A stretch of DNA of 64,000 nt from positions 62,001 through 126,000 of the forward strand of contig JAGHST010000016.1 in the NCBI GenBank assembly GCA_018065695.1, read 5' to 3'. This document shows positions 1 through 64,000 of this stretch, one piece after another (position 1 is the stretch's first letter; the number at the start of each line of letters is the position of its first letter). The DNA comes from Candidatus Cacconaster caballi. Lineage in GTDB: Bacteria > Bacteroidota > Bacteroidia > Bacteroidales > UBA932. Position numbers and translations under genes: made by a program. The notes beneath the pieces are model-generated. The model was given only the letters and a program-made list of their open reading frames with translations, searched no databases and was not told the origin of the DNA.

Positions 1-1068
1 CCTGTCAGTGGCCCACCCTGCGAATATGGTTCCTACAATCGCTGTAAGTTCGAATACGCCTACCGAAATGGCAGCGTTCGAAATGCTCATTCCCTTGTTT
101 TCAGTAAGGAACTTCGGTCCCCAGTCAAGCACTCCCATACGGAGTACGTAAACGAAAATATTGGCAATGGCCAGTGTCCAAACCCATCTGTTACGGAAGA
201 CCATCTCCCTGAGGAAAGCCTTGTGGGCACCTTTCTTGCCCTCTGTCTCTTCCTTGCCGGTATGGGTGCCTTCTATCTCGGGCAGTCCCACACTTTGCGG
301 CCTGTCTTTCAGAAGAAGGAATATCCATGCCGCTCCTGCAAGGGCGAAGCAGGCAGGAAGCCAGAAGCACCAACGCCACGCCCCATAGTGGGTTGCGTAG
401 GACATTATCCTCGAAGTGCGGTCTGCCTCGGAAAGGTCGCCCCACCCTTTGATACTGTCAGCAAGATTGGCAGTAATCTGCGATATCACGCTGCCATCAC
501 CGCTCATATCGGTGCCGAACCCTGTCATAATCCATCCGCATACAATCACAGCGCAGAATGCCCCTATCGAATGGGACGTATTCCAGATTGACATCTTGGT
601 TGCCAGCTGCGAAGGTTCTATCCACTGCGGAAGGAGTCTGGCGCACGGAGGAAAGCCCATTCCCTGAAAATACTGGTTCAGGATAATGGTGACACCCATC
701 ACGAATATCAGCATGTTGACAAACTGAGGTCCTTCGTGGACACCGGTAATCCAGTAGCTCAGGTCAACGCCGAATCCGAAGGCGAAATTGGAAGCCGCGC
801 AGAGCAGAAGGCCTATAGCCATGAACACTCTCGTGCTCACCCTGTCAACGATGAATCCGTTGATGAAACGGGAAAGCCCGTACACGAGCGAGCCTATGCC
901 TATCACCAGGCCGAAACTGGTGTTGGAAATGCCGTATTCCGCTGTCATTCCGGGCATTGCCACAGAAAAATTCTTGCGCACGAAATAGTATATGGCATAG
1001 CCTATCATCGACACGATGATTGTTCGCCACTGCCAGTACTTGAAGGATTTTTTGGTTTGTGTTGCCAT
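1..1068 (-). CDS. glpT: Glycerol-3-phosphate transporter-like MFS permease (OPA family), C-terminus cut by window edge
   Basis: Reverse-strand reading from CAT at 1066-1068 gives MATQTKKSFKYWQWRTIIVSMIGYAIYYFVRKNFSVAMPGM..., open to the window edge; GlpT/UhpT-like N-terminus; adjacent to glpC. Not in the ORF track because the stop lies outside the window. Confidence 0.85.
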   Translation of the reverse strand, partial: MATQTKKSFKYWQWRTIIVSMIGYAIYYFVRKNFSVAMPGMTAEYGISNTSFGLVIGIGSLVYGLSRFINGFIVDRVSTRVFMAIGLLLCAASNFAFGFGVDLSYWITGVHEGPQFVNMLIFVMGVTIILNQYFQGMGFPPCARLLPQWIEPSQLATKMSIWNTSHSIGAFCAVIVCGWIMTGFGTDMSGDGSVISQITANLADSIKGWGDLSEADRTSRIMSYATHYGAWRWCFWLPACFALAGAAWIFLLLKDRPQSVGLPEIEGTHTGKEETEGKKGAHKAFLREMVFRNRWVWTLAIANIFVYVLRMGVLDWGPKFLTENKGMSISNAAISVGVFELTAIVGTIFAGWATDR

Positions 1069-1098
1069 AAAAGGACAATTTCTTGATTCGTATCATTT

Positions 1099-2265
1099 TC
1101 ATATCTTGAGAGCACCGGCCAGGATGCTGACAGGATTTGCCACTGCCAGACCGGTATGCATCTCTATCTGCCACTTGCAGGTTTCGCAATCCGTGGCGAC
1201 CACATCGGGGGCCAACTGCTTCAACCGGTGGAAAAGAGGTTCTCCTATACTGTCGGAGATATGTCTGTTCTCTTTCTTGAAACCATACGTGCCGGCCACA
1301 CCGCAGCATTGTTGTTCGAGAACCGTAAGTTCCACTCCCGGAATCATTTTGAGAAGTTCAATTGAATAAAAGCTCCAACCAAGCTTCGCCATATGGCAGG
1401 CTGTATGGTAGGCCACTTTCATTTTGTAATCAGGCTTGAATGAGAGTTTCACTCCGTTGTCCGTGATGAATTCATAAATGAATTTCACGGCCATTTCGAC
1501 AGAGTCCCTGACGGAAGAATTGTCAATAGAGAGAATCTCCCTGTACTCGTCGCGTATGGTAAAAGTGCAGGTACTGCCGGTTGTAAGCACTTTTCCACCG
1601 CCCCGGACAGCTTTTTCAATCTGTTCGATATTGTTGTTTGCCTGTTTATCCGCACGTTTCACAAAACCATTGGAAATGAGGGCAATACCGCAGCATTGTT
1701 CATGCTCCAGAAGTCTGACGCCGATGCCCAGCGCATTGAGAATCTTTATGAGGTCCATTCCCAACTCAGGGTAGTTGTAATTGACATAGCACCCGTGGAA
1801 ATAACTCACTTTCAAAGGGAAAGCCTCTTGTGAGCGGGCAATTTCCTTTCTGTAGAGAGTTTCAAAAGTGCGCCTTGCATATCTGGGGCCACCTTTGAAC
1901 ATCATTCCGGCAGCGAGATTGGCAACCGGTGAAAATGCCGTACCCAGAGTCCCCATCAGATCAGTCCGGGAAAGCACAGTGTTGCGGATGACGTGGGAAC
2001 GTCTTCCGTACCTGAGTCTTGCTCGAAGAATATAGTCGGCTATCCTGACGTCGGAAGGACAGGCAACTTCGCATCGCTTGCAGTTCAGACAGTATTTCAG
2101 AGCATCGTTGTAATATTCCGGATCGAGCATCCTGTATCTCTCGCCGTCCGGCCCCGCCTGCTTGGGTCCCGGGAAAAGTCCGGTTGCTTTCGCTACGGGA
2201 CAGTACTCGTTGCAGATCGTGCATTTCATGCACTGCTCGAAATTATTGTCTCTTATATCACTCAT
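1099..2265 (-). CDS. glpC: Anaerobic glycerol-3-phosphate dehydrogenase subunit C (Fe-S protein)
   Basis: 388 aa; two 4Fe-4S cysteine motifs (CMKCTICNEYCPV, CLNCKRCEVACPS) and CCG-type motifs (HEQCCGIA, QQCCGVAGT); follows glpA/glpB-like genes. Confidence 0.92.
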   Translation of the reverse strand: MSDIRDNNFEQCMKCTICNEYCPVAKATGLFPGPKQAGPDGERYRMLDPEYYNDALKYCLNCKRCEVACPSDVRIADYILRARLRYGRRSHVIRNTVLSRTDLMGTLGTAFSPVANLAAGMMFKGGPRYARRTFETLYRKEIARSQEAFPLKVSYFHGCYVNYNYPELGMDLIKILNALGIGVRLLEHEQCCGIALISNGFVKRADKQANNNIEQIEKAVRGGGKVLTTGSTCTFTIRDEYREILSIDNSSVRDSVEMAVKFIYEFITDNGVKLSFKPDYKMKVAYHTACHMAKLGWSFYSIELLKMIPGVELTVLEQQCCGVAGTYGFKKENRHISDSIGEPLFHRLKQLAPDVVATDCETCKWQIEMHTGLAVANPVSILAGALKI

Positions 2266-2789
2266 CTTCCTGTTATTGAACCTATTGCATAAAGATTGGA
2301 AACAATTTCGCCATTGATGCGGGGATGCCCTTCGCAGTCGGTCACAACTCCGAAATGCATAAAAGGCTGGTCGGCATAGAAATCCGGAACCACCCAGGAG
2401 GTGTGGTCGCCTTCACAATTGAGATCCAGGCCGAATACAGGTTCCCACACCTTGTCGGCGGAAGATTCCAGTCCTTTGGAAAAGAAACTGCCGGTAGCGA
2501 GCCAGAAACGCTTCGCTTCCATTGGAGTCGTGCCGTGATTGGCAGTGAACACCGCCTTCAAAATGCCGTCTTCAATCTTTCCGCGAAGAACGGTGTCTCC
2601 CATAAAGAAAACGCCTCCGGCATCGGTAAATCGCTTCCTTTCCTGCAGATGATCATAAGAATCATCCCTGAACCGGCGGCTGCTTTCACCCTTCGCTACA
2701 GCAAGGACAGTCTCTCCTTTCGAGAGAAGTTCCATTCCTTTTTGCAGGCCACTGTGGCCACCTCCGATTATTATGTTGTCGAATTTCAT
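2262..2789 (-). CDS. glpB: GlpB-like subunit of anaerobic glycerol-3-phosphate dehydrogenase, unusually short (175 aa)
   Basis: N-terminal MKFDNIIIGGGHSGLQKGMELL dinucleotide-binding motif; ATGSFFSKGL, GLDLN and FGVVTD...NLYAIGSITG resemble GlpB; ATGA-type overlaps with both glpA and glpC. Confidence 0.75.
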   Translation of the reverse strand: MKFDNIIIGGGHSGLQKGMELLSKGETVLAVAKGESSRRFRDDSYDHLQERKRFTDAGGVFFMGDTVLRGKIEDGILKAVFTANHGTTPMEAKRFWLATGSFFSKGLESSADKVWEPVFGLDLNCEGDHTSWVVPDFYADQPFMHFGVVTDCEGHPRINGEIVSNLYAIGSITGR

Positions 2790-4774
2790 TTTTTATAAAT
2801 CCATTGGGTAAGTTGCGCCTCACGCAGGGCATCTCCCCATGCGACAGGAAAGATTCCCTTCCATCTTTCTTGCATGAAGCCGTCAATATCGGGATTTTCG
2901 AGCATCCGTGCGGCCTTTCTGGCGCAAAGTTGCCCCTGACAGGTGCCCATTCCGAGTCTGGTGCGGCGGCGCAGGGTGACAAGATCGAATACGTCTCCGC
3001 TTTCCACCGCCTTCCTTATCTGCTCGTCCGTCACGTTTTCACATTCACAGACAAGACTGCCTCCGAAATGAAAACCTCCGCTCAGATGGTCAGGAAGGAC
3101 TCTTTCAGCAGTGGAGCAAGGCACCTGACGCTTCAACTTCCGGCAGACCAAATCCACGGCCTGTTCTGCCATAAGTCTGTATGTCATCAGTTTGCCTCCT
3201 GTTACGGTAATAAATCCGCGTATGCCGTCCCTCTCTTCGTGGTCCAGCAGCACTATTCCCCGGGATATGTTGCGTCCAGTAGGGTCCGAGTCGGAAGCGA
3301 CAAGAGGCCTTACGCCACTGTATGCACGCAGAATACGGGTTTGAAGAAGTTCCGGAGCCAGTTTGGCGCCTTCGCGCAGAAGCAGATCCACCTCTGCCGG
3401 CTCCGGCCGCACATCATCTATGCCTTCCGGAGAAATTCTAGTGGAAGTGGTGCCGAGTATGCTGACGGAACTGCCCGGAACAAGTATGTCTCCGTCTGCA
3501 GACTTGCGGCAACGGTTCAGGACAACATTGTTCACCCGGTGGCCGAACACCAGAAGCGTACCTTTGGCCGGATACATCCCTATCCTCGCTCCAGCCATAC
3601 GGGCTATCTGTGAGCCCCAGATGCCGGCCGCATTTATCACTATGTCGCAGTAGATGTCTGTTTTTTCTCCTGAAAGCATATTCTTCACGTGCAGTCCTGT
3701 GACACTGTCACGCTCTTTTATGAAACTCACCACCTGCGTAAAGGTGCGTACTGCCGCACCGTGAGCTTTGGCATCTGCAATATTGGCAATTATCAATCTG
3801 AACGGGTCCACAGAGCCGTCGGGCACCCGCACAGCACCGGTTATCGAAGGATTGACCGCAGGTTCGAGCCTTCTGGCTTCAGACGGATCGATTGCCTCTG
3901 CAGCTATTCCGGCAGCCTGACACGATTCTATGAATTTCTTCTGATAGGCAGGGTCATCTTCAGGCAGCGAAATGAAAAGACCGTCCGTCGGCTCTATGCA
4001 GGATGGGGCTATCCTCTTCAGTATCATATTCTCGCTGATACATTCACGGGCGGATTCTCCATCACCGACTGCATATCTGGCACCGCTGTGAAGCAGTCCG
4101 TGATTGCGGCCCGAAGCGCCATTCGCCAAATCCTCCTTTTCCAGAAGAAGAGCAGTGAAGCCTCTCAGGGAGCAATCTCTCACTATGCCGGCTCCGGTAA
4201 TGCCACCTCCTATCACCACCACGTTGTAATGGTCTTTTCCGCTGCGAATCCTTGTTGAAGAAACAGTATTGAAAGGAGCGTCTTCAAAAAAGGTTATCCC
4301 CTTCGTGGTGGAGATGGAATTATATAAATCACAATATTTTCCGGCATCGTAGCCATATCGCGGATAAACCCATAACCTGAATTCCGACAGGAGCGCTTCG
4401 CTGCAGTGCCACTTGTCAAGAGACTCCATTATGTCGCCTCCGACCACCAGGATAAACTCATTGGAAGGCTCGGTGTCGCGCAGGTAGCGGAGAGTATTGA
4501 TTGTGTACAAAGGTTCTTTCAGAGCGAATTCGACGTCAGAGACCTTCACTTTCAGGCCGCTTTCCGCTGCCGCCTTACGTACCTCGTCGAGCCGTTTTTC
4601 AGCTGTGGCCAGAAGGCCGTCCTTGAAAGGATTCTGAGGAGAGACCACAAGCCTGACCTCCACTTGGGGAAAACGGCGGTTGATATATCCGACTATATCC
4701 AGATGCCCGTCGTGTATCGGATTGAAAGAGCCAAAGAGCAGGGCTACCTGATGTTTTTCGCGGTTCCGCTGCAT
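2786..4774 (-). CDS. Fusion protein: nicotinate-nucleotide adenylyltransferase-like domain (NadD, aa ~1-180) plus anaerobic glycerol-3-phosphate dehydrogenase subunit A (GlpA, aa ~181-662)
   Basis: Single 662-aa ORF; FGSFNPIHDGHL and VSSTRIRSG (NadD signatures) followed directly by DHYNVVVIGGGITGAGIVRDCSLRG (FAD-binding GlpA) and the BFD-like cysteine motif VCECENVTDEQI...GMGTCQGQLC. Confidence 0.9.
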   Translation of the reverse strand: MQRNREKHQVALLFGSFNPIHDGHLDIVGYINRRFPQVEVRLVVSPQNPFKDGLLATAEKRLDEVRKAAAESGLKVKVSDVEFALKEPLYTINTLRYLRDTEPSNEFILVVGGDIMESLDKWHCSEALLSEFRLWVYPRYGYDAGKYCDLYNSISTTKGITFFEDAPFNTVSSTRIRSGKDHYNVVVIGGGITGAGIVRDCSLRGFTALLLEKEDLANGASGRNHGLLHSGARYAVGDGESARECISENMILKRIAPSCIEPTDGLFISLPEDDPAYQKKFIESCQAAGIAAEAIDPSEARRLEPAVNPSITGAVRVPDGSVDPFRLIIANIADAKAHGAAVRTFTQVVSFIKERDSVTGLHVKNMLSGEKTDIYCDIVINAAGIWGSQIARMAGARIGMYPAKGTLLVFGHRVNNVVLNRCRKSADGDILVPGSSVSILGTTSTRISPEGIDDVRPEPAEVDLLLREGAKLAPELLQTRILRAYSGVRPLVASDSDPTGRNISRGIVLLDHEERDGIRGFITVTGGKLMTYRLMAEQAVDLVCRKLKRQVPCSTAERVLPDHLSGGFHFGGSLVCECENVTDEQIRKAVESGDVFDLVTLRRRTRLGMGTCQGQLCARKAARMLENPDIDGFMQERWKGIFPVAWGDALREAQLTQWIYKK

Positions 4775-4775
4775 A

Positions 4776-5351
4776 TCACTTCTTCAAAAAACGGGAAACA
4801 GTACTTTCAGCGTCAGAGAGACACCTCTCCAGATTGTCGTTCACCAGCACTACATCGAACTGCGGAGCGAATTCCAACTCTTCCGAGGCTTTTCTGACAC
4901 GTTTCTCTATGGACTGCGGGTCATCGGTACCTCTGAGTTCCAGACGTCTGCGCAATTCATCTATGGAAGGGGCCTTGACGAAGACGCTCAGGGCGGCATC
5001 ACCGAAATAGCGCTTCAGATTAACCCCTCCCTTTACGTCCACATCGAAAAGAATCACCTTGCCGTCATTCCACAGACGGCTTACTTCGGACTTCAAAGTA
5101 CCGTACCGAGTGCCGGCATAAACCTCTTCGTGCTCGACGAATTCTCCCGCAGCCACTCTGCGGCTGAACTCCTCATCGGATATGAAATAGTACTCCACGC
5201 CGTCGCGTTCTGTCCCTCTCGGAGCTCTCGAAGTGGCGGAAATAGAAAAAGCGAAACAGTTGTAAACCTCCAGAAGATGATTCACCACCGTGCTTTTCCC
5301 CGACCCGGATGGAGCTGAAAATATAATCACTTTTCCCTGTTTCACAGACAT
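4776..5351 (-). CDS. gmk: Guanylate kinase
   Basis: 191 aa; P-loop VIIFSAPSGSGKST, SATSRAPRGTERDGVEYYFISDEEF. Confidence 0.96.
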   Translation of the reverse strand: MSVKQGKVIIFSAPSGSGKSTVVNHLLEVYNCFAFSISATSRAPRGTERDGVEYYFISDEEFSRRVAAGEFVEHEEVYAGTRYGTLKSEVSRLWNDGKVILFDVDVKGGVNLKRYFGDAALSVFVKAPSIDELRRRLELRGTDDPQSIEKRVRKASEELEFAPQFDVVLVNDNLERCLSDAESTVSRFLKK

Positions 5352-5397
5352 TGTCAGTTTTAATGAATATAAAATACAAATTTAGTAAAAAATCCAC

Positions 5398-5405
5398 TAT
5401 CTTTG
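5398..5405 (+). promoter_or_regulatory. Bacteroidota-type -7 box TATCTTTG upstream of the aldolase gene
   Basis: TAnnTTTG match 35 bp before the ATG at 5440. Confidence 0.6.
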
Positions 5406-5439
5406 CCACGTCCAAACAAGAATTAAACTTTCAACGAAT

Positions 5440-6441
5440 ATGGTATCTTACAAAGAAATCGGACTGGTAAACACCAAGGATATGTTTGCCAAGGCAGTCA
5501 AGGGCGGATATGCCATTCCGGCCTTCAATTTCAACAATATGGAACAGCTTCAGGCCATCATAATGGCATCAGCTGAAACAAAATCCCCTGTCATCCTTCA
5601 GGTTTCGAAGGGAGCGCGCAACTATGCCAACCAGACACTTCTGCGCTATATGGCTGAAGGTGCTGTCCAGTATGCAAGGGAACTCGGTTGGGAAAATCCT
5701 CAGATTGTGCTTCACCTCGACCACGGTGACAGCTTCGAACTTTGCAAGAGTTGCGTGGATATGGGCTTTTCGTCAGTAATGATAGACGCATCCGCACTTC
5801 CTTTCGAGGAAAATATCGCCCTCACCAAGAAGGTCGTGGACTATGCCCACAAATATGACGTCTCGGTAGAAGCCGAACTCGGTGTGCTTGCAGGTGTGGA
5901 AGATGAGGTTTCCGCTGAGGAATCGCACTACACAAAGCCTGAGGAAGTAATCGAATTCGCCACACGAAGCGGCTGCGACTCCCTTGCCATCTCAATCGGG
6001 ACGTCTCACGGAGCATACAAGTTCACTCCGGAACAGTGTACGGTAGATCCTCAGACCGGCCGTCTCGTTCCTCCTCCATTGGCCTTCGATGTCCTCAGTG
6101 AAGTTGAAAAGAAGCTTCCCGGCTTCCCTATCGTCCTCCACGGTTCATCTTCAGTGCCTCAGGAAGAGGTCGATACGATCAATGCCAACGGAGGTGCACT
6201 CAAAGCAGCCGTCGGCATTCCTGAAGAGCAGCTTCGCAAGGCCGCGAAGAGTGCGGTATGCAAGATCAACATCGATTCCGACTCACGTCTTGCAATGACA
6301 GCCGCCATACGCAAGGTATTCTCTGAAAAGCCTGCAGAATTCGATCCTCGCAAATACCTGGGTCCGGCACGTGACAATATGAAGAAACTCTACGTCCATA
6401 AGATAGTAAACGTACTCGGCAGCGACGGCAAAGCCCTCTAA
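5440..6441 (+). CDS. fba: Class II fructose-1,6-bisphosphate aldolase
   Basis: 333 aa; AIPAFNFNNMEQLQAI, LHLDHGDSFE, SVMIDASALPFEENI, SIGTSHGAYKF. Confidence 0.95.
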   Translation: MVSYKEIGLVNTKDMFAKAVKGGYAIPAFNFNNMEQLQAIIMASAETKSPVILQVSKGARNYANQTLLRYMAEGAVQYARELGWENPQIVLHLDHGDSFELCKSCVDMGFSSVMIDASALPFEENIALTKKVVDYAHKYDVSVEAELGVLAGVEDEVSAEESHYTKPEEVIEFATRSGCDSLAISIGTSHGAYKFTPEQCTVDPQTGRLVPPPLAFDVLSEVEKKLPGFPIVLHGSSSVPQEEVDTINANGGALKAAVGIPEEQLRKAAKSAVCKINIDSDSRLAMTAAIRKVFSEKPAEFDPRKYLGPARDNMKKLYVHKIVNVLGSDGKAL

Positions 6442-6511
6442 ACCAAGTCACAACATAGCAAAGCGCATGCTCAGTCAATTCAGGGCATGCGTTTGTTTTT
6501 AAAAAATACGT

Positions 6512-6519
6512 TACCTTTG
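6512..6519 (+). promoter_or_regulatory. -7 box TACCTTTG immediately upstream of the GntP-family start codon
   Basis: ttacctttgcccctATG; only 6 nt between the box and the ATG at 6526. Confidence 0.55.
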
Positions 6520-6525
6520 CCCCCT

Positions 6526-7908
6526 ATGAACGGTATTTTTCTGACAGCGGTATTCATTGCCGCAATGGCGCTTATGATACTTTCCATCTCGAAATGGAAA
6601 GTGCACCCCTTTCTGGCCATAATCGGCGTGGCCCTACTGATGGCCATAGCGGTGGGACTTCCGCTTGACACCATCCCTACCACCCTCGGCAAAGGATTCT
6701 CATCCATCTTCGTCAGCATCGGCCTTGTAATAATCTTCGGCACCATCATCGGACAGATACTGGAAAAGACAGGTGCAGCCCTGCGGCTCGCCGACACGGT
6801 CCTCAAAATCCTGGGGCCGCGCCACCCGCAACTGGCCGTGATGATTATAGGATGGATTGTCTCGATTCCCGTCTTTTGCGACAGCGGTTTCATTATCGTC
6901 AACCCCATACGCAGGAATCTCTCCCGCCGGACAGGTGTCTCGTCCGTTTCGCTGACCGTAGCGCTCTCTGCCGGACTTTATGCGGCACACGTCCTGATTC
7001 CGCCGACTCCGGGGCCGGTGGCCGCCGCCGGTATGGTCGGGCTGGAGAACAACCTTCTTTCCGTGATAGGGATAGGCGCTGCAATATCTGTGTTCACTCT
7101 CCTTCCGACATATTTCTTCGCAAAGAAAGTGGGCCGAAAAGTAAAATCGGCAGATGAAAACGGGACAGGAAACGCTCCGGCCGAAACATATGAGCAGACA
7201 ATCGATTCTTTCGGCACTCTGCCCTCCACTGCCGCCTCGCTCCTTCCGATCATAGTGCCGATAGTACTGATGGCGGCAGGCTCGATTGCTTCGATGTCCG
7301 GTGCAGGGAGCACTTTTGCCGGGACTCTCGCAACATTCCTAGGCAAACCGGTGATTGCCCTTATCTGCGGCACGCTGTTCGCCCTGATTCCGCTCTTGAG
7401 GACAGGAAAAGCATCCGCCCTTTATGAAATCACGCAGGAATCCCTCAAGACCGCAGGCCCCATCATATTCATCACTGCAGCAGGAAGTGTCCTCGGACAG
7501 GTCATAATGGATGCGGGTTTTGTCGGCTTCATTCAGGACAATGCGTCCGTTCTCAGCGCTGCCGGCATTTTCTTTCCTTTCGCAGTGGCTGCAATTCTGA
7601 AAACCGCAGTTGGTTCATCCACTGTGGCACTAACCACCACTGCCGGCATTATGGGAATGTTCGATGCCGGGAATTCGATTATGGCTGCGCTGGGTTACAC
7701 GTCACCTTTGGGCGCAGCACTTGTTGTCATGGCCATCGGGGCCGGCGCAATGACAGTGTCACACGCCAACGACAGCTATTTCTGGGTGGTGACCAATTTC
7801 GGCGGAATGACACCGGAAGACGGTTACAGGATCCAGACGGTGATGTCGCTCATTATGGGCCTTTCAACCATAACGGCAGTTTTCCTGCTGAGTCTGATTC
7901 TTTTATAG
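6526..7908 (+). CDS. GntP-family gluconate/H+ symporter-like permease
   Basis: Multi-TM; VFCDSGFIIVNPI and HANDSYFWVVTNFGGM GntP signatures. Start placed at 6526 rather than 6487 because the promoter-like box lies at 6512. Confidence 0.9.
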   Translation: MNGIFLTAVFIAAMALMILSISKWKVHPFLAIIGVALLMAIAVGLPLDTIPTTLGKGFSSIFVSIGLVIIFGTIIGQILEKTGAALRLADTVLKILGPRHPQLAVMIIGWIVSIPVFCDSGFIIVNPIRRNLSRRTGVSSVSLTVALSAGLYAAHVLIPPTPGPVAAAGMVGLENNLLSVIGIGAAISVFTLLPTYFFAKKVGRKVKSADENGTGNAPAETYEQTIDSFGTLPSTAASLLPIIVPIVLMAAGSIASMSGAGSTFAGTLATFLGKPVIALICGTLFALIPLLRTGKASALYEITQESLKTAGPIIFITAAGSVLGQVIMDAGFVGFIQDNASVLSAAGIFFPFAVAAILKTAVGSSTVALTTTAGIMGMFDAGNSIMAALGYTSPLGAALVVMAIGAGAMTVSHANDSYFWVVTNFGGMTPEDGYRIQTVMSLIMGLSTITAVFLLSLILL

Positions 7909-7909
7909 A

Positions 7910-8161
7910 AACCCCTATATCTGTCCGTTCCTCTCCTCACCTATCAATGCCGGCGTACCGGCAATGCTTCTGGGGCTGATTCTCGTCCCAATCGTAAATC
8001 TTTTTACTCGCGTCAGGAACAAAACTGCCGTCGAGGAGATGTTCGGCTGTTATAACAAAAATGTAACAGTCAAGGCAGCGACGGCGCTTATCTTTCCAGA
8101 AGACGGAGCAGCGGCAGAATCCTGTGCTCGTTGTACGGATGCTCCCTCAGAGGCAGATTGA
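7910..8161 (+). pseudogene. C-terminal remnant of a sodium:solute symporter (SSS) family gene
   Basis: Frame reads NPYICPFLSSPINAGVPAMLLGLILVPIVNLFTRVRNKTAVEEMFGCYNKNVTVKAATAL, resembling an SSS C-terminus; all upstream coding sequence missing; runs into the 3' end of the convergent aldehyde dehydrogenase. Confidence 0.6.
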
Positions 8162-9497
8162 ACCGCGTGCATCCCCTGAGAACGGTAGAGGCGTGGGTGA
8201 ATTCGCGGAAGCCCCACTGCCCGTGATAAGCCCCCATTCCGGAATGGCCGACACCTCCGAACGGTACACCCTTGACCATCATATGCACACAGACCTCATT
8301 GATGCAACCGCCTCCGTACTGAAGCGAGCGCATCACACGGTCGGCCCATCTGATGTTCTTGGTAAACAGATACATAGCCAGCGGATGTTCCCTGTTTTCA
8401 ATGATGTCAAGAATTGCATCAACCTCGCAGTCCCTGAAAGGAACGACAGGAAGCAGCGGGCAGAACAGTTCTTTACGGACAATATCCTCATCTGCACCGA
8501 CCGGATAGATTATCGTCGGAGCGTAACGTTGCTCAGTTGCATTACCTCTGCCACCAAAAATAATGCGGTCGCGGTATGCATCGGCAAGGGATGAACATTT
8601 TTCGTAAGCCTGAGGCGTGATAAGTTTAGGATATTCCCCGTTATCCTGTGCATTCTCACCTATTTGCCGCACAAACTCGTTCTTGAGTGCATCGAGGAAA
8701 TCGGGGGCAATTTCCTCAGCCACGGCCACCTGATTGATGTTTATGCATATCTGGCCCGCATTGCACAGTTTGAAAAAGGCTATCTTGCGCGCCGCGTCGC
8801 GGATGTCGGCATCCTTGCGTACGATGCACCAGTTGCCGGTTTCACCTCCCAGTTCAAGAGCCACTGGCGTCAAGTTCTCAGCAGCCTTTGCCAGAACGTG
8901 CTTGCCCACTTGGGGCGAGCCGGTATAGAAAATCTTGTCCCACTTCTGTTCCAGGCACATATCGGCAACATCGTGTCCGCCGTCTATCAATGTCACAAAC
9001 TCAGGAGGAAAGACTTCCGCTATGAATTTCTTCATAGCCGCCGTGCAATTGGCGGATTTGGCACTTGCCTTGATTACGACGGTATTGCCTCCGCAAATGC
9101 TTGCGGCAACTACGCCAAGCGTCAGAAGAATAGGGAAATTGAACGGACTGATTACCAGTGTGACGCCGTACGGCATCTTGTAAACTTTGGTGACAAGGCT
9201 CGGGAAGCACATCAATCCGCTGAAATGCCTTTCCGGGCGGGCCCATTTCCGAAGGCCGCGCAGCATTTCGTTGATTTCCACTACTATGGGTCCTATGTCG
9301 CAGAGATAGGCTTCCGTTGCGCTGCGACCCAAATCCTTGCGCAACGCATCTTCGAAATCCTTTTCGTGGGAGATGACCGCATCGCGGAGCCTCCGTAACT
9401 GGCGAAGCCTCCAGTTCACGTCCAGAGTAGTGCCCGTACGGAAGAATGTTCTTTGTTTTTCGACGATGCCTTGAATATTGGAAACTGTGTATGGCAT
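8088..9497 (-). CDS. NAD(P)-dependent aldehyde dehydrogenase (ALDH3-like)
   Basis: 469 aa; PFNFPILLTLGVVAASICGGNTVVIKAS, ALELGGETGNWCIV, FKLCNAGQICININ. Confidence 0.92.
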   Translation of the reverse strand: MPYTVSNIQGIVEKQRTFFRTGTTLDVNWRLRQLRRLRDAVISHEKDFEDALRKDLGRSATEAYLCDIGPIVVEINEMLRGLRKWARPERHFSGLMCFPSLVTKVYKMPYGVTLVISPFNFPILLTLGVVAASICGGNTVVIKASAKSANCTAAMKKFIAEVFPPEFVTLIDGGHDVADMCLEQKWDKIFYTGSPQVGKHVLAKAAENLTPVALELGGETGNWCIVRKDADIRDAARKIAFFKLCNAGQICININQVAVAEEIAPDFLDALKNEFVRQIGENAQDNGEYPKLITPQAYEKCSSLADAYRDRIIFGGRGNATEQRYAPTIIYPVGADEDIVRKELFCPLLPVVPFRDCEVDAILDIIENREHPLAMYLFTKNIRWADRVMRSLQYGGGCINEVCVHMMVKGVPFGGVGHSGMGAYHGQWGFREFTHASTVLRGCTRFNLPLREHPYNEHRILPLLRLLER

Positions 9498-9498
9498 A

Positions 9499-10686
9499 TC
9501 AGTACAAGTTTTTGATTTCAGAAAGGATGCTGATGATTTGCCTGCGCTTGAACGTCACAGGCGCGGAATAATTGATGGAGTCTTTTGCAATGGCCACGGA
9601 AAGTTCCTTGAAATCCGCCGGATCGATGACGCTCCCGTCAAGTTTCAGGTCACTGTTGGAAATCAGAGAATTCAAAGCCTCAAACAGTGAATCCACGCTG
9701 TCAAAGGAACAGTAACGGGCCAGCTCGGTCAAATGTTCCTTGCAATCCTCCTTCTGAGAGCGCATTATCGGCATCAGGCACATGGCGATGGCCTCACCGT
9801 GCGGGATATGGTATCTTGCTCCTATCGAATGTGCAAAGGCGTGTACATAGCCGGCCAACTGCTTATTGATTGCATTGCCGCCCAGATTTGCGGCAAGGCA
9901 CATTGCTCCTCTGGCTTCGATATTTTCCGGATGTTCTTTCAGCACAGGCAGATTCTCAAGCACAAGCCGTACGCATTGTCTGCTCTTTTCCATATCATTC
10001 TGTGAGCTGCTGACATCGGCGACAGACCCTTCAAGGCCGTGACTCAATGCATCAATTCCACAGGATGCAGTAAGCTTCCACGGTGCCTTGACTGTCAATT
10101 CACTGTCAAGCAGCACTGCGCGAATGTCAAGTCCCACAATCACTGAGGCAAACTTTCCTCCGTTTTCTTGCGAAATGACAGCTCCAACCGTCATCTCAGC
10201 ACCTGTTCCCGCCGTGCTCGGTATCGCTATGACAGGCAAGGTCCTGTTTGGAACAATGAGGAATTTCTGAAGAAGCTGTTTGACGGAAACATGTTTCAGG
10301 CGACAACCGGCGGCAATCATCTTGCCGGTATCCATCACGGAACCTCCGCCGAAGGATATGATACACTTTGCCTCATTTTTCAAGGCCATCAACCGCCCGG
10401 CTTCAATATAATCAAGCTTTGGTTCCGAACTTATTTCATCGTAAATTTCGTACCGGATTCCTTCATCAGCGAGTGATTTCTCAATTGCGTCAAGGTATCC
10501 GAGATGGACAAGAATCCTGTCTGTCAGAATCAGCACGGTATCAAAGCCATAATTCCTGCATATTCCGCCGATTTGCCCACGGCACCCAAAGCCTTCTATG
10601 ACTGCAGGCTCCGGTATAGGAATCGTCTTCATGACTTTTCCCGGCAGTTTTCTTATAGCCTTTCTGGTAAGAAACATATTCTCCAT
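9499..10686 (-). CDS. Iron-containing alcohol dehydrogenase family protein
   Basis: ISFGGGSVMDTGKMIA, AIPSTAGTGAEMT, CGIDALSHGLEG, HAFAHSIGARYHIPHGEA; start chosen at 10686 (or 10677) because a TATATTTGC box lies just upstream. Confidence 0.88.
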   Translation of the reverse strand: MENMFLTRKAIRKLPGKVMKTIPIPEPAVIEGFGCRGQIGGICRNYGFDTVLILTDRILVHLGYLDAIEKSLADEGIRYEIYDEISSEPKLDYIEAGRLMALKNEAKCIISFGGGSVMDTGKMIAAGCRLKHVSVKQLLQKFLIVPNRTLPVIAIPSTAGTGAEMTVGAVISQENGGKFASVIVGLDIRAVLLDSELTVKAPWKLTASCGIDALSHGLEGSVADVSSSQNDMEKSRQCVRLVLENLPVLKEHPENIEARGAMCLAANLGGNAINKQLAGYVHAFAHSIGARYHIPHGEAIAMCLMPIMRSQKEDCKEHLTELARYCSFDSVDSLFEALNSLISNSDLKLDGSVIDPADFKELSVAIAKDSINYSAPVTFKRRQIISILSEIKNLY

Positions 10687-10853
10687 AATGCAAATATAGC
10701 AAACATATCGGCGAAGAGCAAGAAGTCGTGCCGGACCGGTTACTGCATCCTTCAGTAAGATTGCGGGGTATGTCAACAACACAACGGATTCATATGTCCG
10801 GACGGATGAATCAGATATGGTAATCCACTGTACAGAAATATGATTTTAAGAAC

Positions 10854-11007
10854 CTGTTTTGAAATGATTGGTTTTAAATTTTATAGAAGATTTTTTAATG
10901 ATTTTTCTTGTATTTTGAAGGAGCGATGGGGTTCCATTGTGACTGGAAAATACGGGAAAAAGAGTAAAAAAGATTCATAAAAGAAAAATTGAATTATTTC
11001 AAAACAG
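10854..11007. repeat. 154-bp full-length imperfect palindrome, candidate MITE
   Basis: Left end CTGTTTTGAAATGATT and right end AATTATTTCAAAACAG are inverted repeats (15/16); inner arms TTTTTCTTGTATTTT / AAAATACGGGAAAAA also pair; possible direct flanks GATTTTA at 10842-10848 and 11007-11013. Confidence 0.55.
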
Positions 11008-11070
11008 ATTTTATGTAATTTTATCAAATTTTACAATCTTCGCACCTTTAACCTGAAAACATAAGTATAT

Positions 11071-11664
11071 ATGAAAAAGATTTTATCTATCATTCCTGCC
11101 ATAGTGACAGCTGCATTCTTGACAATTTCTTGCGGGAAGGCCGATCCAACCCCGACCCCAACCCCGACTCCGACTCCGACTCCGACAACGGAAGACTGCA
11201 CATATCACGTTGACTTCTCAATCAGCATCACTCAAGATATGCAGAAATTGTTTGACTTTACCGGAAGCAAATTTATTTGCGGAAGCACAGAAACCGACTT
11301 CGGAGATCTGCTTTCCTTCTCGTCAGGTTTTTCTGCATTGAATGTCAATGGTGATGCTCCTTGCAACACTTCCTACAAACTGTTTCTTATACCTAAGAAA
11401 GATTTTGAGCCTGTATCAGGAAAAACATATGACGTGATAACTGAAATTTCATATAAGATTACCACAGTCAGCAAGACCTCAGGAAAAACTGTTTCATCTG
11501 TTATCAAGCCTGATGGAATTTCCATCAAGGGCGTAGACTTCAGTGAAGCGAAAGAAAAGGGATACAGTGTCGAAAAAGTTCTTAACACGCTCAAGAATAG
11601 CGCAGAATCCAGCCTTTCTTTCTCTATTTCAAAAGACGGCTCCATCCAGCAGCTTTTTCAGTGA
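11071..11664 (+). CDS. Hypothetical lipoprotein with Pro-Thr repeat linker
   Basis: 197 aa; lipobox AFLTISCG followed by (PT)n. Confidence 0.75.
   Translation: MKKILSIIPAIVTAAFLTISCGKADPTPTPTPTPTPTPTTEDCTYHVDFSISITQDMQKLFDFTGSKFICGSTETDFGDLLSFSSGFSALNVNGDAPCNTSYKLFLIPKKDFEPVSGKTYDVITEISYKITTVSKTSGKTVSSVIKPDGISIKGVDFSEAKEKGYSVEKVLNTLKNSAESSLSFSISKDGSIQQLFQ
11154..11187 (+). repeat. Short tandem repeat (CCRACY)n encoding Pro-Thr
   Basis: ccgaccccaaccccgactccgactccgactccgac. Confidence 0.8.
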
Positions 11665-11689
11665 AGTCAGAAAAAATCGGCCTGCTTGC

Positions 11690-12234
11690 CGGTCAAGCAG
11701 CCATATTCCGGTATATATGCTGATCTGGGCAACGGAAAACCGGCCTGGACTGCCGAGCAGATGAAGGAGATAGTAATGGCTGCAAACGCAAAAGGAGAGG
11801 CCGTTCATTGTCACGTCATGGGTGATTTGGCAGCCTCCATCACCATTGATGCATTTGCCGCGGGTTACGATAAAGATGTCCGGAACAGTATGTGCCATCT
11901 GCGCAATATCGACGCCCCGGATTATCAGAAGATGGCCGAAAAATGTAATATAGCGTGCTGTGGAGCTATGAACTGGCACGCCGGGGATCCGGGAATGATT
12001 GCATTGCTCAAAGAAAGGGGTATCCCCGAAAAGTACGCGAAGGAGTCATATCCTATGAAATCTTTCTTTGATGCCGGTGTATGCTTTGTCAATTCATCCG
12101 ACCGTCCGTGCGATGCTGGCACGTTTTATCCTTTCGGCTGTATGCAGGTTGGGGTGACTTGCAAGAGCACTCCTGTCCCGGAGGATACCGAATGGTGGCC
12201 GGAAGAAAAACTCTCTCGCGAGCAGGTATATTGA
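11690..12234 (+). pseudogene. Fragment of an amidohydrolase (amidohydrolase_3/YtcJ-like)
   Basis: YADLGNGKPAWTAEQMKEIVMAANAKGEAVHCHVMGDLAASITIDAF and SDRPCDAGTFYPFGCMQVGVT resemble internal parts of YtcJ-like amidohydrolases; N-terminal metal-binding region and C-terminus absent. Confidence 0.65.
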
Positions 12235-12258
12235 ATATCAGGTTCGTGTTCCTGACAT

Positions 12259-13380
12259 TCAGTTCCTTTCAACCTGCGGACCGTATATCGTCCACCATTC
12301 ATCCCTCATCGATACGGGAATCCATCCGTTCTGCTCGCATTCAGCCTTGCATTTGGCCGCTTTCTCCGGATTGCCGAGTTCCCGCACCGTATCGTCACAC
12401 AGCAGGCAGAAAGAGATGTGGGGATATTTATTGTCCCTGTTGGTGTAGTGAAACATAGGATAATCGCCACTTGAGTTTCCCCAGGACAGGATTGGCTTCT
12501 GCCCAAGTTCACGTCTCATCTTTATTATCTTGTTGATGGCGGTGCTCAGCTGCATGAAATCTCCTCTCCGAACCTCCTCGCCCGGTGTGTACACATAGTC
12601 TTCCGAACTTACCATCTCAATCCATTCAGGCTGATTTTCAAGGACATAATTCACATCGGACGCTATCATATGATATTTGGGGATGTCATAGATACCATCA
12701 GCGATGACCCTGCATACATCCCGATCTACTCCGGAACAAAGGAAGACGACGAAATCATTGGCCACCAGGTAGGATACAACCTCGATCATAGGCCAGTACA
12801 ATGCAGCGCCCCATTTCAGATTTGAAAGTCCCGTAACGTTTTCACTATTGATGAAATTGCTGACGTATTCCGAGAACTGCACGTCGGTCATTCCGCGAAA
12901 CCCGATGGCTTGCAACTCCTGTTGCTTCAAGCCCCATTCCTTCTTGTTCTTCCTGTTGGCAAGCACATATTCCTCGACTTCTGCCGCCCACTGCCTGTCT
13001 TCTTCCGGTGGGATAAAAGTGCTGTCGTGCAGATAACGGTGGAAGAACAGCATCCAGTTGAAATAGTAAGGAGCTGTCTCACATAACAAAGTACCGTCAA
13101 CGTCGAACGTTGCCACCCTGTCCTGCGGAGGCACGTAACCTTTGCAGTTCGGGTCGGTGACCGTGGCCACAAATGACTTCAACTCCTTCAACGCAGGGGA
13201 ATCCTGATTCCAGTACTGGAAGCGCCCGTCCTTCCCGACCCGAATCTGAGAGAGGAATTCACGTGTAACTTCTCCTTGGGGAACTATCGGACCATCAGGT
13301 TTGAGATTATCCTTCTGGCAGGAAACGCTGCCGGAGAGTATCGCTGTAATAGTCAGGAGGATTAGGGTGATTCGCTTCAT
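12259..13380 (-). CDS. HAD-superfamily hydrolase, predicted lipoprotein
   Basis: 373 aa; lipobox LSGSVSCQ; DVDGTLLCE motif I; CSGVDRDVCRVI. Confidence 0.85.
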   Translation of the reverse strand: MKRITLILLTITAILSGSVSCQKDNLKPDGPIVPQGEVTREFLSQIRVGKDGRFQYWNQDSPALKELKSFVATVTDPNCKGYVPPQDRVATFDVDGTLLCETAPYYFNWMLFFHRYLHDSTFIPPEEDRQWAAEVEEYVLANRKNKKEWGLKQQELQAIGFRGMTDVQFSEYVSNFINSENVTGLSNLKWGAALYWPMIEVVSYLVANDFVVFLCSGVDRDVCRVIADGIYDIPKYHMIASDVNYVLENQPEWIEMVSSEDYVYTPGEEVRRGDFMQLSTAINKIIKMRRELGQKPILSWGNSSGDYPMFHYTNRDNKYPHISFCLLCDDTVRELGNPEKAAKCKAECEQNGWIPVSMRDEWWTIYGPQVERN

Positions 13381-13483
13381 AATTGTACTTTGCTTTATGG
13401 ACTTGCGAAGTTACACATTTTTTATTCACCCATAAACACAAACTCTTATGACAGGATTCAATCAAATCGAGAGAAGCCGCAAG

Positions 13484-13545
13484 GGGGTCAAAATAAAATA
13501 ATTTTCAGGGGTCAATGCTATTTTGGCCGGGAGGAAAGATACTGT
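13484..13545. mobile_element. Possible solo end of an IS21-type element (repeated GGGGTCAA)
   Basis: Two GGGGTCAA copies 24 bp apart (13484, 13508); no istA/istB nearby. Confidence 0.25.
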
Positions 13546-13560
13546 TTCTCAGGACTTCGC

Positions 13561-13816
13561 GCTTCGCGGTGAGACTTCATCCAAGGCGGGAGAAGTTCCG
13601 CTTCCGGACGCATTTCCCCGGAAGGGGCTTGCCTGCGGCCGGAGTGGAATCTTCTCCGCCTTGCAGCTTCGCGGTGAGACTTCATTCAAGGCGGGAGAAG
13701 TTCCGCTTCCGGACGCATTTCCCCGGAAGGGGCTTGCCTGCGGCCGAAGTGGAATCTTCTCCGCCTTGCAGCTTCGCGGTGAGACTTCCTTCAAGGTGGG
13801 AGAAGTTCCGCTTCCG
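13561..13816. repeat. Tandem array (about 2.4 copies, 105-bp period) of a palindromic repeat
   Basis: Units start with GCTTCGCGGTGAGAC at 13561, 13666 and 13771; units 1 and 2 differ at 2 positions; each full unit holds arms AAGGCGGGAGAAG...CTTCTCCGCCTT. Confidence 0.95.
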
Positions 13817-13827
13817 TTGCTCAGAAA

Positions 13828-14466
13828 TTACCACATTTCGTAGTGGATTCTCTCGGGCTTCCATTTGTCTTTCGGCTGGTTTTCACCGTCAGGATAGCCC
13901 ACTGCCACAAGTGAATAAGGAACCACATTGAGAGGAAGCCCAAGAGCGGAGCGTACCGGCTCCATCCTATCAAGATAAGGATAGCAGGCTGTCCATACGG
14001 CACCAAGTCCCATAGATTCAGCCGCGAGCAGGAAATTTTCCGTGCAAGCGCCCATATCATCCCGCCAGATCGAGTTTGGCAAAGTGACAGGAGTCCTGTC
14101 CTCCCCTTCTTTCGGAGTCCATTTGAATGTTGTGTCTGCACAGATGGCCACAACTGCCGCAGCGGATTTGAAAATCTTCAAATTGAAGTTGCCTTCGAAA
14201 ATCTTGTCATAGTTGCTCTTATCCGTCACAATCACGAAACTCCAGGGCTGAACGTTCATACCTGTAGGCGCTGCCATGGCGGCCTTTAACATAGCTTCCA
14301 TCTTTTCCTGAGGAATCGGCTGATCTTTGAAAGAGCGTACACTCTTGCGGTTCATTATATTTCTGATTGAAGGGTTGTTGACACCCTTGTCACTTCCACC
14401 GCAGGAGCTGATGCAAAGGGCGGACGCCACGATGGCCAAAGCCAGAAACATTCTTTTCATATCCAT
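13828..14466 (-). CDS. Nitroreductase-family protein with lipoprotein signal
   Basis: 212 aa; ALCISSCGG lipobox; NRKSVRSFKDQPIPQEKMEAMLKAAMAAPTGMNVQPWSFVIV. Confidence 0.88.
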   Translation of the reverse strand: MDMKRMFLALAIVASALCISSCGGSDKGVNNPSIRNIMNRKSVRSFKDQPIPQEKMEAMLKAAMAAPTGMNVQPWSFVIVTDKSNYDKIFEGNFNLKIFKSAAAVVAICADTTFKWTPKEGEDRTPVTLPNSIWRDDMGACTENFLLAAESMGLGAVWTACYPYLDRMEPVRSALGLPLNVVPYSLVAVGYPDGENQPKDKWKPERIHYEMW

Positions 14467-14471
14467 TGAGA

Positions 14472-16166
14472 TTAATTCAAATCATTGTGTCCGCAAGGAT
14501 AGCCGCCGGCACCGACCGGAAGAACACCCTGCGCTCCGCCCAGAGAAACTGCGCGGGCTGCAGCCCTGTTGTTCTCAAACGAATCGGCATATCCGATGAC
14601 AAATGAGCGGAACTGCTTGTGCATCGGCATATTGTCCAAATCATAAGGGTTGCCGAGATATATTCCGTAGAGTCTGTGCTTCTTCGACCATGAAGCGATT
14701 CTTTCAAACTGAGACTTCTCCACGGAAGCGAATCGTTTCGCCCCGCCGGTAGAAGGGCGCGGCTTTCCGCTGTGAAATACCACAATCACGTCCTTATACC
14801 CCTTCAGGGCCTCGCCTATTTCGTCTATCTGCTCAAGTGTGGCATCTCCGGGGATATCGAAACGGTCGAAAGTACCATATTTGCCCAGTTCGGCGGCAAA
14901 CTGTGTACTGGCAGAAGATATGGCGTTGTATGCCACGTATGCCACTTTCCTGCGGCCGTCAAGCCTGAGGGGAAGATGCCTTCCTCCTTTAACGACAGTC
15001 ATCGACACATCGGAAATATGTTGTATCAGACTGTCTGACTCAGGCCTGCAGGCTATGCTCGCGAGACTGTCAATATCTACATATTTGTCATAGGAAGGAG
15101 ATAACATTCCGCACCTCTGTTTGAGTTCAAGCACTTTGCGCACCCTGCCATCAAGATCCGCCTCGCTTGCCTCCCCTTTCTCTATGGCAGTATCAATGGC
15201 ATCGATGGCAGCTTCAACACTCTTGGGCATCAGCAGAATGTCCGCACCTGCAGCATAAGCCGCATAAGCGGCATCCACCCCTCCTGCAGCGACACCTTCC
15301 ATACCGAGAGCATCGGTGATGATTATTCCGTCATATCCGAGTTCTTCGCGCAGCAAACCGGTAACAATAGGTTTGGAAACCGATGCGGGAGTTCCTGTCC
15401 CGTCAAGAGAAGGTACACTCAGATGGCCCACCATAACCATATCCACTCCATCTGCAATCAGACGGCGGAACGGATAGAGTTCAACTCTGTCGAGTCTCTC
15501 CCTGTCGAACAGCAGCACCGGAAGACCCTTGTGAGAATCGACGTCCGTATCTCCGTGACCAGGAAAATGTTTGGCAGAACCGGCCACCCCGGCATCCTTC
15601 ATACCCCTCATATATGCACTTGAAAATTCCGCCACCTTGAACCGGTCCTCTCCGAAAGAGCGAGTGTTGATGACAGGGTTCTTCGGATTGTTGTTTACAT
15701 CCACCACGGGAGCATAATTGCAGAAAATCTTGAGTTGGGCAAGTTCCTCTCCGATGGCCCGGCCAACCTGATAGACAAGCCCGGATTCAGTGAGAGCGCC
15801 CATCTGCATCGCACGCGGGAACTGGTTGAATTCACGGTAGCGCATTGAAGCGCCCCATTCACCGTCTATCGTCACCAGGAGCGGAATGGAAGCACTCTCC
15901 TGAAGACAGTTCACCATTTTCATATTGTCTTCCAGACCGTCATCCATAATGATGATTCCACCAAGGCCGAGGGAACAATACCTTGCCTGAGCAGCCTTTA
16001 CGGAATCAGGTGAATGGGAATCTATGGCATCTATTATTATCTGTGCGATTTTCTGTCTTCTGGTCATACTGCCCAGAAGGTTTTCCACAGAGACCTGTGC
16101 ATCAGTTGAGAATGAAGCAGTCATAAGGCTCACTGCAAGAAGCATCTTTTTGCTCAGTTTGTTCAT
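14472..16166 (-). CDS. Glycoside hydrolase family 3 protein (beta-N-acetylhexosaminidase-like)
   Basis: 564 aa; signal peptide; AGSAKHFPGHGDTDVDSHKGLP, YDGIIITDALGMEGV. Confidence 0.92.
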   Translation of the reverse strand: MNKLSKKMLLAVSLMTASFSTDAQVSVENLLGSMTRRQKIAQIIIDAIDSHSPDSVKAAQARYCSLGLGGIIIMDDGLEDNMKMVNCLQESASIPLLVTIDGEWGASMRYREFNQFPRAMQMGALTESGLVYQVGRAIGEELAQLKIFCNYAPVVDVNNNPKNPVINTRSFGEDRFKVAEFSSAYMRGMKDAGVAGSAKHFPGHGDTDVDSHKGLPVLLFDRERLDRVELYPFRRLIADGVDMVMVGHLSVPSLDGTGTPASVSKPIVTGLLREELGYDGIIITDALGMEGVAAGGVDAAYAAYAAGADILLMPKSVEAAIDAIDTAIEKGEASEADLDGRVRKVLELKQRCGMLSPSYDKYVDIDSLASIACRPESDSLIQHISDVSMTVVKGGRHLPLRLDGRRKVAYVAYNAISSASTQFAAELGKYGTFDRFDIPGDATLEQIDEIGEALKGYKDVIVVFHSGKPRPSTGGAKRFASVEKSQFERIASWSKKHRLYGIYLGNPYDLDNMPMHKQFRSFVIGYADSFENNRAAARAVSLGGAQGVLPVGAGGYPCGHNDLN

Positions 16167-16167
16167 A

Positions 16168-18060
16168 TTACAGTTTGACGGTCAAAACGGTTATATCATC
16201 ATTCTGGTCATTGTCTCCGGTAAATTCACCTACTGATGCCACCAGCGAGGCGGTAACGTCAGCAGACTTCATATCTGAAGGCACCGAAGATGCAAACCCT
16301 ATTATCCTCTCTTCGCCATACTGGCTGAAGTCGCGGGCTTCCGCTTCCGTAATACCGTCGGTGTAGAGTATCAGGCGGCAACCGCGTTCAAGCCGTAATT
16401 TTTCTTCTTCATATTCGAATTCAGGGAAGAGTCCGACAGCGATATTGCTCTTTGCCTTCAGAAACTCAGCCCTGCCATCAGGCCTGATAACTACAATCGG
16501 ATTGTGACCTCCGTTGCAATACTCCATTTCAAGAGTGTCGAGATTGATTCGGGCGACGAACATCGTAGCGAACATACCGGTATTGTTGCCTTCACTCACA
16601 TTCTTATTGATGGTCTTCATCACGTCCTTGAGTGGAAAACCCATATTTGCAATGAAGCGGTATGCATATCTGAGAATGGCCATATAAAGGGCGGCAGGTA
16701 CACCTTTGCCGGAAACATCCCCGATGGCAATGTTAAGCCACCTGTCCTTGACAAAGAAATCGTAAAGGTCTCCGCCCACCTCCTTGGCCGGTGATACCGT
16801 CGCATGGAGGTCGAAATCCTCGGATTCAGGGAAATCGGTGGAAACCATATTCAGCTGAATCTGCCTTGCGATGTTGAGTTCGCTTTCATACCTTTCGTTT
16901 GAAGCGGTGCTTGCTTTCAATTCCTTGATATAGCGATTGATGGAGAGTTGCAGATACATCAGCGAATCGTGCAGATGCTTTATTTCGTCATCCGAATCCA
17001 CTTCAGGCAGAGCGGCATTGAAAAATCCGCGGGAGATATTCATCGCGGTATAGGTGAATTCGGTCAATGGTGCAGTAACGCGGCGGATTGTCTTTCTGCT
17101 GGCGAAATATAGTGTCACAAGACCTGCCACGACCACTACCAACAGATATTTGACGATATCGTTCAGAGATTTGAACATATCCTTGAACGAGCAGACCATA
17201 AGGGCCGACCATCCGTTCTGGAAAGGAGCATATGCACCGTAGTAGCCGTTCAGACCGTTCTTCACTTTCACGAAGTTTTCCTCACCGGAGAGCATCCGCA
17301 TGCCTATGGTCTTCAACATGGGAATTTCTTCCGCTTCAGCGATTGAGAAAATCGTTTCGCGCAGTATCTTGTCCTTATCAGGATGGGAAATGAAAGCGGC
17401 GTTCCTGCCGATGACTGTCATATACGAATTGGCGTAGGGCTTCATTTCGGATATGATTTCATTCAGCCATTCGAGGTCGACGTCTGTCTTAAGCACCCCT
17501 ATGAACTCTCCTTTCCGGTCGTATAGAGGCTTGCTGTATGTAGTGACAATCTTGCCCGTTCCTTCCGAATCATACGAAGGTTCACTCCAGACGCTTTTAC
17601 CCAGAAGCCTCGGAATCTGATACCAGTCCAGAGTGCGATAGTCATAGTTTAAATCTCCCAACTGCTTGAACTCCAGAGTATCAGCTTGAGGCAACCAGAG
17701 TACCAGAGGCATACATTTGAAAGAGTTGTTGTAGCCTTTGAACGGCTCGAAGGCCAGTGCGCAGGAAGTGATGAGTTCACTTCCGTTCACCACGGAGGAT
17801 ATAAGATCTGCAACCTCCTTCTGTGCGTATCTTTTTTCCTGTCCGGAAAGTATCTCAACTACAGTCTGTACCTCAGTCAGGGACTTTTCCACTTCCAGAA
17901 TTACGTTATCCACGGATTTGGTTGCCGTCGTCTTGACCTCCTCCCTTATGGCGATGTATGAGAATATGGCAACGACCACAATGGCCAGCAGAAAAACAAG
18001 GAAGGATATCCTGAGGATACGCCGGCTAAGGCGCTGTGATATGGACGCAATCGCACTCAT
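16168..18060 (-). CDS. Membrane sensor phosphatase: Cache-like extracytoplasmic domain, HAMP, SpoIIE/PP2C domain
   Basis: 630 aa; two TM segments; VIGRNAAFISHPDKDKIL; EVGGDLYDFF, IGDVSGKGVPAALYMA, LYTDGITEAEA. Confidence 0.9.
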   Translation of the reverse strand: MSAIASISQRLSRRILRISFLVFLLAIVVVAIFSYIAIREEVKTTATKSVDNVILEVEKSLTEVQTVVEILSGQEKRYAQKEVADLISSVVNGSELITSCALAFEPFKGYNNSFKCMPLVLWLPQADTLEFKQLGDLNYDYRTLDWYQIPRLLGKSVWSEPSYDSEGTGKIVTTYSKPLYDRKGEFIGVLKTDVDLEWLNEIISEMKPYANSYMTVIGRNAAFISHPDKDKILRETIFSIAEAEEIPMLKTIGMRMLSGEENFVKVKNGLNGYYGAYAPFQNGWSALMVCSFKDMFKSLNDIVKYLLVVVVAGLVTLYFASRKTIRRVTAPLTEFTYTAMNISRGFFNAALPEVDSDDEIKHLHDSLMYLQLSINRYIKELKASTASNERYESELNIARQIQLNMVSTDFPESEDFDLHATVSPAKEVGGDLYDFFVKDRWLNIAIGDVSGKGVPAALYMAILRYAYRFIANMGFPLKDVMKTINKNVSEGNNTGMFATMFVARINLDTLEMEYCNGGHNPIVVIRPDGRAEFLKAKSNIAVGLFPEFEYEEEKLRLERGCRLILYTDGITEAEARDFSQYGEERIIGFASSVPSDMKSADVTASLVASVGEFTGDNDQNDDITVLTVKL

Positions 18061-19013
18061 CTGACAAAATCTTCGTATTTGATTGTTCCCGAAATCAGTC
18101 CTATGGAAGAGGATTCATTCTTCATCTTGTTGAATGTCGAAGCTTTGAGCGGTGCAAAATCGCGTTTGCCCGTCTCGGGATTGATCTGCAGTTTCAGAAT
18201 CTCTTCAAGCATAAGTTTCTGTTGGATTCTGTTCTTGTGGTAATTGTTCGCCTTGATGTATTTCATCACAATATCGAGAGTCTCTTCCTCGTGGGATGCA
18301 GCATATATCCAACCTTTCCTGCTGGCCTGAAGGAACTTGTCAACAACTGACCTCTTTGTCTCGAGGAATGTCCTGTTGGCGAACAGCGCATCCTGCGGAA
18401 AATCGTATCCGATGTTGGCAAACCGCACTACATTGTTCTCCGGGATGTCGCCCATAGCCATTTTCAAGTCTATGAACTCACTGAAACTGTAACATAGGGT
18501 TGCATCGATGGCCTTGCTGATAAAGAGATTGACACCGCTGTTGAAATAGATCCATTCCCAATTCATTCCGTATTTTTTGGCAAGCATATCCGCCTCCTGT
18601 CCGAAGCCGGATTTCCACCGTCCGACCCTGCTGCCGGTCACCTTTTTCAGATCCACGTTAGTCAGATCGCTATGGCTGACCAGAATCATAGCGCTGCGCT
18701 GAGAAGAAAGAAATATGTTGGCAATGTCCAGATTGTTGTTCACTGTCTCTATGAACCCCTGCAGGAGCATTGAGGTGGCGATGTCAGCCATTCCTGTAGA
18801 AAGAGCGTCAAGAGGCGATCCTGCCGCATTCGGACTCCAGTGTTTCATATCCACCTCCAGACCAGCTTCAGCATAGAATCCCTTGTCAAGCGCAACATAA
18901 TAGCCTGCGAACTGGGCCTGAGGCTCCCAGTTGACCAGGAAGTTGACCTTCTGTGAAAACCCTGACGAAATGCTCACCAACAGGGCAAATGCAAACAGCA
19001 CTGTCTTTTTCAT
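18057..19013 (-). CDS. NMT1/THI5-like periplasmic substrate-binding protein
   Basis: 318 aa; signal peptide; NFLVNWEPQAQFAGYYVALDKGFYAEAGLEVDMKHW. Confidence 0.87.
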   Translation of the reverse strand: MKKTVLFAFALLVSISSGFSQKVNFLVNWEPQAQFAGYYVALDKGFYAEAGLEVDMKHWSPNAAGSPLDALSTGMADIATSMLLQGFIETVNNNLDIANIFLSSQRSAMILVSHSDLTNVDLKKVTGSRVGRWKSGFGQEADMLAKKYGMNWEWIYFNSGVNLFISKAIDATLCYSFSEFIDLKMAMGDIPENNVVRFANIGYDFPQDALFANRTFLETKRSVVDKFLQASRKGWIYAASHEEETLDIVMKYIKANNYHKNRIQQKLMLEEILKLQINPETGKRDFAPLKASTFNKMKNESSSIGLISGTIKYEDFVR

Positions 19014-19900
19014 TCGGCTTTCGGCAATATCAGTGTTATGGATTTTTCAAGGACATCTATCCTGAAGGATGAGGATGCGATGATTTCTCCGTCAAGTGAC
19101 AAGTATATCAGATCATTCGACTTCAATTCAACGTGGCGTGCGCGCCTGTACTTTATGAAGAGACGGCAGAACCAATTATCCAGATGAAGGCCCTTCTCAT
19201 ATTTTCTAATGACAATCGCAACGAAAGCCAGAATCATAGGCTTCATCACCATAACCTCCATCAGACCGTCGTCATCCACTGCACGGGGAGCGGACAGATA
19301 TCTTCCGGCACTGTACTTTCCGTTCGCCAGGGTGCCGAGCAGGACAGCTCTCCTGTTCATTCTTTCGCCATCTGCATATACGGTCATCCGATTGTATCTG
19401 TACCGGAAAAGAGATGAAAGAACCGCCTTCTTGTAGGCATTCTCAACACCTTTTCTTATGTTGTAGTCAGCAAGGACAGCTGCGTATGCACCGAGTCCGA
19501 ACTCAATCAGATTCAATGAGAAGTTATCATTGGCCCTTATGATGTCAACTTTCTTCCTTTCGCCGGCAAGAAGAGCTTTGAGGGAGTGGAAATCCCTTTC
19601 CGGATAACATTTGGTATAGTCGTTGGTTCCACCGAAATTCAGGATAGCCAGATATTTGTTTTCACGTCCGGCAAGGGCGGATGCAACTTCGTTGGCAGTA
19701 CCTGCCCCTCCGCAAGCCACAAAACAGACCTCATCTTTCGGATTCAGGTCGCAATGCATATTCACGAATCTGGTTGCGTCGCCCAACCCGCGGGAAACGA
19801 AGAACTGTCTTTCAATGTCGACGCCCTCCAACATTCCGTCAAGCTCCGGGCGGATATGGGATTTGTCACTGCGACCGTTTATGATGAAATAATAGAGCAT
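19010..19900 (-). CDS. Diacylglycerol kinase catalytic domain (YegS/LCB5-like) lipid kinase
   Basis: 296 aa; CFVACGGAGTANEVASAL, LNFGGTNDYTK, AVDDDGLMEVMV. Confidence 0.85.
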   Translation of the reverse strand: MLYYFIINGRSDKSHIRPELDGMLEGVDIERQFFVSRGLGDATRFVNMHCDLNPKDEVCFVACGGAGTANEVASALAGRENKYLAILNFGGTNDYTKCYPERDFHSLKALLAGERKKVDIIRANDNFSLNLIEFGLGAYAAVLADYNIRKGVENAYKKAVLSSLFRYRYNRMTVYADGERMNRRAVLLGTLANGKYSAGRYLSAPRAVDDDGLMEVMVMKPMILAFVAIVIRKYEKGLHLDNWFCRLFIKYRRARHVELKSNDLIYLSLDGEIIASSSFRIDVLEKSITLILPKAE

Positions 19901-19943
19901 GACGCGGCTGTTTTTCCTTCAACTTGTAAAGATAGGAAAAATC

Positions 19944-20135
19944 TTATTTCACGCAAAATTCACCGTCATCTCCCAAAACAATCCAATCTCCCTCATTGAC
20001 TGTTATATATCCTTCCTTTGTCCAGAGAGACAGCATATTGAATCCCATACAGAAATAGGGTGCAAGCACCCTATTTCCACAAAACTCCTTTATTTCGGGA
20101 TAATTTGTCCCGGTATATTGTACAGAGGAGGCCAT
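19944..20135 (-). CDS. 63-aa protein resembling small prophage-encoded proteins
   Basis: VQYTGTNYPEIKEFCG ... VNEGDWIVLGDDGEFCVK pattern; start overlaps the dnaK stop (TAATG). Confidence 0.6.
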   Translation of the reverse strand: MASSVQYTGTNYPEIKEFCGNRVLAPYFCMGFNMLSLWTKEGYITVNEGDWIVLGDDGEFCVK

Positions 20136-22057
20136 TATTTCACCTCTTCGTAATCGACGTCCTGAGGCTCCGGATTGCCGTCGTTCTGAGAACCCTGAGG
20201 TCCCTGCTGTGCGCCCGGATTGAAACCGGCGCCTGCGCCTGCCCCGCCGGCCTGTGCAGCCTTTGCCATATCCTCACTCGCTGCGTGCCAAGCATTGTTG
20301 AGAGATTCCATAGCCTTGTCGATGGCAGCCACGTCCTGGCTCTTGTGAGCCTCCTTCAATTGACCCAGAGCGGTTTCGATGGCCCCTTTCTTGTCTGCAG
20401 GAATCTTGTCTCCATAGTCCTTGAGGTTCTTCTCGGACTGGAATATCATGGCGTCGGCACCGTTGATTTTGTCGATGCGATCCTTTTCAGCCTTGTCAGC
20501 AGCTTCGTTGGCCTTAGCCTCGTCGCGCATTCTCTTGATTTCATCTTCGGAAAGACCTGAAGATGCTTCAATACGGATCTTCTGTTCCTTGCCCGTAGCC
20601 TTGTCCTTTGCCGATACGTTGAGAATGCCGTTGGCGTCTATGTCGAAGGTCACTTCAATCTGAGGCACGCCGCGCGGAGCCGGAGTGATGCCGTCGAGAT
20701 GGAAGTTGCCGATTGTCTTGTTGTCACGGGCCATCGAGCGTTCTCCCTGAAGAACGTGAATCTCAACGGAAGGCTGGTTGTCGGATGCAGTGCTGAACAC
20801 CTCACTCTTCTTCGTCGGTATGGTTGTATTGGCATCGATGAGTTTGGTCATCACCCCGCCGAGAGTCTCGATACCGAGAGAAAGAGGTGTCACGTCGAGA
20901 AGAAGGACATCTTTCACCTCACCTGCGAGCACACCGCCCTGGATAGAAGCCCCCACTGCAACTACTTCATCTGGATTGACACCCTTGTTCGGAGCCTTTC
21001 CGAAGAATTTTTCAACTATGGCCTGAACTGCAGGAATACGGGTAGAACCGCCCACAAGCAGGATTTCATCGATGTCGGAAGTCTGAAGGCCGGCATCGCT
21101 CAGTGCCTTGCGGCAAGGTTCGATGGTCGCCTGAATGAGATCGTCGCAGAGAGCTTCGAACTTGGCGCGGCTCAGACTCTTTACGAGATGTTTCGGCACA
21201 CCGCCCACCGCTGTGATGTACGGAAGGTTTATTTCGGTGGATGTCTGGTTGGAGAGTTCTATCTTCGCCTTTTCGGCAGCCTCTTTGAGGCGCTGGAGGG
21301 CCATAGGGTCCTTGCGAAGGTCCATACCGTCATTCTCGGATGCAAATTCGGATGCGAGGAAGTCTATGATCTTGTGGTCGAAGTCATCACCTCCAAGGTG
21401 AGTGTCACCATTTGTGGACTTCACTTCAAAAACGCCGTCTCCGAGTTCGAGAATAGAGATATCGAACGTTCCGCCGCCGAGGTCGAACACAGCCACCTTC
21501 ATATCCTTGTTTTTCTTGTCGAGGCCGTATGCAAGAGCTGCGGCAGTAGGCTCGTTGATGATTCTCTTCACCTTGAGGCCCGCAATTTCGCCCGCTTCCT
21601 TTGTCGCCTGACGCTGGGAATCGCTGAAGTATGCAGGAACGGTGATGACAGCCTCATCCACACTTGTACCGAGATAGTCTTCGGCTGTCTTCTTCATCTT
21701 CTGAAGCACCATTGCGCTGATTTCCTGAGGTGAGTAGAGTTTGCCGTCTATATCCACGCGAGGAGTGTTGTTGTCGCCCCTGACCACCTTGTAGGATACG
21801 CGTTCAGCCTCTTTTGCAATCCTGTCGTAAGTTTCACCCATAAATCTCTTTATGGAGAAGATGGTCTTCAGAGGGTTGGTGATGGCCTGGCGTTTTGCGG
21901 GGTCTCCGATTTTACGTTCTCCCCCTTCGGCGAATGCCACTACTGAAGGAGTTGTGCGCTTTCCTTCGCTGTTGATGATAACTGACGGTTCGTTGCCTTC
22001 CATTACAGCAACGCAGGAATTGGTTGTTCCAAGGTCAATGCCAATGATTTTTCCCAT
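20135..22057 (-). CDS. dnaK: Molecular chaperone DnaK (Hsp70)
   Basis: 640 aa; [55 protein letters not shown] start context. Confidence 0.98.
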
Positions 22058-22208
22058 AATTTTTTCTCCTATTTTTTATTTTTATTGTCTTTTTTTCCGG
22101 CCGGTTCCTTTTCCGGCTCCGCCTACTGTGTAAACGAAGATTATGCCAATCTTCCAGGACTGACAAAGTGTCAGTTCAAATTGATGTATCTCATTACCGA
22201 TATTATCC

Positions 22209-22216
22209 TAACTTTG
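22209..22216 (+). promoter_or_regulatory. -7 box TAACTTTG four nt upstream of the RluA-like start codon
   Basis: cctaactttgcagtATG. Confidence 0.5.
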
Positions 22217-22220
22217 CAGT

Positions 22221-22928
22221 ATGATTTACAAACAACTGACTGATGAAGAGTTTGACGACCTGGCGGGACGCATTCTCTACGAAGACAACCATTTGCTGAT
22301 AATCAACAAGCGCAGCGGCGAAATCGTGCAGGGAGACAAAACCGGAGACGAGCCCCTCAGCGAAAAGATGAAAGCATTCATCGCCCTGCGAGACAGCAAG
22401 CCGGGCCACGTATTCATGGGAGTTCCACACAGACTGGATCGCCCGGTGAGCGGAATATGCGTACTGGCCAAGACTTCAAAGGCGCTGGAGCGTCTGAACG
22501 AAGCGTTCCGCAACGGAGAAGTCCACAAGACATACTGGGCTCTGTGTTGCGCCAGGCCCGTTCCGGAGGAAGGCCGGCTGGAAAGCCTTATGGTCAGAAA
22601 CGAAAAGCAGAACAAGTCATATATCGTCGATGAAGGAAGTGCCCGCAGCAAAGATGCGAAAAAAGCCGTTCTGCGCTACAGACTGCTCAAGAGCACCGAC
22701 AGATATTTTCTGGTGGAGGTTCAACTGCTGACAGGACGCCACCATCAGATTCGCTGCCAGCTTGCCTCGATTGGATGTCCCATCAAAGGCGATTTGAAAT
22801 ACGGTGCGCCGCGCTCCAACAGGGACGGAGGCATATCTCTTCACGCCAGAAGCCTTTCACTCACCCACCCTACCACGAAAGAAACTGTCACAGTTGAAGC
22901 GCCGCTTGACTGGAAACCCATAATCTGA
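22221..22928 (+). CDS. RluA-family pseudouridine synthase
   Basis: 235 aa; PHRLDRPVSGICVLAKTSKA; GRHHQIRCQLA. Confidence 0.92.
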   Translation: MIYKQLTDEEFDDLAGRILYEDNHLLIINKRSGEIVQGDKTGDEPLSEKMKAFIALRDSKPGHVFMGVPHRLDRPVSGICVLAKTSKALERLNEAFRNGEVHKTYWALCCARPVPEEGRLESLMVRNEKQNKSYIVDEGSARSKDAKKAVLRYRLLKSTDRYFLVEVQLLTGRHHQIRCQLASIGCPIKGDLKYGAPRSNRDGGISLHARSLSLTHPTTKETVTVEAPLDWKPII

Positions 22929-22934
22929 CATAGT

Positions 22935-24686
22935 ATGGAAAACATTTACGCCAAGAGGATAGAGGAAATCCGAAAACTCGGTTTCGACGCCGTCATCATA
23001 AAAGGTACGGACCCCCACAGCAGCGAATACCCGGCCGACAGGTGGAAACAGGTTCAGTGGGTCAGCGGATTCACTGGCGAAGCGGGAGACATTGTCGTAA
23101 CTGCAGACCACGCCGGTCTGTGGACGGATACCCGTTACTTCATCCAGGCCAATGCGCAGCTCAAAGGCACCGGCATCGAGCTTCACAAGACAAGAGTGCC
23201 CGGGGAGGTAGGTATTCCCCAATGGCTGAAATCCCATTTCCCCGACCGCAGACCGCGAGTGGCCGTTGATGGACTCTGCCAGAGCATAGGAGACATCCGC
23301 AGCCTCTCATTCTGCGAGATAATCGACTGCCCGGATTTACTTTCGCAGTTATGGGCAGACCGTCCCGCCATACCGCACACTCCTGTGGAAGTGCTGAATG
23401 AGAAGACGGTTGGGATGTCACGGCACGAGAAAATATCCCGGCTCCGCTCACAGCTGGAGGCGAAGGGATGCAAAGGAATCCTGATAGGATCTCTTGACGA
23501 AATAGCCTGGCTGCTCAACGTAAGGGGAGAAGATATAGACTACAACCCTTATGTAATTTCATACCTGATAGTTACCACTAAACGCACGGTATGGTTCGTC
23601 CGAAACGTGGATGAAGTACCCCAAATCGAAGGAGTGGTGAAGGCCGGTTACGGTTCTCTCGCCGACGGAATAGAGGATCTGAAAGGCTGCGGACGCATAA
23701 TGATAGACCCTTCGACTGTCAATTTCAGTGTATATAAGACTCTGAAATCCGCTCTCGGAGAAGATAACCTGAAATTCGAGAAATCTCCGGTTGCACCATA
23801 CAAGGCTGTCAAGAATGAAAAGGAGATAGAAGGTTTCAGAAAAGCATTTCTCGAAGACGGTATCGCAATGGAGAATTTTCTCTATTGGCTTGAGAATGAA
23901 GTCGCTTCGGGCAGCAAAATAACCGAGTGGGACGCTTCGGTACGCCTTACAGAACTGCGTAGCCGCATCAAAGGATACAGAGGCAACAGTTTCGGAAACA
24001 TTTCGGCCTACGGTCCGAATGCCGCACTCCCCCACTACTCCACGCCAGTGGAAAATTCAGACCTTATCAGAAAGAAAGGACTGTATCTGGTGGATTCCGG
24101 AGGACACTATGAGTACGGTACGACAGATATCACCCGTACAGTCCCGATGGGCAGATGCACAAGGAGTGAGAAAGAAGATTACACATTGGTGCTCAAGGGG
24201 ATGATAGACCTTTCGATGGCCGTATTCCCAGAAGGCACGGCGGGCTGCCAGATAGATGCTCTTGCCAGAAGGCCTCTATGGGAGGCAAAGAAGAATTTCG
24301 GCCACGGCACAGGCCACGGCATAGGGTTTTTCAGCGGAGTGCACGAAGGTCCTCAGGACATCCGTCAGAACTTCAATCCGATGCCGCTGCTGCCGGGAAT
24401 GGTGACATCCAATGAACCTGGGCTTTACAGGGAAGGGAAATATGGCATCCGTCACGAAAACGTACTTCTGTGCAGAGAGCACGGCAAATCCGAATACGGC
24501 CGTTTCTTTTCATTCGAAACACTGACACTCTGTCATATAGACAGGGGCGCCATCATCCGCAGACTGCTTTCGAAAGAAGAAAGGAGATGGCTCAACGCCT
24601 ACAATCGCACAGTCCGGAAAAAACTTTCTCCGCATCTTGAGAGCGAAGTGGCGAAATGGCTTCGCAAAAAGACACGCCGCATCTGA
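22935..24686 (+). CDS. Aminopeptidase P family (Xaa-Pro) metallopeptidase
   Basis: 583 aa; DSGGHYEYGTTDITRTV, GHGTGHGIGFFSGVHEGP, GMVTSNEPGLYREGKYGIRHEN. Confidence 0.93.
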   Translation: MENIYAKRIEEIRKLGFDAVIIKGTDPHSSEYPADRWKQVQWVSGFTGEAGDIVVTADHAGLWTDTRYFIQANAQLKGTGIELHKTRVPGEVGIPQWLKSHFPDRRPRVAVDGLCQSIGDIRSLSFCEIIDCPDLLSQLWADRPAIPHTPVEVLNEKTVGMSRHEKISRLRSQLEAKGCKGILIGSLDEIAWLLNVRGEDIDYNPYVISYLIVTTKRTVWFVRNVDEVPQIEGVVKAGYGSLADGIEDLKGCGRIMIDPSTVNFSVYKTLKSALGEDNLKFEKSPVAPYKAVKNEKEIEGFRKAFLEDGIAMENFLYWLENEVASGSKITEWDASVRLTELRSRIKGYRGNSFGNISAYGPNAALPHYSTPVENSDLIRKKGLYLVDSGGHYEYGTTDITRTVPMGRCTRSEKEDYTLVLKGMIDLSMAVFPEGTAGCQIDALARRPLWEAKKNFGHGTGHGIGFFSGVHEGPQDIRQNFNPMPLLPGMVTSNEPGLYREGKYGIRHENVLLCREHGKSEYGRFFSFETLTLCHIDRGAIIRRLLSKEERRWLNAYNRTVRKKLSPHLESEVAKWLRKKTRRI

Positions 24687-24706
24687 GAACGTGTGTCACA
24701 TTCCTA

Positions 24707-25720
24707 TCAGAATGAGAATTTGGTGGAGACCGGGAACAGGCCGTAGAGGCCTCCGGTATGTATATAAAGGATATTGCGGCTGCCTTCAAGCCTTCCACCC
24801 TTACCGAGTTCGTTCACCATACCGTATGTAGCTTTTCCGGTATAGACAGGATCAAACACCACGCCTTCCAAACGTGCCATCCTCTTAATATGTTCCAATT
24901 CCTCCGGTCTGCTGAGAGCATATCCGATTCCGACATAATCCTCGAACAGACTGAAGTCCTCCTCTTTCAGGTTATTTGCCACGAAATCAGCCTTCTCCTG
25001 TGAAATCTCCCCCTGCTTTACCAGATACGGAAGGGCTTCCTTCGAAATGCGCGCCCCTATCTCCTGAAAATATCTTTCATTGTCACACACGCACACTCCT
25101 ATAACCTTCTTGCCGTAACCGTTTACGATATTTGACAACTGGAGACCGGCCAGAGTGCCGCCGGAACCGGTGGCGACGACAACCGTATCGAACTTGACCC
25201 CAAGCTCTTCTTCCTGTCGGACAATCTCCTTCATCGCATAGTAGTATCCGAGGGTTCCGACGCCGTTGGAGGCGCCTTCAGGAATGATATACGGTTTGTA
25301 TCCCTGTCTGCGATATTCGTCGGCCATTTCCTGCATTATTTCCGAGCGGTGATGCGAATATTCTTCCCTGTTGCAGAAACGGACATCTGCACCGAGAAGT
25401 TTGTCCAGAAAATAATTGCCTTCCACCGGCGGCTCTTCGCTGATGCGGAGCAGCACTGCCGACTTCATTCCGAGAGTGGTTGCCACGGCCACGGTGGCCC
25501 GGCAGTGGTTGGACTGTATTCCTCCGCAGGTTATCAGCAGATTGCATCCACTGTCAAGAGCTTCCTTCACGGAGAACTCCAGCTTGCGGCACTTGTTGCC
25601 GGACCACTCGCTTCCGGTCTGGTCGTCTCTCTTTATATATATGTTCCGTCCGCATTCGGCGGACCAGCGTTCCAGCCTGTAGATTTTCGTAGGCAGGTTG
25701 GCCAGGCTCAATTTGTTCAT
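24707..25720 (-). CDS. PLP-dependent D-cysteine desulfhydrase / ACC deaminase-like protein
   Basis: 337 aa; IKRDDQTGSEWSGNKCRKLEF, GGIQSNHCRATVAVA, ATGSGGTLAGL. Confidence 0.88.
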   Translation of the reverse strand: MNKLSLANLPTKIYRLERWSAECGRNIYIKRDDQTGSEWSGNKCRKLEFSVKEALDSGCNLLITCGGIQSNHCRATVAVATTLGMKSAVLLRISEEPPVEGNYFLDKLLGADVRFCNREEYSHHRSEIMQEMADEYRRQGYKPYIIPEGASNGVGTLGYYYAMKEIVRQEEELGVKFDTVVVATGSGGTLAGLQLSNIVNGYGKKVIGVCVCDNERYFQEIGARISKEALPYLVKQGEISQEKADFVANNLKEEDFSLFEDYVGIGYALSRPEELEHIKRMARLEGVVFDPVYTGKATYGMVNELGKGGRLEGSRNILYIHTGGLYGLFPVSTKFSF

Positions 25721-25802
25721 ATCTTTAATAAAAGTTTGTTTTTATTACTGACAAATATAATCAATTAATGGCTAATTTTGTCAGCAATAACTTCAAAATC
25801 CC

Positions 25803-28800
25803 ATGAAAAAATATTTCATCTCACTTTTGTGCGCGGTTCTGCTTCCGGCAGCATATTCTTTCGCGCAGGACTTCAAACCGGCGGTTGACTCCGTCCGCTC
25901 CTATCTCATAGGAAAGACTACAGTCCGCAGCAGTGTGGCGGTTGAATCCGCAACAATGGACAGGAGGGGAACACTCCACATCAACCTTCGCAACGGCATA
26001 GTCGATTTTCCACTGCGCGACGAATCGGTGGAAGCCGTATATTCCATATTCCGCGAAAACCTTCCCGATGAGTTCAAGAACTGCAAGAAGATTGAAATCA
26101 CTGCCGACAATATACCCCTTGAGAAGCTCAAGAGCAATTTTTATGCTTCCAAGCAGGATCAGGCCCCTCTCAAGGAGCATCTCAAGGCCGAAAAGAAGCA
26201 CAGGAGCGTAATTCCTCTCGTGCGCAGCGAATCCCGCCCCAACCGGATTTCAAAAGGTCTGCAGACACGCCATATAGCAATGTGGCAGAGCCACGGATGG
26301 TATTACGAACCGAAGCTCAAGAGGTGGGAAATGCAGCGCGCACGTTGCTGGGAGACCGTAGAGGATCTCTACACCCAGAGCTATGTGCTGCCGTTCCTCG
26401 TCCCGATGCTCGAAAATGCAGGCGCAGTGGTGATGCTGCCGCGTGAACGCGACTGGAATAAGGAAGAGGTGATTGTGGACAATGATGATATATACGCCAC
26501 ATATCGGGAGACAGGCTCCTGGTCTGACGCTCCCGGGGCCGGGTTCGCCAATCCGAAGGCATCGTACACCTACAAGGAGAATCCTTTCCTGATGGGCAGC
26601 GCCCGTATGGCCCAGGCAGCATCAAAAAAAGTAGGCACAAGTGTAGCACAGTGGATTCCGTCCTTCAGCAAAGAAGGAACCTATGCAGTATATGTTTCAT
26701 ACAAAACTGTCAGCAACAGTGCGACTGATGCTCATTACACGGTAAGGCACAAGGGCGGTGAGGCAAATTTCAAGGTCAATCAGCAGATGGGCGGAAGCAC
26801 CTGGATATTCCTCGGCAAGTTTGAATTCGACAAGGGGAACAATTCCCGGCAGGGTGTCTTCCTGACCAATGAATCCGAAAATCCCAAAGCCGTGATAACC
26901 GCCGACGCAGTCAAGTTCGGCGGCGGTATGGGCAATATGGCCCGCAAGCCTGCAACAGAAGACAAGGACGGCAAAAAGATTGACGTCGATTTCGACATCG
27001 AGCCTGAAGTCTCCGGTTATCCACGCTTCACCGAAGGTGCGCGCTACTGGCTCCAGTGGGCCGGCTACAACGACACCATCTATTCGTACAGTTTCGGAGT
27101 CAACGACTACAACGACGATTATATGTCACGGCCACGCTGGGTCAACGCACTTATCGGAGGTTCATATCTTGCACCTGACAAGCCGGGCTACAACATCCCT
27201 GTCGACCTGTCGTTCGCCTTCCATACTGATGCCGGAAATTCTCTGGACGATTCGATTGTAGGCTCTCTTGCCATCTATACAAGGCTTTCCAACGACAGCG
27301 ACCGCTATTCCAACGGTGAAAGCCGCCTGAACGCCCGCGAACTCAGCGACCTTGTACAGACTGAAATCTGCAACGACGTCCGCGCCAACTACGCACCTGA
27401 ATGGAACAGACGTCTCCTTTGGGACCGCTCGTATGCAGAAAGCCGCATTCCTGACGTTCCGGCAATGCTGCTCGAACTTCTTTCCCATCACAACCTTGCC
27501 GATATGCGCTACGGCCTGGACCCTTCATTCCGCTTCACGGTCTCGCGTGCCATCTACAAGGGAATGCTCAAATATCTCGCATACATAAATCAGTTCGATT
27601 ACTGTGTGCAGCCGCTCCCTGTCAACTCGTTCGAATCAAAGCTCGACGGCAACACCGTAAGACTCTCCTGGGCACCGACTCCCGACCCTGCAGAGCCTAC
27701 GGCAAACCCTTCATCCTACATAGTCTATACAAGGAAGGATAACGGTGGCTTCGACAACGGAACTCAGGTCAGCGGCACCGAATACTCAGTGCAAATGGAA
27801 GAAGGTCACATATACAGTTTCAAGGTTGCGGCAGTCAACGATGGCGGCTCCAGTTTCCCGAGCGAAACGCTCTCAGCCGGCATAGCATCCGCAGGAGCCC
27901 GCAAAGCACTGGTGATTAACAATTTTGACCGCGTGAGCGCACCTGTAAGCTTCGCTTCCCGCGACTCCATGTTCGCAGGTTTTCAGAACGGCCTCGACGC
28001 AGGTGTGGCATATCTCGAGGACATTTCCTTCATCGGCCCTCAGTATGAATTCCGACGCCACATTCCTTGGATGGACGACGACAGCTGCGGATTCGGTTCT
28101 TCATCTTCCGAATACGAAACGGAAGTGATTGCCGGCAACACATTCGACTATCCGTACGTCCACGGCAAAGCCCTTATGGCTGCAGGATACAGTTTCTGTT
28201 CAGCGAGCCGCACAGCAGTAAACAACGGAAAAGTATCTTCGGACGGATACTCGATGGTGGATGTCATCTGCGGCAAGCAGCTCACCACACAGGTCGGCCG
28301 CCCAGGCTTCGGCAAACTCAAATATGCGATCTTCACACCGGAAATTCAGCAGTGGATACGCTCCTGCACTTCTAAGGGAGTCAATATCCTCATAACCGGA
28401 GCCAACATCGGCTCTGATGTCTGGGAACCTGTCTTCGGCTATACAATAGACGAAAAAATGAAGAAAGAGGTGGTTGAACCTGCCAGAAAATTCGTCACTG
28501 AAGTCCTGCACTATCAGTGGATGACAAATCAGGCCACCAAGGTCGGTAAAGCCTGCTTCATCCAGAACCCTCTCGGTTTCAGAAGCGGCAAGGGCAAAGA
28601 TGCCGACATAAGTTTCCCTACTGGGCCTAACGGAAAAGTATATGGCGTGGAAGCCCCTGACGGCATAGTACCGGCAGGTGAAGGCGCTTTCAGCGTTATG
28701 CGCTACACCAACTCCATCTCGGCGGCGGTTGCCTACAAAGGCAGTTATAAAGTATTTGCAATGGGCATTCCTTTGGAAACCGCATCCGAGGAAGAACAGA

Positions 28801-28841
28801 AGTGCATTATGAAGAAAGTGACAGCCTTCTTCGAAGACTAG
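25803..28841 (+). CDS. Large secreted N-acetylmuramoyl-L-alanine amidase-like protein (Amidase_3 interrupted by golvesin/xanthan-lyase-type domain, plus FN3)
   Basis: 1012 aa; signal peptide; amidase-like LSFAFHTDAGNSLDDSIVGSLAIYT and AESRIPDVPAMLLELLSHHN; golvesin-like YAVYVSYKTVSNSATDAHYTVRHKGG; FN3-like VRLSWAPTPDP. Confidence 0.75.
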   Translation: MKKYFISLLCAVLLPAAYSFAQDFKPAVDSVRSYLIGKTTVRSSVAVESATMDRRGTLHINLRNGIVDFPLRDESVEAVYSIFRENLPDEFKNCKKIEITADNIPLEKLKSNFYASKQDQAPLKEHLKAEKKHRSVIPLVRSESRPNRISKGLQTRHIAMWQSHGWYYEPKLKRWEMQRARCWETVEDLYTQSYVLPFLVPMLENAGAVVMLPRERDWNKEEVIVDNDDIYATYRETGSWSDAPGAGFANPKASYTYKENPFLMGSARMAQAASKKVGTSVAQWIPSFSKEGTYAVYVSYKTVSNSATDAHYTVRHKGGEANFKVNQQMGGSTWIFLGKFEFDKGNNSRQGVFLTNESENPKAVITADAVKFGGGMGNMARKPATEDKDGKKIDVDFDIEPEVSGYPRFTEGARYWLQWAGYNDTIYSYSFGVNDYNDDYMSRPRWVNALIGGSYLAPDKPGYNIPVDLSFAFHTDAGNSLDDSIVGSLAIYTRLSNDSDRYSNGESRLNARELSDLVQTEICNDVRANYAPEWNRRLLWDRSYAESRIPDVPAMLLELLSHHNLADMRYGLDPSFRFTVSRAIYKGMLKYLAYINQFDYCVQPLPVNSFESKLDGNTVRLSWAPTPDPAEPTANPSSYIVYTRKDNGGFDNGTQVSGTEYSVQMEEGHIYSFKVAAVNDGGSSFPSETLSAGIASAGARKALVINNFDRVSAPVSFASRDSMFAGFQNGLDAGVAYLEDISFIGPQYEFRRHIPWMDDDSCGFGSSSSEYETEVIAGNTFDYPYVHGKALMAAGYSFCSASRTAVNNGKVSSDGYSMVDVICGKQLTTQVGRPGFGKLKYAIFTPEIQQWIRSCTSKGVNILITGANIGSDVWEPVFGYTIDEKMKKEVVEPARKFVTEVLHYQWMTNQATKVGKACFIQNPLGFRSGKGKDADISFPTGPNGKVYGVEAPDGIVPAGEGAFSVMRYTNSISAAVAYKGSYKVFAMGIPLETASEEEQKCIMKKVTAFFED

Positions 28842-29269
28842 ACAAGAAGTAGAGTCCAGACAAGGAAACGGCCGAATTTTCCTGCCAGAAGAAGCAGGAT
28901 GGTCCATAAGGCAGGCGACTTGTAAAAGCCCAAAGCAAGGGCGATTACGTCGCCTGCTATTGGTATCCAGCTCAGCAGTGCGAGCCATACACCGTATTTG
29001 TCTATCTTGACCTTCTGCTTTTCAAGTGTCTCTTGACGAACCTTGAAGGTCTTTTCCAACCACTCCCATTTTGCCACTCTTCCGAGCCAATAGGTGGTGA
29101 TGCTGCCCAGCCAGTTGCCCAGAGTGCCCACAACAAGGCAAGCCACGGGATTTTTCGTTGCAAGGAGGATTGCAACGTACAGGGCATCCGAACTGAAAGG
29201 GATGACAGTCGCAGCCAGAAAAGTACCGATGAAAAGGCCGAGCAGGCCCAATTGCTGAAGACCGCCCAT
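28838..29269 (-). CDS. YqaA-like small membrane protein (DedA/SNARE-associated related)
   Basis: 143 aa; LGNWLGSITTYWLGRVAKWEW; WIPIAGDVIALALGFYK. Confidence 0.8.
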   Translation of the reverse strand: MGGLQQLGLLGLFIGTFLAATVIPFSSDALYVAILLATKNPVACLVVGTLGNWLGSITTYWLGRVAKWEWLEKTFKVRQETLEKQKVKIDKYGVWLALLSWIPIAGDVIALALGFYKSPALWTILLLLAGKFGRFLVWTLLLV

Positions 29270-29273
29270 ATTT

Positions 29274-29657
29274 CTATCGGAATTTCCTACATAATCCTAC
29301 TCCAATCATCACAAGGACACCGAGGGTGATACCTGCGAAATTGGCTATGAGATCCCAGGGATCAGTCACTCTTCTTCCGTCTGTCAGAGGAGTCTGAAGC
29401 ATCTCCATCGAAAAGGAGACAATCAGTGCAAGAACAAAAAACAGGACAAGCGTCCGATAGAAGTTCCGTCCCCTGAAGGCGAATGTCCCAAGCACCGGAA
29501 AAGGCAGGAACATACAGAAATGGACACACTTGTCAAAAGGAATGCCGAAGAGTGCCTTCGGAAGCTCAACGCCGTCCGGCCCGTTGCCGAAACAGAGATA
29601 CCCCACCAGCGCCAGATAGAGTATGAACACCACGGTCTGAGTAAAACGGTTCCTCAT
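29274..29657 (-). CDS. VanZ-like family membrane protein
   Basis: FDKCVHFCMFLPFPVLGTFAF ... FSMEMLQTPLTDGRRVTDPWDLIANFAGITLG; internal Met (MRNRF) preferred as start. Confidence 0.8.
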   Translation of the reverse strand: MRNRFTQTVVFILYLALVGYLCFGNGPDGVELPKALFGIPFDKCVHFCMFLPFPVLGTFAFRGRNFYRTLVLFFVLALIVSFSMEMLQTPLTDGRRVTDPWDLIANFAGITLGVLVMIGVGLCRKFR

Positions 29658-29658
29658 A

Positions 29659-30513
29659 TCATCGCTCCTTTCCGTTTTCGCGACGGAGGGTATTGAAATC
29701 ATCCTCAGCCTTGATTTTGTTGATTATGGTTGAAACCACTGTGAACACATCTCCACCGGGAGTGTAGTCCGCCTTGCAGACGAAATTCACTCTGTCCTGT
29801 TCGAGCAGTTTGTCGGCATTGGCCTTCTTTCTGCTGTCTTCGGGATTGTAAACCGCTATGGAGGTACCGCCGAACATTTTGACAATCTTCATGCAAGGGA
29901 TGTCGGTCGTGCCGTCTCCCATATAGATCATATTGGTGAAAGGAATCGGCTTTTCCGCCTCTGCCAGACTCTCGTTGACTCTGGTATTGTCGCTGATATC
30001 GAGTATGCCTTTGGCTATCTTGAAAATATACTGCGTCTTGCCGGTATAGTCTATTGCCACGGCCGGCCATACTGCTACCCCGTTCTCGTCATACCAGAAA
30101 GAACAGGCGAATATCTTCTTGAACTCCCCCGCTATCGGGCAGCCTTCTATGAGTTCTGTCTGACCCGATGAATTAACGTAATGCTCGATATTGACACCGT
30201 GCTGCTCTCCATATCTGTTTATCAGGGAAAACCACTCCTTCACACCTTCGTAAAGCTCTATATGCTTGCCAAACGAGACAAATGAGTCCCTGGTAAGGGC
30301 AATGCCCTTTTTCTTGGCTTCGTCTATCATCAGCTTCATATAGGAGAGAATACTGCTGACATCCTGTCCGGCAGGCAGTTCGTTGCTTTTTTTCCAAAAT
30401 TCTTCCGGAGTCTGGCCTATGGCCTGTATAAAACCGAATTCCTGCATGTTGCCGGGCGACAGAGTCCCGTCAAAATCATAGATCAGAGCTACTGTAGGTC
30501 TTTTCTTTTCCAT
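29659..30513 (-). CDS. HAD-family hydrolase
   Basis: MEKKRPTVALIYDFDGTLSPGNMQ; MIYMGDGTTDIPCMK. Confidence 0.87.
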   Translation of the reverse strand: MEKKRPTVALIYDFDGTLSPGNMQEFGFIQAIGQTPEEFWKKSNELPAGQDVSSILSYMKLMIDEAKKKGIALTRDSFVSFGKHIELYEGVKEWFSLINRYGEQHGVNIEHYVNSSGQTELIEGCPIAGEFKKIFACSFWYDENGVAVWPAVAIDYTGKTQYIFKIAKGILDISDNTRVNESLAEAEKPIPFTNMIYMGDGTTDIPCMKIVKMFGGTSIAVYNPEDSRKKANADKLLEQDRVNFVCKADYTPGGDVFTVVSTIINKIKAEDDFNTLRRENGKER

Positions 30514-32506
30514 TTCTAATCTGTTTGAGTGCATTCATTTCATCGCGGTATGCAGCTGCTGCCACGAAGTCCAGCTGAGATGCCGCTTCTTCCATTTTTA
30601 TCTGTGATGATTTTATGGCGTTGTCCAACTGTGCCGGTGTCATACTTTCTACGACAGGGTCTTCCGACAGCAGCCTGACCTTCGCCTCAAAATCAGGCCT
30701 TGCATATTTTCCACCAGTGGCTATCGGGCTGCCTGCGCTTGTGCCGACCTGCTTCGGCGTTATTCCGTGTTCCTTGTTGTAGGCCATCTGCTTTGCGCGT
30801 CTCTGCTCCGTGGCGTCTATGGTAGCCTGCATCGAGCGCGTTATCCTGTCTGCATACATTATCACCTTCCCGTTCACGTTTCTGGCAGCACGGCCGGCAG
30901 TTTGGGTAAGGCTGGTATCGGAACGGAGGAAACCTTCGCTGTCGGCATCCATAATGGCCACAAGGGAGACGGTCGGCATATCCAGTCCCTCCCTGAGAAG
31001 ATTCACACCGACAAGTACATCGAACCGTCCGGCCTTGAAATCGTCTATTATTTCTATTCTTTCCAGAGTATCCACGTCGGAATGGATATAACGCGAACGG
31101 ACACCTGCCCGAGTCAGATATTTCTCCAGATCTTCCGCCATTTTCTTTGTCAATGTAGTGACAAGCACTCGTTCATCCCTTTCGGCGTGAAGTTCAATCT
31201 CCTCCATCAGATCGTCCACCTGATGCTTCAGGGGCCTGACTTCTATCGGAGGATCCAGCAGGCCGGTAGGTCTGACGACCTGTTCCACCACGACGCCTCC
31301 GGTCTGTTCGAGTTCGTATGCCCCGGGAGTGGCGCTCACGAAGAGGCGCTGACCTGCTATGGCATCGAACTCGTCGAATCTCAAAGGTCTGTTGTCTGCC
31401 GCCGCCGGCAGTCTGAATCCATAATCTATCAGCGTATGCTTCCTTGAACGGTCTCCCCCGCTCATCGCCCGTATCTGAGGAATGGTGACGTGGCTTTCGT
31501 CGATGAAGAGAAGGAAATCTGAAGGGAAATAGTCTATCAGGCAGAAAGGCCTCATTCCCGGCTCCCTGCCGTCGAAATAGCGGGAATAATTCTCTATCCC
31601 GGGACAATAGCCGACTTCCTTTATCATCTCCAGGTCATATTCCACTCTCGTCTGCAATCTTTTGGCTTCCAAATGTTTGCCAATATCGTGGAAATACTCC
31701 GTTCTCTCACGCATATCATCCTGAATGGCCGCTATCGCACTGCGCGTCCTCTCCTTCGTCGTAACGAAGTTGTTGGCCGGATATATGGAAATTTCGTCGA
31801 GGAATTCGAGCGTTGCACCGCTGGCAATGTCTATCATTTCGATGGTTTCTATCTCGTCTCCGAAAAAAACCACCCTGCAACCGTAATCTCCATATGCAAG
31901 ATATATGTCCACGCTGTCCCCCTTCACTCTGAAGGTACCTCTCTTGAATTCCGACTCGTTGCGAGAATAGAGTGCATCCACCAGGCTGTAAAGGAACTTC
32001 TGGCGGCTGATTTTCTGGCCTGTCACAACTTTGACGGTGGTTTCGTGGAAGTCTTCGGGATTGCCGATTCCGTACAGGCAGGAAACGGAAGATACCACCA
32101 CCACGTCACGCCGGCCCGAAAGCAGAGCGGAAGTGGCGCTGAGCCTCAGCTTCTCAATCTCGTCGTTGATGCTCAGGTCCTTTTCAATGTAGGTGTCGGT
32201 CACCGGAAGATATGCTTCCGGTTGGTAATAGTCGTAGTATGAAACGAAATATTCTACAAGATTGTCCGGGAAAAATCCCTTGAATTCGCTGTAGAGCTGA
32301 GCTGCCAGCGTCTTGTTGTGGCTCAGGATGAGCACAGGACGCTGCAGCCGCTCTATGACGTTCGCCATTGTAAAGGTCTTGCCGGACCCTGTCACGCCCA
32401 TAAGCGCAGTACAGAGATTGCCTTCATTGATAGAATTGCAAATCTGCTCTATTGCCTCCGGCTGGTCTCCGGTGGGGCTGTACGGCGAATGCAGCTTGAA
32501 TTCCAC
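30476..32506 (-). CDS. uvrB: Excinuclease ABC subunit B
   Basis: 676 aa; GVTGSGKTFTMANVI, YYDYYQPEAYLP, NLLREGLDMPTVSLVAIMDAD. Confidence 0.98.
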   Translation of the reverse strand: MEFKLHSPYSPTGDQPEAIEQICNSINEGNLCTALMGVTGSGKTFTMANVIERLQRPVLILSHNKTLAAQLYSEFKGFFPDNLVEYFVSYYDYYQPEAYLPVTDTYIEKDLSINDEIEKLRLSATSALLSGRRDVVVVSSVSCLYGIGNPEDFHETTVKVVTGQKISRQKFLYSLVDALYSRNESEFKRGTFRVKGDSVDIYLAYGDYGCRVVFFGDEIETIEMIDIASGATLEFLDEISIYPANNFVTTKERTRSAIAAIQDDMRERTEYFHDIGKHLEAKRLQTRVEYDLEMIKEVGYCPGIENYSRYFDGREPGMRPFCLIDYFPSDFLLFIDESHVTIPQIRAMSGGDRSRKHTLIDYGFRLPAAADNRPLRFDEFDAIAGQRLFVSATPGAYELEQTGGVVVEQVVRPTGLLDPPIEVRPLKHQVDDLMEEIELHAERDERVLVTTLTKKMAEDLEKYLTRAGVRSRYIHSDVDTLERIEIIDDFKAGRFDVLVGVNLLREGLDMPTVSLVAIMDADSEGFLRSDTSLTQTAGRAARNVNGKVIMYADRITRSMQATIDATEQRRAKQMAYNKEHGITPKQVGTSAGSPIATGGKYARPDFEAKVRLLSEDPVVESMTPAQLDNAIKSSQIKMEEAASQLDFVAAAAYRDEMNALKQIRNGKEKTYSSSDL

Positions 32507-32508
32507 CC

Positions 32509-33996
32509 CTACTTCTCCGCAACTTTCTTCAGATAATCCTCAATGCCTGCCACCACCTTTTCGGCGATTTCCTGACGGCCTTTTTCAGAGGCAAGTATCT
32601 CCTCGTCCGGGAGGCTGCTCATAAAGAGCCCTTCCACGAGGGCGTTCGGATATTCGGTAGGTGTGCCGAGGCCGAAATTGAAATTGCCGGTCAGGCCGAA
32701 GTTTGGAACGTCGAGTTCAAGCATTCTGTCGAGAAGGCAGGATGCCAGAGCACGATTGGTTATGTACTTGTAGTATGTACTGGTGCCCATAGGCTTGAAC
32801 GGACCGCCTCCGGCGTTGTTGTGAATTGAGACCATAAGGTCCACGTCGGCCTCCGAGAAAATCCTGCGTCTTTCTGCCATCGACACCTCCACGTCTTCAC
32901 TGCGGCTCAAAACAATGGTTGCGCCCTTCTTCTCAAGCATCTTCTTGATACGGCGCACGATATCGAGGTTGACCTCGGCCTCCTTCAATCCTGTGAAGCC
33001 GACAGCTCCCAGAGATGAAGGTCCTCCGTGTCCGGCATCCAGGCCTATCTTCATCCCTTTTACGGAAAGGACCGGAGAATGTTTGACTTCTATCTGCAGC
33101 ATATTGCCGACATATTTGACGGCATAGCCCCACGAATATTTCTCCTTGAGTTTTATGACGATTCTGAAGAGATCGCTCTCAACTTGCTCGAAATCGACAT
33201 AGTCTATCATTCCCAGACCGGTTCGGTGGGTTATCCAGTTGCTGTTGTTCATCGCACCGTAGATATCCACATTGATAACGGTAGGGTCCGTCTGCGCCCA
33301 TACGTAGTACGGGAGTCTGTTCGGGAACGAAATGGTCACTCTGTCCCTCTTGCCCTCGTTTGAGATGCTCATGTTGTTGGTGTTGACCACTCTGGTCTCC
33401 TTTGCGGTGGGCTTGACGCAGGAGGTAGGAATGTATGCCCAGCGGCTTTCGCATAGCCGCACCTTGTAAAGATCATTGTACTGACCTACAACCTTGAGAG
33501 TTATACCGGCATCAAGGCTGCCCATTCTGGAGGCTCCGAGTCTGTCGGATCCGGTACCGTACTGAAGGTATGCGTCTTCAAGAGTTTCCACATATGTCAG
33601 ACGCTCGTAGAAAGTATCCGGCTTGGGAGCGTCCGGATCTTCAGGCTTTGTTTCTTGGCGGCGCGGCCTGCCCGCCTCATCATAAACTATCACAAGATTC
33701 TCCGTACGTGTTTCGGATCCTTTCTTAAGAACCACCTTCACCGTATTCTCGCCTTTTGAAAGGACAAGCGGCATACCGAATGCGCCGGTGTTGTAAACGT
33801 GCACCGACTGGCCGTTGATGGTTGCGCTGACACCGGGATCCGTGATGCATACGAGGTCATACTTTGAGGAGAATGCACGCTGCGGTCCTTCCGTTTCCGG
33901 ACCTCTGCGACACTGTCTGAAACTGATTTCGGCTGAAAGCTGCACGGAACTCATCAGAAGTGCAAGGGCAGCTGCCGCAAAAAAATTGACTTTCAT
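32509..33996 (-). CDS. N-acetylmuramoyl-L-alanine amidase (Amidase_3)
   Basis: 495 aa; signal peptide; IGLDAGHGGPSSLGAVG, DVDLMVSIHNNAGG, NALVEGLFMSS. Confidence 0.9.
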   Translation of the reverse strand: MKVNFFAAAALALLMSSVQLSAEISFRQCRRGPETEGPQRAFSSKYDLVCITDPGVSATINGQSVHVYNTGAFGMPLVLSKGENTVKVVLKKGSETRTENLVIVYDEAGRPRRQETKPEDPDAPKPDTFYERLTYVETLEDAYLQYGTGSDRLGASRMGSLDAGITLKVVGQYNDLYKVRLCESRWAYIPTSCVKPTAKETRVVNTNNMSISNEGKRDRVTISFPNRLPYYVWAQTDPTVINVDIYGAMNNSNWITHRTGLGMIDYVDFEQVESDLFRIVIKLKEKYSWGYAVKYVGNMLQIEVKHSPVLSVKGMKIGLDAGHGGPSSLGAVGFTGLKEAEVNLDIVRRIKKMLEKKGATIVLSRSEDVEVSMAERRRIFSEADVDLMVSIHNNAGGGPFKPMGTSTYYKYITNRALASCLLDRMLELDVPNFGLTGNFNFGLGTPTEYPNALVEGLFMSSLPDEEILASEKGRQEIAEKVVAGIEDYLKKVAEK

Positions 33997-34117
33997 TTTA
34001 TAGATGTTTAATTTGGCCGTTGAGTCCTACAAATATAGGGAAAATAGTCAAATTATTATTACTTTTGCAGCATTAAAATCATACCGAACAAAATAATCGT
34101 TTCTTTAAATCAATAAT

Positions 34118-34819
34118 ATGCAGTATTCAACAGAAGTGCAGCACATGTGTGTTGTAGCCAAGGGCCCGAAGCATGGACCCGCACCTATCCCCGAAGAGGG
34201 CAAATGGGTCAAAGCAAAAGAAATCAAGGATATATCCGGAATGACTCACGGCATCGGCTGGTGCGCTCCGCAGCAGGGTGCCTGCAAACTCTCCCTCAAC
34301 GTGAAGGACGGCATCATCGAAGAGGCTCTTGTCGAGACCATCGGATGCTCCGGAATGACACATTCAGCCGCAATGGCAGCAGAGATTCTCCCCGGCAAGA
34401 CAATTCTTGAAGCTCTCAATACAGACCTCGTATGCGATGCAATCAACACCGCAATGCGCGAGCTTTTCCTTCAGATTGTTTACGGCCGCACGCAGAGCGC
34501 CTTCTCGGAAGGAGGTCTCGTAATCGGCGCAGGCCTTGAGGATCTTGGCAAAGGCCTTCGCAGCCAGGTTGCAACTATGTTCTCCACCAAGGAGAAAGGC
34601 GTACGCTATCTGGAAATGGCCGAAGGATATGTAAAGACAATCGCTCTCGACCAGGACGGTGAAGTCTGCGGTTATGAATTCGTACGTCTGGGCGTGATGA
34701 TGGACAAAATCAAGAAGGGCGTGGACGCAAACGAAGCTCTCAGGCAGGCAACCGCAACATACGGCCGCTTCACAAAGGAGCAGGGCGCAGTCAAGTTCAT
34801 TGATCCAAGAATAGACTAA
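34118..34819 (+). CDS. NifU/IscU-like iron-sulfur scaffold domain protein
   Basis: 233 aa; CKLSLNVKDGIIEEALVETIGCSGMTHSAAMAAEIL; partner of the next gene. Confidence 0.75.
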   Translation: MQYSTEVQHMCVVAKGPKHGPAPIPEEGKWVKAKEIKDISGMTHGIGWCAPQQGACKLSLNVKDGIIEEALVETIGCSGMTHSAAMAAEILPGKTILEALNTDLVCDAINTAMRELFLQIVYGRTQSAFSEGGLVIGAGLEDLGKGLRSQVATMFSTKEKGVRYLEMAEGYVKTIALDQDGEVCGYEFVRLGVMMDKIKKGVDANEALRQATATYGRFTKEQGAVKFIDPRID

Positions 34820-34833
34820 CAGGAGGACACAAA

Positions 34834-35844
34834 ATGATACGTGAAGTAAAATTCGAAAGCCAGAACCGCCGTATTGAAAACATTACCAAAGTTCTCAACT
34901 CCTATGGCATCGCTTCCATCGAGGAGGCTGCCCGAATCTGCGAAGAAAAAGGTATCGACCCTTATCTCGAATGCGAACAGACCCAGAACATCTGCTTTGA
35001 AAACGCAAAGTGGGCATACGTCGTGGGTGCCGCAATTGCAATAAAGAAAGGCTGCAGGAACGCCGCTGACGCCGCAGAGGCAATCGGCGAAGGCCTTCAG
35101 GCTTTCTGCATCAAAGGCTCCGTAGCTGATGACCGCAAAGTGGGAATCGGTCACGGCAATCTCGCTGCCCGTCTCCTCCGTGAAGAGACCGAATGTTTCG
35201 CTTTCCTTGCAGGCCACGAATCCTTCGCTGCCGCCGAAGGCGCAATCAAGATAGCAGAAATGGCCAACAAGGTCCGCAAGAAGCCCCTGCGCGTCATCCT
35301 CAACGGCCTTGGCAAGGATGCAGCAATGATTATCAGCCGCATCAACGGCTTCACATACGTTCAGACAGAATTCGACTATTACAGCGGAGAGGTGAAGACC
35401 GTCCGCACTAAAGCTTACTCGAACGGACCGCGCGCCAAAGTCAACTGCTACGGTTGCGACGACGTGCGCGAAGGCGTTGCAATAATGTGGAAAGAGAACG
35501 TCGACGTCTCCATCACCGGCAACTCCACCAACCCTACCCGCTTCCAGCATCCGGTGGCAGGTACATACAAAAAAGAGCGCGTGCTCGCAGGAAAGCCTTA
35601 CTTCTCAGTGGCTTCCGGTGGCGGCACTGGCCGTACTCTCCACCCGGACAATATGGCTGCAGGTCCTGCTTCCTACGGTATGACCGACACTATGGGCCGT
35701 ATGCACTCCGACGCTCAGTTCGCAGGTTCTTCTTCAGTTCCTGCACACGTCGAGATGATGGGCTTCCTCGGTATGGGCAACAACCCTATGGTCGGAGCCA
35801 CGGTAGCTGTAGCCGTCTCCGTGGAAGAAGCAATGAAGAAATAG
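34834..35844 (+). CDS. GGGtGRT protein family
   Basis: 336 aa; SVASGGGTGRTLHPDNMAAGP motif. Confidence 0.85.
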   Translation: MIREVKFESQNRRIENITKVLNSYGIASIEEAARICEEKGIDPYLECEQTQNICFENAKWAYVVGAAIAIKKGCRNAADAAEAIGEGLQAFCIKGSVADDRKVGIGHGNLAARLLREETECFAFLAGHESFAAAEGAIKIAEMANKVRKKPLRVILNGLGKDAAMIISRINGFTYVQTEFDYYSGEVKTVRTKAYSNGPRAKVNCYGCDDVREGVAIMWKENVDVSITGNSTNPTRFQHPVAGTYKKERVLAGKPYFSVASGGGTGRTLHPDNMAAGPASYGMTDTMGRMHSDAQFAGSSSVPAHVEMMGFLGMGNNPMVGATVAVAVSVEEAMKK

Positions 35845-35847
35845 GCC

Positions 35848-36936
35848 GTGAAGTATATTCTAACCATATCCGCGTTGCTTGCGCTCGGCACTCTCTGCCG
35901 GGCGCAGGACACGGATTTGTCTGTCACTGACACAACTGCAGTTTCAGAAGCCGTTTCAAATCAGGAGACGGAAGTCAGAAAAAAGGGGCTGATTCCGTGG
36001 TTCCAGAGATGGCGGGACAACTCCCTCATCGGAGGCCGCGATACCGCATACGTTTCTGTACCCGAAAAGAAATGGATGATTACGACAGGCTTGAAAACGA
36101 CTCAGAACGGTTTTCAACTCTATTGGCCGAGCAAAGCCGAGATGACGGGGGAAGTTGATCCCGGGGGTTTGTTCGGTATGAGCAACCATATTTTCAATCA
36201 CGAGACCAAACCGACACTCGGCATTTCCATCGGAATTTCATACAAAGGCTTCGGCCTGACAGTCAGTCCGAAGGTCATCAATAACAACGACCGCAACGGG
36301 CTGGATCTGGGACTTGGTCTCACAGGTACGACATTCGGCGGAGATATCAGCTTCAAGGCTCTGTTTGATTCGGACGACAGAGACAATCATCTGTTATTGT
36401 TGAACGGCAGCCTGAACGCTTATTACGTCCTCAACAACAGGAAATTCAATATGACTGCGGCATTCTCGCAGAGTGTTATGCAGAAAAAGAGCGCCGGCAG
36501 CGTCATCTTTGCCACGATGCTTGATTTCGCCTCAATTATCGCCGTTTCAATCTCTCCGAAGAATCCGCAGGTTACAGCCGGTACATACGGGATGCACGGA
36601 AACTGGTCAATCGGAGCCGGATACGGCTACAATTTCGTTTTTGCGCAAACGCACTGTCTGATTCACGCTTCTTACATTCCCATGTATATGTTTCTGAATG
36701 GAAGCGAATACGGCCTGATCAAAGAGAACGACGAAACTGAGAAAGTCAGAAGCGACAAGAGGCTCACCGTGCCATACTCCCATATGGCCAGGTTTGCTTT
36801 CTATTATACATGGAGGGAACGGTATCTGATAGGCGGCGCGCTACAGGACACCCATTACGGCTGGTTGAGTTCACAACGGCGGCCGAACGCATCCTTCGAA
36901 TGGGTCGGCACACTGTTTTTCAAATTCAGATTCTGA
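35848..36936 (+). CDS. DUF4421-like outer-membrane-associated protein (GTG start)
   Basis: 362 aa; signal peptide; PTLGISIGISYKGFGLTVSPKV; beta-barrel-like with terminal FKFRF. Confidence 0.7.
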   Translation: MKYILTISALLALGTLCRAQDTDLSVTDTTAVSEAVSNQETEVRKKGLIPWFQRWRDNSLIGGRDTAYVSVPEKKWMITTGLKTTQNGFQLYWPSKAEMTGEVDPGGLFGMSNHIFNHETKPTLGISIGISYKGFGLTVSPKVINNNDRNGLDLGLGLTGTTFGGDISFKALFDSDDRDNHLLLLNGSLNAYYVLNNRKFNMTAAFSQSVMQKKSAGSVIFATMLDFASIIAVSISPKNPQVTAGTYGMHGNWSIGAGYGYNFVFAQTHCLIHASYIPMYMFLNGSEYGLIKENDETEKVRSDKRLTVPYSHMARFAFYYTWRERYLIGGALQDTHYGWLSSQRRPNASFEWVGTLFFKFRF

Positions 36937-36939
36937 CAC

Positions 36940-37572
36940 TCAGAATCTTACGGCAAGACCAAGTTGAACCTGCATCATCTTGCAGGAATTGTCTCCGAGT
37001 TTGTAGACGTTGAAGAAATCATATTTGTATCCGGCATAGAGCCTGATGCGCTCGAAGTCGTAGCCCAACTGCGCTTCGACGTCCAGATTGAATCTGGAAT
37101 ATCTGCCGTCCGAGTATGCCGAGAAAAGATTTTTGGTTTCAGTGTTGAGCACCGCTCCGGAATCCTTGCGAGTATCCTTCATACTGTAAGCCGCCGCAAA
37201 TTCACCCACAGGGCCCACGGTGAAGAAAATACCCTTCCATATATGCACGGCAAACATAAGAGGTACCTCCACATAGAGTTTGTTCCAACTTCTCACATTG
37301 GCCTGCGCACCATATGATGCGCTATGACGCTCCAGAAGGCCGACGTCGGAAAGGCGCACTCCTGCAGCCAGGCCGAGAGTTCTGTTGAAGCGATATTCAT
37401 AGGATGCGTATGCCTGCACTCCGGAGAGGGTTATAGGGAGTTCAGCCGTCCTCTTTTCCTTGTATAAGAAAATGTTGGTGGCGGCGCCTGCACCAATCTG
37501 GAAATTGCCGCGTGCCTGTGCGCAATCCAGCAAAAGAGCTGCCGCGATAATAGTCAGGACTAATTTCTTCAT
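36940..37572 (-). CDS. Outer membrane beta-barrel (porin-family-like) protein
   Basis: Signal peptide MKKLVLTIIAAALLLDCAQA; terminal LGLAVRF. Confidence 0.75.
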   Translation of the reverse strand: MKKLVLTIIAAALLLDCAQARGNFQIGAGAATNIFLYKEKRTAELPITLSGVQAYASYEYRFNRTLGLAAGVRLSDVGLLERHSASYGAQANVRSWNKLYVEVPLMFAVHIWKGIFFTVGPVGEFAAAYSMKDTRKDSGAVLNTETKNLFSAYSDGRYSRFNLDVEAQLGYDFERIRLYAGYKYDFFNVYKLGDNSCKMMQVQLGLAVRF

Positions 37573-37632
37573 CTGACGGGTATGGTTGTTGTATATATTC
37601 AATTTGCAAAGTTAACTAAAAAAATATATTGT

Positions 37633-37640
37633 TACATTTG
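37633..37640 (+). promoter_or_regulatory. -7 box TACATTTG three nt upstream of the relA/spoT start codon
   Basis: gttacatttgcatATG. Confidence 0.5.
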
Positions 37641-37643
37641 CAT

Positions 37644-39602
37644 ATGATTCCAAAAGTACTGGAAAATATCATATCTTCATACTCCGAAAGCGAGCGCCGT
37701 ATGGTCGTTTCCGCTTTCGAGTGTGCTGCGCTGGAGCTTGCCACAAGAACAAGAGGTAACAATCACCCGTTCATCGAGCATCCGCTCGGAGTGGTCTCCA
37801 TCATCAGTCAGGAAATCGGACTGATGGCCGATTGCGTGACGGCGGTGCTCCTGCACGAAGCCAACCGCTTCCAATGCGAAAACAGTGCCGAACTGAATCA
37901 CACCGCCCTTTTCAATTCTTTCAAATCGAAATACCCCTCTGACATCATAGACATTGTGACAGGTCTCAACAACATAGCCTCCATCTCTATGCAGCAGACC
38001 AATCTGGATCCCGAAAAATACAGAAAGCTCATAGTCTCCTACTCCACAGACCCGAGAGTCGTGTTGATAAAAATAGCAGACCGTTTGGAGATTATGAGGA
38101 ATCTGAAAATAATTCCAGCAGCAAAGCAGGGGGCGAAAGCATTGGAGACGATGCTGCTCTACACCCCTCTGGCCCACCAGCTCGGTCTGTACCTGATAAA
38201 GAGTGAATTTGAAGACATATATTTCAGATATTCCGAGCCCGACATCTACAAATCACTGAAAGCCAAGGTCAAAGCCGCCGAAAAGGACAAATTGCCGCTG
38301 ACGGAAAGATTTCTTGTCCCGCTCAAGGACAAACTGGACGAGGCAGGCATCAGATATCACCTGAAAACCAGGACCAAGAGTCCTTATTCCATCTGGAACA
38401 AAATAAAATCGAAGGGCGTGACCTTTGAAGAAGTGTATGACCTCTTCGCCGTACGTTTCATAATCGAGTGTGAGGACAATCACGAAAAGGAAGTGGAACT
38501 CTGCTGGAAGGTTTACAGCATCGTCACGGAAGAATATGCTCCGGACACCTCCCGTCTGCGGGACTGGATTTCCAAACCGAGGGAAAACGGCTATGAGAGC
38601 CTGCATACCACCGTCCAAACCGCAGATGGCAGTTTCGTAGAGGTTCAGATTCGCACACAGCGGATGGATTTCGAGGCGGAGCAGGGCCACGCAGCTCACT
38701 GGGCATACAAGGGCGTAAAAAGCCGGGAGACACTGTCCGCCTGGCTCAACGGAGTGCGAAGCATTCTCGAAAGCGGCCACTCGGATATATACAGCCACGA
38801 AAGGCCCGTCCTGGAAGAGATTCTCGTCTTCACCCCGACCGGCGAACTGAGGCAGCTGAAAAGAGGCGCCACAGTACTTGACTTTGCTTTCAATATCCAC
38901 TCCAACCTCGGTCTCAAGTGCTCAGGCGGTCGCATAAACGGTCATATTGCATCCATCCGTGACATTCTCAATTCGGGTGACGTTGTGGACATATTCTCCA
39001 ACAAGAACCAGAAGCCGAGTGCAGACTGGCTCAATTTCGTCGTCACCTCGAAGGCCAGAAGCAAAATCAAGCAGAAACTGAAGGAAGATGAGAACAAACG
39101 TGCGGCTGTGGGCAAGGATATTCTGAGCAGGAGGCTGAAGAACTGGAAACTTGAGTTGCCTGACGACCTGCTGGCCGAAATAGTGAAGAAATACAGGTAT
39201 GACTCCATAAACGAGTTTTTCGGCTCTCTCGGGGAGGGCAAAATCAATGTCCTCGACATCAAGGACCTGATAGTTGAAAACAAGACCTCTGCCGCGCCGG
39301 AAGATTCCAACTCCGACAAGGCGCGCAGACCTGACCAGGCCAGGCCGCAACTTGACGCCCAACTGAAAAATTTCGAATACAAGGCCGCAAAATGCTGCAA
39401 CCCGGCATATGGTGACGAAGTATTCGGTTTTCTCTCCATCAAGGAGGGCATCAAAATCCACAGGACCGACTGCCCGAATGCACGAAGACTCAGGGAAAGA
39501 TATCCGTACAGAATACTTGAAGTGCAGTGGAGGGAACCTGTCAAACCAAAGAAGGAAAATGCAGAAAAAGCAGATACAAATAAAGGGCGCAAGGGTAAAT
39601 AA
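37644..39602 (+). CDS. RelA/SpoT-type (p)ppGpp synthetase/hydrolase
   Basis: HD, synthetase (RVKSPYSIWNK-like: RTKSPYSIWNKIKSKG), TGS (FTPTGELRQLKRGATVLDFAFNIHS) and C-terminal CCNPAYGDEVFGF regions. Confidence 0.95.
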   Translation: MIPKVLENIISSYSESERRMVVSAFECAALELATRTRGNNHPFIEHPLGVVSIISQEIGLMADCVTAVLLHEANRFQCENSAELNHTALFNSFKSKYPSDIIDIVTGLNNIASISMQQTNLDPEKYRKLIVSYSTDPRVVLIKIADRLEIMRNLKIIPAAKQGAKALETMLLYTPLAHQLGLYLIKSEFEDIYFRYSEPDIYKSLKAKVKAAEKDKLPLTERFLVPLKDKLDEAGIRYHLKTRTKSPYSIWNKIKSKGVTFEEVYDLFAVRFIIECEDNHEKEVELCWKVYSIVTEEYAPDTSRLRDWISKPRENGYESLHTTVQTADGSFVEVQIRTQRMDFEAEQGHAAHWAYKGVKSRETLSAWLNGVRSILESGHSDIYSHERPVLEEILVFTPTGELRQLKRGATVLDFAFNIHSNLGLKCSGGRINGHIASIRDILNSGDVVDIFSNKNQKPSADWLNFVVTSKARSKIKQKLKEDENKRAAVGKDILSRRLKNWKLELPDDLLAEIVKKYRYDSINEFFGSLGEGKINVLDIKDLIVENKTSAAPEDSNSDKARRPDQARPQLDAQLKNFEYKAAKCCNPAYGDEVFGFLSIKEGIKIHRTDCPNARRLRERYPYRILEVQWREPVKPKKENAEKADTNKGRKGK

Positions 39603-42348
39603 CCTGCAGAACATCGACCTCGACATCCCTTTGGGAAAGTTTGTCGTCATAACGGGCATATCGGGAAGCGGCAAGAGTTCCCTTGCGTTCAACACTCTGT
39701 TCGCCGAAGGCCAGCGCCGTTTCGCGGAGAGTATGTCGGCCTTTGCCAGGCAGTTTCTGGGACGTATGAGCAAGCCGGACGTGGACATGATTTCGGGAAT
39801 ACCGCCGGCAATCGCAATCGAGCAGAAGGTCAACACGAAGAATCCACGCTCCACTGTCGGCACCGGCACTGAGATATACGACCACCTGAGACTTCTGTTC
39901 GCCCGCATCGGCAGGACCTATTCCCCCGTATCAGGCCTTCAGGTCAGATGCGACACAGCAAAGAGCGTAGTCGAATGGATAGCCTCTCTCAAGAAGGATT
40001 CCGTGGCTCTCATTGCCTCGCAGATGGACTGGACATCGGACAACGCCGTCGAAAAAATGCTGGAACTCAAGCAGGAAGGCTTCATCCGCCTCTGCACCCG
40101 CAGCGGTAAAGTATTGCGAATCGAGCAGGTGCTTGAAAACTTGGAGCACTTCGATCCTTCGCAGTATCTCCTGCTGGTGGACCGCATCACGGCCGGTTCG
40201 GATGAAGACACCTTGAGCCGTGCTCTGGATTCCGTTCAAACGGCCTTCAGCAAGGGTGGCGGCTATATCCACATCATTGCAGACGGAGATTTGCACAGTT
40301 TTTCCAACGTCTTTGAGGCCGACGGAATCAGGTTTGAAGAGCCTTCCGAATATCTTTTCAGTTACAACAGTCCGGTGGGAGCCTGTCCTGTCTGCGGAGG
40401 TTACGGCAAAATCATCGGCATAGACGAGGAACTCGTCATTCCGGACCCCACACTGAGCATATATGAAGGAGCGGTAGCCTGCTGGAGAGGTGAAGTAATG
40501 GGACAACTAAAGGATATGCTTGTGGAAAATGCCGGAAAGTACGGCTTCCCCATCCACAAACCGTATATGGAACTGTCAGCGCAGCAGAAGGCGGTTCTGT
40601 GGGACGGATGCGGAGATTTTCCGGGCATCAACCGGTTCTTCAAATGGGTAGAGTCACAGCGCTACAAGATTCAATACCGATATATGCTGAGCCGCTACAG
40701 CGGCAAGACCGTCTGCCGTGAATGCGGAGGGTCACGCCTTCGCAAGGAAGCCCTGTACGTCAAGGTCGGAGGCCGCACCATACACGAACTTATGACTATG
40801 CCAATAGGTCAGCTGTCCGAATTCTTCGATAATCTGCAGCTGGATGAATATGACGGCAAAGTCGCAGAACGGCCTCTTCGCGAGATACGTTCAAGGCTCA
40901 AGTACATAAACGACGTAGGCCTCTCCTACCTCACTCTTTCACGTCCTTCCAATACTCTGAGCGGCGGAGAAAGCCAGCGCATCAATCTGGTGAGTTCACT
41001 GGGCAACAACCTGACCGGTTCGATGTATATCCTCGACGAGCCGAGCATAGGCCTTCACGAACGCGATACCGAACGCCTCATACGGGTGCTGAAGCGGCTG
41101 CGTGACCTTGGCAACACCGTGATTGTAGTCGAACATGACGAGAATATCATCAGAGCCGCTGATGAAATCATCGACATAGGTCCGGGAGCCGGTGTAAACG
41201 GCGGGCACATTGTCTTTCAGGGAAAATTGACCGGCAAGGAGGCTTCCTCCGCAAAAGATTCGCTGACAGTAGATTATATGAAAGGCAAGCGTACCATTGC
41301 GCTTCCGTCAGTACGCCGCTCGTGGAAATACTCCGTAGAAATTGTCGGAGCCTGCGAAAACAACTTGAAAAACATAAACGTAAAGTTTCCGCTCAGATGC
41401 CTTACGGTAGTGACCGGTGTCAGCGGAAGCGGCAAAAGTTCTCTGGTGGGCGATATCCTCTACCCCGCACTCTACCGTCAAATCAATCAAATCGGTTCAA
41501 AGCCGGGACTCTTCAAGGAACTTCGCGGCGACCTTTCAAAGATTTCCTCCGTAGAATACATAGACCAGAATCCTATCGGAAAGAGTTCACGCTCCAATCC
41601 GGTCACATATCTGAAGATATATGACGACATCCGCAAACTGTTTGCAGATCAGCCGTATGCAAAGATGAACGGCTACGGCCACTCCCATTTCTCCTTCAAC
41701 ATAGACGGCGGGCGCTGCCCCGAGTGTCAGGGCGAAGGAATAATCCGCATTCCGATGCAGTTTATGGCCGACGTCGAAATGGTATGCGAATCCTGCGGCG
41801 GCAAACGGTTCCAGAGTGACATTCTTGAAGTAAAATATCAGGGAAAGGATATAAATGACGTTCTGAATATGAGCGTTGCGCAGGCAATGGAATTCTTCAG
41901 GGCTCAGACCGGAGATTCACAGGCTCAAAAGATAGCGGACAAACTCCAGCCTTTGGTGGACGTAGGCCTGTCCTATGTCAGTCTCGGTCAGAGCAGCAGC
42001 ACTCTCTCCGGAGGAGAAAGCCAGCGCATCAAACTCGCATCCTTCCTCGGCAGGGAAAGCGATGCTGACGGCAGCATCCTCTTCATCTTCGACGAGCCGA
42101 CTACCGGCCTGCATTTCTTCGATATCGAGAAGTTGCTGGGCGCATTCGACTCCCTCCTCGCCAGAGGCCATTCAATCATAGTGGTGGAGCACGATCCTTA
42201 TGTCATAAAGGCGGCTGACTGGGTCATTGACCTTGGTCCTGACGCAGGCGATCGGGGCGGCAGCGTAGTTTTCGAAGGAAATCCCGAAGAACTTCTCAGG
42301 AGCGGCACCGCCACAGCGCTAGCATTGAGCAGTCCTTCGCTCCCATAG
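39559..42348 (+). CDS. uvrA: Excinuclease ABC subunit A
   Basis: [44 protein letters not shown]; two ABC domains with [22 protein letters not shown]; zinc-finger cysteines; start refined from 39409. Confidence 0.97.
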
Positions 42349-42398
42349 GCATACATCTCATGCTACAAGGATATCCGGCGGCGGGAAATCCGGCGCCG

Positions 42399-43274
42399 TC
42401 AGAGGCTGAACTCCCTGACTGAAATGGAATCCGAAGCAACTGTAAACGTATAGAAGCAAGGCTTCGGGGCAGTATCGTCTATAGCCGCGAGAGTCAAATA
42501 GCGGACGTTCTTGAAGAATGTATCTTCATAGAAATGGTCGTGACCGCTAAGAACCATATCCACACCACATCTGCTGAAAAGAGCCGAGAGGTCGTAGCCC
42601 TCTTCCAGGCCGAAGTTGCCTGTATGGCCCTGTGAATTGTCACGCTTGAAAAAATGGGTGTGTGTGAATATGATGATATGGCGGTAGCGGCCTTGCGCCG
42701 AAGAGAGGACGGATTCAAGCCAGTCTCTCTGCTCCGTACCGAGGGTTCCCGAGGCCGAATCCAGACAGATCAGCAGGTCGGTGCAGAGTACCGTTTCCCC
42801 ACTGACGCAGGAGACCTCCACCAGATAGGTACCTGTCTTCATGGCGGCAATGTATTCGGTCCACTGCCCGAAGTAGAGGTCGTGATTGCCCGGTGTGCAG
42901 AACAGGTTGCGTCCGCCTTCGGAAACGGGCTTTACAGTTTCGAGGAACAGATGAAAATTATTCTTCCGGTCCATGGCATCACCCAGGAACAACGCAAAGG
43001 GAGCTGCTTTTGAATCGGCCATATAGGCACTGACAAAGCGACGTATCCCATTTGCCGTCGCACAGACGTGGGAATCCGTGGAAGCATAGAAAGTATAACC
43101 GTCGCCGCTTACAAATATATGTTCGAAGCCGTGAACATCGTTGTAGGCTTTCGACTGGGCAAAACGTTCGTTCGAGCTCGGGCTTGAACCTGCAATCATA
43201 CCCGGAATATCGTATTTGTCGCAGGAAACGAGTCCGACAGATAGCAGTGCCGCCAAAAGTATTTTTCTTCTCAT
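42399..43274 (-). CDS. Metallophosphoesterase, predicted lipoprotein
   Basis: MRRKILLAALLSVGLVSCDKYD lipobox; FLGDAMDRKNN, CTPGNHDLYFG, LSGHDHFYED; AGGAGG Shine-Dalgarno upstream of 43274. Confidence 0.88.
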   Translation of the reverse strand: MRRKILLAALLSVGLVSCDKYDIPGMIAGSSPSSNERFAQSKAYNDVHGFEHIFVSGDGYTFYASTDSHVCATANGIRRFVSAYMADSKAAPFALFLGDAMDRKNNFHLFLETVKPVSEGGRNLFCTPGNHDLYFGQWTEYIAAMKTGTYLVEVSCVSGETVLCTDLLICLDSASGTLGTEQRDWLESVLSSAQGRYRHIIIFTHTHFFKRDNSQGHTGNFGLEEGYDLSALFSRCGVDMVLSGHDHFYEDTFFKNVRYLTLAAIDDTAPKPCFYTFTVASDSISVREFSL

Positions 43275-43285
43275 ATTGTCACCTC

Positions 43286-43990
43286 CTAGAAAGAATATCT
43301 GACACCTGCCCTGAAGGCTGCGCCCCAGAACTCTGCCGTACCGTGAAATGTGCCTGCACTCTTGAGGTCGAAGCGGCATAGAACCGACAGACGTTCGTCG
43401 ATGTCGAACCGGCCGTCGAGAAAGAACATCGGCACCCAGGTACGTTCGTATTCGTAATCGGTGTAGTTGGCTACTCCACCTCCTACATTCCAACGTGAAG
43501 AAGCCGGACGGACGTTGAATGAAGCCCTGTACAACAGATTCAAAGGTTCTGAGATGTTCTCGGATTTTCCGCCATTTTTTCGTTCGAGGTCATAAGTGAA
43601 ATGCGAGGTGGCGCCGATCTGCACGCTGAAATAATCCATACGGTAGCCTGCGCTTGCCGCCAGATTGAAATCCGCTGTGCCGTATGAGGCGTGGGCGCGG
43701 TAATGGGCTGAACAGTCCAGAAATAAGGCACCCGCCTTCAGATTGATTTTAGGCCGTGCAGTGGCCGTTACCGCGTAGGTCTTAGGATTATGGACTTCTG
43801 CCGCAACTGCGGCTTCAAACCATCCGCCCGCCGGCAGGACAGCGGCGATATCCACTCCACCGTAGTTATGCCAGGTTTCATTCCAGCCATACATACCCAT
43901 CACGGTCAGGCTTCTGCAGGCGGAATTTTCACCTGCGGACAAAAGCGACGCAAGAAAAATGAGCGCTACAGTTATGCTGATATGCTTCAT
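43286..43990 (-). CDS. Predicted outer-membrane beta-barrel protein
   Basis: Signal peptide MKHISITVALIFLASLLSAG; alternating beta-strand pattern, terminal FRAGVRYSF. Confidence 0.65.
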   Translation of the reverse strand: MKHISITVALIFLASLLSAGENSACRSLTVMGMYGWNETWHNYGGVDIAAVLPAGGWFEAAVAAEVHNPKTYAVTATARPKINLKAGALFLDCSAHYRAHASYGTADFNLAASAGYRMDYFSVQIGATSHFTYDLERKNGGKSENISEPLNLLYRASFNVRPASSRWNVGGGVANYTDYEYERTWVPMFFLDGRFDIDERLSVLCRFDLKSAGTFHGTAEFWGAAFRAGVRYSF

Positions 43991-44199
43991 ATATGCAACA
44001 TTCGTTTCAGATTGTTGCAAATATACAAAATTATTGCAGTTTCCTTCCCGACTAAGCCGCGCCTGTTACCAGAGAACTACGCGATTCTCCGGTGAAAGAT
44101 AGAATTTTTTCCCGGGCACGGAACAAGAAAAAATCTACGCTTCGACATCGGATTACGTATAGGTCCGGCTGGTTCCCAAGCGCCCCTCCCGGAACACGA

Positions 44200-44287
44200 T
44201 TCCAAGGCGGGAGAAGTTCCGCTTCAGGACGCATTTCCCCGAAAGGGGCTTGCCTGCGGCCGAAGTGGAATCTTCTCCCGCCTTGCG
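44200..44287. repeat. Solo copy of the palindromic repeat found at 13561-13816
   Basis: TTCCAAGGCGGGAGAAGTTCCGCTTCAGGACGCATTTCCCCGAAAGGGGCTTGCCTGCGGCCGAAGTGGAATCTTCTCCCGCCTTG, near-identical to units at 13.6 kb. Confidence 0.95.
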
Positions 44288-44396
44288 GCAAGCGGAGTGC
44301 AGCTTTTTCAGTTCGGGAATCATTGCGGCAATATGCAAATTTTCAACGCAAATAAACCCTAACAATTATTATCTTTGCAAGATAAAGACAAGGAAG

Positions 44397-45743
44397 ATGT
44401 TTAGAAAAATAGTCAATTTTTGTGTAAAGGTCGTGCAGAGATATCTGCCTGAGCCTTTCATTTTCGCTTTGCTGCTGACGCTTGTGGCAGCGGTCATTGC
44501 GATGCCCGTCTGCCGGCAGACTCCGCTTGAGGTTCTCGACAATTGGGGCGGCGGAATGTGGAGCCTTCTGGCATTCTCAATGCAGATGGCTCTGGTGCTC
44601 GTAACCGGTTCGGCACTCGCTGACGCGCCTTCGGTCCGCAAAGGCCTCGAAGCCTTGAGTTCCATTCCGAAAGGACCGGTTGCTGCAATTGCTCTGGTAT
44701 CGTTCATTTCAGCGCTGGCGTGCTGGATCAACTGGGGGTTCGGCCTCATCATAGGTGTGGTGTTCGCCAAATCCATAGCCCGTAAGCTGAAAGGAGTTGA
44801 CTACCGCCTGCTTATTGCTTCGGCATACAGCGGATTCGTCGTATGGCACGGAGGCATCTCCGGCTCCGTACCTCTTGCGCTTGCCACTCCGGGCAAAGCG
44901 CTCTCCGATGCCACAATGGGCATTGTCAGAGAACCGATAGCAATCAGCAGCACCATCTTCGCCTGGCAGAACCTCCTCATTTCAGGCCTGTGCATAGTCG
45001 CTCTTGTGGTTGTAAATTCTCTGATGCATCCGAAAGGGAAAGACGTGGTGGAGGTTGACCCCGTACTTCTGGAGGAAGAGCCGCAGCAGTCCGCAAGACT
45101 TGAAACCCCTGCCGACAGACTCGACCACTGCCGCCTGACAAGTTGGATCATCTCCTTTATGGGGCTGGCATATTTCTGTATGAAGATGGCACGCGGAGGT
45201 TCCCTGGACCTCAATTCGGTGGTCACATTATTCCTCTTTCTCGGCATCCTGCTGCACAAAGACCCTGTGGGATATGTCGATTCGTTGACAAAAGCCGCAA
45301 AGGGATGCGCCGGCATCATATTACAGTTCCCCTTCTATGCCGGCATAATGGGAATAATGACAGGAACCGCTTCCTCGGGCATATCACTCGCCGGTGAGAT
45401 AAGCAACTGGTGCGTGGCTGTCTCCAATGAGCATACCTTCCCTATTCTGACCTTCCTCAGCGCAGGACTCGTGAACGTGTTCGTACCATCCGGCGGAGGA
45501 CAGTGGGCAGTGCAGGCGCCGATAATGATGCCAGCCGGAGCAGCTCTGGGCGTATCGCCCGCCGTCACCGGTATGGCAATCGCGTGGGGCGACGCATGGA
45601 CCAACCTCATACAGCCTTTCTGGGCACTCCCGGCCCTTGCTATCGCAAAACTCGGAGCCAAGGACATAATGGGTTTCTGCGTCATAAACCTCTTCATTAC
45701 CGGAATCATCATAGCAGGAGGCCTTCTTCTCTGGACTTTTTGA
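44397..45743 (+). CDS. atoE: Short-chain fatty acid transporter (AtoE family)
   Basis: Multi-TM; LPEPFIFALLLTLVAAVIAMP, INWGFGLIIGVVFAKSIA, VPSGGGQWAVQAPIMMPA; start refined from 44250. Confidence 0.85.
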   Translation: MFRKIVNFCVKVVQRYLPEPFIFALLLTLVAAVIAMPVCRQTPLEVLDNWGGGMWSLLAFSMQMALVLVTGSALADAPSVRKGLEALSSIPKGPVAAIALVSFISALACWINWGFGLIIGVVFAKSIARKLKGVDYRLLIASAYSGFVVWHGGISGSVPLALATPGKALSDATMGIVREPIAISSTIFAWQNLLISGLCIVALVVVNSLMHPKGKDVVEVDPVLLEEEPQQSARLETPADRLDHCRLTSWIISFMGLAYFCMKMARGGSLDLNSVVTLFLFLGILLHKDPVGYVDSLTKAAKGCAGIILQFPFYAGIMGIMTGTASSGISLAGEISNWCVAVSNEHTFPILTFLSAGLVNVFVPSGGGQWAVQAPIMMPAGAALGVSPAVTGMAIAWGDAWTNLIQPFWALPALAIAKLGAKDIMGFCVINLFITGIIIAGGLLLWTF

Positions 45744-45754
45744 ACCATAGACAT

Positions 45755-47968
45755 ATGAAAAAGATATCTCTGATTTCCATTTTGATTATCCCGCTGCTCG
45801 CACTTTCCTGCAGCGGAAACAGCATTGAACCGCAAAACCCTGAAGTGACAGCCGTCGAAGCTCTCGCCCGAAGAGTTCTACCTTCAAAGGCAAATCGATT
45901 CATTTTCAAGGCAGTCCCGTCAGAAAAAGATTATTTCACCCTTCAGGATGATGGCGGAAAGATATCCATCACCGGTAACAATGCCAACTCTATGGCTGTA
46001 GGGCTCAACCACTACCTCAAATACTACTGCAAAGTGGAATACGGATGGCTTTCCGGTGACACTTTCAAGATGCCGGCAATACTTCCGCAGATAGGTGAAA
46101 AGATAACCGTCGAAGCCCGTGTGGACAAACGCTTTTTCCTGAACTACTGTACCTACGGCTACACAATGCCTTGGTGGACGTGGGAGGACTGGGAGCATTT
46201 CATTGACTGGATGGCTCTCAACGGCGTCAATCTGCCTCTCGCAATAACAGGCCAGGAATCCATCTGGTATCAGATCTGGACTGAAATGGGGCTGACAGAC
46301 GAAGAAGTAAGGAACTATTTCACAGGTCCGGCCCACCTTCCGTGGCACAGAATGCAGAACATCGACCGCTGGGGAGGGCCTCTTCCAAAGTGCTGGCTCG
46401 ACGGTCAGATAGAACTGCAGAAAAAGATTACGGCCCGGGAGCGGGAGCTCAATATGAAACCCGTGCTTCCTGCCTTCGCAGGCCACGTTCCGGCAGAACT
46501 CGCACGTCTGTATCCGGATGCCCCGATGACACGGCTTGAAGCATGGGCAGGCTATACGGATGAATATGCCTGCACATTCCTCGACCCTATGAGTGACCTT
46601 TACAAGGAAATTCAGAAAAAGTTCGTGGCAAAGGAAACAGAAATATACGGCACAGACCATGTATATGGCATCGACATCTTCAACGAACTGATGCCGCCGA
46701 GTTGGGAACCTTCCTATCTCGGCCGCGTGAGCCGTCAGGTTTACGAATCCCTCGTCGAAGCCGACCCGGACGCCGTATGGCTGCAGATGGGCTGGCTCTT
46801 CTACAACGAAAGGAAATACTGGACAAACGACCGCGTGGAAGCGTATCTGACCTCCTTCCCTGCTGAAAAGCAGCTTCTTCTGGACTATTATTGCGAACGG
46901 CAGGAAGTATGGCAGCGCACCGAAAGTTTCTACGGAGTCCCGTTCATCTGGTGCTATCTGGGCAACTTCGGAGGAAACACATTCCTGGCGGGGCAGCTTG
47001 ATGAAATCAACTCCCGCCTCGAGAACACTTTCGAAAACGGCGGTGATAACTTCGACGGAATCGGATGCACCTTGGAAGGCTTCGACTGCAACCCGTTTGT
47101 CTATGAGTATGTTCTTGAGAAGGCCTGGGACTTCCCTGTCCACAAAGACGTGAAGGAGTGGACCGCACTACTCGCAGACCAGAGAACCGGCAGAACCGAC
47201 GAGAGAGCCCGTCAGGCCTGGGCAACCATCATAGACAGTATCTACAGTCAGCCCACAAGGCCCGGGCAGTCGCCTTTTGTCAACGTGCGCCCTTCTTTCG
47301 GAAGGCCGAAGAGCTATTACGGAAACACCCGCTATGACTACGACAACGGCAATCTGACCAACGTCATCGGGACTCTTCTCCAGACCCGCGGACGCAATTC
47401 CGCCTATGCCTTCGACCTCACCAACCTTACCCGACAGTGGCTGAGCAACTATTTCGGCACACTCAAAGTGCGCTACGAAGAGGCATATTCCCGCAGCAGC
47501 CGCGACACTATGCGTATGATTTCACAAGAGATGCTCGAAATTATACGCGACATTGACGGTCTTGTCGGCTCACAAACTTATTTCCTTGTAGGTAAATGGA
47601 TTGCAGATGCGCGATCCTGGGGTGTCACTCCCGCTGAGAAGGATTATTTCGAGAAGAATGCAAGAAATCTTCTCACCACGTGGAGCGATGCCGATATGAC
47701 TCTCAACGACTATGCAGCCAGAACGTGGAACGGGCTGACCGGCAACCTCTACTACGGGCGCTGGGAAATGTTCTTCCGACACGTGGAGGAGTGTTGTGAC
47801 AAAGGCCTCCCTTGGGACGACAGCGCATACACACAGTACCACAAAGAAGTTACGGCTCTCGAAAAGGATTGGTGGAACAATATGGTCGGGGAATACCCGA
47901 CAAAGCCGAAAGGCGACAGCAAATCAATCGTGAAAGCACTTTACAAAAAATATAAGGATAGAATTTAA
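45755..47968 (+). CDS. Alpha-N-acetylglucosaminidase (GH89, NAGLU-like)
   Basis: Lipobox LLALSCSG; RFFLNYCTYGYTMPWWTWEDWEHFIDWMALNGVNLPLAITGQESIWYQIW; start refined from 45503. Confidence 0.92.
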   Translation: MKKISLISILIIPLLALSCSGNSIEPQNPEVTAVEALARRVLPSKANRFIFKAVPSEKDYFTLQDDGGKISITGNNANSMAVGLNHYLKYYCKVEYGWLSGDTFKMPAILPQIGEKITVEARVDKRFFLNYCTYGYTMPWWTWEDWEHFIDWMALNGVNLPLAITGQESIWYQIWTEMGLTDEEVRNYFTGPAHLPWHRMQNIDRWGGPLPKCWLDGQIELQKKITARERELNMKPVLPAFAGHVPAELARLYPDAPMTRLEAWAGYTDEYACTFLDPMSDLYKEIQKKFVAKETEIYGTDHVYGIDIFNELMPPSWEPSYLGRVSRQVYESLVEADPDAVWLQMGWLFYNERKYWTNDRVEAYLTSFPAEKQLLLDYYCERQEVWQRTESFYGVPFIWCYLGNFGGNTFLAGQLDEINSRLENTFENGGDNFDGIGCTLEGFDCNPFVYEYVLEKAWDFPVHKDVKEWTALLADQRTGRTDERARQAWATIIDSIYSQPTRPGQSPFVNVRPSFGRPKSYYGNTRYDYDNGNLTNVIGTLLQTRGRNSAYAFDLTNLTRQWLSNYFGTLKVRYEEAYSRSSRDTMRMISQEMLEIIRDIDGLVGSQTYFLVGKWIADARSWGVTPAEKDYFEKNARNLLTTWSDADMTLNDYAARTWNGLTGNLYYGRWEMFFRHVEECCDKGLPWDDSAYTQYHKEVTALEKDWWNNMVGEYPTKPKGDSKSIVKALYKKYKDRI

Positions 47969-47982
47969 ATCTGAAAAGCAAT

Positions 47983-49632
47983 ATGGCAGACTACAAAACT
48001 ACCGCCCTATCCTGGCTGGGCAATGAGTTCGACCGGGAGACTCGCAACGAAGTAAAGGCACTGATGGAAGGCGACCCGAAAATGCTCGAGGATGCCTTTT
48101 ACAGGACGCTGGAGTTCGGCACAGGTGGCCTGAGAGGCATTATGGGTGCCGGCACCAACAGGATGAACCGCTACACTGTCAGTATGGCCACACAGGGACT
48201 CGCCAACTATCTTGGAAAAACTTTTTCCGGCGGCGCAAGCGTGGTTATTTCCTACGACAGCCGCAACAATAGTCGCAAATTCGCCGAAATCACATCTAAA
48301 GTACTGATTGCCAATGGTATAAAAGTATATCTATTCGACGACATACGCCCTACCCCCGAGCTCAGCTTCGCAATCAGGCATCTGAACTGCGTGGCCGGCA
48401 TAATGATAACGGCATCCCACAACCCGAAGGAGTACAACGGCTACAAGGTCTTCTGGGAGGACGGTGGCCAGATTGTTGCACCGCACGACAAACTCATCAT
48501 CGAGCAGGTCAACCTCATCTCCTCTATGGAACAGGTGAAATACGACGAAAACGCATCCGCCGAAATGATTGGAGCAGAGGTGGACAAAGCATACCTGAGC
48601 AGCGTTCTTTCTCTTCTGCTCTCTCCTGAAAGCATCAGACGTCACAGCGATCTGAAAATCGCATACACCCCTCTGCACGGAACCGGAGTGCGCCTTGTCC
48701 CGACCGCGCTTGAGAGTATAGGATTCAAGAATGTCTTTCACGTTGCCGAGCAGGACGTAAGCGACGGCAACTTCCCTACCGTGGTGTCGCCTAATCCGGA
48801 AGAGCCGACCGCAATGAAGATGGTGATGGAAAAGGCGGACAAGGAAGGCGCAGACATCGCTCTGGGCACAGACCCGGATGCCGACCGCGTCGGCTGCGCC
48901 GTCAGAAACGATAAGGGAGAACTCGTGCTGCTTACCGGCAACCAGCTGGCATCCATTCTTGTAAATTATATGCTTACAAGATGGTCCGAGCAAGGACGGC
49001 TCGACGGCAGACAGTATATCGTCAAGACCATCGTCACCACCGAACTTATCGGCAGAATTGCCGGAAAATTCGGTGTGAAGATGTATGACGTCCTCACCGG
49101 CTTCAAATACATTGCAGACATAGTCCACGCCAACGAGGGCAAGACTCAGTTCATCTGCGGAGGCGAAGAGAGCAACGGTTTCAATGCAGGAGAATTCGTG
49201 CGCGACAAGGATTCCATCGTTACCTGCTCACTCGTATGCGAATGTGCGGCCTGGCTTGCAGACAAAGGCAAGACTCTCTACGGATATCTCGGCGAAATCT
49301 ACTCCGAATTCGGCTATCACAGGGAGAAGCTGCTGTCCGTCACGAAAAAAGGAAAGGACGGCCTTGCTCAGATACAGCAGATGATGGCGGACTTCAGATC
49401 CAATCCTCCGAAGCAGCTGGCTGGTTCGCCTGTTTGCAAGGTGACAGATTACCTGAAGAGTGAACTCACCGGACTGCCCGAATCCAACGTACTGCAGTTC
49501 TTCAGCACCGACGGGTGCAAGGTCACGGTACGTCCGTCAGGCACCGAACCTAAGATAAAGTTCTACCTTGCCGCAACCGGTCCAGATGCCGACAATCGTG
49601 CAGATCAGTTGCTTGCTCAATTTAAGGAATAA
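47983..49632 (+). CDS. Phosphoglucomutase/phosphomannomutase family protein
   Basis: 549 aa; ITASHNPKEYNGYKVF, GTDPDADRVGCAV, VRPSGTEPKIKFY. Confidence 0.95.
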   Translation: MADYKTTALSWLGNEFDRETRNEVKALMEGDPKMLEDAFYRTLEFGTGGLRGIMGAGTNRMNRYTVSMATQGLANYLGKTFSGGASVVISYDSRNNSRKFAEITSKVLIANGIKVYLFDDIRPTPELSFAIRHLNCVAGIMITASHNPKEYNGYKVFWEDGGQIVAPHDKLIIEQVNLISSMEQVKYDENASAEMIGAEVDKAYLSSVLSLLLSPESIRRHSDLKIAYTPLHGTGVRLVPTALESIGFKNVFHVAEQDVSDGNFPTVVSPNPEEPTAMKMVMEKADKEGADIALGTDPDADRVGCAVRNDKGELVLLTGNQLASILVNYMLTRWSEQGRLDGRQYIVKTIVTTELIGRIAGKFGVKMYDVLTGFKYIADIVHANEGKTQFICGGEESNGFNAGEFVRDKDSIVTCSLVCECAAWLADKGKTLYGYLGEIYSEFGYHREKLLSVTKKGKDGLAQIQQMMADFRSNPPKQLAGSPVCKVTDYLKSELTGLPESNVLQFFSTDGCKVTVRPSGTEPKIKFYLAATGPDADNRADQLLAQFKE

Positions 49633-50747
49633 TGCAGAAGTACAAGGAGATAGAGTCGCTGGAGGAGTTTTTTGAGGAGATTCCGGAAGGAACTGTCGCA
49701 AGCCGTTACGCATTTCAGGCGGTGAATTTCACTATTCCCGCCTTCGATGAGCAGAAGTACAGTTTCAGAGACTGCGTGTTCCTCGGTTGCGAGATTCCTC
49801 CGAGAATGCATTTTGCCATCGGCCGCGAATGCGTGGTATTGCCGAGGATTCCGATGCCCTTCAAGGTGTTTCCGAAAGAGTTGTACAGTGCCGACACTCT
49901 CTACCGCGGTTATGACTACCGTCACCCGGAGACAATCGATACCTGCTACGACACGATTGTGTTCCAGCACTATGTATCTGCCGGGAAATATTCTGAAGAT
50001 ATCAAGGAAACCCTCACCCGTTCCCTGCACGACCACTCCATAAATGATGCACTCGACGACTTTCTCTCCCGATACGACAGAAAGGACATAGTGGCCGTTA
50101 TGGGAGGTCATATATTGAGCCGTACCAGCGCTGAATATCACAAAATAGCCCATCTCAGCCGCATTCTGACGGAAAAAGGCAAACTTATGGTCAGCGGAGG
50201 CGGCCCAGGAGCGATGGAGGCGGTACATCTGGGAGCGTGGATGGCAGGCCGCACCACCGATGAACTTGAAGATGCCGTCTCGATATTGGAACAACACCCG
50301 ACATTCAGCGACAAAGGGTGGCTGCCGAGCGCCTTCTACGTAAAAGGGCTATACCCGCAGCGCAGCGGATTCTTCAGTCTCGGCATCCCTACATACCTCT
50401 ACGGACACGAGCCTTCCTCCCCTTTTTCGACACACATTGCCAAATTTTTCGACAACAGTGTCAGGGAAGACCGCATAGTAAGCAAGCCGGCGGGTGGCAT
50501 AATCTTCGCCCCCGGAGGGCCGGGCACATTCCAGGAGATATTCCAGAATGCCGCGCTCAACCACTATCAGACGCTCGGCTATTCCAGCCCTATGGTCTTT
50601 TTGGGAAAGGAATATTACACGAAAAAGGTTCCGGTCTACCCCATATTGACGGAACTTATGGAAAAAGAAGTGTTCAAGAATCTGAAACTCACCATCTCCG
50701 ATGACGTTGACGAAATCGTCGGAACAATAATGTCCTACGCCGGATGA
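49632..50747 (+). CDS. LOG/LDC-like Rossmann-fold nucleotide-binding protein with N-terminal extension
   Basis: 371 aa; MVSGGGPGAMEAVHLGA, FAPGGPGTFQEIFQ. Confidence 0.8.
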   Translation: MQKYKEIESLEEFFEEIPEGTVASRYAFQAVNFTIPAFDEQKYSFRDCVFLGCEIPPRMHFAIGRECVVLPRIPMPFKVFPKELYSADTLYRGYDYRHPETIDTCYDTIVFQHYVSAGKYSEDIKETLTRSLHDHSINDALDDFLSRYDRKDIVAVMGGHILSRTSAEYHKIAHLSRILTEKGKLMVSGGGPGAMEAVHLGAWMAGRTTDELEDAVSILEQHPTFSDKGWLPSAFYVKGLYPQRSGFFSLGIPTYLYGHEPSSPFSTHIAKFFDNSVREDRIVSKPAGGIIFAPGGPGTFQEIFQNAALNHYQTLGYSSPMVFLGKEYYTKKVPVYPILTELMEKEVFKNLKLTISDDVDEIVGTIMSYAG

Positions 50748-52000
50748 CATACGAAGAGAAGTTAGAATGGCTTTTCGCTCAGTTCCCGACCTATCAGCAG
50801 GTCGGCGAGAGAGCCTTCAAGAGCGGAATCGGGACTATGACGGTCCTGGACGAAGCTCTGGGGCGGCCACACAGTTGTTATAAGACAATCCATATCGCCG
50901 GAACCAACGGAAAAGGGTCCACAAGTCATATGCTCGCCGCAGCTCTGGCAGCTTGCGGCCTAAGAACCGGTCTTTATACCTCTCCCCACCTGAAAAACTT
51001 CAGGGAGCGCGCCAGAATTGTCGAGAACGGTTCATACCGCTACATTTCCCGAGAAGACGTGGAATCGTTTCTGGACAGATGGAAGCCGCTGTTCGAAGCT
51101 GAAAGGCCTTCCTTCTTCGAGATTACCACCGCAATGGCTTTCGACTGGTTCAGAAAGGAAAACGTGGACATAGCGGTCATCGAGACAGGTCTCGGAGGCA
51201 GGCTCGATTCGACGAACGTCATAACTCCGATACTCAGTATAATAACCAACATCGGACTGGAGCACTGCCGGCATCTGGGTTTCACCCTCAAGGAGATAGC
51301 AGGCGAAAAGGCCGGAATCATAAAGCCGGGAGTCCCTGTCGTCGTAGGCGAAACCGTTAATGAGACAAGGCCGGTATTCGAGGCCAAAGCCAGGGAATGC
51401 GGCAGCCGTATCGTATTCGCCTGTGAATGTCAGAAATATCTGGACGTAACGCCCCTGCAGCTTGACTTGAAGGGCGACTATCAGCAGCGGAACCTCAGAA
51501 CGGCAGACGCCGCCGCAGCGTTGCTGGAACTGCCAAGGCAGGCCGCTGCAGAAGGCATTCGCCGCTGCTCTGCCGCCACTGGTTTGCGCGGCCGTTGGGA
51601 AACACTGCGGAAAGCCGGCGCCGACAAAGCGCAGGTCATCTGCGATACCGGACACAATGCCCACGGCATCAGGTGGATACGCGAACAGGTAGATAGGATA
51701 TGCTGCGACTACGACAACATTTTTTTCATATTCGGTGTCGTAGCCGACAAGGACATAGATGCCATAGCCTCGGTCCTGCCGCATGATGTCAATTACATTT
51801 TCACCCAGCCCTCCTGCGAGCGCGCACTTTCCGCGACAGACCTCGCCAACGCCCTGCACGACCGCGGCATCAGCGGCCGTACGGCGCCAACAGTCGCTCA
51901 GGCCTTTGCCGTTGCGGACTCCATCTGCGGAGAAAAAGATCTTATACTGATAGGCGGAAGCAACTTCACCGTATGCGACGCCATTGACCTGTTTGCATGA
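50744..52000 (+). CDS. folC: Folylpolyglutamate/dihydrofolate synthase
   Basis: 418 aa; IAGTNGKGSTSHMLAAAL, ETGLGGRLDSTNV, ICDTGHNAHGI. Confidence 0.95.
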   Translation: MTYEEKLEWLFAQFPTYQQVGERAFKSGIGTMTVLDEALGRPHSCYKTIHIAGTNGKGSTSHMLAAALAACGLRTGLYTSPHLKNFRERARIVENGSYRYISREDVESFLDRWKPLFEAERPSFFEITTAMAFDWFRKENVDIAVIETGLGGRLDSTNVITPILSIITNIGLEHCRHLGFTLKEIAGEKAGIIKPGVPVVVGETVNETRPVFEAKARECGSRIVFACECQKYLDVTPLQLDLKGDYQQRNLRTADAAAALLELPRQAAAEGIRRCSAATGLRGRWETLRKAGADKAQVICDTGHNAHGIRWIREQVDRICCDYDNIFFIFGVVADKDIDAIASVLPHDVNYIFTQPSCERALSATDLANALHDRGISGRTAPTVAQAFAVADSICGEKDLILIGGSNFTVCDAIDLFA

Positions 52001-52007
52001 CTGCCCC

Positions 52008-53213
52008 ATGAGCGAAAATGCTCCTTTCATAAAGTTCATTCTCGACCACGCTGAAGATGATACGTCAAGGCTTCTGTTCGCCTCCGACCGCTATCCTGAG
52101 ATTGACGTGCGCAAGGCCTGCTCCACAATCGAGGCTCGGCGGAAGGCAAAATCCAAACTGCCTTCGTGGTATGCCGTCCCTGGAATCATCTACCCCGGCT
52201 CTCTCCCGTTGGAGCAGTGTTCCTCGGAGGCCACCGCCGGATACAAGCGGATATTCTTGAATGAGGGCGGCAAAGTAGCCGACATCACCGGAGGACTTGG
52301 AGTGGATAGCAGCTTTTTTGCCGGCAAGGCAGCGGAAGTTACTTATATGGAGAGAAGCAGGGAACTTTGCGAAGCGGCGCGTCACAATTTCGAACTGCTC
52401 GGAATCTCCAATGTCGAAGTGGTCAATACCGAAACATCGGCCGACAATCTCCCGCAGGGGCATTTCGACCTTATATATGCAGACCCTGCAAGAAGAGGCA
52501 GGAATTCTTCCAGAATCTATTCCATATCAGATTGCGAGCCCGACATTCTTTCGCTCAAGGACTCTCTGCTCGGGAAGGCGGACTCCCTTCTGGTAAAAAT
52601 ATCTCCAATGGCGGACATTCACCGCACCCTGGAGCAGTTTCCTCAAGCCACCGAACTCCATATAGTCTCTCTCGACGGAGAAGTCAAGGAACTTCTCGTA
52701 TGGTGCAGGAAGGGAGACTGCCGGGGCCTTGACGCTGAAATCGTATGCGCAGACCTGCATTCAGGCCGGAGGAGTACCCTTTTCCGCTTCACTCTGCAGG
52801 AAGAAGCCTCAAGCGTGCCTCTGTTTGCCGGTCGGATAGGTAAATACCTGTTCGTCCCGGGGCGCAGCCTCCTCAAGGCCGGTGCATTCAGACTCTGTTC
52901 GAGCCGTTTCGCTCTGGAAAAACTCGCGCCCAGCACACATCTATACACCGCAGATTCCGTCTGCGAATCGTTTCCCGGCAGGATTTACCGCTCAGTCGAA
53001 GCGGTTAAATGGAGCAAATCAGCCTCAGAAGACATCGCAAAACGTTATCCTTCAGCCGAATTGACAGCAATCAACTTTCCTCTCGCCACAGACGCCCTGC
53101 GCAGGAAGATGAAAATACGGGACGGAGGAAACGTTCATATTTTCGCAACTACTGTAAATACAGATAAATTTTTGTTAATTTGCACCCGCATTCAAAACGG
53201 CATAAATATTTAG
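52008..53213 (+). CDS. Class I SAM-dependent methyltransferase with THUMP-like domain
   Basis: VADITGGLGVDSSFFAGKAAEVTYMERS; DLIYADPARRGRN. Confidence 0.8.
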   Translation: MSENAPFIKFILDHAEDDTSRLLFASDRYPEIDVRKACSTIEARRKAKSKLPSWYAVPGIIYPGSLPLEQCSSEATAGYKRIFLNEGGKVADITGGLGVDSSFFAGKAAEVTYMERSRELCEAARHNFELLGISNVEVVNTETSADNLPQGHFDLIYADPARRGRNSSRIYSISDCEPDILSLKDSLLGKADSLLVKISPMADIHRTLEQFPQATELHIVSLDGEVKELLVWCRKGDCRGLDAEIVCADLHSGRRSTLFRFTLQEEASSVPLFAGRIGKYLFVPGRSLLKAGAFRLCSSRFALEKLAPSTHLYTADSVCESFPGRIYRSVEAVKWSKSASEDIAKRYPSAELTAINFPLATDALRRKMKIRDGGNVHIFATTVNTDKFLLICTRIQNGINI

Positions 53214-53217
53214 ATAA

Positions 53218-53880
53218 ATGTACAAAAAGCTAACAATCATCGCGTTTGCACTGATTATGGTAGTACCGGCATACGCTCAGCAGACCTACGCCGAGGCAAA
53301 ACGCGCATTCAAAAGGGAGTACAGGGAGGCTCACCGCTACGATCCCGTATCCCACTCTTTCAGCCTCCAGTACTCACGACAGCCATTTTTTGCCAGAAAC
53401 AACTTCAACGGCTACACTCTCAAACAATTGAGTAACAGCAGCGAAAATAAAAGCAATTCGCTCTCCTATGTCTATGGAGACAATCTCGGCAGCACAAAAT
53501 CCATCGGAACTTTTCTTCTTGAATACAATATGATATTCTCCAGCGGAAGGGCGTTCTCCTGTGACCTCGGTGCAGCCTTCTTCAGCCGTGATCGTTTCAG
53601 CGGAATAGACGGAAAACAATTGCAGTCCAAAAAGGGTGCTGTCATCTATGTCGTGCCCAAGTACAAATATTTCTATCTGACACGCAAGAACATCCGTATG
53701 TACGGGGACATCGGCCTCGGAGCCGGTCTCTACTTCGGATTTGCCAGCAGACTCCGCCCTGCATTCCAATTCAATCCGCTTGGTATGGAAATCGGAAACG
53801 ACAAGATTTTCGGAACTTTCGGGATAGGATTCGGCAGTCTCTTTACGGGAGGCACTGTCGGAATAGGTTACAAACTTTAA
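53218..53880 (+). CDS. Predicted outer-membrane protein of unknown function
   Basis: 220 aa; signal peptide; beta-rich, terminal VGIGYKL. Confidence 0.65.
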   Translation: MYKKLTIIAFALIMVVPAYAQQTYAEAKRAFKREYREAHRYDPVSHSFSLQYSRQPFFARNNFNGYTLKQLSNSSENKSNSLSYVYGDNLGSTKSIGTFLLEYNMIFSSGRAFSCDLGAAFFSRDRFSGIDGKQLQSKKGAVIYVVPKYKYFYLTRKNIRMYGDIGLGAGLYFGFASRLRPAFQFNPLGMEIGNDKIFGTFGIGFGSLFTGGTVGIGYKL

Positions 53881-53892
53881 ATCGTGCAAGTA

Positions 53893-54498
53893 ATGAAGAA
53901 ATATATTTCAATCCTGGCATCGGCCGTAATGCTTGCCGTGCTCACTGTTTCCTGCAGCAATATAAGTGAAGGAGTCACCTCCGTCAGACTCAGGTCATAC
54001 TCTGAAAATATGGTGAAAAACTATGTCATCAATCCCGTACTGACCATCAACGAATCCGCTTTCAAGGAAAAGGATATCTTCAAGGAGGGATTCACTGTGA
54101 CTAAGAAAGGGAAATACACGATTACGCTGCGTTCCGCCACTGACAGCACCTGGTCTTATATGCAGACTTCGGACAACACCAGATACGTAGTTTCAGGCAT
54201 TATCCGGATGCTTCCCGACAATGCCCTCGGACTTCATATGTGGGAATGCAGCGCCGAAGTCTCCTACGATGAGAATAACGGTTACACATCCGTTCTGAAG
54301 ACAGTAAACCCTGCGGAATTCTACTGGGAAGACCAGTTGATGGAAACCGAATACACTTACAGCATCGTGTTCGACGGCAAATTCACAATCGACACATATC
54401 TGTCAGACAAGCATCTTGACAGCGGTGTTCTGACATTCTATAGGACAGGCACCGGATCGGTCATCTCCGACAGTTGGGATATGACAAGCTACCGGTGA
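53893..54498 (+). CDS. Hypothetical lipoprotein
   Basis: MKKYISILASAVMLAVLTVSCSN lipobox. Confidence 0.7.
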   Translation: MKKYISILASAVMLAVLTVSCSNISEGVTSVRLRSYSENMVKNYVINPVLTINESAFKEKDIFKEGFTVTKKGKYTITLRSATDSTWSYMQTSDNTRYVVSGIIRMLPDNALGLHMWECSAEVSYDENNGYTSVLKTVNPAEFYWEDQLMETEYTYSIVFDGKFTIDTYLSDKHLDSGVLTFYRTGTGSVISDSWDMTSYR

Positions 54499-56540
54499 GA
54501 TTCTGCGGGCGTGAAAGGCCTGAAATGATTCTTCAAAGAGGCAGGAATCTGCTCCTCGAGAAGATAGCGATACCAGAAGGTGTAGTCCTGCAAATCGGAC
54601 TGCGCCTTTTGATTTCCCCTGTAGCCGTGCATTCCTCCCGGATAAATCATAAGTTCAAAGTCCTTGCAGTCGTTCTGCAGGCGGTTTATGAGCTGGAGCG
54701 TGTTCTGGAAGTGAACATTGTCATCGCCGGTGCCGTGGGTGAGGCGAAGCATATTGGTACTGTCGCCCCTGTATGCGGAAACTCTGTCCAGAACTCTCGA
54801 TGCGGCATAGCCTTCAGGATTGTCTTGAGGACGGTCCATATAGCGTTCACCGTAATGAGTGTCATACAAAGCCCAATCGTACACTCCTCCACCGGCTATG
54901 CCGTATTTGAACCATTCACTGCCTTCGGTCACGAGAAGAGTGGTCATAGTTCCGCCGAATGAAAAACCTTCCACCCCGACCTTTTCGGGATTGACGAAAG
55001 GAAGTGCCGTGAAGCACTTGAGACCGTCGATGAAATCCTCTATTTCAAGACAGTTCAGGCGGCGATAGACTTTCTCGATATCCGCCTTTCCGCTATGGCC
55101 GGCTGAACGGGGGTCGAGAACAACCTGTATCACTCCGTGATTTGCCCACCACTGAGTAGCGAAAAGATTGGCGTTCCATACGTCCTTTACCTGAGGATTG
55201 TCCGGGCCGCCATATATGTTGACCTTCACTGGATATTTTCTTACTGCCGCAGTGTCGAGATCAACAGGCCATATTACGAGTGCGGGAATCTCAAGCCCGT
55301 CACGGGTACGGATACTCGTCAACTCCCGCGGAGCGATGGCATAACTGTCAAACTGAGGTCCTTTCGAATCTTCAATCACAGTAACGTGTCTGGCGGAATC
55401 CACCGGGCCTCTTCGCGGCACCGAAATGCGCACCACCTTGGTAGGAGTCCGGCCGTTGGAGGCTTTCGCCACAATTGATGCGCCGTCGGGCGAAATCTCC
55501 GCTACCGCGAAATTCAAATCCCCCCAGGAAAGCCTGTCGATTTTCTTGCGTCTGACATCGAGGCGGTAGATGTCTTCGCGCACGTCACTGTCGCGACGGG
55601 CTGTGAAGATTATCTCCTTCTCCCCTTCTGAAAGCCGCAGGAGGTTGACTGACCAGTTTTTCCCTTCAGTCAGTTGAGTGAAGGTCTTGCCGTCGTATGA
55701 GAGATAATATATCTGCTGCCACTTCGTAAAGTCGCGGACAATGTATATGCCGTTCTTTCCGAAAAGCATACCGTCCATCCAATCTATCCAGCAGTCCTGG
55801 TGCTCCCTATATACCGGCTCCCCTGTACCGTCGTACGGATTGACACTGAAAAGTTCGAGATTGTCCTGAGCCCTGTCCATCCGGGAGACCATCAGGCGCC
55901 TGCCGTCTCCGCTCCAGAAAGGTGTGCCGAAATACTGGTCCTCCTTCTCGTTGAAATCAGCCCATACGGTCTCTCCTCCCTGTGCGGATACGAAACCTAT
56001 CTTTACCGTAGGATTATCTTCCCCTGTCTTCGGATAGCGTGTTTCGTTGAGAACACCCCTCTTTCCGTCAGGCAGATAGATTGGAAACATCGGCACCTTG
56101 CTGTTGTCGAACCTGTAGAAAGCAATCACCCGGCTGTCCGGCGACCACCAGAAGGCGCGATATTTCGAAGGCCTGCCTAAAATCTCCTCGTAATATACCC
56201 AGGAAGCATATCCGTTGAGTATCAAATCACTTCCGTCAAAAGTATGACGGACAATCCTTTTCGTCGAGACTTCAATCGAATAGAGGTCGTTGCCCTTCGT
56301 GTAGGCGATTCTCGTTCCGTCCGGAGACCAGGTAGGGTTGGACCATCCTTCGACAAGAGAAGGCACCGGCTTCTCTGCGGGAGGCACCGGAGCTTTGTAA
56401 CTGATGTCATTCAATATGCCTTCGGGCAGTTTCTCCAACAAATCCGTATCAGTCAGACGTTTTTTCTGGGAGAAATCAGTTGCGGCCACCTGAGGGAGAG
56501 AGACCAGCAATGCAAGAACGAGAACCGATATCCGTTTCAT
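54489..56540 (-). CDS. S9 family (dipeptidyl peptidase IV-like) serine peptidase
   Basis: 683 aa; VGVEGFSFGGTMTTLLV nucleophile region, TGDDNVHFQNTLQLINRL, MYPGGMHGYRG. Confidence 0.92.
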   Translation of the reverse strand: MKRISVLVLALLVSLPQVAATDFSQKKRLTDTDLLEKLPEGILNDISYKAPVPPAEKPVPSLVEGWSNPTWSPDGTRIAYTKGNDLYSIEVSTKRIVRHTFDGSDLILNGYASWVYYEEILGRPSKYRAFWWSPDSRVIAFYRFDNSKVPMFPIYLPDGKRGVLNETRYPKTGEDNPTVKIGFVSAQGGETVWADFNEKEDQYFGTPFWSGDGRRLMVSRMDRAQDNLELFSVNPYDGTGEPVYREHQDCWIDWMDGMLFGKNGIYIVRDFTKWQQIYYLSYDGKTFTQLTEGKNWSVNLLRLSEGEKEIIFTARRDSDVREDIYRLDVRRKKIDRLSWGDLNFAVAEISPDGASIVAKASNGRTPTKVVRISVPRRGPVDSARHVTVIEDSKGPQFDSYAIAPRELTSIRTRDGLEIPALVIWPVDLDTAAVRKYPVKVNIYGGPDNPQVKDVWNANLFATQWWANHGVIQVVLDPRSAGHSGKADIEKVYRRLNCLEIEDFIDGLKCFTALPFVNPEKVGVEGFSFGGTMTTLLVTEGSEWFKYGIAGGGVYDWALYDTHYGERYMDRPQDNPEGYAASRVLDRVSAYRGDSTNMLRLTHGTGDDNVHFQNTLQLINRLQNDCKDFELMIYPGGMHGYRGNQKAQSDLQDYTFWYRYLLEEQIPASLKNHFRPFTPAESHR

Positions 56541-56546
56541 AATGTA

Positions 56547-57224
56547 TTATCTTCTGCTGCCACCGGCAAAGATGGCGATATAATAAATCAGAGTTGCCAG
56601 TGAACTGAGTGCCGCTACTACGTATGTGCAGGCAGCAGCCTTGAGTGCGCTTGCGGCCATATCCCTGTTGTATTCATCCACAATGCCGTGGGATGTCATC
56701 CAGGCCAGTGCCCTGCGGCTGGCATTGAGTTCCACAGGGAGAGTCACGAAACTGAAAATGGTGGTGAGAGCGAAAAGGGCGATGCCTATCATCATAAGTT
56801 GAGGGAAAGCCTTGAGAAGCAGCATTCCGGCAAGAAGCACCCAAGTCACGGCTTTCGATGCGAATGAGACTACAGGCACAAGAGCCGTACGCACCTTGAC
56901 AGGGAAATATCCTTTTGCGTGCTGCACGGCGTGGCCGCATTCGTGAGCAGCCACAGCGGCCGCAGCCACCGAGCATCTGTCATATACCGTTTCACTGAGA
57001 TTCACCGTTTTCTTTGAAGGATCGAAGTGGTCTGTCAGCGAGCCCGGAGTGGAGGTCACTGCGATTCCGCCTATACCATAGTCATTCAACATTTTCTGAG
57101 CGACTTCGCGCCCTGTGAGGCCCGAAGATATCCTGATCTTTGAAGCCTTGTCCATTCTTGATTGCAAAACAGCCTGTACCACATAACTGAGTACGGCTAT
57201 GCCGATAAATAAAATCCAATACAT
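56547..57224 (-). CDS. YugP-type neutral zinc metallopeptidase
   Basis: 225 aa; AAHECGHAVQHAKGY; VTLPVELNASRRALAWM. Confidence 0.92.
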   Translation of the reverse strand: MYWILFIGIAVLSYVVQAVLQSRMDKASKIRISSGLTGREVAQKMLNDYGIGGIAVTSTPGSLTDHFDPSKKTVNLSETVYDRCSVAAAAVAAHECGHAVQHAKGYFPVKVRTALVPVVSFASKAVTWVLLAGMLLLKAFPQLMMIGIALFALTTIFSFVTLPVELNASRRALAWMTSHGIVDEYNRDMAASALKAAACTYVVAALSSLATLIYYIAIFAGGSRR

Positions 57225-57231
57225 ATCTTAC

Positions 57232-58644
57232 CTAAATAAAAAATTCATCTTTGAAGTTAATGAAATATACCGTTTCGACACCCCGTGTGACGGCTGTATA
57301 GAGCCACTTGAGGTCGTCTATCGTGGGTTCTTTCCAAAAAGGATTGTCAATGAACACACATTTCCACTGTCCGCCCTGTGATTTGTGACAGGTTATCGCC
57401 GTCGCGTATTTTATCTGCAGGGCGTTGAAATACTTGTCTTCCCGAATTGCAAGATAGCGCTTTCGCGCATTCTTTATATCCGCATAATCCGCACTTACGC
57501 CTTGATACAGAGCATTTTGCTGTTCGGCGGAAAGAGCGGGCCGCTCCGATGTCAAGGTATCCAGTATGACTTTGGCCGTAACCTCGACGTCATTGTAGTC
57601 CGGAAAGGACAATACTGCCTCTGCAAAATTTATTCCGTAAAGTTCTTCGTACTTCCCTATTTTTACAAGTTGGGCCACGTCGCCGTTTGCGATGAAGTCA
57701 AGTTCGGGAATATCTTCAAGAAACTGATAGCAGTTCTTCACCACCATAAGTTTGTCTCCTTTCGACAGGCGCTCCTCCTGAAACAGCACTCTGGCGCGGA
57801 TGCCGGCATTGTAGCGGTTGGCCATTCTGTTGGAACGGCACAATACGACAATGTTGTCAAGCCCGTACTTTCCAACGGCATCTGACAACGTCTCGATGAG
57901 TTCAGTGCCACTGATGCGGTGAACGTCCCGGAAGGATTTCACGTCAAGTCGGGGAATTTCCTCTCTTCCGCTTTCAATGAGGCGGCGTATGACCGTCGCA
58001 TTGGAAAGGATCCCGCTTTCAGCAGCCTGTCTGACGACAGTGGTAAGCGAGGCGGTCATAAAAACGCCGTAGCGTTTCATATAATCCGGGTCCAGGGCAG
58101 GACTCTGCTGAAGTCCCACAGGGGGCAGCTGGCCGCGGTCCCCTACGATTATGAGCTTGTCATTGGAACCGCTTCTGACAAAGGCCACCAAATCGTCAAG
58201 AAGGTCCCCAGAACCGAATATGCTGTCGGAATTGGTGTCGGATATGGATATGAGCGAAGCCTCGTCCACTATGAAACAAGTATCCTTCGTCTTGTTGAAA
58301 TTGAGCTGGAACTCACCGATGCCGGCCGCCAATGACTTCTGACGGTATATGCATTTGTGAATAGTGGATGCCTTGCGTCCTGTAAAATTTGAAAGCACTT
58401 TGGCAGAACGTCCTGTAGGCGCCAGAAGCACGCAGTTGTGTTGAAGTTCACTGAGAGTGGCGACAAATGCTGCGAGTGCGGAGGTTTTGCCTGTGCCGGC
58501 ATACCCGTTCACAATCATCAGGTCGCACTCGTCATACTGAACCGCAAAGTGCGCAAGCTGATTGAACAGATTTTCCTGACAGGGTGTCGGAGGAAACTTC
58601 AGGTGAGACCGCAGCTTGTCGGCGAAAAAACTTTCCGTTCCCAT
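57232..58644 (-). CDS. RecD-like ATP-dependent DNA helicase (superfamily 1)
   Basis: 470 aa; VNGYAGTGKTSALAAFV, LAPTGRSAKVLSNFTGRKASTIHK, YATAITCHKSQGGQWKCVFID. Confidence 0.92.
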   Translation of the reverse strand: MGTESFFADKLRSHLKFPPTPCQENLFNQLAHFAVQYDECDLMIVNGYAGTGKTSALAAFVATLSELQHNCVLLAPTGRSAKVLSNFTGRKASTIHKCIYRQKSLAAGIGEFQLNFNKTKDTCFIVDEASLISISDTNSDSIFGSGDLLDDLVAFVRSGSNDKLIIVGDRGQLPPVGLQQSPALDPDYMKRYGVFMTASLTTVVRQAAESGILSNATVIRRLIESGREEIPRLDVKSFRDVHRISGTELIETLSDAVGKYGLDNIVVLCRSNRMANRYNAGIRARVLFQEERLSKGDKLMVVKNCYQFLEDIPELDFIANGDVAQLVKIGKYEELYGINFAEAVLSFPDYNDVEVTAKVILDTLTSERPALSAEQQNALYQGVSADYADIKNARKRYLAIREDKYFNALQIKYATAITCHKSQGGQWKCVFIDNPFWKEPTIDDLKWLYTAVTRGVETVYFINFKDEFFI

Positions 58645-60095
58645 TATGCGCGACGACGATAGAGTACGAATGTCAGCAATATGGTGTATATGCCGAGACG
58701 GCCGACTATCATCTGAAGGCCCATAAGGAACTTTACAAAGGCCGGGGCTGCCGAGAAACTTCCGCTTGCGGAGCAGATGTCACCGAAGCACGGCCCCACG
58801 TTGCTCATCATTGACACGGAAGCCCCTACCGAACTCAGCATATCGACACCGAAAACGGAATATACCAGGGCCATGATAAACGTAATGAAGAGATACAGCA
58901 GCACATAGATGGTGACGCTGGAAAGCATATCACGGTCTATAGTCTGTCCTCCGGTCTTGACGGAAATCACAGCATTGGGGTGGGCTATCTTCACAAGTTG
59001 CGCCTTGGCAGCCTTGAAAAGGAGCCAGACCCTGTCTGAACGGAGTCCGCTGGTGGTGGAGCCGGAGCATCCGCACTGGATGCTGGCATAGAGAAGCACC
59101 AGAATGGAGAATACCGGCCATAGGTTGGTGTCCGCTATGCCGAATCCTGTCGTGGAGATGGTGCTGATTACAGCAAAGAAGCCGTTGCGCAGGGCATCAT
59201 CCGCACTGTCGAAAGTCCCCTGGAACAGCAGGTTCAGCGACACCAGAACGGAAGCTATCAATATGGTTGAAAGATAGAATTTGGTTACCGGATTTTTCAG
59301 CACCTTCAGATTTCTGCCTGCTATGGATGCGTATATCAGCCCGAAATGAAGGCTGGCGACAATCATGAAGAACATCAGGATTATCTCAATCCAAACGGAG
59401 CCGAATGCGGCAATAGAGGCATTCTTCGTACTGAATCCGCCGGTAGCGGTCACACTGAGAGCGTGGTTTATCGCATCGAAAGGAGACATTCCGGCAAGCA
59501 TCAGGAGGAGGAATGAAGCCACCGTGATGCCCAGATATACCGTCACCACAACTTTGATGAAGGTATCCGACTTGTAGCGGTAGTTGCTCTTAGATATCTC
59601 GTCCACGTCCATTTTGCTCATTTTGAAGCGGACCGTGCCGAAGGTCGGCAGAATCATCATAATGAAGACGACCACTCCGAGGCCTCCGATATAGTGGGTG
59701 GACGAGCGCCAGAAAAGGAGTCCTTTCGGAAGTGCTTCAATATCTTCAAGGATGGTGGCGCCTGTGGTGGTGATGCCGGAAGCACTTTCGAACCAGGCGT
59801 TGACAAGAGTGAACTCACCTCCCCAGAGCACATAGGGAATCATTGCGAAGAGGCAGCTGAGCACCCAGGAGAAAAGCAGGATTGCCAGGCCCTCTCTGGT
59901 ATTGATATCCTTTGCCCTTTTCGTGAAGATCAGAGGGAACAGCCCCACCATCAAAGTTATGACAGCACCTAGGATTAGAGGAGAAAAAGATGTGTCGAAG
60001 CCGTCGAGTGCGGCCACACCGGCAGACAAAAACATGAATACAGCATTGCATATCAATGCTATACCCACATTCCTCGTTATTACTCCCCAATTCAT
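58644..60095 (-). CDS. trkH: TrkH-family potassium uptake protein
   Basis: 483 aa; ESASGITTTGATIL, SVTATGGFSTKNAS, STISTTGFGIAD, CGCSGSTTSGLRSDR. Confidence 0.92.
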   Translation of the reverse strand: MNWGVITRNVGIALICNAVFMFLSAGVAALDGFDTSFSPLILGAVITLMVGLFPLIFTKRAKDINTREGLAILLFSWVLSCLFAMIPYVLWGGEFTLVNAWFESASGITTTGATILEDIEALPKGLLFWRSSTHYIGGLGVVVFIMMILPTFGTVRFKMSKMDVDEISKSNYRYKSDTFIKVVVTVYLGITVASFLLLMLAGMSPFDAINHALSVTATGGFSTKNASIAAFGSVWIEIILMFFMIVASLHFGLIYASIAGRNLKVLKNPVTKFYLSTILIASVLVSLNLLFQGTFDSADDALRNGFFAVISTISTTGFGIADTNLWPVFSILVLLYASIQCGCSGSTTSGLRSDRVWLLFKAAKAQLVKIAHPNAVISVKTGGQTIDRDMLSSVTIYVLLYLFITFIMALVYSVFGVDMLSSVGASVSMMSNVGPCFGDICSASGSFSAAPAFVKFLMGLQMIVGRLGIYTILLTFVLYRRRA

Positions 60096-60904
60096 AGGTT
60101 ATACTCCTGTTCCCTGTTGCGGCGATATGACTGGTTTATGTCGATAATATCCTTGACATCCTGATTCATAGACTCCAATTCATCTTTCGTGTCCACTGTA
60201 AGATTGTAGGACTTGCCGAACGATTTGTAGTCGGAGATTCCGCGCTTGATTTTAAGCAGAGGATTGACAAGACAACTGTTTATGAAATAGTTGAAGAGCA
60301 TCACCATCACCAGGCCGAGAAGCATCGAGACAAGACTTGGCATCAGGCTGCGGTTGAAGCCCTCCTGAAGCGACTCCGAGTTCTTGATAAGAGCATCCTG
60401 GCATACTGAGGTGAGCGTCATTATATAGTTCCTGAACTTTATATAGACAGGCTGCAGACGGTTGAAGTACCAGTCCTGCCGTTCGTTGAAGGAGTTGTCC
60501 CACACTTCGTCCGCTTCGGATGCAATCTGCATGAAGGCGGCATAGGCGAATACGACGGAGTCGGCGGATGCCCGCTCTTCAGGCGTGAGGAAAGTCTTGC
60601 TGATGTTGTCGAAAGAGGATATCAGTTCATCGTTGCTGACGACCACCATTGTCTCAAGAGAGTCGGAATCGCTGTCGAGAATCAGGCCTTCCATCAGTTT
60701 CAGGTTGAACTCTTCGGAGACTGAGAGCAGTTCCCTTGCGGTGTTGATGCTGCGGATGTTGTCCGTAATCACGTCCGACACATAGTCGTTCATCTTGACG
60801 AACTCGAATATCGAAATGAGTGTCGAAAAAAACAGGATGACGGCAAGCACGATACTGCCGTAACGTACCTTGCGTTTGATGCCTATATCGCCGAAAAGTT
60901 TCAT
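60092..60904 (-). CDS. Two-TM protein with four-helix-bundle (MCP-like) sensor region and HAMP-like segment, no output domain
   Basis: MKLFGDIGIKRKVRYGSIVLAVILFFSTLISIFEFV; second TM SMLLGLVMVMLFNYFINSCLVNPLLKIKRGI; ATGA overlap with trkH. Confidence 0.7.
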   Translation of the reverse strand: MKLFGDIGIKRKVRYGSIVLAVILFFSTLISIFEFVKMNDYVSDVITDNIRSINTARELLSVSEEFNLKLMEGLILDSDSDSLETMVVVSNDELISSFDNISKTFLTPEERASADSVVFAYAAFMQIASEADEVWDNSFNERQDWYFNRLQPVYIKFRNYIMTLTSVCQDALIKNSESLQEGFNRSLMPSLVSMLLGLVMVMLFNYFINSCLVNPLLKIKRGISDYKSFGKSYNLTVDTKDELESMNQDVKDIIDINQSYRRNREQEYNL

Positions 60905-60914
60905 GGTGCCGGTC

Positions 60915-61751
60915 TTATATTTCCATATCCGTTTCAAAGACTCTGGTGGCAGGGCCTGTGAGGTATATATCCTCGAACGAGCCGTCGGGATGGGCTATGA
61001 AATCCACCGCGAGCCTGTCGCCAAGAGCTTGAACTGCAAATTTAACACGTTTGTCGTTACCTTCGGCAGATTCGGTGAAAGATTTGATGCCGTGGTAGAA
61101 TGAGACGATTGAGGAGGCGGTGCAGCCCGTGCCGCAGGCCCAGGTTTCCGCTTCCACACCGCGCTCATAGGTGCGGACCTTTATGCCTTCGGGAACCGGC
61201 TGGACAAAATTGACGTTTGTGCCCTTCGCCCAGCGGCTGTCCCAGCGGAGCCTCTTGCCCTCGCGGTCAACGTCGAAAGTATCGATATCATCCACGAACT
61301 GGACGAAATGAGGGGAACCTGTATCAAGAAAATATCCGTCACTGAAAGTTTCTATCGGCTTAACTCCGCCCTCCATCAAAGGAAGATCGCGCATCTTCAA
61401 GCGCACCGTGCAACGCGAAGGGCCGTATTCGAGCACTTCTGCGCGATGATAGCCGTCGATTGCCGTGAATTCGAACTTTTTGATGCCGCAATGGGCTGCA
61501 AAGGCCACAAGGCAGCGGCCTCCGTTGCCGCACATCGTACCTTCCGGTCCGTCCGCATTGAAATAGCGCATCGTAAAATCGAATCTGCCGTCTCCCGCGC
61601 CGAGAAGCATCAGGCCGTCGGATCCGATGCCGAATCGGCGGTCGCAGAGTCTGTGTACCTGTTCGTCGGTGAGATTGACGTCACCTTTTCTGTTGTCCAG
61701 TATCACGAAGTCATTGCCGGCTCCCTGATATTTGTAGCAATGTAATTTCAT
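60915..61751 (-). CDS. dapF: Diaminopimelate epimerase
   Basis: KYQGAGNDFVILDN, MCGNGGRCLVAFA, ETWACGTGCTAS. Confidence 0.96.
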   Translation of the reverse strand: MKLHCYKYQGAGNDFVILDNRKGDVNLTDEQVHRLCDRRFGIGSDGLMLLGAGDGRFDFTMRYFNADGPEGTMCGNGGRCLVAFAAHCGIKKFEFTAIDGYHRAEVLEYGPSRCTVRLKMRDLPLMEGGVKPIETFSDGYFLDTGSPHFVQFVDDIDTFDVDREGKRLRWDSRWAKGTNVNFVQPVPEGIKVRTYERGVEAETWACGTGCTASSIVSFYHGIKSFTESAEGNDKRVKFAVQALGDRLAVDFIAHPDGSFEDIYLTGPATRVFETDMEI

Positions 61752-62853
61752 TGTGTATGTCTTTTGCAATTTTGCGGGAGACGTCTCCGCCGCCCATTAT
61801 TTCATTCAGTTTTCTGTAATCATCCTTCATCTCCGATATGCGCCGGTTGTCGAAGACCAATGTGCAAAGTTCGGAATAAATCTCTTCCGGTGAGGCATTT
61901 TTCTGAATAAGTTCCTTGAAAATCGGTTTGTCGAGGATAAGATTCGCAAGACTTATATATTTGATGCCGCGGACAAGAAGTCGGGCAATCAGGTACGTGA
62001 TGCGGTTGAAACCGTAGCACACCACCTGCGGAGTGCCGATGAGAGCAGCCTCAAGCGATGCTGTCCCGGAGCACACTACAGCCGCAGCACTCTGTCTGAG
62101 CAGAGAATATGTCCGGCCGAAGACAACTTCTATTCGGGATGTCGGAGGCAGCCACTTTGCATAATTCTCCGGCTTCATGGAGGGCGCGCCCGCAACCACA
62201 AGCCTGAAACCGTCGAAGCGGCGGTCCTCCGAGAGAAGTCTTTCGAGTTTCACGATTCTCGGCATAAGGAATTTCAGTTCGGCGCGGCGGCTGCCGGGAA
62301 GTAGCGCTATTGTCGGCGGTGCAGAAGGCTCCTCCTGCTTCATTCGGGCGGCTGAGATGACATCTGCCAGCGGATTGCCATAGTAGCGTGCCTCGACCCC
62401 CTTCTTTCTGAAATACTCGATTTCGAACGGGAATATGATATAGAGCATATCCACATACTTCTTCAGTTGGCGGATGCGTCCCTCTCCCCTTGCCCACACC
62501 TTCGGGGCAATGTAGTAAAACACCTTGAAACCGTGTCTGTGAGCAAACCGGGCAATCTTCAGATTGAATCCGGGATAGTCCACCAGAATTACCGCATCCG
62601 GCCTCCAGGAGAGAATATCCGCCTTGCAGGCCCTCAGACTGCGCGCAATCCGGCCGATGCTGCCCAGAACCTCCACAAACCCCATTACGGCTGTCTCCCG
62701 GTAGTTGCGGACCATCGTGCCGCCGGCGGCCCTCATCAGATCGCCTCCGAAGAAACGCACTTCACATTCCTTATCCTCGGCATAAAGCCCCCGGATGAGG
62801 CCCGCTCCGTGCAGGTCTCCGGACGCCTCACCCGCTATTATGTAGTACTTCAT
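61711..62853 (-). CDS. lpxB: Lipid-A-disaccharide synthase
   Basis: 380 aa; IIAGEASGDLHGAGLIRGL, VILVDYPGFNLKIA, LLPGSRRAEL. Confidence 0.96.
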   Translation of the reverse strand: MKYYIIAGEASGDLHGAGLIRGLYAEDKECEVRFFGGDLMRAAGGTMVRNYRETAVMGFVEVLGSIGRIARSLRACKADILSWRPDAVILVDYPGFNLKIARFAHRHGFKVFYYIAPKVWARGEGRIRQLKKYVDMLYIIFPFEIEYFRKKGVEARYYGNPLADVISAARMKQEEPSAPPTIALLPGSRRAELKFLMPRIVKLERLLSEDRRFDGFRLVVAGAPSMKPENYAKWLPPTSRIEVVFGRTYSLLRQSAAAVVCSGTASLEAALIGTPQVVCYGFNRITYLIARLLVRGIKYISLANLILDKPIFKELIQKNASPEEIYSELCTLVFDNRRISEMKDDYRKLNEIMGGGDVSRKIAKDIHNEITLLQISGSRQ

Positions 62854-62962
62854 CGGCTTCTACCAAATTAAATTGTTACAAAAATAAAAATTAAAAAAAT
62901 AATTGCTAAATTTGCACGCTTAAAAAGTAAGGAAAAAGCAAATAAAAGTTTTACAAAAATAG

Positions 62963-63967
<1,005 letters not shown>

Positions 63968-64000
63968 TCCCCGCCCGGGATTTCCGACAATTATTGCGCG

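Follow-up and report, generated by a model that had tools for sequence, protein, structure and literature searches.

The palindromic tandem array at positions 13561-13816 of the window (viz. the whole stretch of 64,000 nucleotides that was analysed) is best explained, with a somewhat better than even chance, as a local tandem amplification of a hairpin, here called A, which is a module of a REP/BIME-like family of non-autonomous palindromes dispersed by a Y1 transposase. If this is correct, then A and its associated palindromes D, E and F would form hairpins when single-stranded, e.g. on the lagging strand, and these hairpins would be cut and pasted in trans by a RAYT-like Y1/HUH transposase such as the one encoded in this genome; the tandem copies of A would arise afterwards by unequal recombination or slippage between linkers of about 25 nt. 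As far as the layout shows, the arrangement works like a REP/BIME mosaic with local tandem amplification, and its membership in this class is putative. The Y1-REP reading is strained by four observations, viz. that A and D are lacking at the genome's own Y1 genes, that few Y1 genes elsewhere have D beside them, that D occurs in G217, a genome of another family in which no Y1 was found, and that A has no GTAG foot.

The tandem array and its neighbourhood

A single array was identified by TRF at 13561-13816 (period 105, 2.4 copies, 97% matches, score 484), in accordance with the sequence-only reading, which had described a 105-bp palindromic tandem repeat of 2.4 copies at this location. The two full copies, 13561-13665 and 13666-13770, are 98% identical, and the partial third copy (13771-13816) shows 93% identity over 46 nt. 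The features referred to in this work are as follows.

12259-13380, minus strand: flanking gene for a HAD-like phosphatase lipoprotein of 373 aa (weak PF00702 match, E 0.0093, below cut-off)
13528-13568, plus strand: truncated left half of D, CGGGAGGAAAGATACTGTTTCTCAGGACTTCGCGCTTCGCG (match to complete D elements of the same genome; inspection)
13561-13816, plus strand: tandem array with a period of 105 bp, 2.4 copies (TRF, repeat search)
13583-13662, plus strand: A hairpin, copy 1 (fold z -4.7; alignment of 24 copies)
13663-13687, plus strand: linker between copies 1 and 2, GCAGCTTCGCGGTGAGACTTCATTC (related linkers in the arrays on contigs C23, C11 and C46)
13688-13767, plus strand: A hairpin, copy 2 (repeat comparison; 24-copy alignment)
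13768-13792, plus strand: linker between copies 2 and 3 (repeat comparison)
13793-13816, plus strand: A hairpin, copy 3, consisting of the left arm alone, 11 bp short of the neighbouring gene (TRF, repeats)
13828-14466, minus strand: flanking gene for a nitroreductase family protein (PF00881, E 1.8e-26)
about 44204-44284, plus strand: dispersed single copy of A, to the left of which part of a D outer stem, CCTCCCGGAACACGATTCC, remains

The array is intergenic, as had been proposed, and it lies between the HAD-like and nitroreductase-like genes, both on the minus strand. The distance between its start and the 5' end of the former is 180 bp, and that between its end (13816) and the 3' end of the latter is 11 bp. 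Mechanical open reading frames run through it in both senses, as was also claimed (138 and 106 aa on the plus strand, 81 aa on the minus strand). These gave no match in a Pfam search (best E 0.21), in line with the expected lack of homology to known coding sequence, and a coding origin of the array was rejected on this basis.

Structure and distribution of the A hairpin

A is an imperfect hairpin of 80 nt (core 13583-13662), present once in each full 105-bp unit. The folding energy of the segment 13583-13665 is -49.4 kcal/mol, in comparison to -32.8 +/- 3.5 kcal/mol for dinucleotide shuffles (z = -4.7, plus strand), and on the minus strand the corresponding z is -5.6; the inference made earlier that the long arms fold into a hairpin is thus upheld, with the qualification that the pairing is imperfect. 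The bulges and mismatches are retained in nearly all of the aligned copies. The foot of A in these copies is mostly ATCC/TTCC-like on the plus strand and GC[CT]GC-like on the minus strand, and GTAG/GTGG was found at the foot in none of them.

The host genome searched is a draft of 1.38 Mb in 53 contigs, which is 81% complete. After removal of duplicates and alignment, it contains 24 distinct copies of A, so that the genome-wide count suggested earlier does extend beyond the copies in the array. A or D modules are found within about 300 bp of 19 of the 106 contig ends, where 0.6 would be expected; the repeat therefore breaks the assembly, the figure of 24 is a minimum and the true number of A copies is higher. 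In practice, A/D mosaics disrupt genome assemblies. The copies seen are mostly intergenic and they occur on either strand, between genes of several relative orientations, divergent pairs included. On contig C51 (L011:303-1646), an open reading frame of 447 codons reads through a copy of A at its 3' end, and this copy may supply the C-terminus.

Blastn searches for A in 60 relatives found it in none of them (a 29-bp match with an E value of 9e-4 was left out), and diverged forms of A may exist in related species. A search with the exact A-core pattern across GTDB genomes gave one match, in Rhodovulum, which is probably a chance occurrence unrelated to A, and none was found in the phage, plasmid and IMG/VR sources searched. 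The presence of the repeat in relatives, the lack of which the sequence-only reading had counted as part of a refutation, is thus not seen for A (0/60), but its partner D, described below, is found genus-wide.

Mosaics of A with other palindromes

At many intergenic loci A is joined to the other palindromes in different combinations, and several of these mosaic loci contain tandem arrays. The modules are as follows.

D module: 126 nt in this genome, outer stem CGGGAGGAAAGATACTG/CAGTATCTTTCCTCCCG
E module: TTCATCCGTCTG..GGATGAA
F module: CCGGCCACG..CGTGGCCGG

D adjoins A in both orientations, and the modules, as judged by inspection, have the hexamer CGGGAG in common near their ends, with several junctions occurring there. 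In the window, the left half of D (13528-13568) is joined to the array at the common GCTTCGCG. The units bearing a tandem linker, in the arrays on contigs C38 (the contig of the window), C23, C11 and C46, have a right arm that is one base shorter, with CTCCGCC in place of CTCCCGCC. The final units of the C23 and C11 arrays have another form, and the short form is also present in two single A units. The sharing of the short arm by the linker-bearing units, together with another form in the last units, indicates that the arrays share descent, and the sequences are compatible either with a single origin of the tandem form followed by its spread or with homogenisation. The E palindrome (L088:818, L098:329) is common to another species of the genus (G030), with which the neighbourhood of L088, beside E itself, is also shared; in G030 no Y1 gene and only one D were found.

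D is a structured element found across the genus

A blastn search with a composite query matched 14 of the 40 genomes of the genus, and outside this genome the matches were mostly to the D core. With a covariance model, D was detected in 31 of the 40 genomes, in up to 42 copies each. Among 198 genomes of the order, it was found only in this genome, in G165 (same family) and in G217 (another family, 11 copies), so that its distribution across the order is patchy. The D loci examined in relatives are L113-L142 and L173-L191. These elements are present in gaps of every gene orientation and on either strand, and some copies form inverted pairs about 12 bp apart, e.g. in the genome G026 (contig C10, 59404 plus and 59558 minus).

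In an alignment of 25 sequences, 19 of the 30 pairs in the stems of D show changes on both sides. The outer stem is entirely different between species and the head is conserved: the subfamilies keep S1 (CCCNN/NNGGG), S2 (four covarying pairs) and C-rich joints, and the long stem is rewritten between them with retention of its self-complementarity. In 33 distinct versions of the head, the two stems are compatible with an H-type pseudoknot, being fully complementary at the tested positions in 30 and 27 of the 33 versions, respectively; of the 12 distinct S2 types, 6 are complementary as against 1.3 in shuffles (maximum 5). However, a joining loop of only one base leaves little room in terms of RNA geometry, and hence the two stems may be alternatives that do not form simultaneously. 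It is possible, though we consider it rather unlikely, that D represents a new class of mobile palindromes in which conservation falls on the pseudoknot-compatible head and not on the ends, that it is recognised by this folded head, and that A is a species-specific hitch-hiker on it. The more novel part of these results is D together with the Y1 set that surrounds it. A genus of uncultured Bacteroidales carries palindrome families for which no published description was found, and one of them, D, has a conserved structure, extends across the genus and has no entry in Rfam.

Y1/HUH transposases in the genome and the genus

A search with PF01797 detected Y1 transposases in 29 of the 40 genus genomes and none in this genome. 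A profile built from divergent members of the genus identified a full-length Y1 of 307 aa on contig C44 (E 6.7e-107, with the HUH motif NHLHF) and a second at the start of contig C28, cut by the contig end. The negative result with PF01797 was therefore a failure of sensitivity, and the RAYT/Y1-like gene for which a check elsewhere in the genome had been suggested does exist. The C44 protein has no match in Pfam. Its profile shows weak matches in the PDB to IS200/IS605-type transposases (best ISDra2, E 0.012), and its AlphaFold2 model (pLDDT 89.6) has its best Foldseek matches in transposases of the IS200 type and in 4er8, the RAYT-REP complex from E. coli, with a probability of 1.00 and E-values of only about 0.01 since just about 110-150 residues are aligned. 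The protein is thus a divergent Y1 transposase that is RAYT-like in its predicted fold. After the truncated gene on C28 (L239:1-821) comes a tandem repeat of 51 bp, CCCCCGAAACGGTCAGCAATGACAAAATCGGGGG, which is palindromic.

Many genes for Y1 transposase-like proteins of about 290-350 aa are present in the genus (L143-L172, L204-L238). Matching repeats, mostly palindromes, lie on both sides of the gene at 21 of 30 genus Y1 loci, versus 8 of 870 cross pairs; the location of a Y1 gene between matching palindromes is the arrangement referred to as a REPtron (PMC6006769). These large, divergent Y1 transposases, most of them encoded between their own palindromes, provide a natural series for understanding the choice of hairpins by domesticated Y1 enzymes.

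Of the 33 genus genomes with a Y1 gene, 30 contain D, as does 1 of the 7 without (Fisher p 1.4e-4), and across the 40 genomes the number of D copies is correlated with the number of Y1 genes (Spearman 0.64), both values being uncorrected for phylogeny. This correlation concerns D and not A. Neither A nor D was found beside the host Y1 genes on C44 and C28, where other palindromes are present (for the C28 gene, which is cut by the contig end, this covers the downstream side). In relatives, D was close to Y1 at only four scanned loci, one of them weak, and D as the cognate repeat of the genus Y1 genes was rejected for most loci. In G217, which is 99% complete, no Y1 was found. Because A and D flank neither of the host Y1 genes, we infer Y1 as the mobiliser from the company that these repeats keep and from the correlation, and not from anatomy. 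A comparison of G033 and G004 for an empty site showed rearranged flanks without a clean insertion, and no clean empty site for A or D was obtained.

Other explanations for the repeats

If the outer stem of D, CGGGAGGAAAGATACTG...CAGTATCTTTCCTCCCG, is a terminal inverted repeat, then D and A could be passengers of a MITE-type element moved by a DDE transposase. The near-perfect inverted ends of about 20 bp around D in this genome, the fact that D can lie either way round with respect to A, and the presence of one arm alone on some A copies are all in keeping with this. However, other species change the outer stem and conserve the head, which is the reverse of what is seen in MITEs, the 26 end matches include none that encloses an autonomous element of gene size, and no target duplication was seen; we regard this explanation as unlikely. 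The repeats could also be passive, with short homologies serving for their spread by recombination or template switching alone and no transposase involved, as the truncated patchwork junctions at the short common stretches CGGGAG and GCTTCGCG, and the persistence of D in G217, might suggest. That one species should have 24 copies of A in unrelated flanks when none was found in its relatives implies a rate which is high for such a process, and the number of D copies follows that of Y1, which makes a purely passive origin quite improbable.

The strong folding of A, and in D the covariation and the pseudoknot-compatible head, would also be expected if A and/or D were transcribed hairpins, e.g. 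3' UTR stabilisers, terminators or small RNAs. However, A and D occur on either strand and in gaps of all three kinds (convergent, same-direction, divergent), a terminator search gave no match, no Rfam family was matched by A or D at the gathering score, and the counts of G.T versus A.C mismatches, being inconsistent between alignments, point to no consistent transcribed strand. A role as structured RNA is therefore decidedly doubtful. Lastly, the draft is fragmented, with many of the copies at the ends of contigs, and the copy number of the array could have been collapsed in the assembly. It is nonetheless highly improbable that the array is an assembly artefact, as it has unique flanks and lies in the interior of a contig of 126 kb, there are differences between its two full units, and the arrangement of about 105 bp recurs on other contigs.

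Comparison with known palindromic elements

The preferred reading, viz. amplification of a Y1-dispersed palindrome, draws on the REP/BIME/REPIN elements and their RAYT (TnpAREP) transposases, which are likewise intergenic palindromes in many copies that form mosaics and clusters, undergo tandem amplification, conserve the bulges of their imperfect stems and share the genome with a Y1/HUH protein (PMC8266576, PMC3733652, PMC6006769). As in BIMEs, A, D, E and F form mosaic clusters, with tandem arrays at several loci. The REP/BIME-style assignment of the sequence-only reading thus holds in that the repeats are palindromic, dispersed, intergenic, mosaic and tandem in a genome with Y1. It is not supported as regards canonical REPs, which are defined by a GTAG-type foot (PMC6006769, PMC8266576): A lacks a GT[AG]G or CGTC foot, and A (80 nt) and D (about 120-145 nt) are longer than REPs (about 20-65 nt). 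REPs have a high copy number; of A, 24 copies were seen in this 81%-complete draft. Unlike in REPtrons, A and D are away from the host Y1 genes, and D differs further in its conserved pseudoknot-compatible head and variable stem.

Subclass 2.6 of TnpAY1 (RAYT group 5) comprises proteins of 179 aa from Bacteroidetes with 'atypical secondary structures' (PMC6006769). The Y1 proteins described here resemble it in their NH[LIV]H motif, their occurrence in Bacteroidetes and the non-canonical palindromes flanking their genes, but they are of about 290-350 aa and have YxNRN or YVQMN in place of YIH[QN]NP in the tyrosine region; this comparison is one of size, motifs and context. The CGTC-tagged palindromes are dispersed in Bacteroidetes among other phyla with no tie to a transposase gene (PMC3733652), whereas A and D lack the CGTC tag and are much longer. 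MITEs and the enterobacterial RU elements (PMC2759123) are similar in being of 100-170 bp, intergenic and with inverted ends, and D differs from them in that its ends vary and its head is conserved, with no autonomous parent or target duplication seen.

Other repeats in the window

A small open reading frame (11071-11664) for a lipoprotein-like product contains a run of Pro and Thr codons, which is encoded by a short tandem repeat of 6/12 bp at 11141-11186. A 35-nt near-repeat is also present at 40954-40988 and 42001-42035 (spacing 1047 bp), and the two copies probably correspond to a pair of ABC signature motifs within a single gene, which may be UvrA-like.
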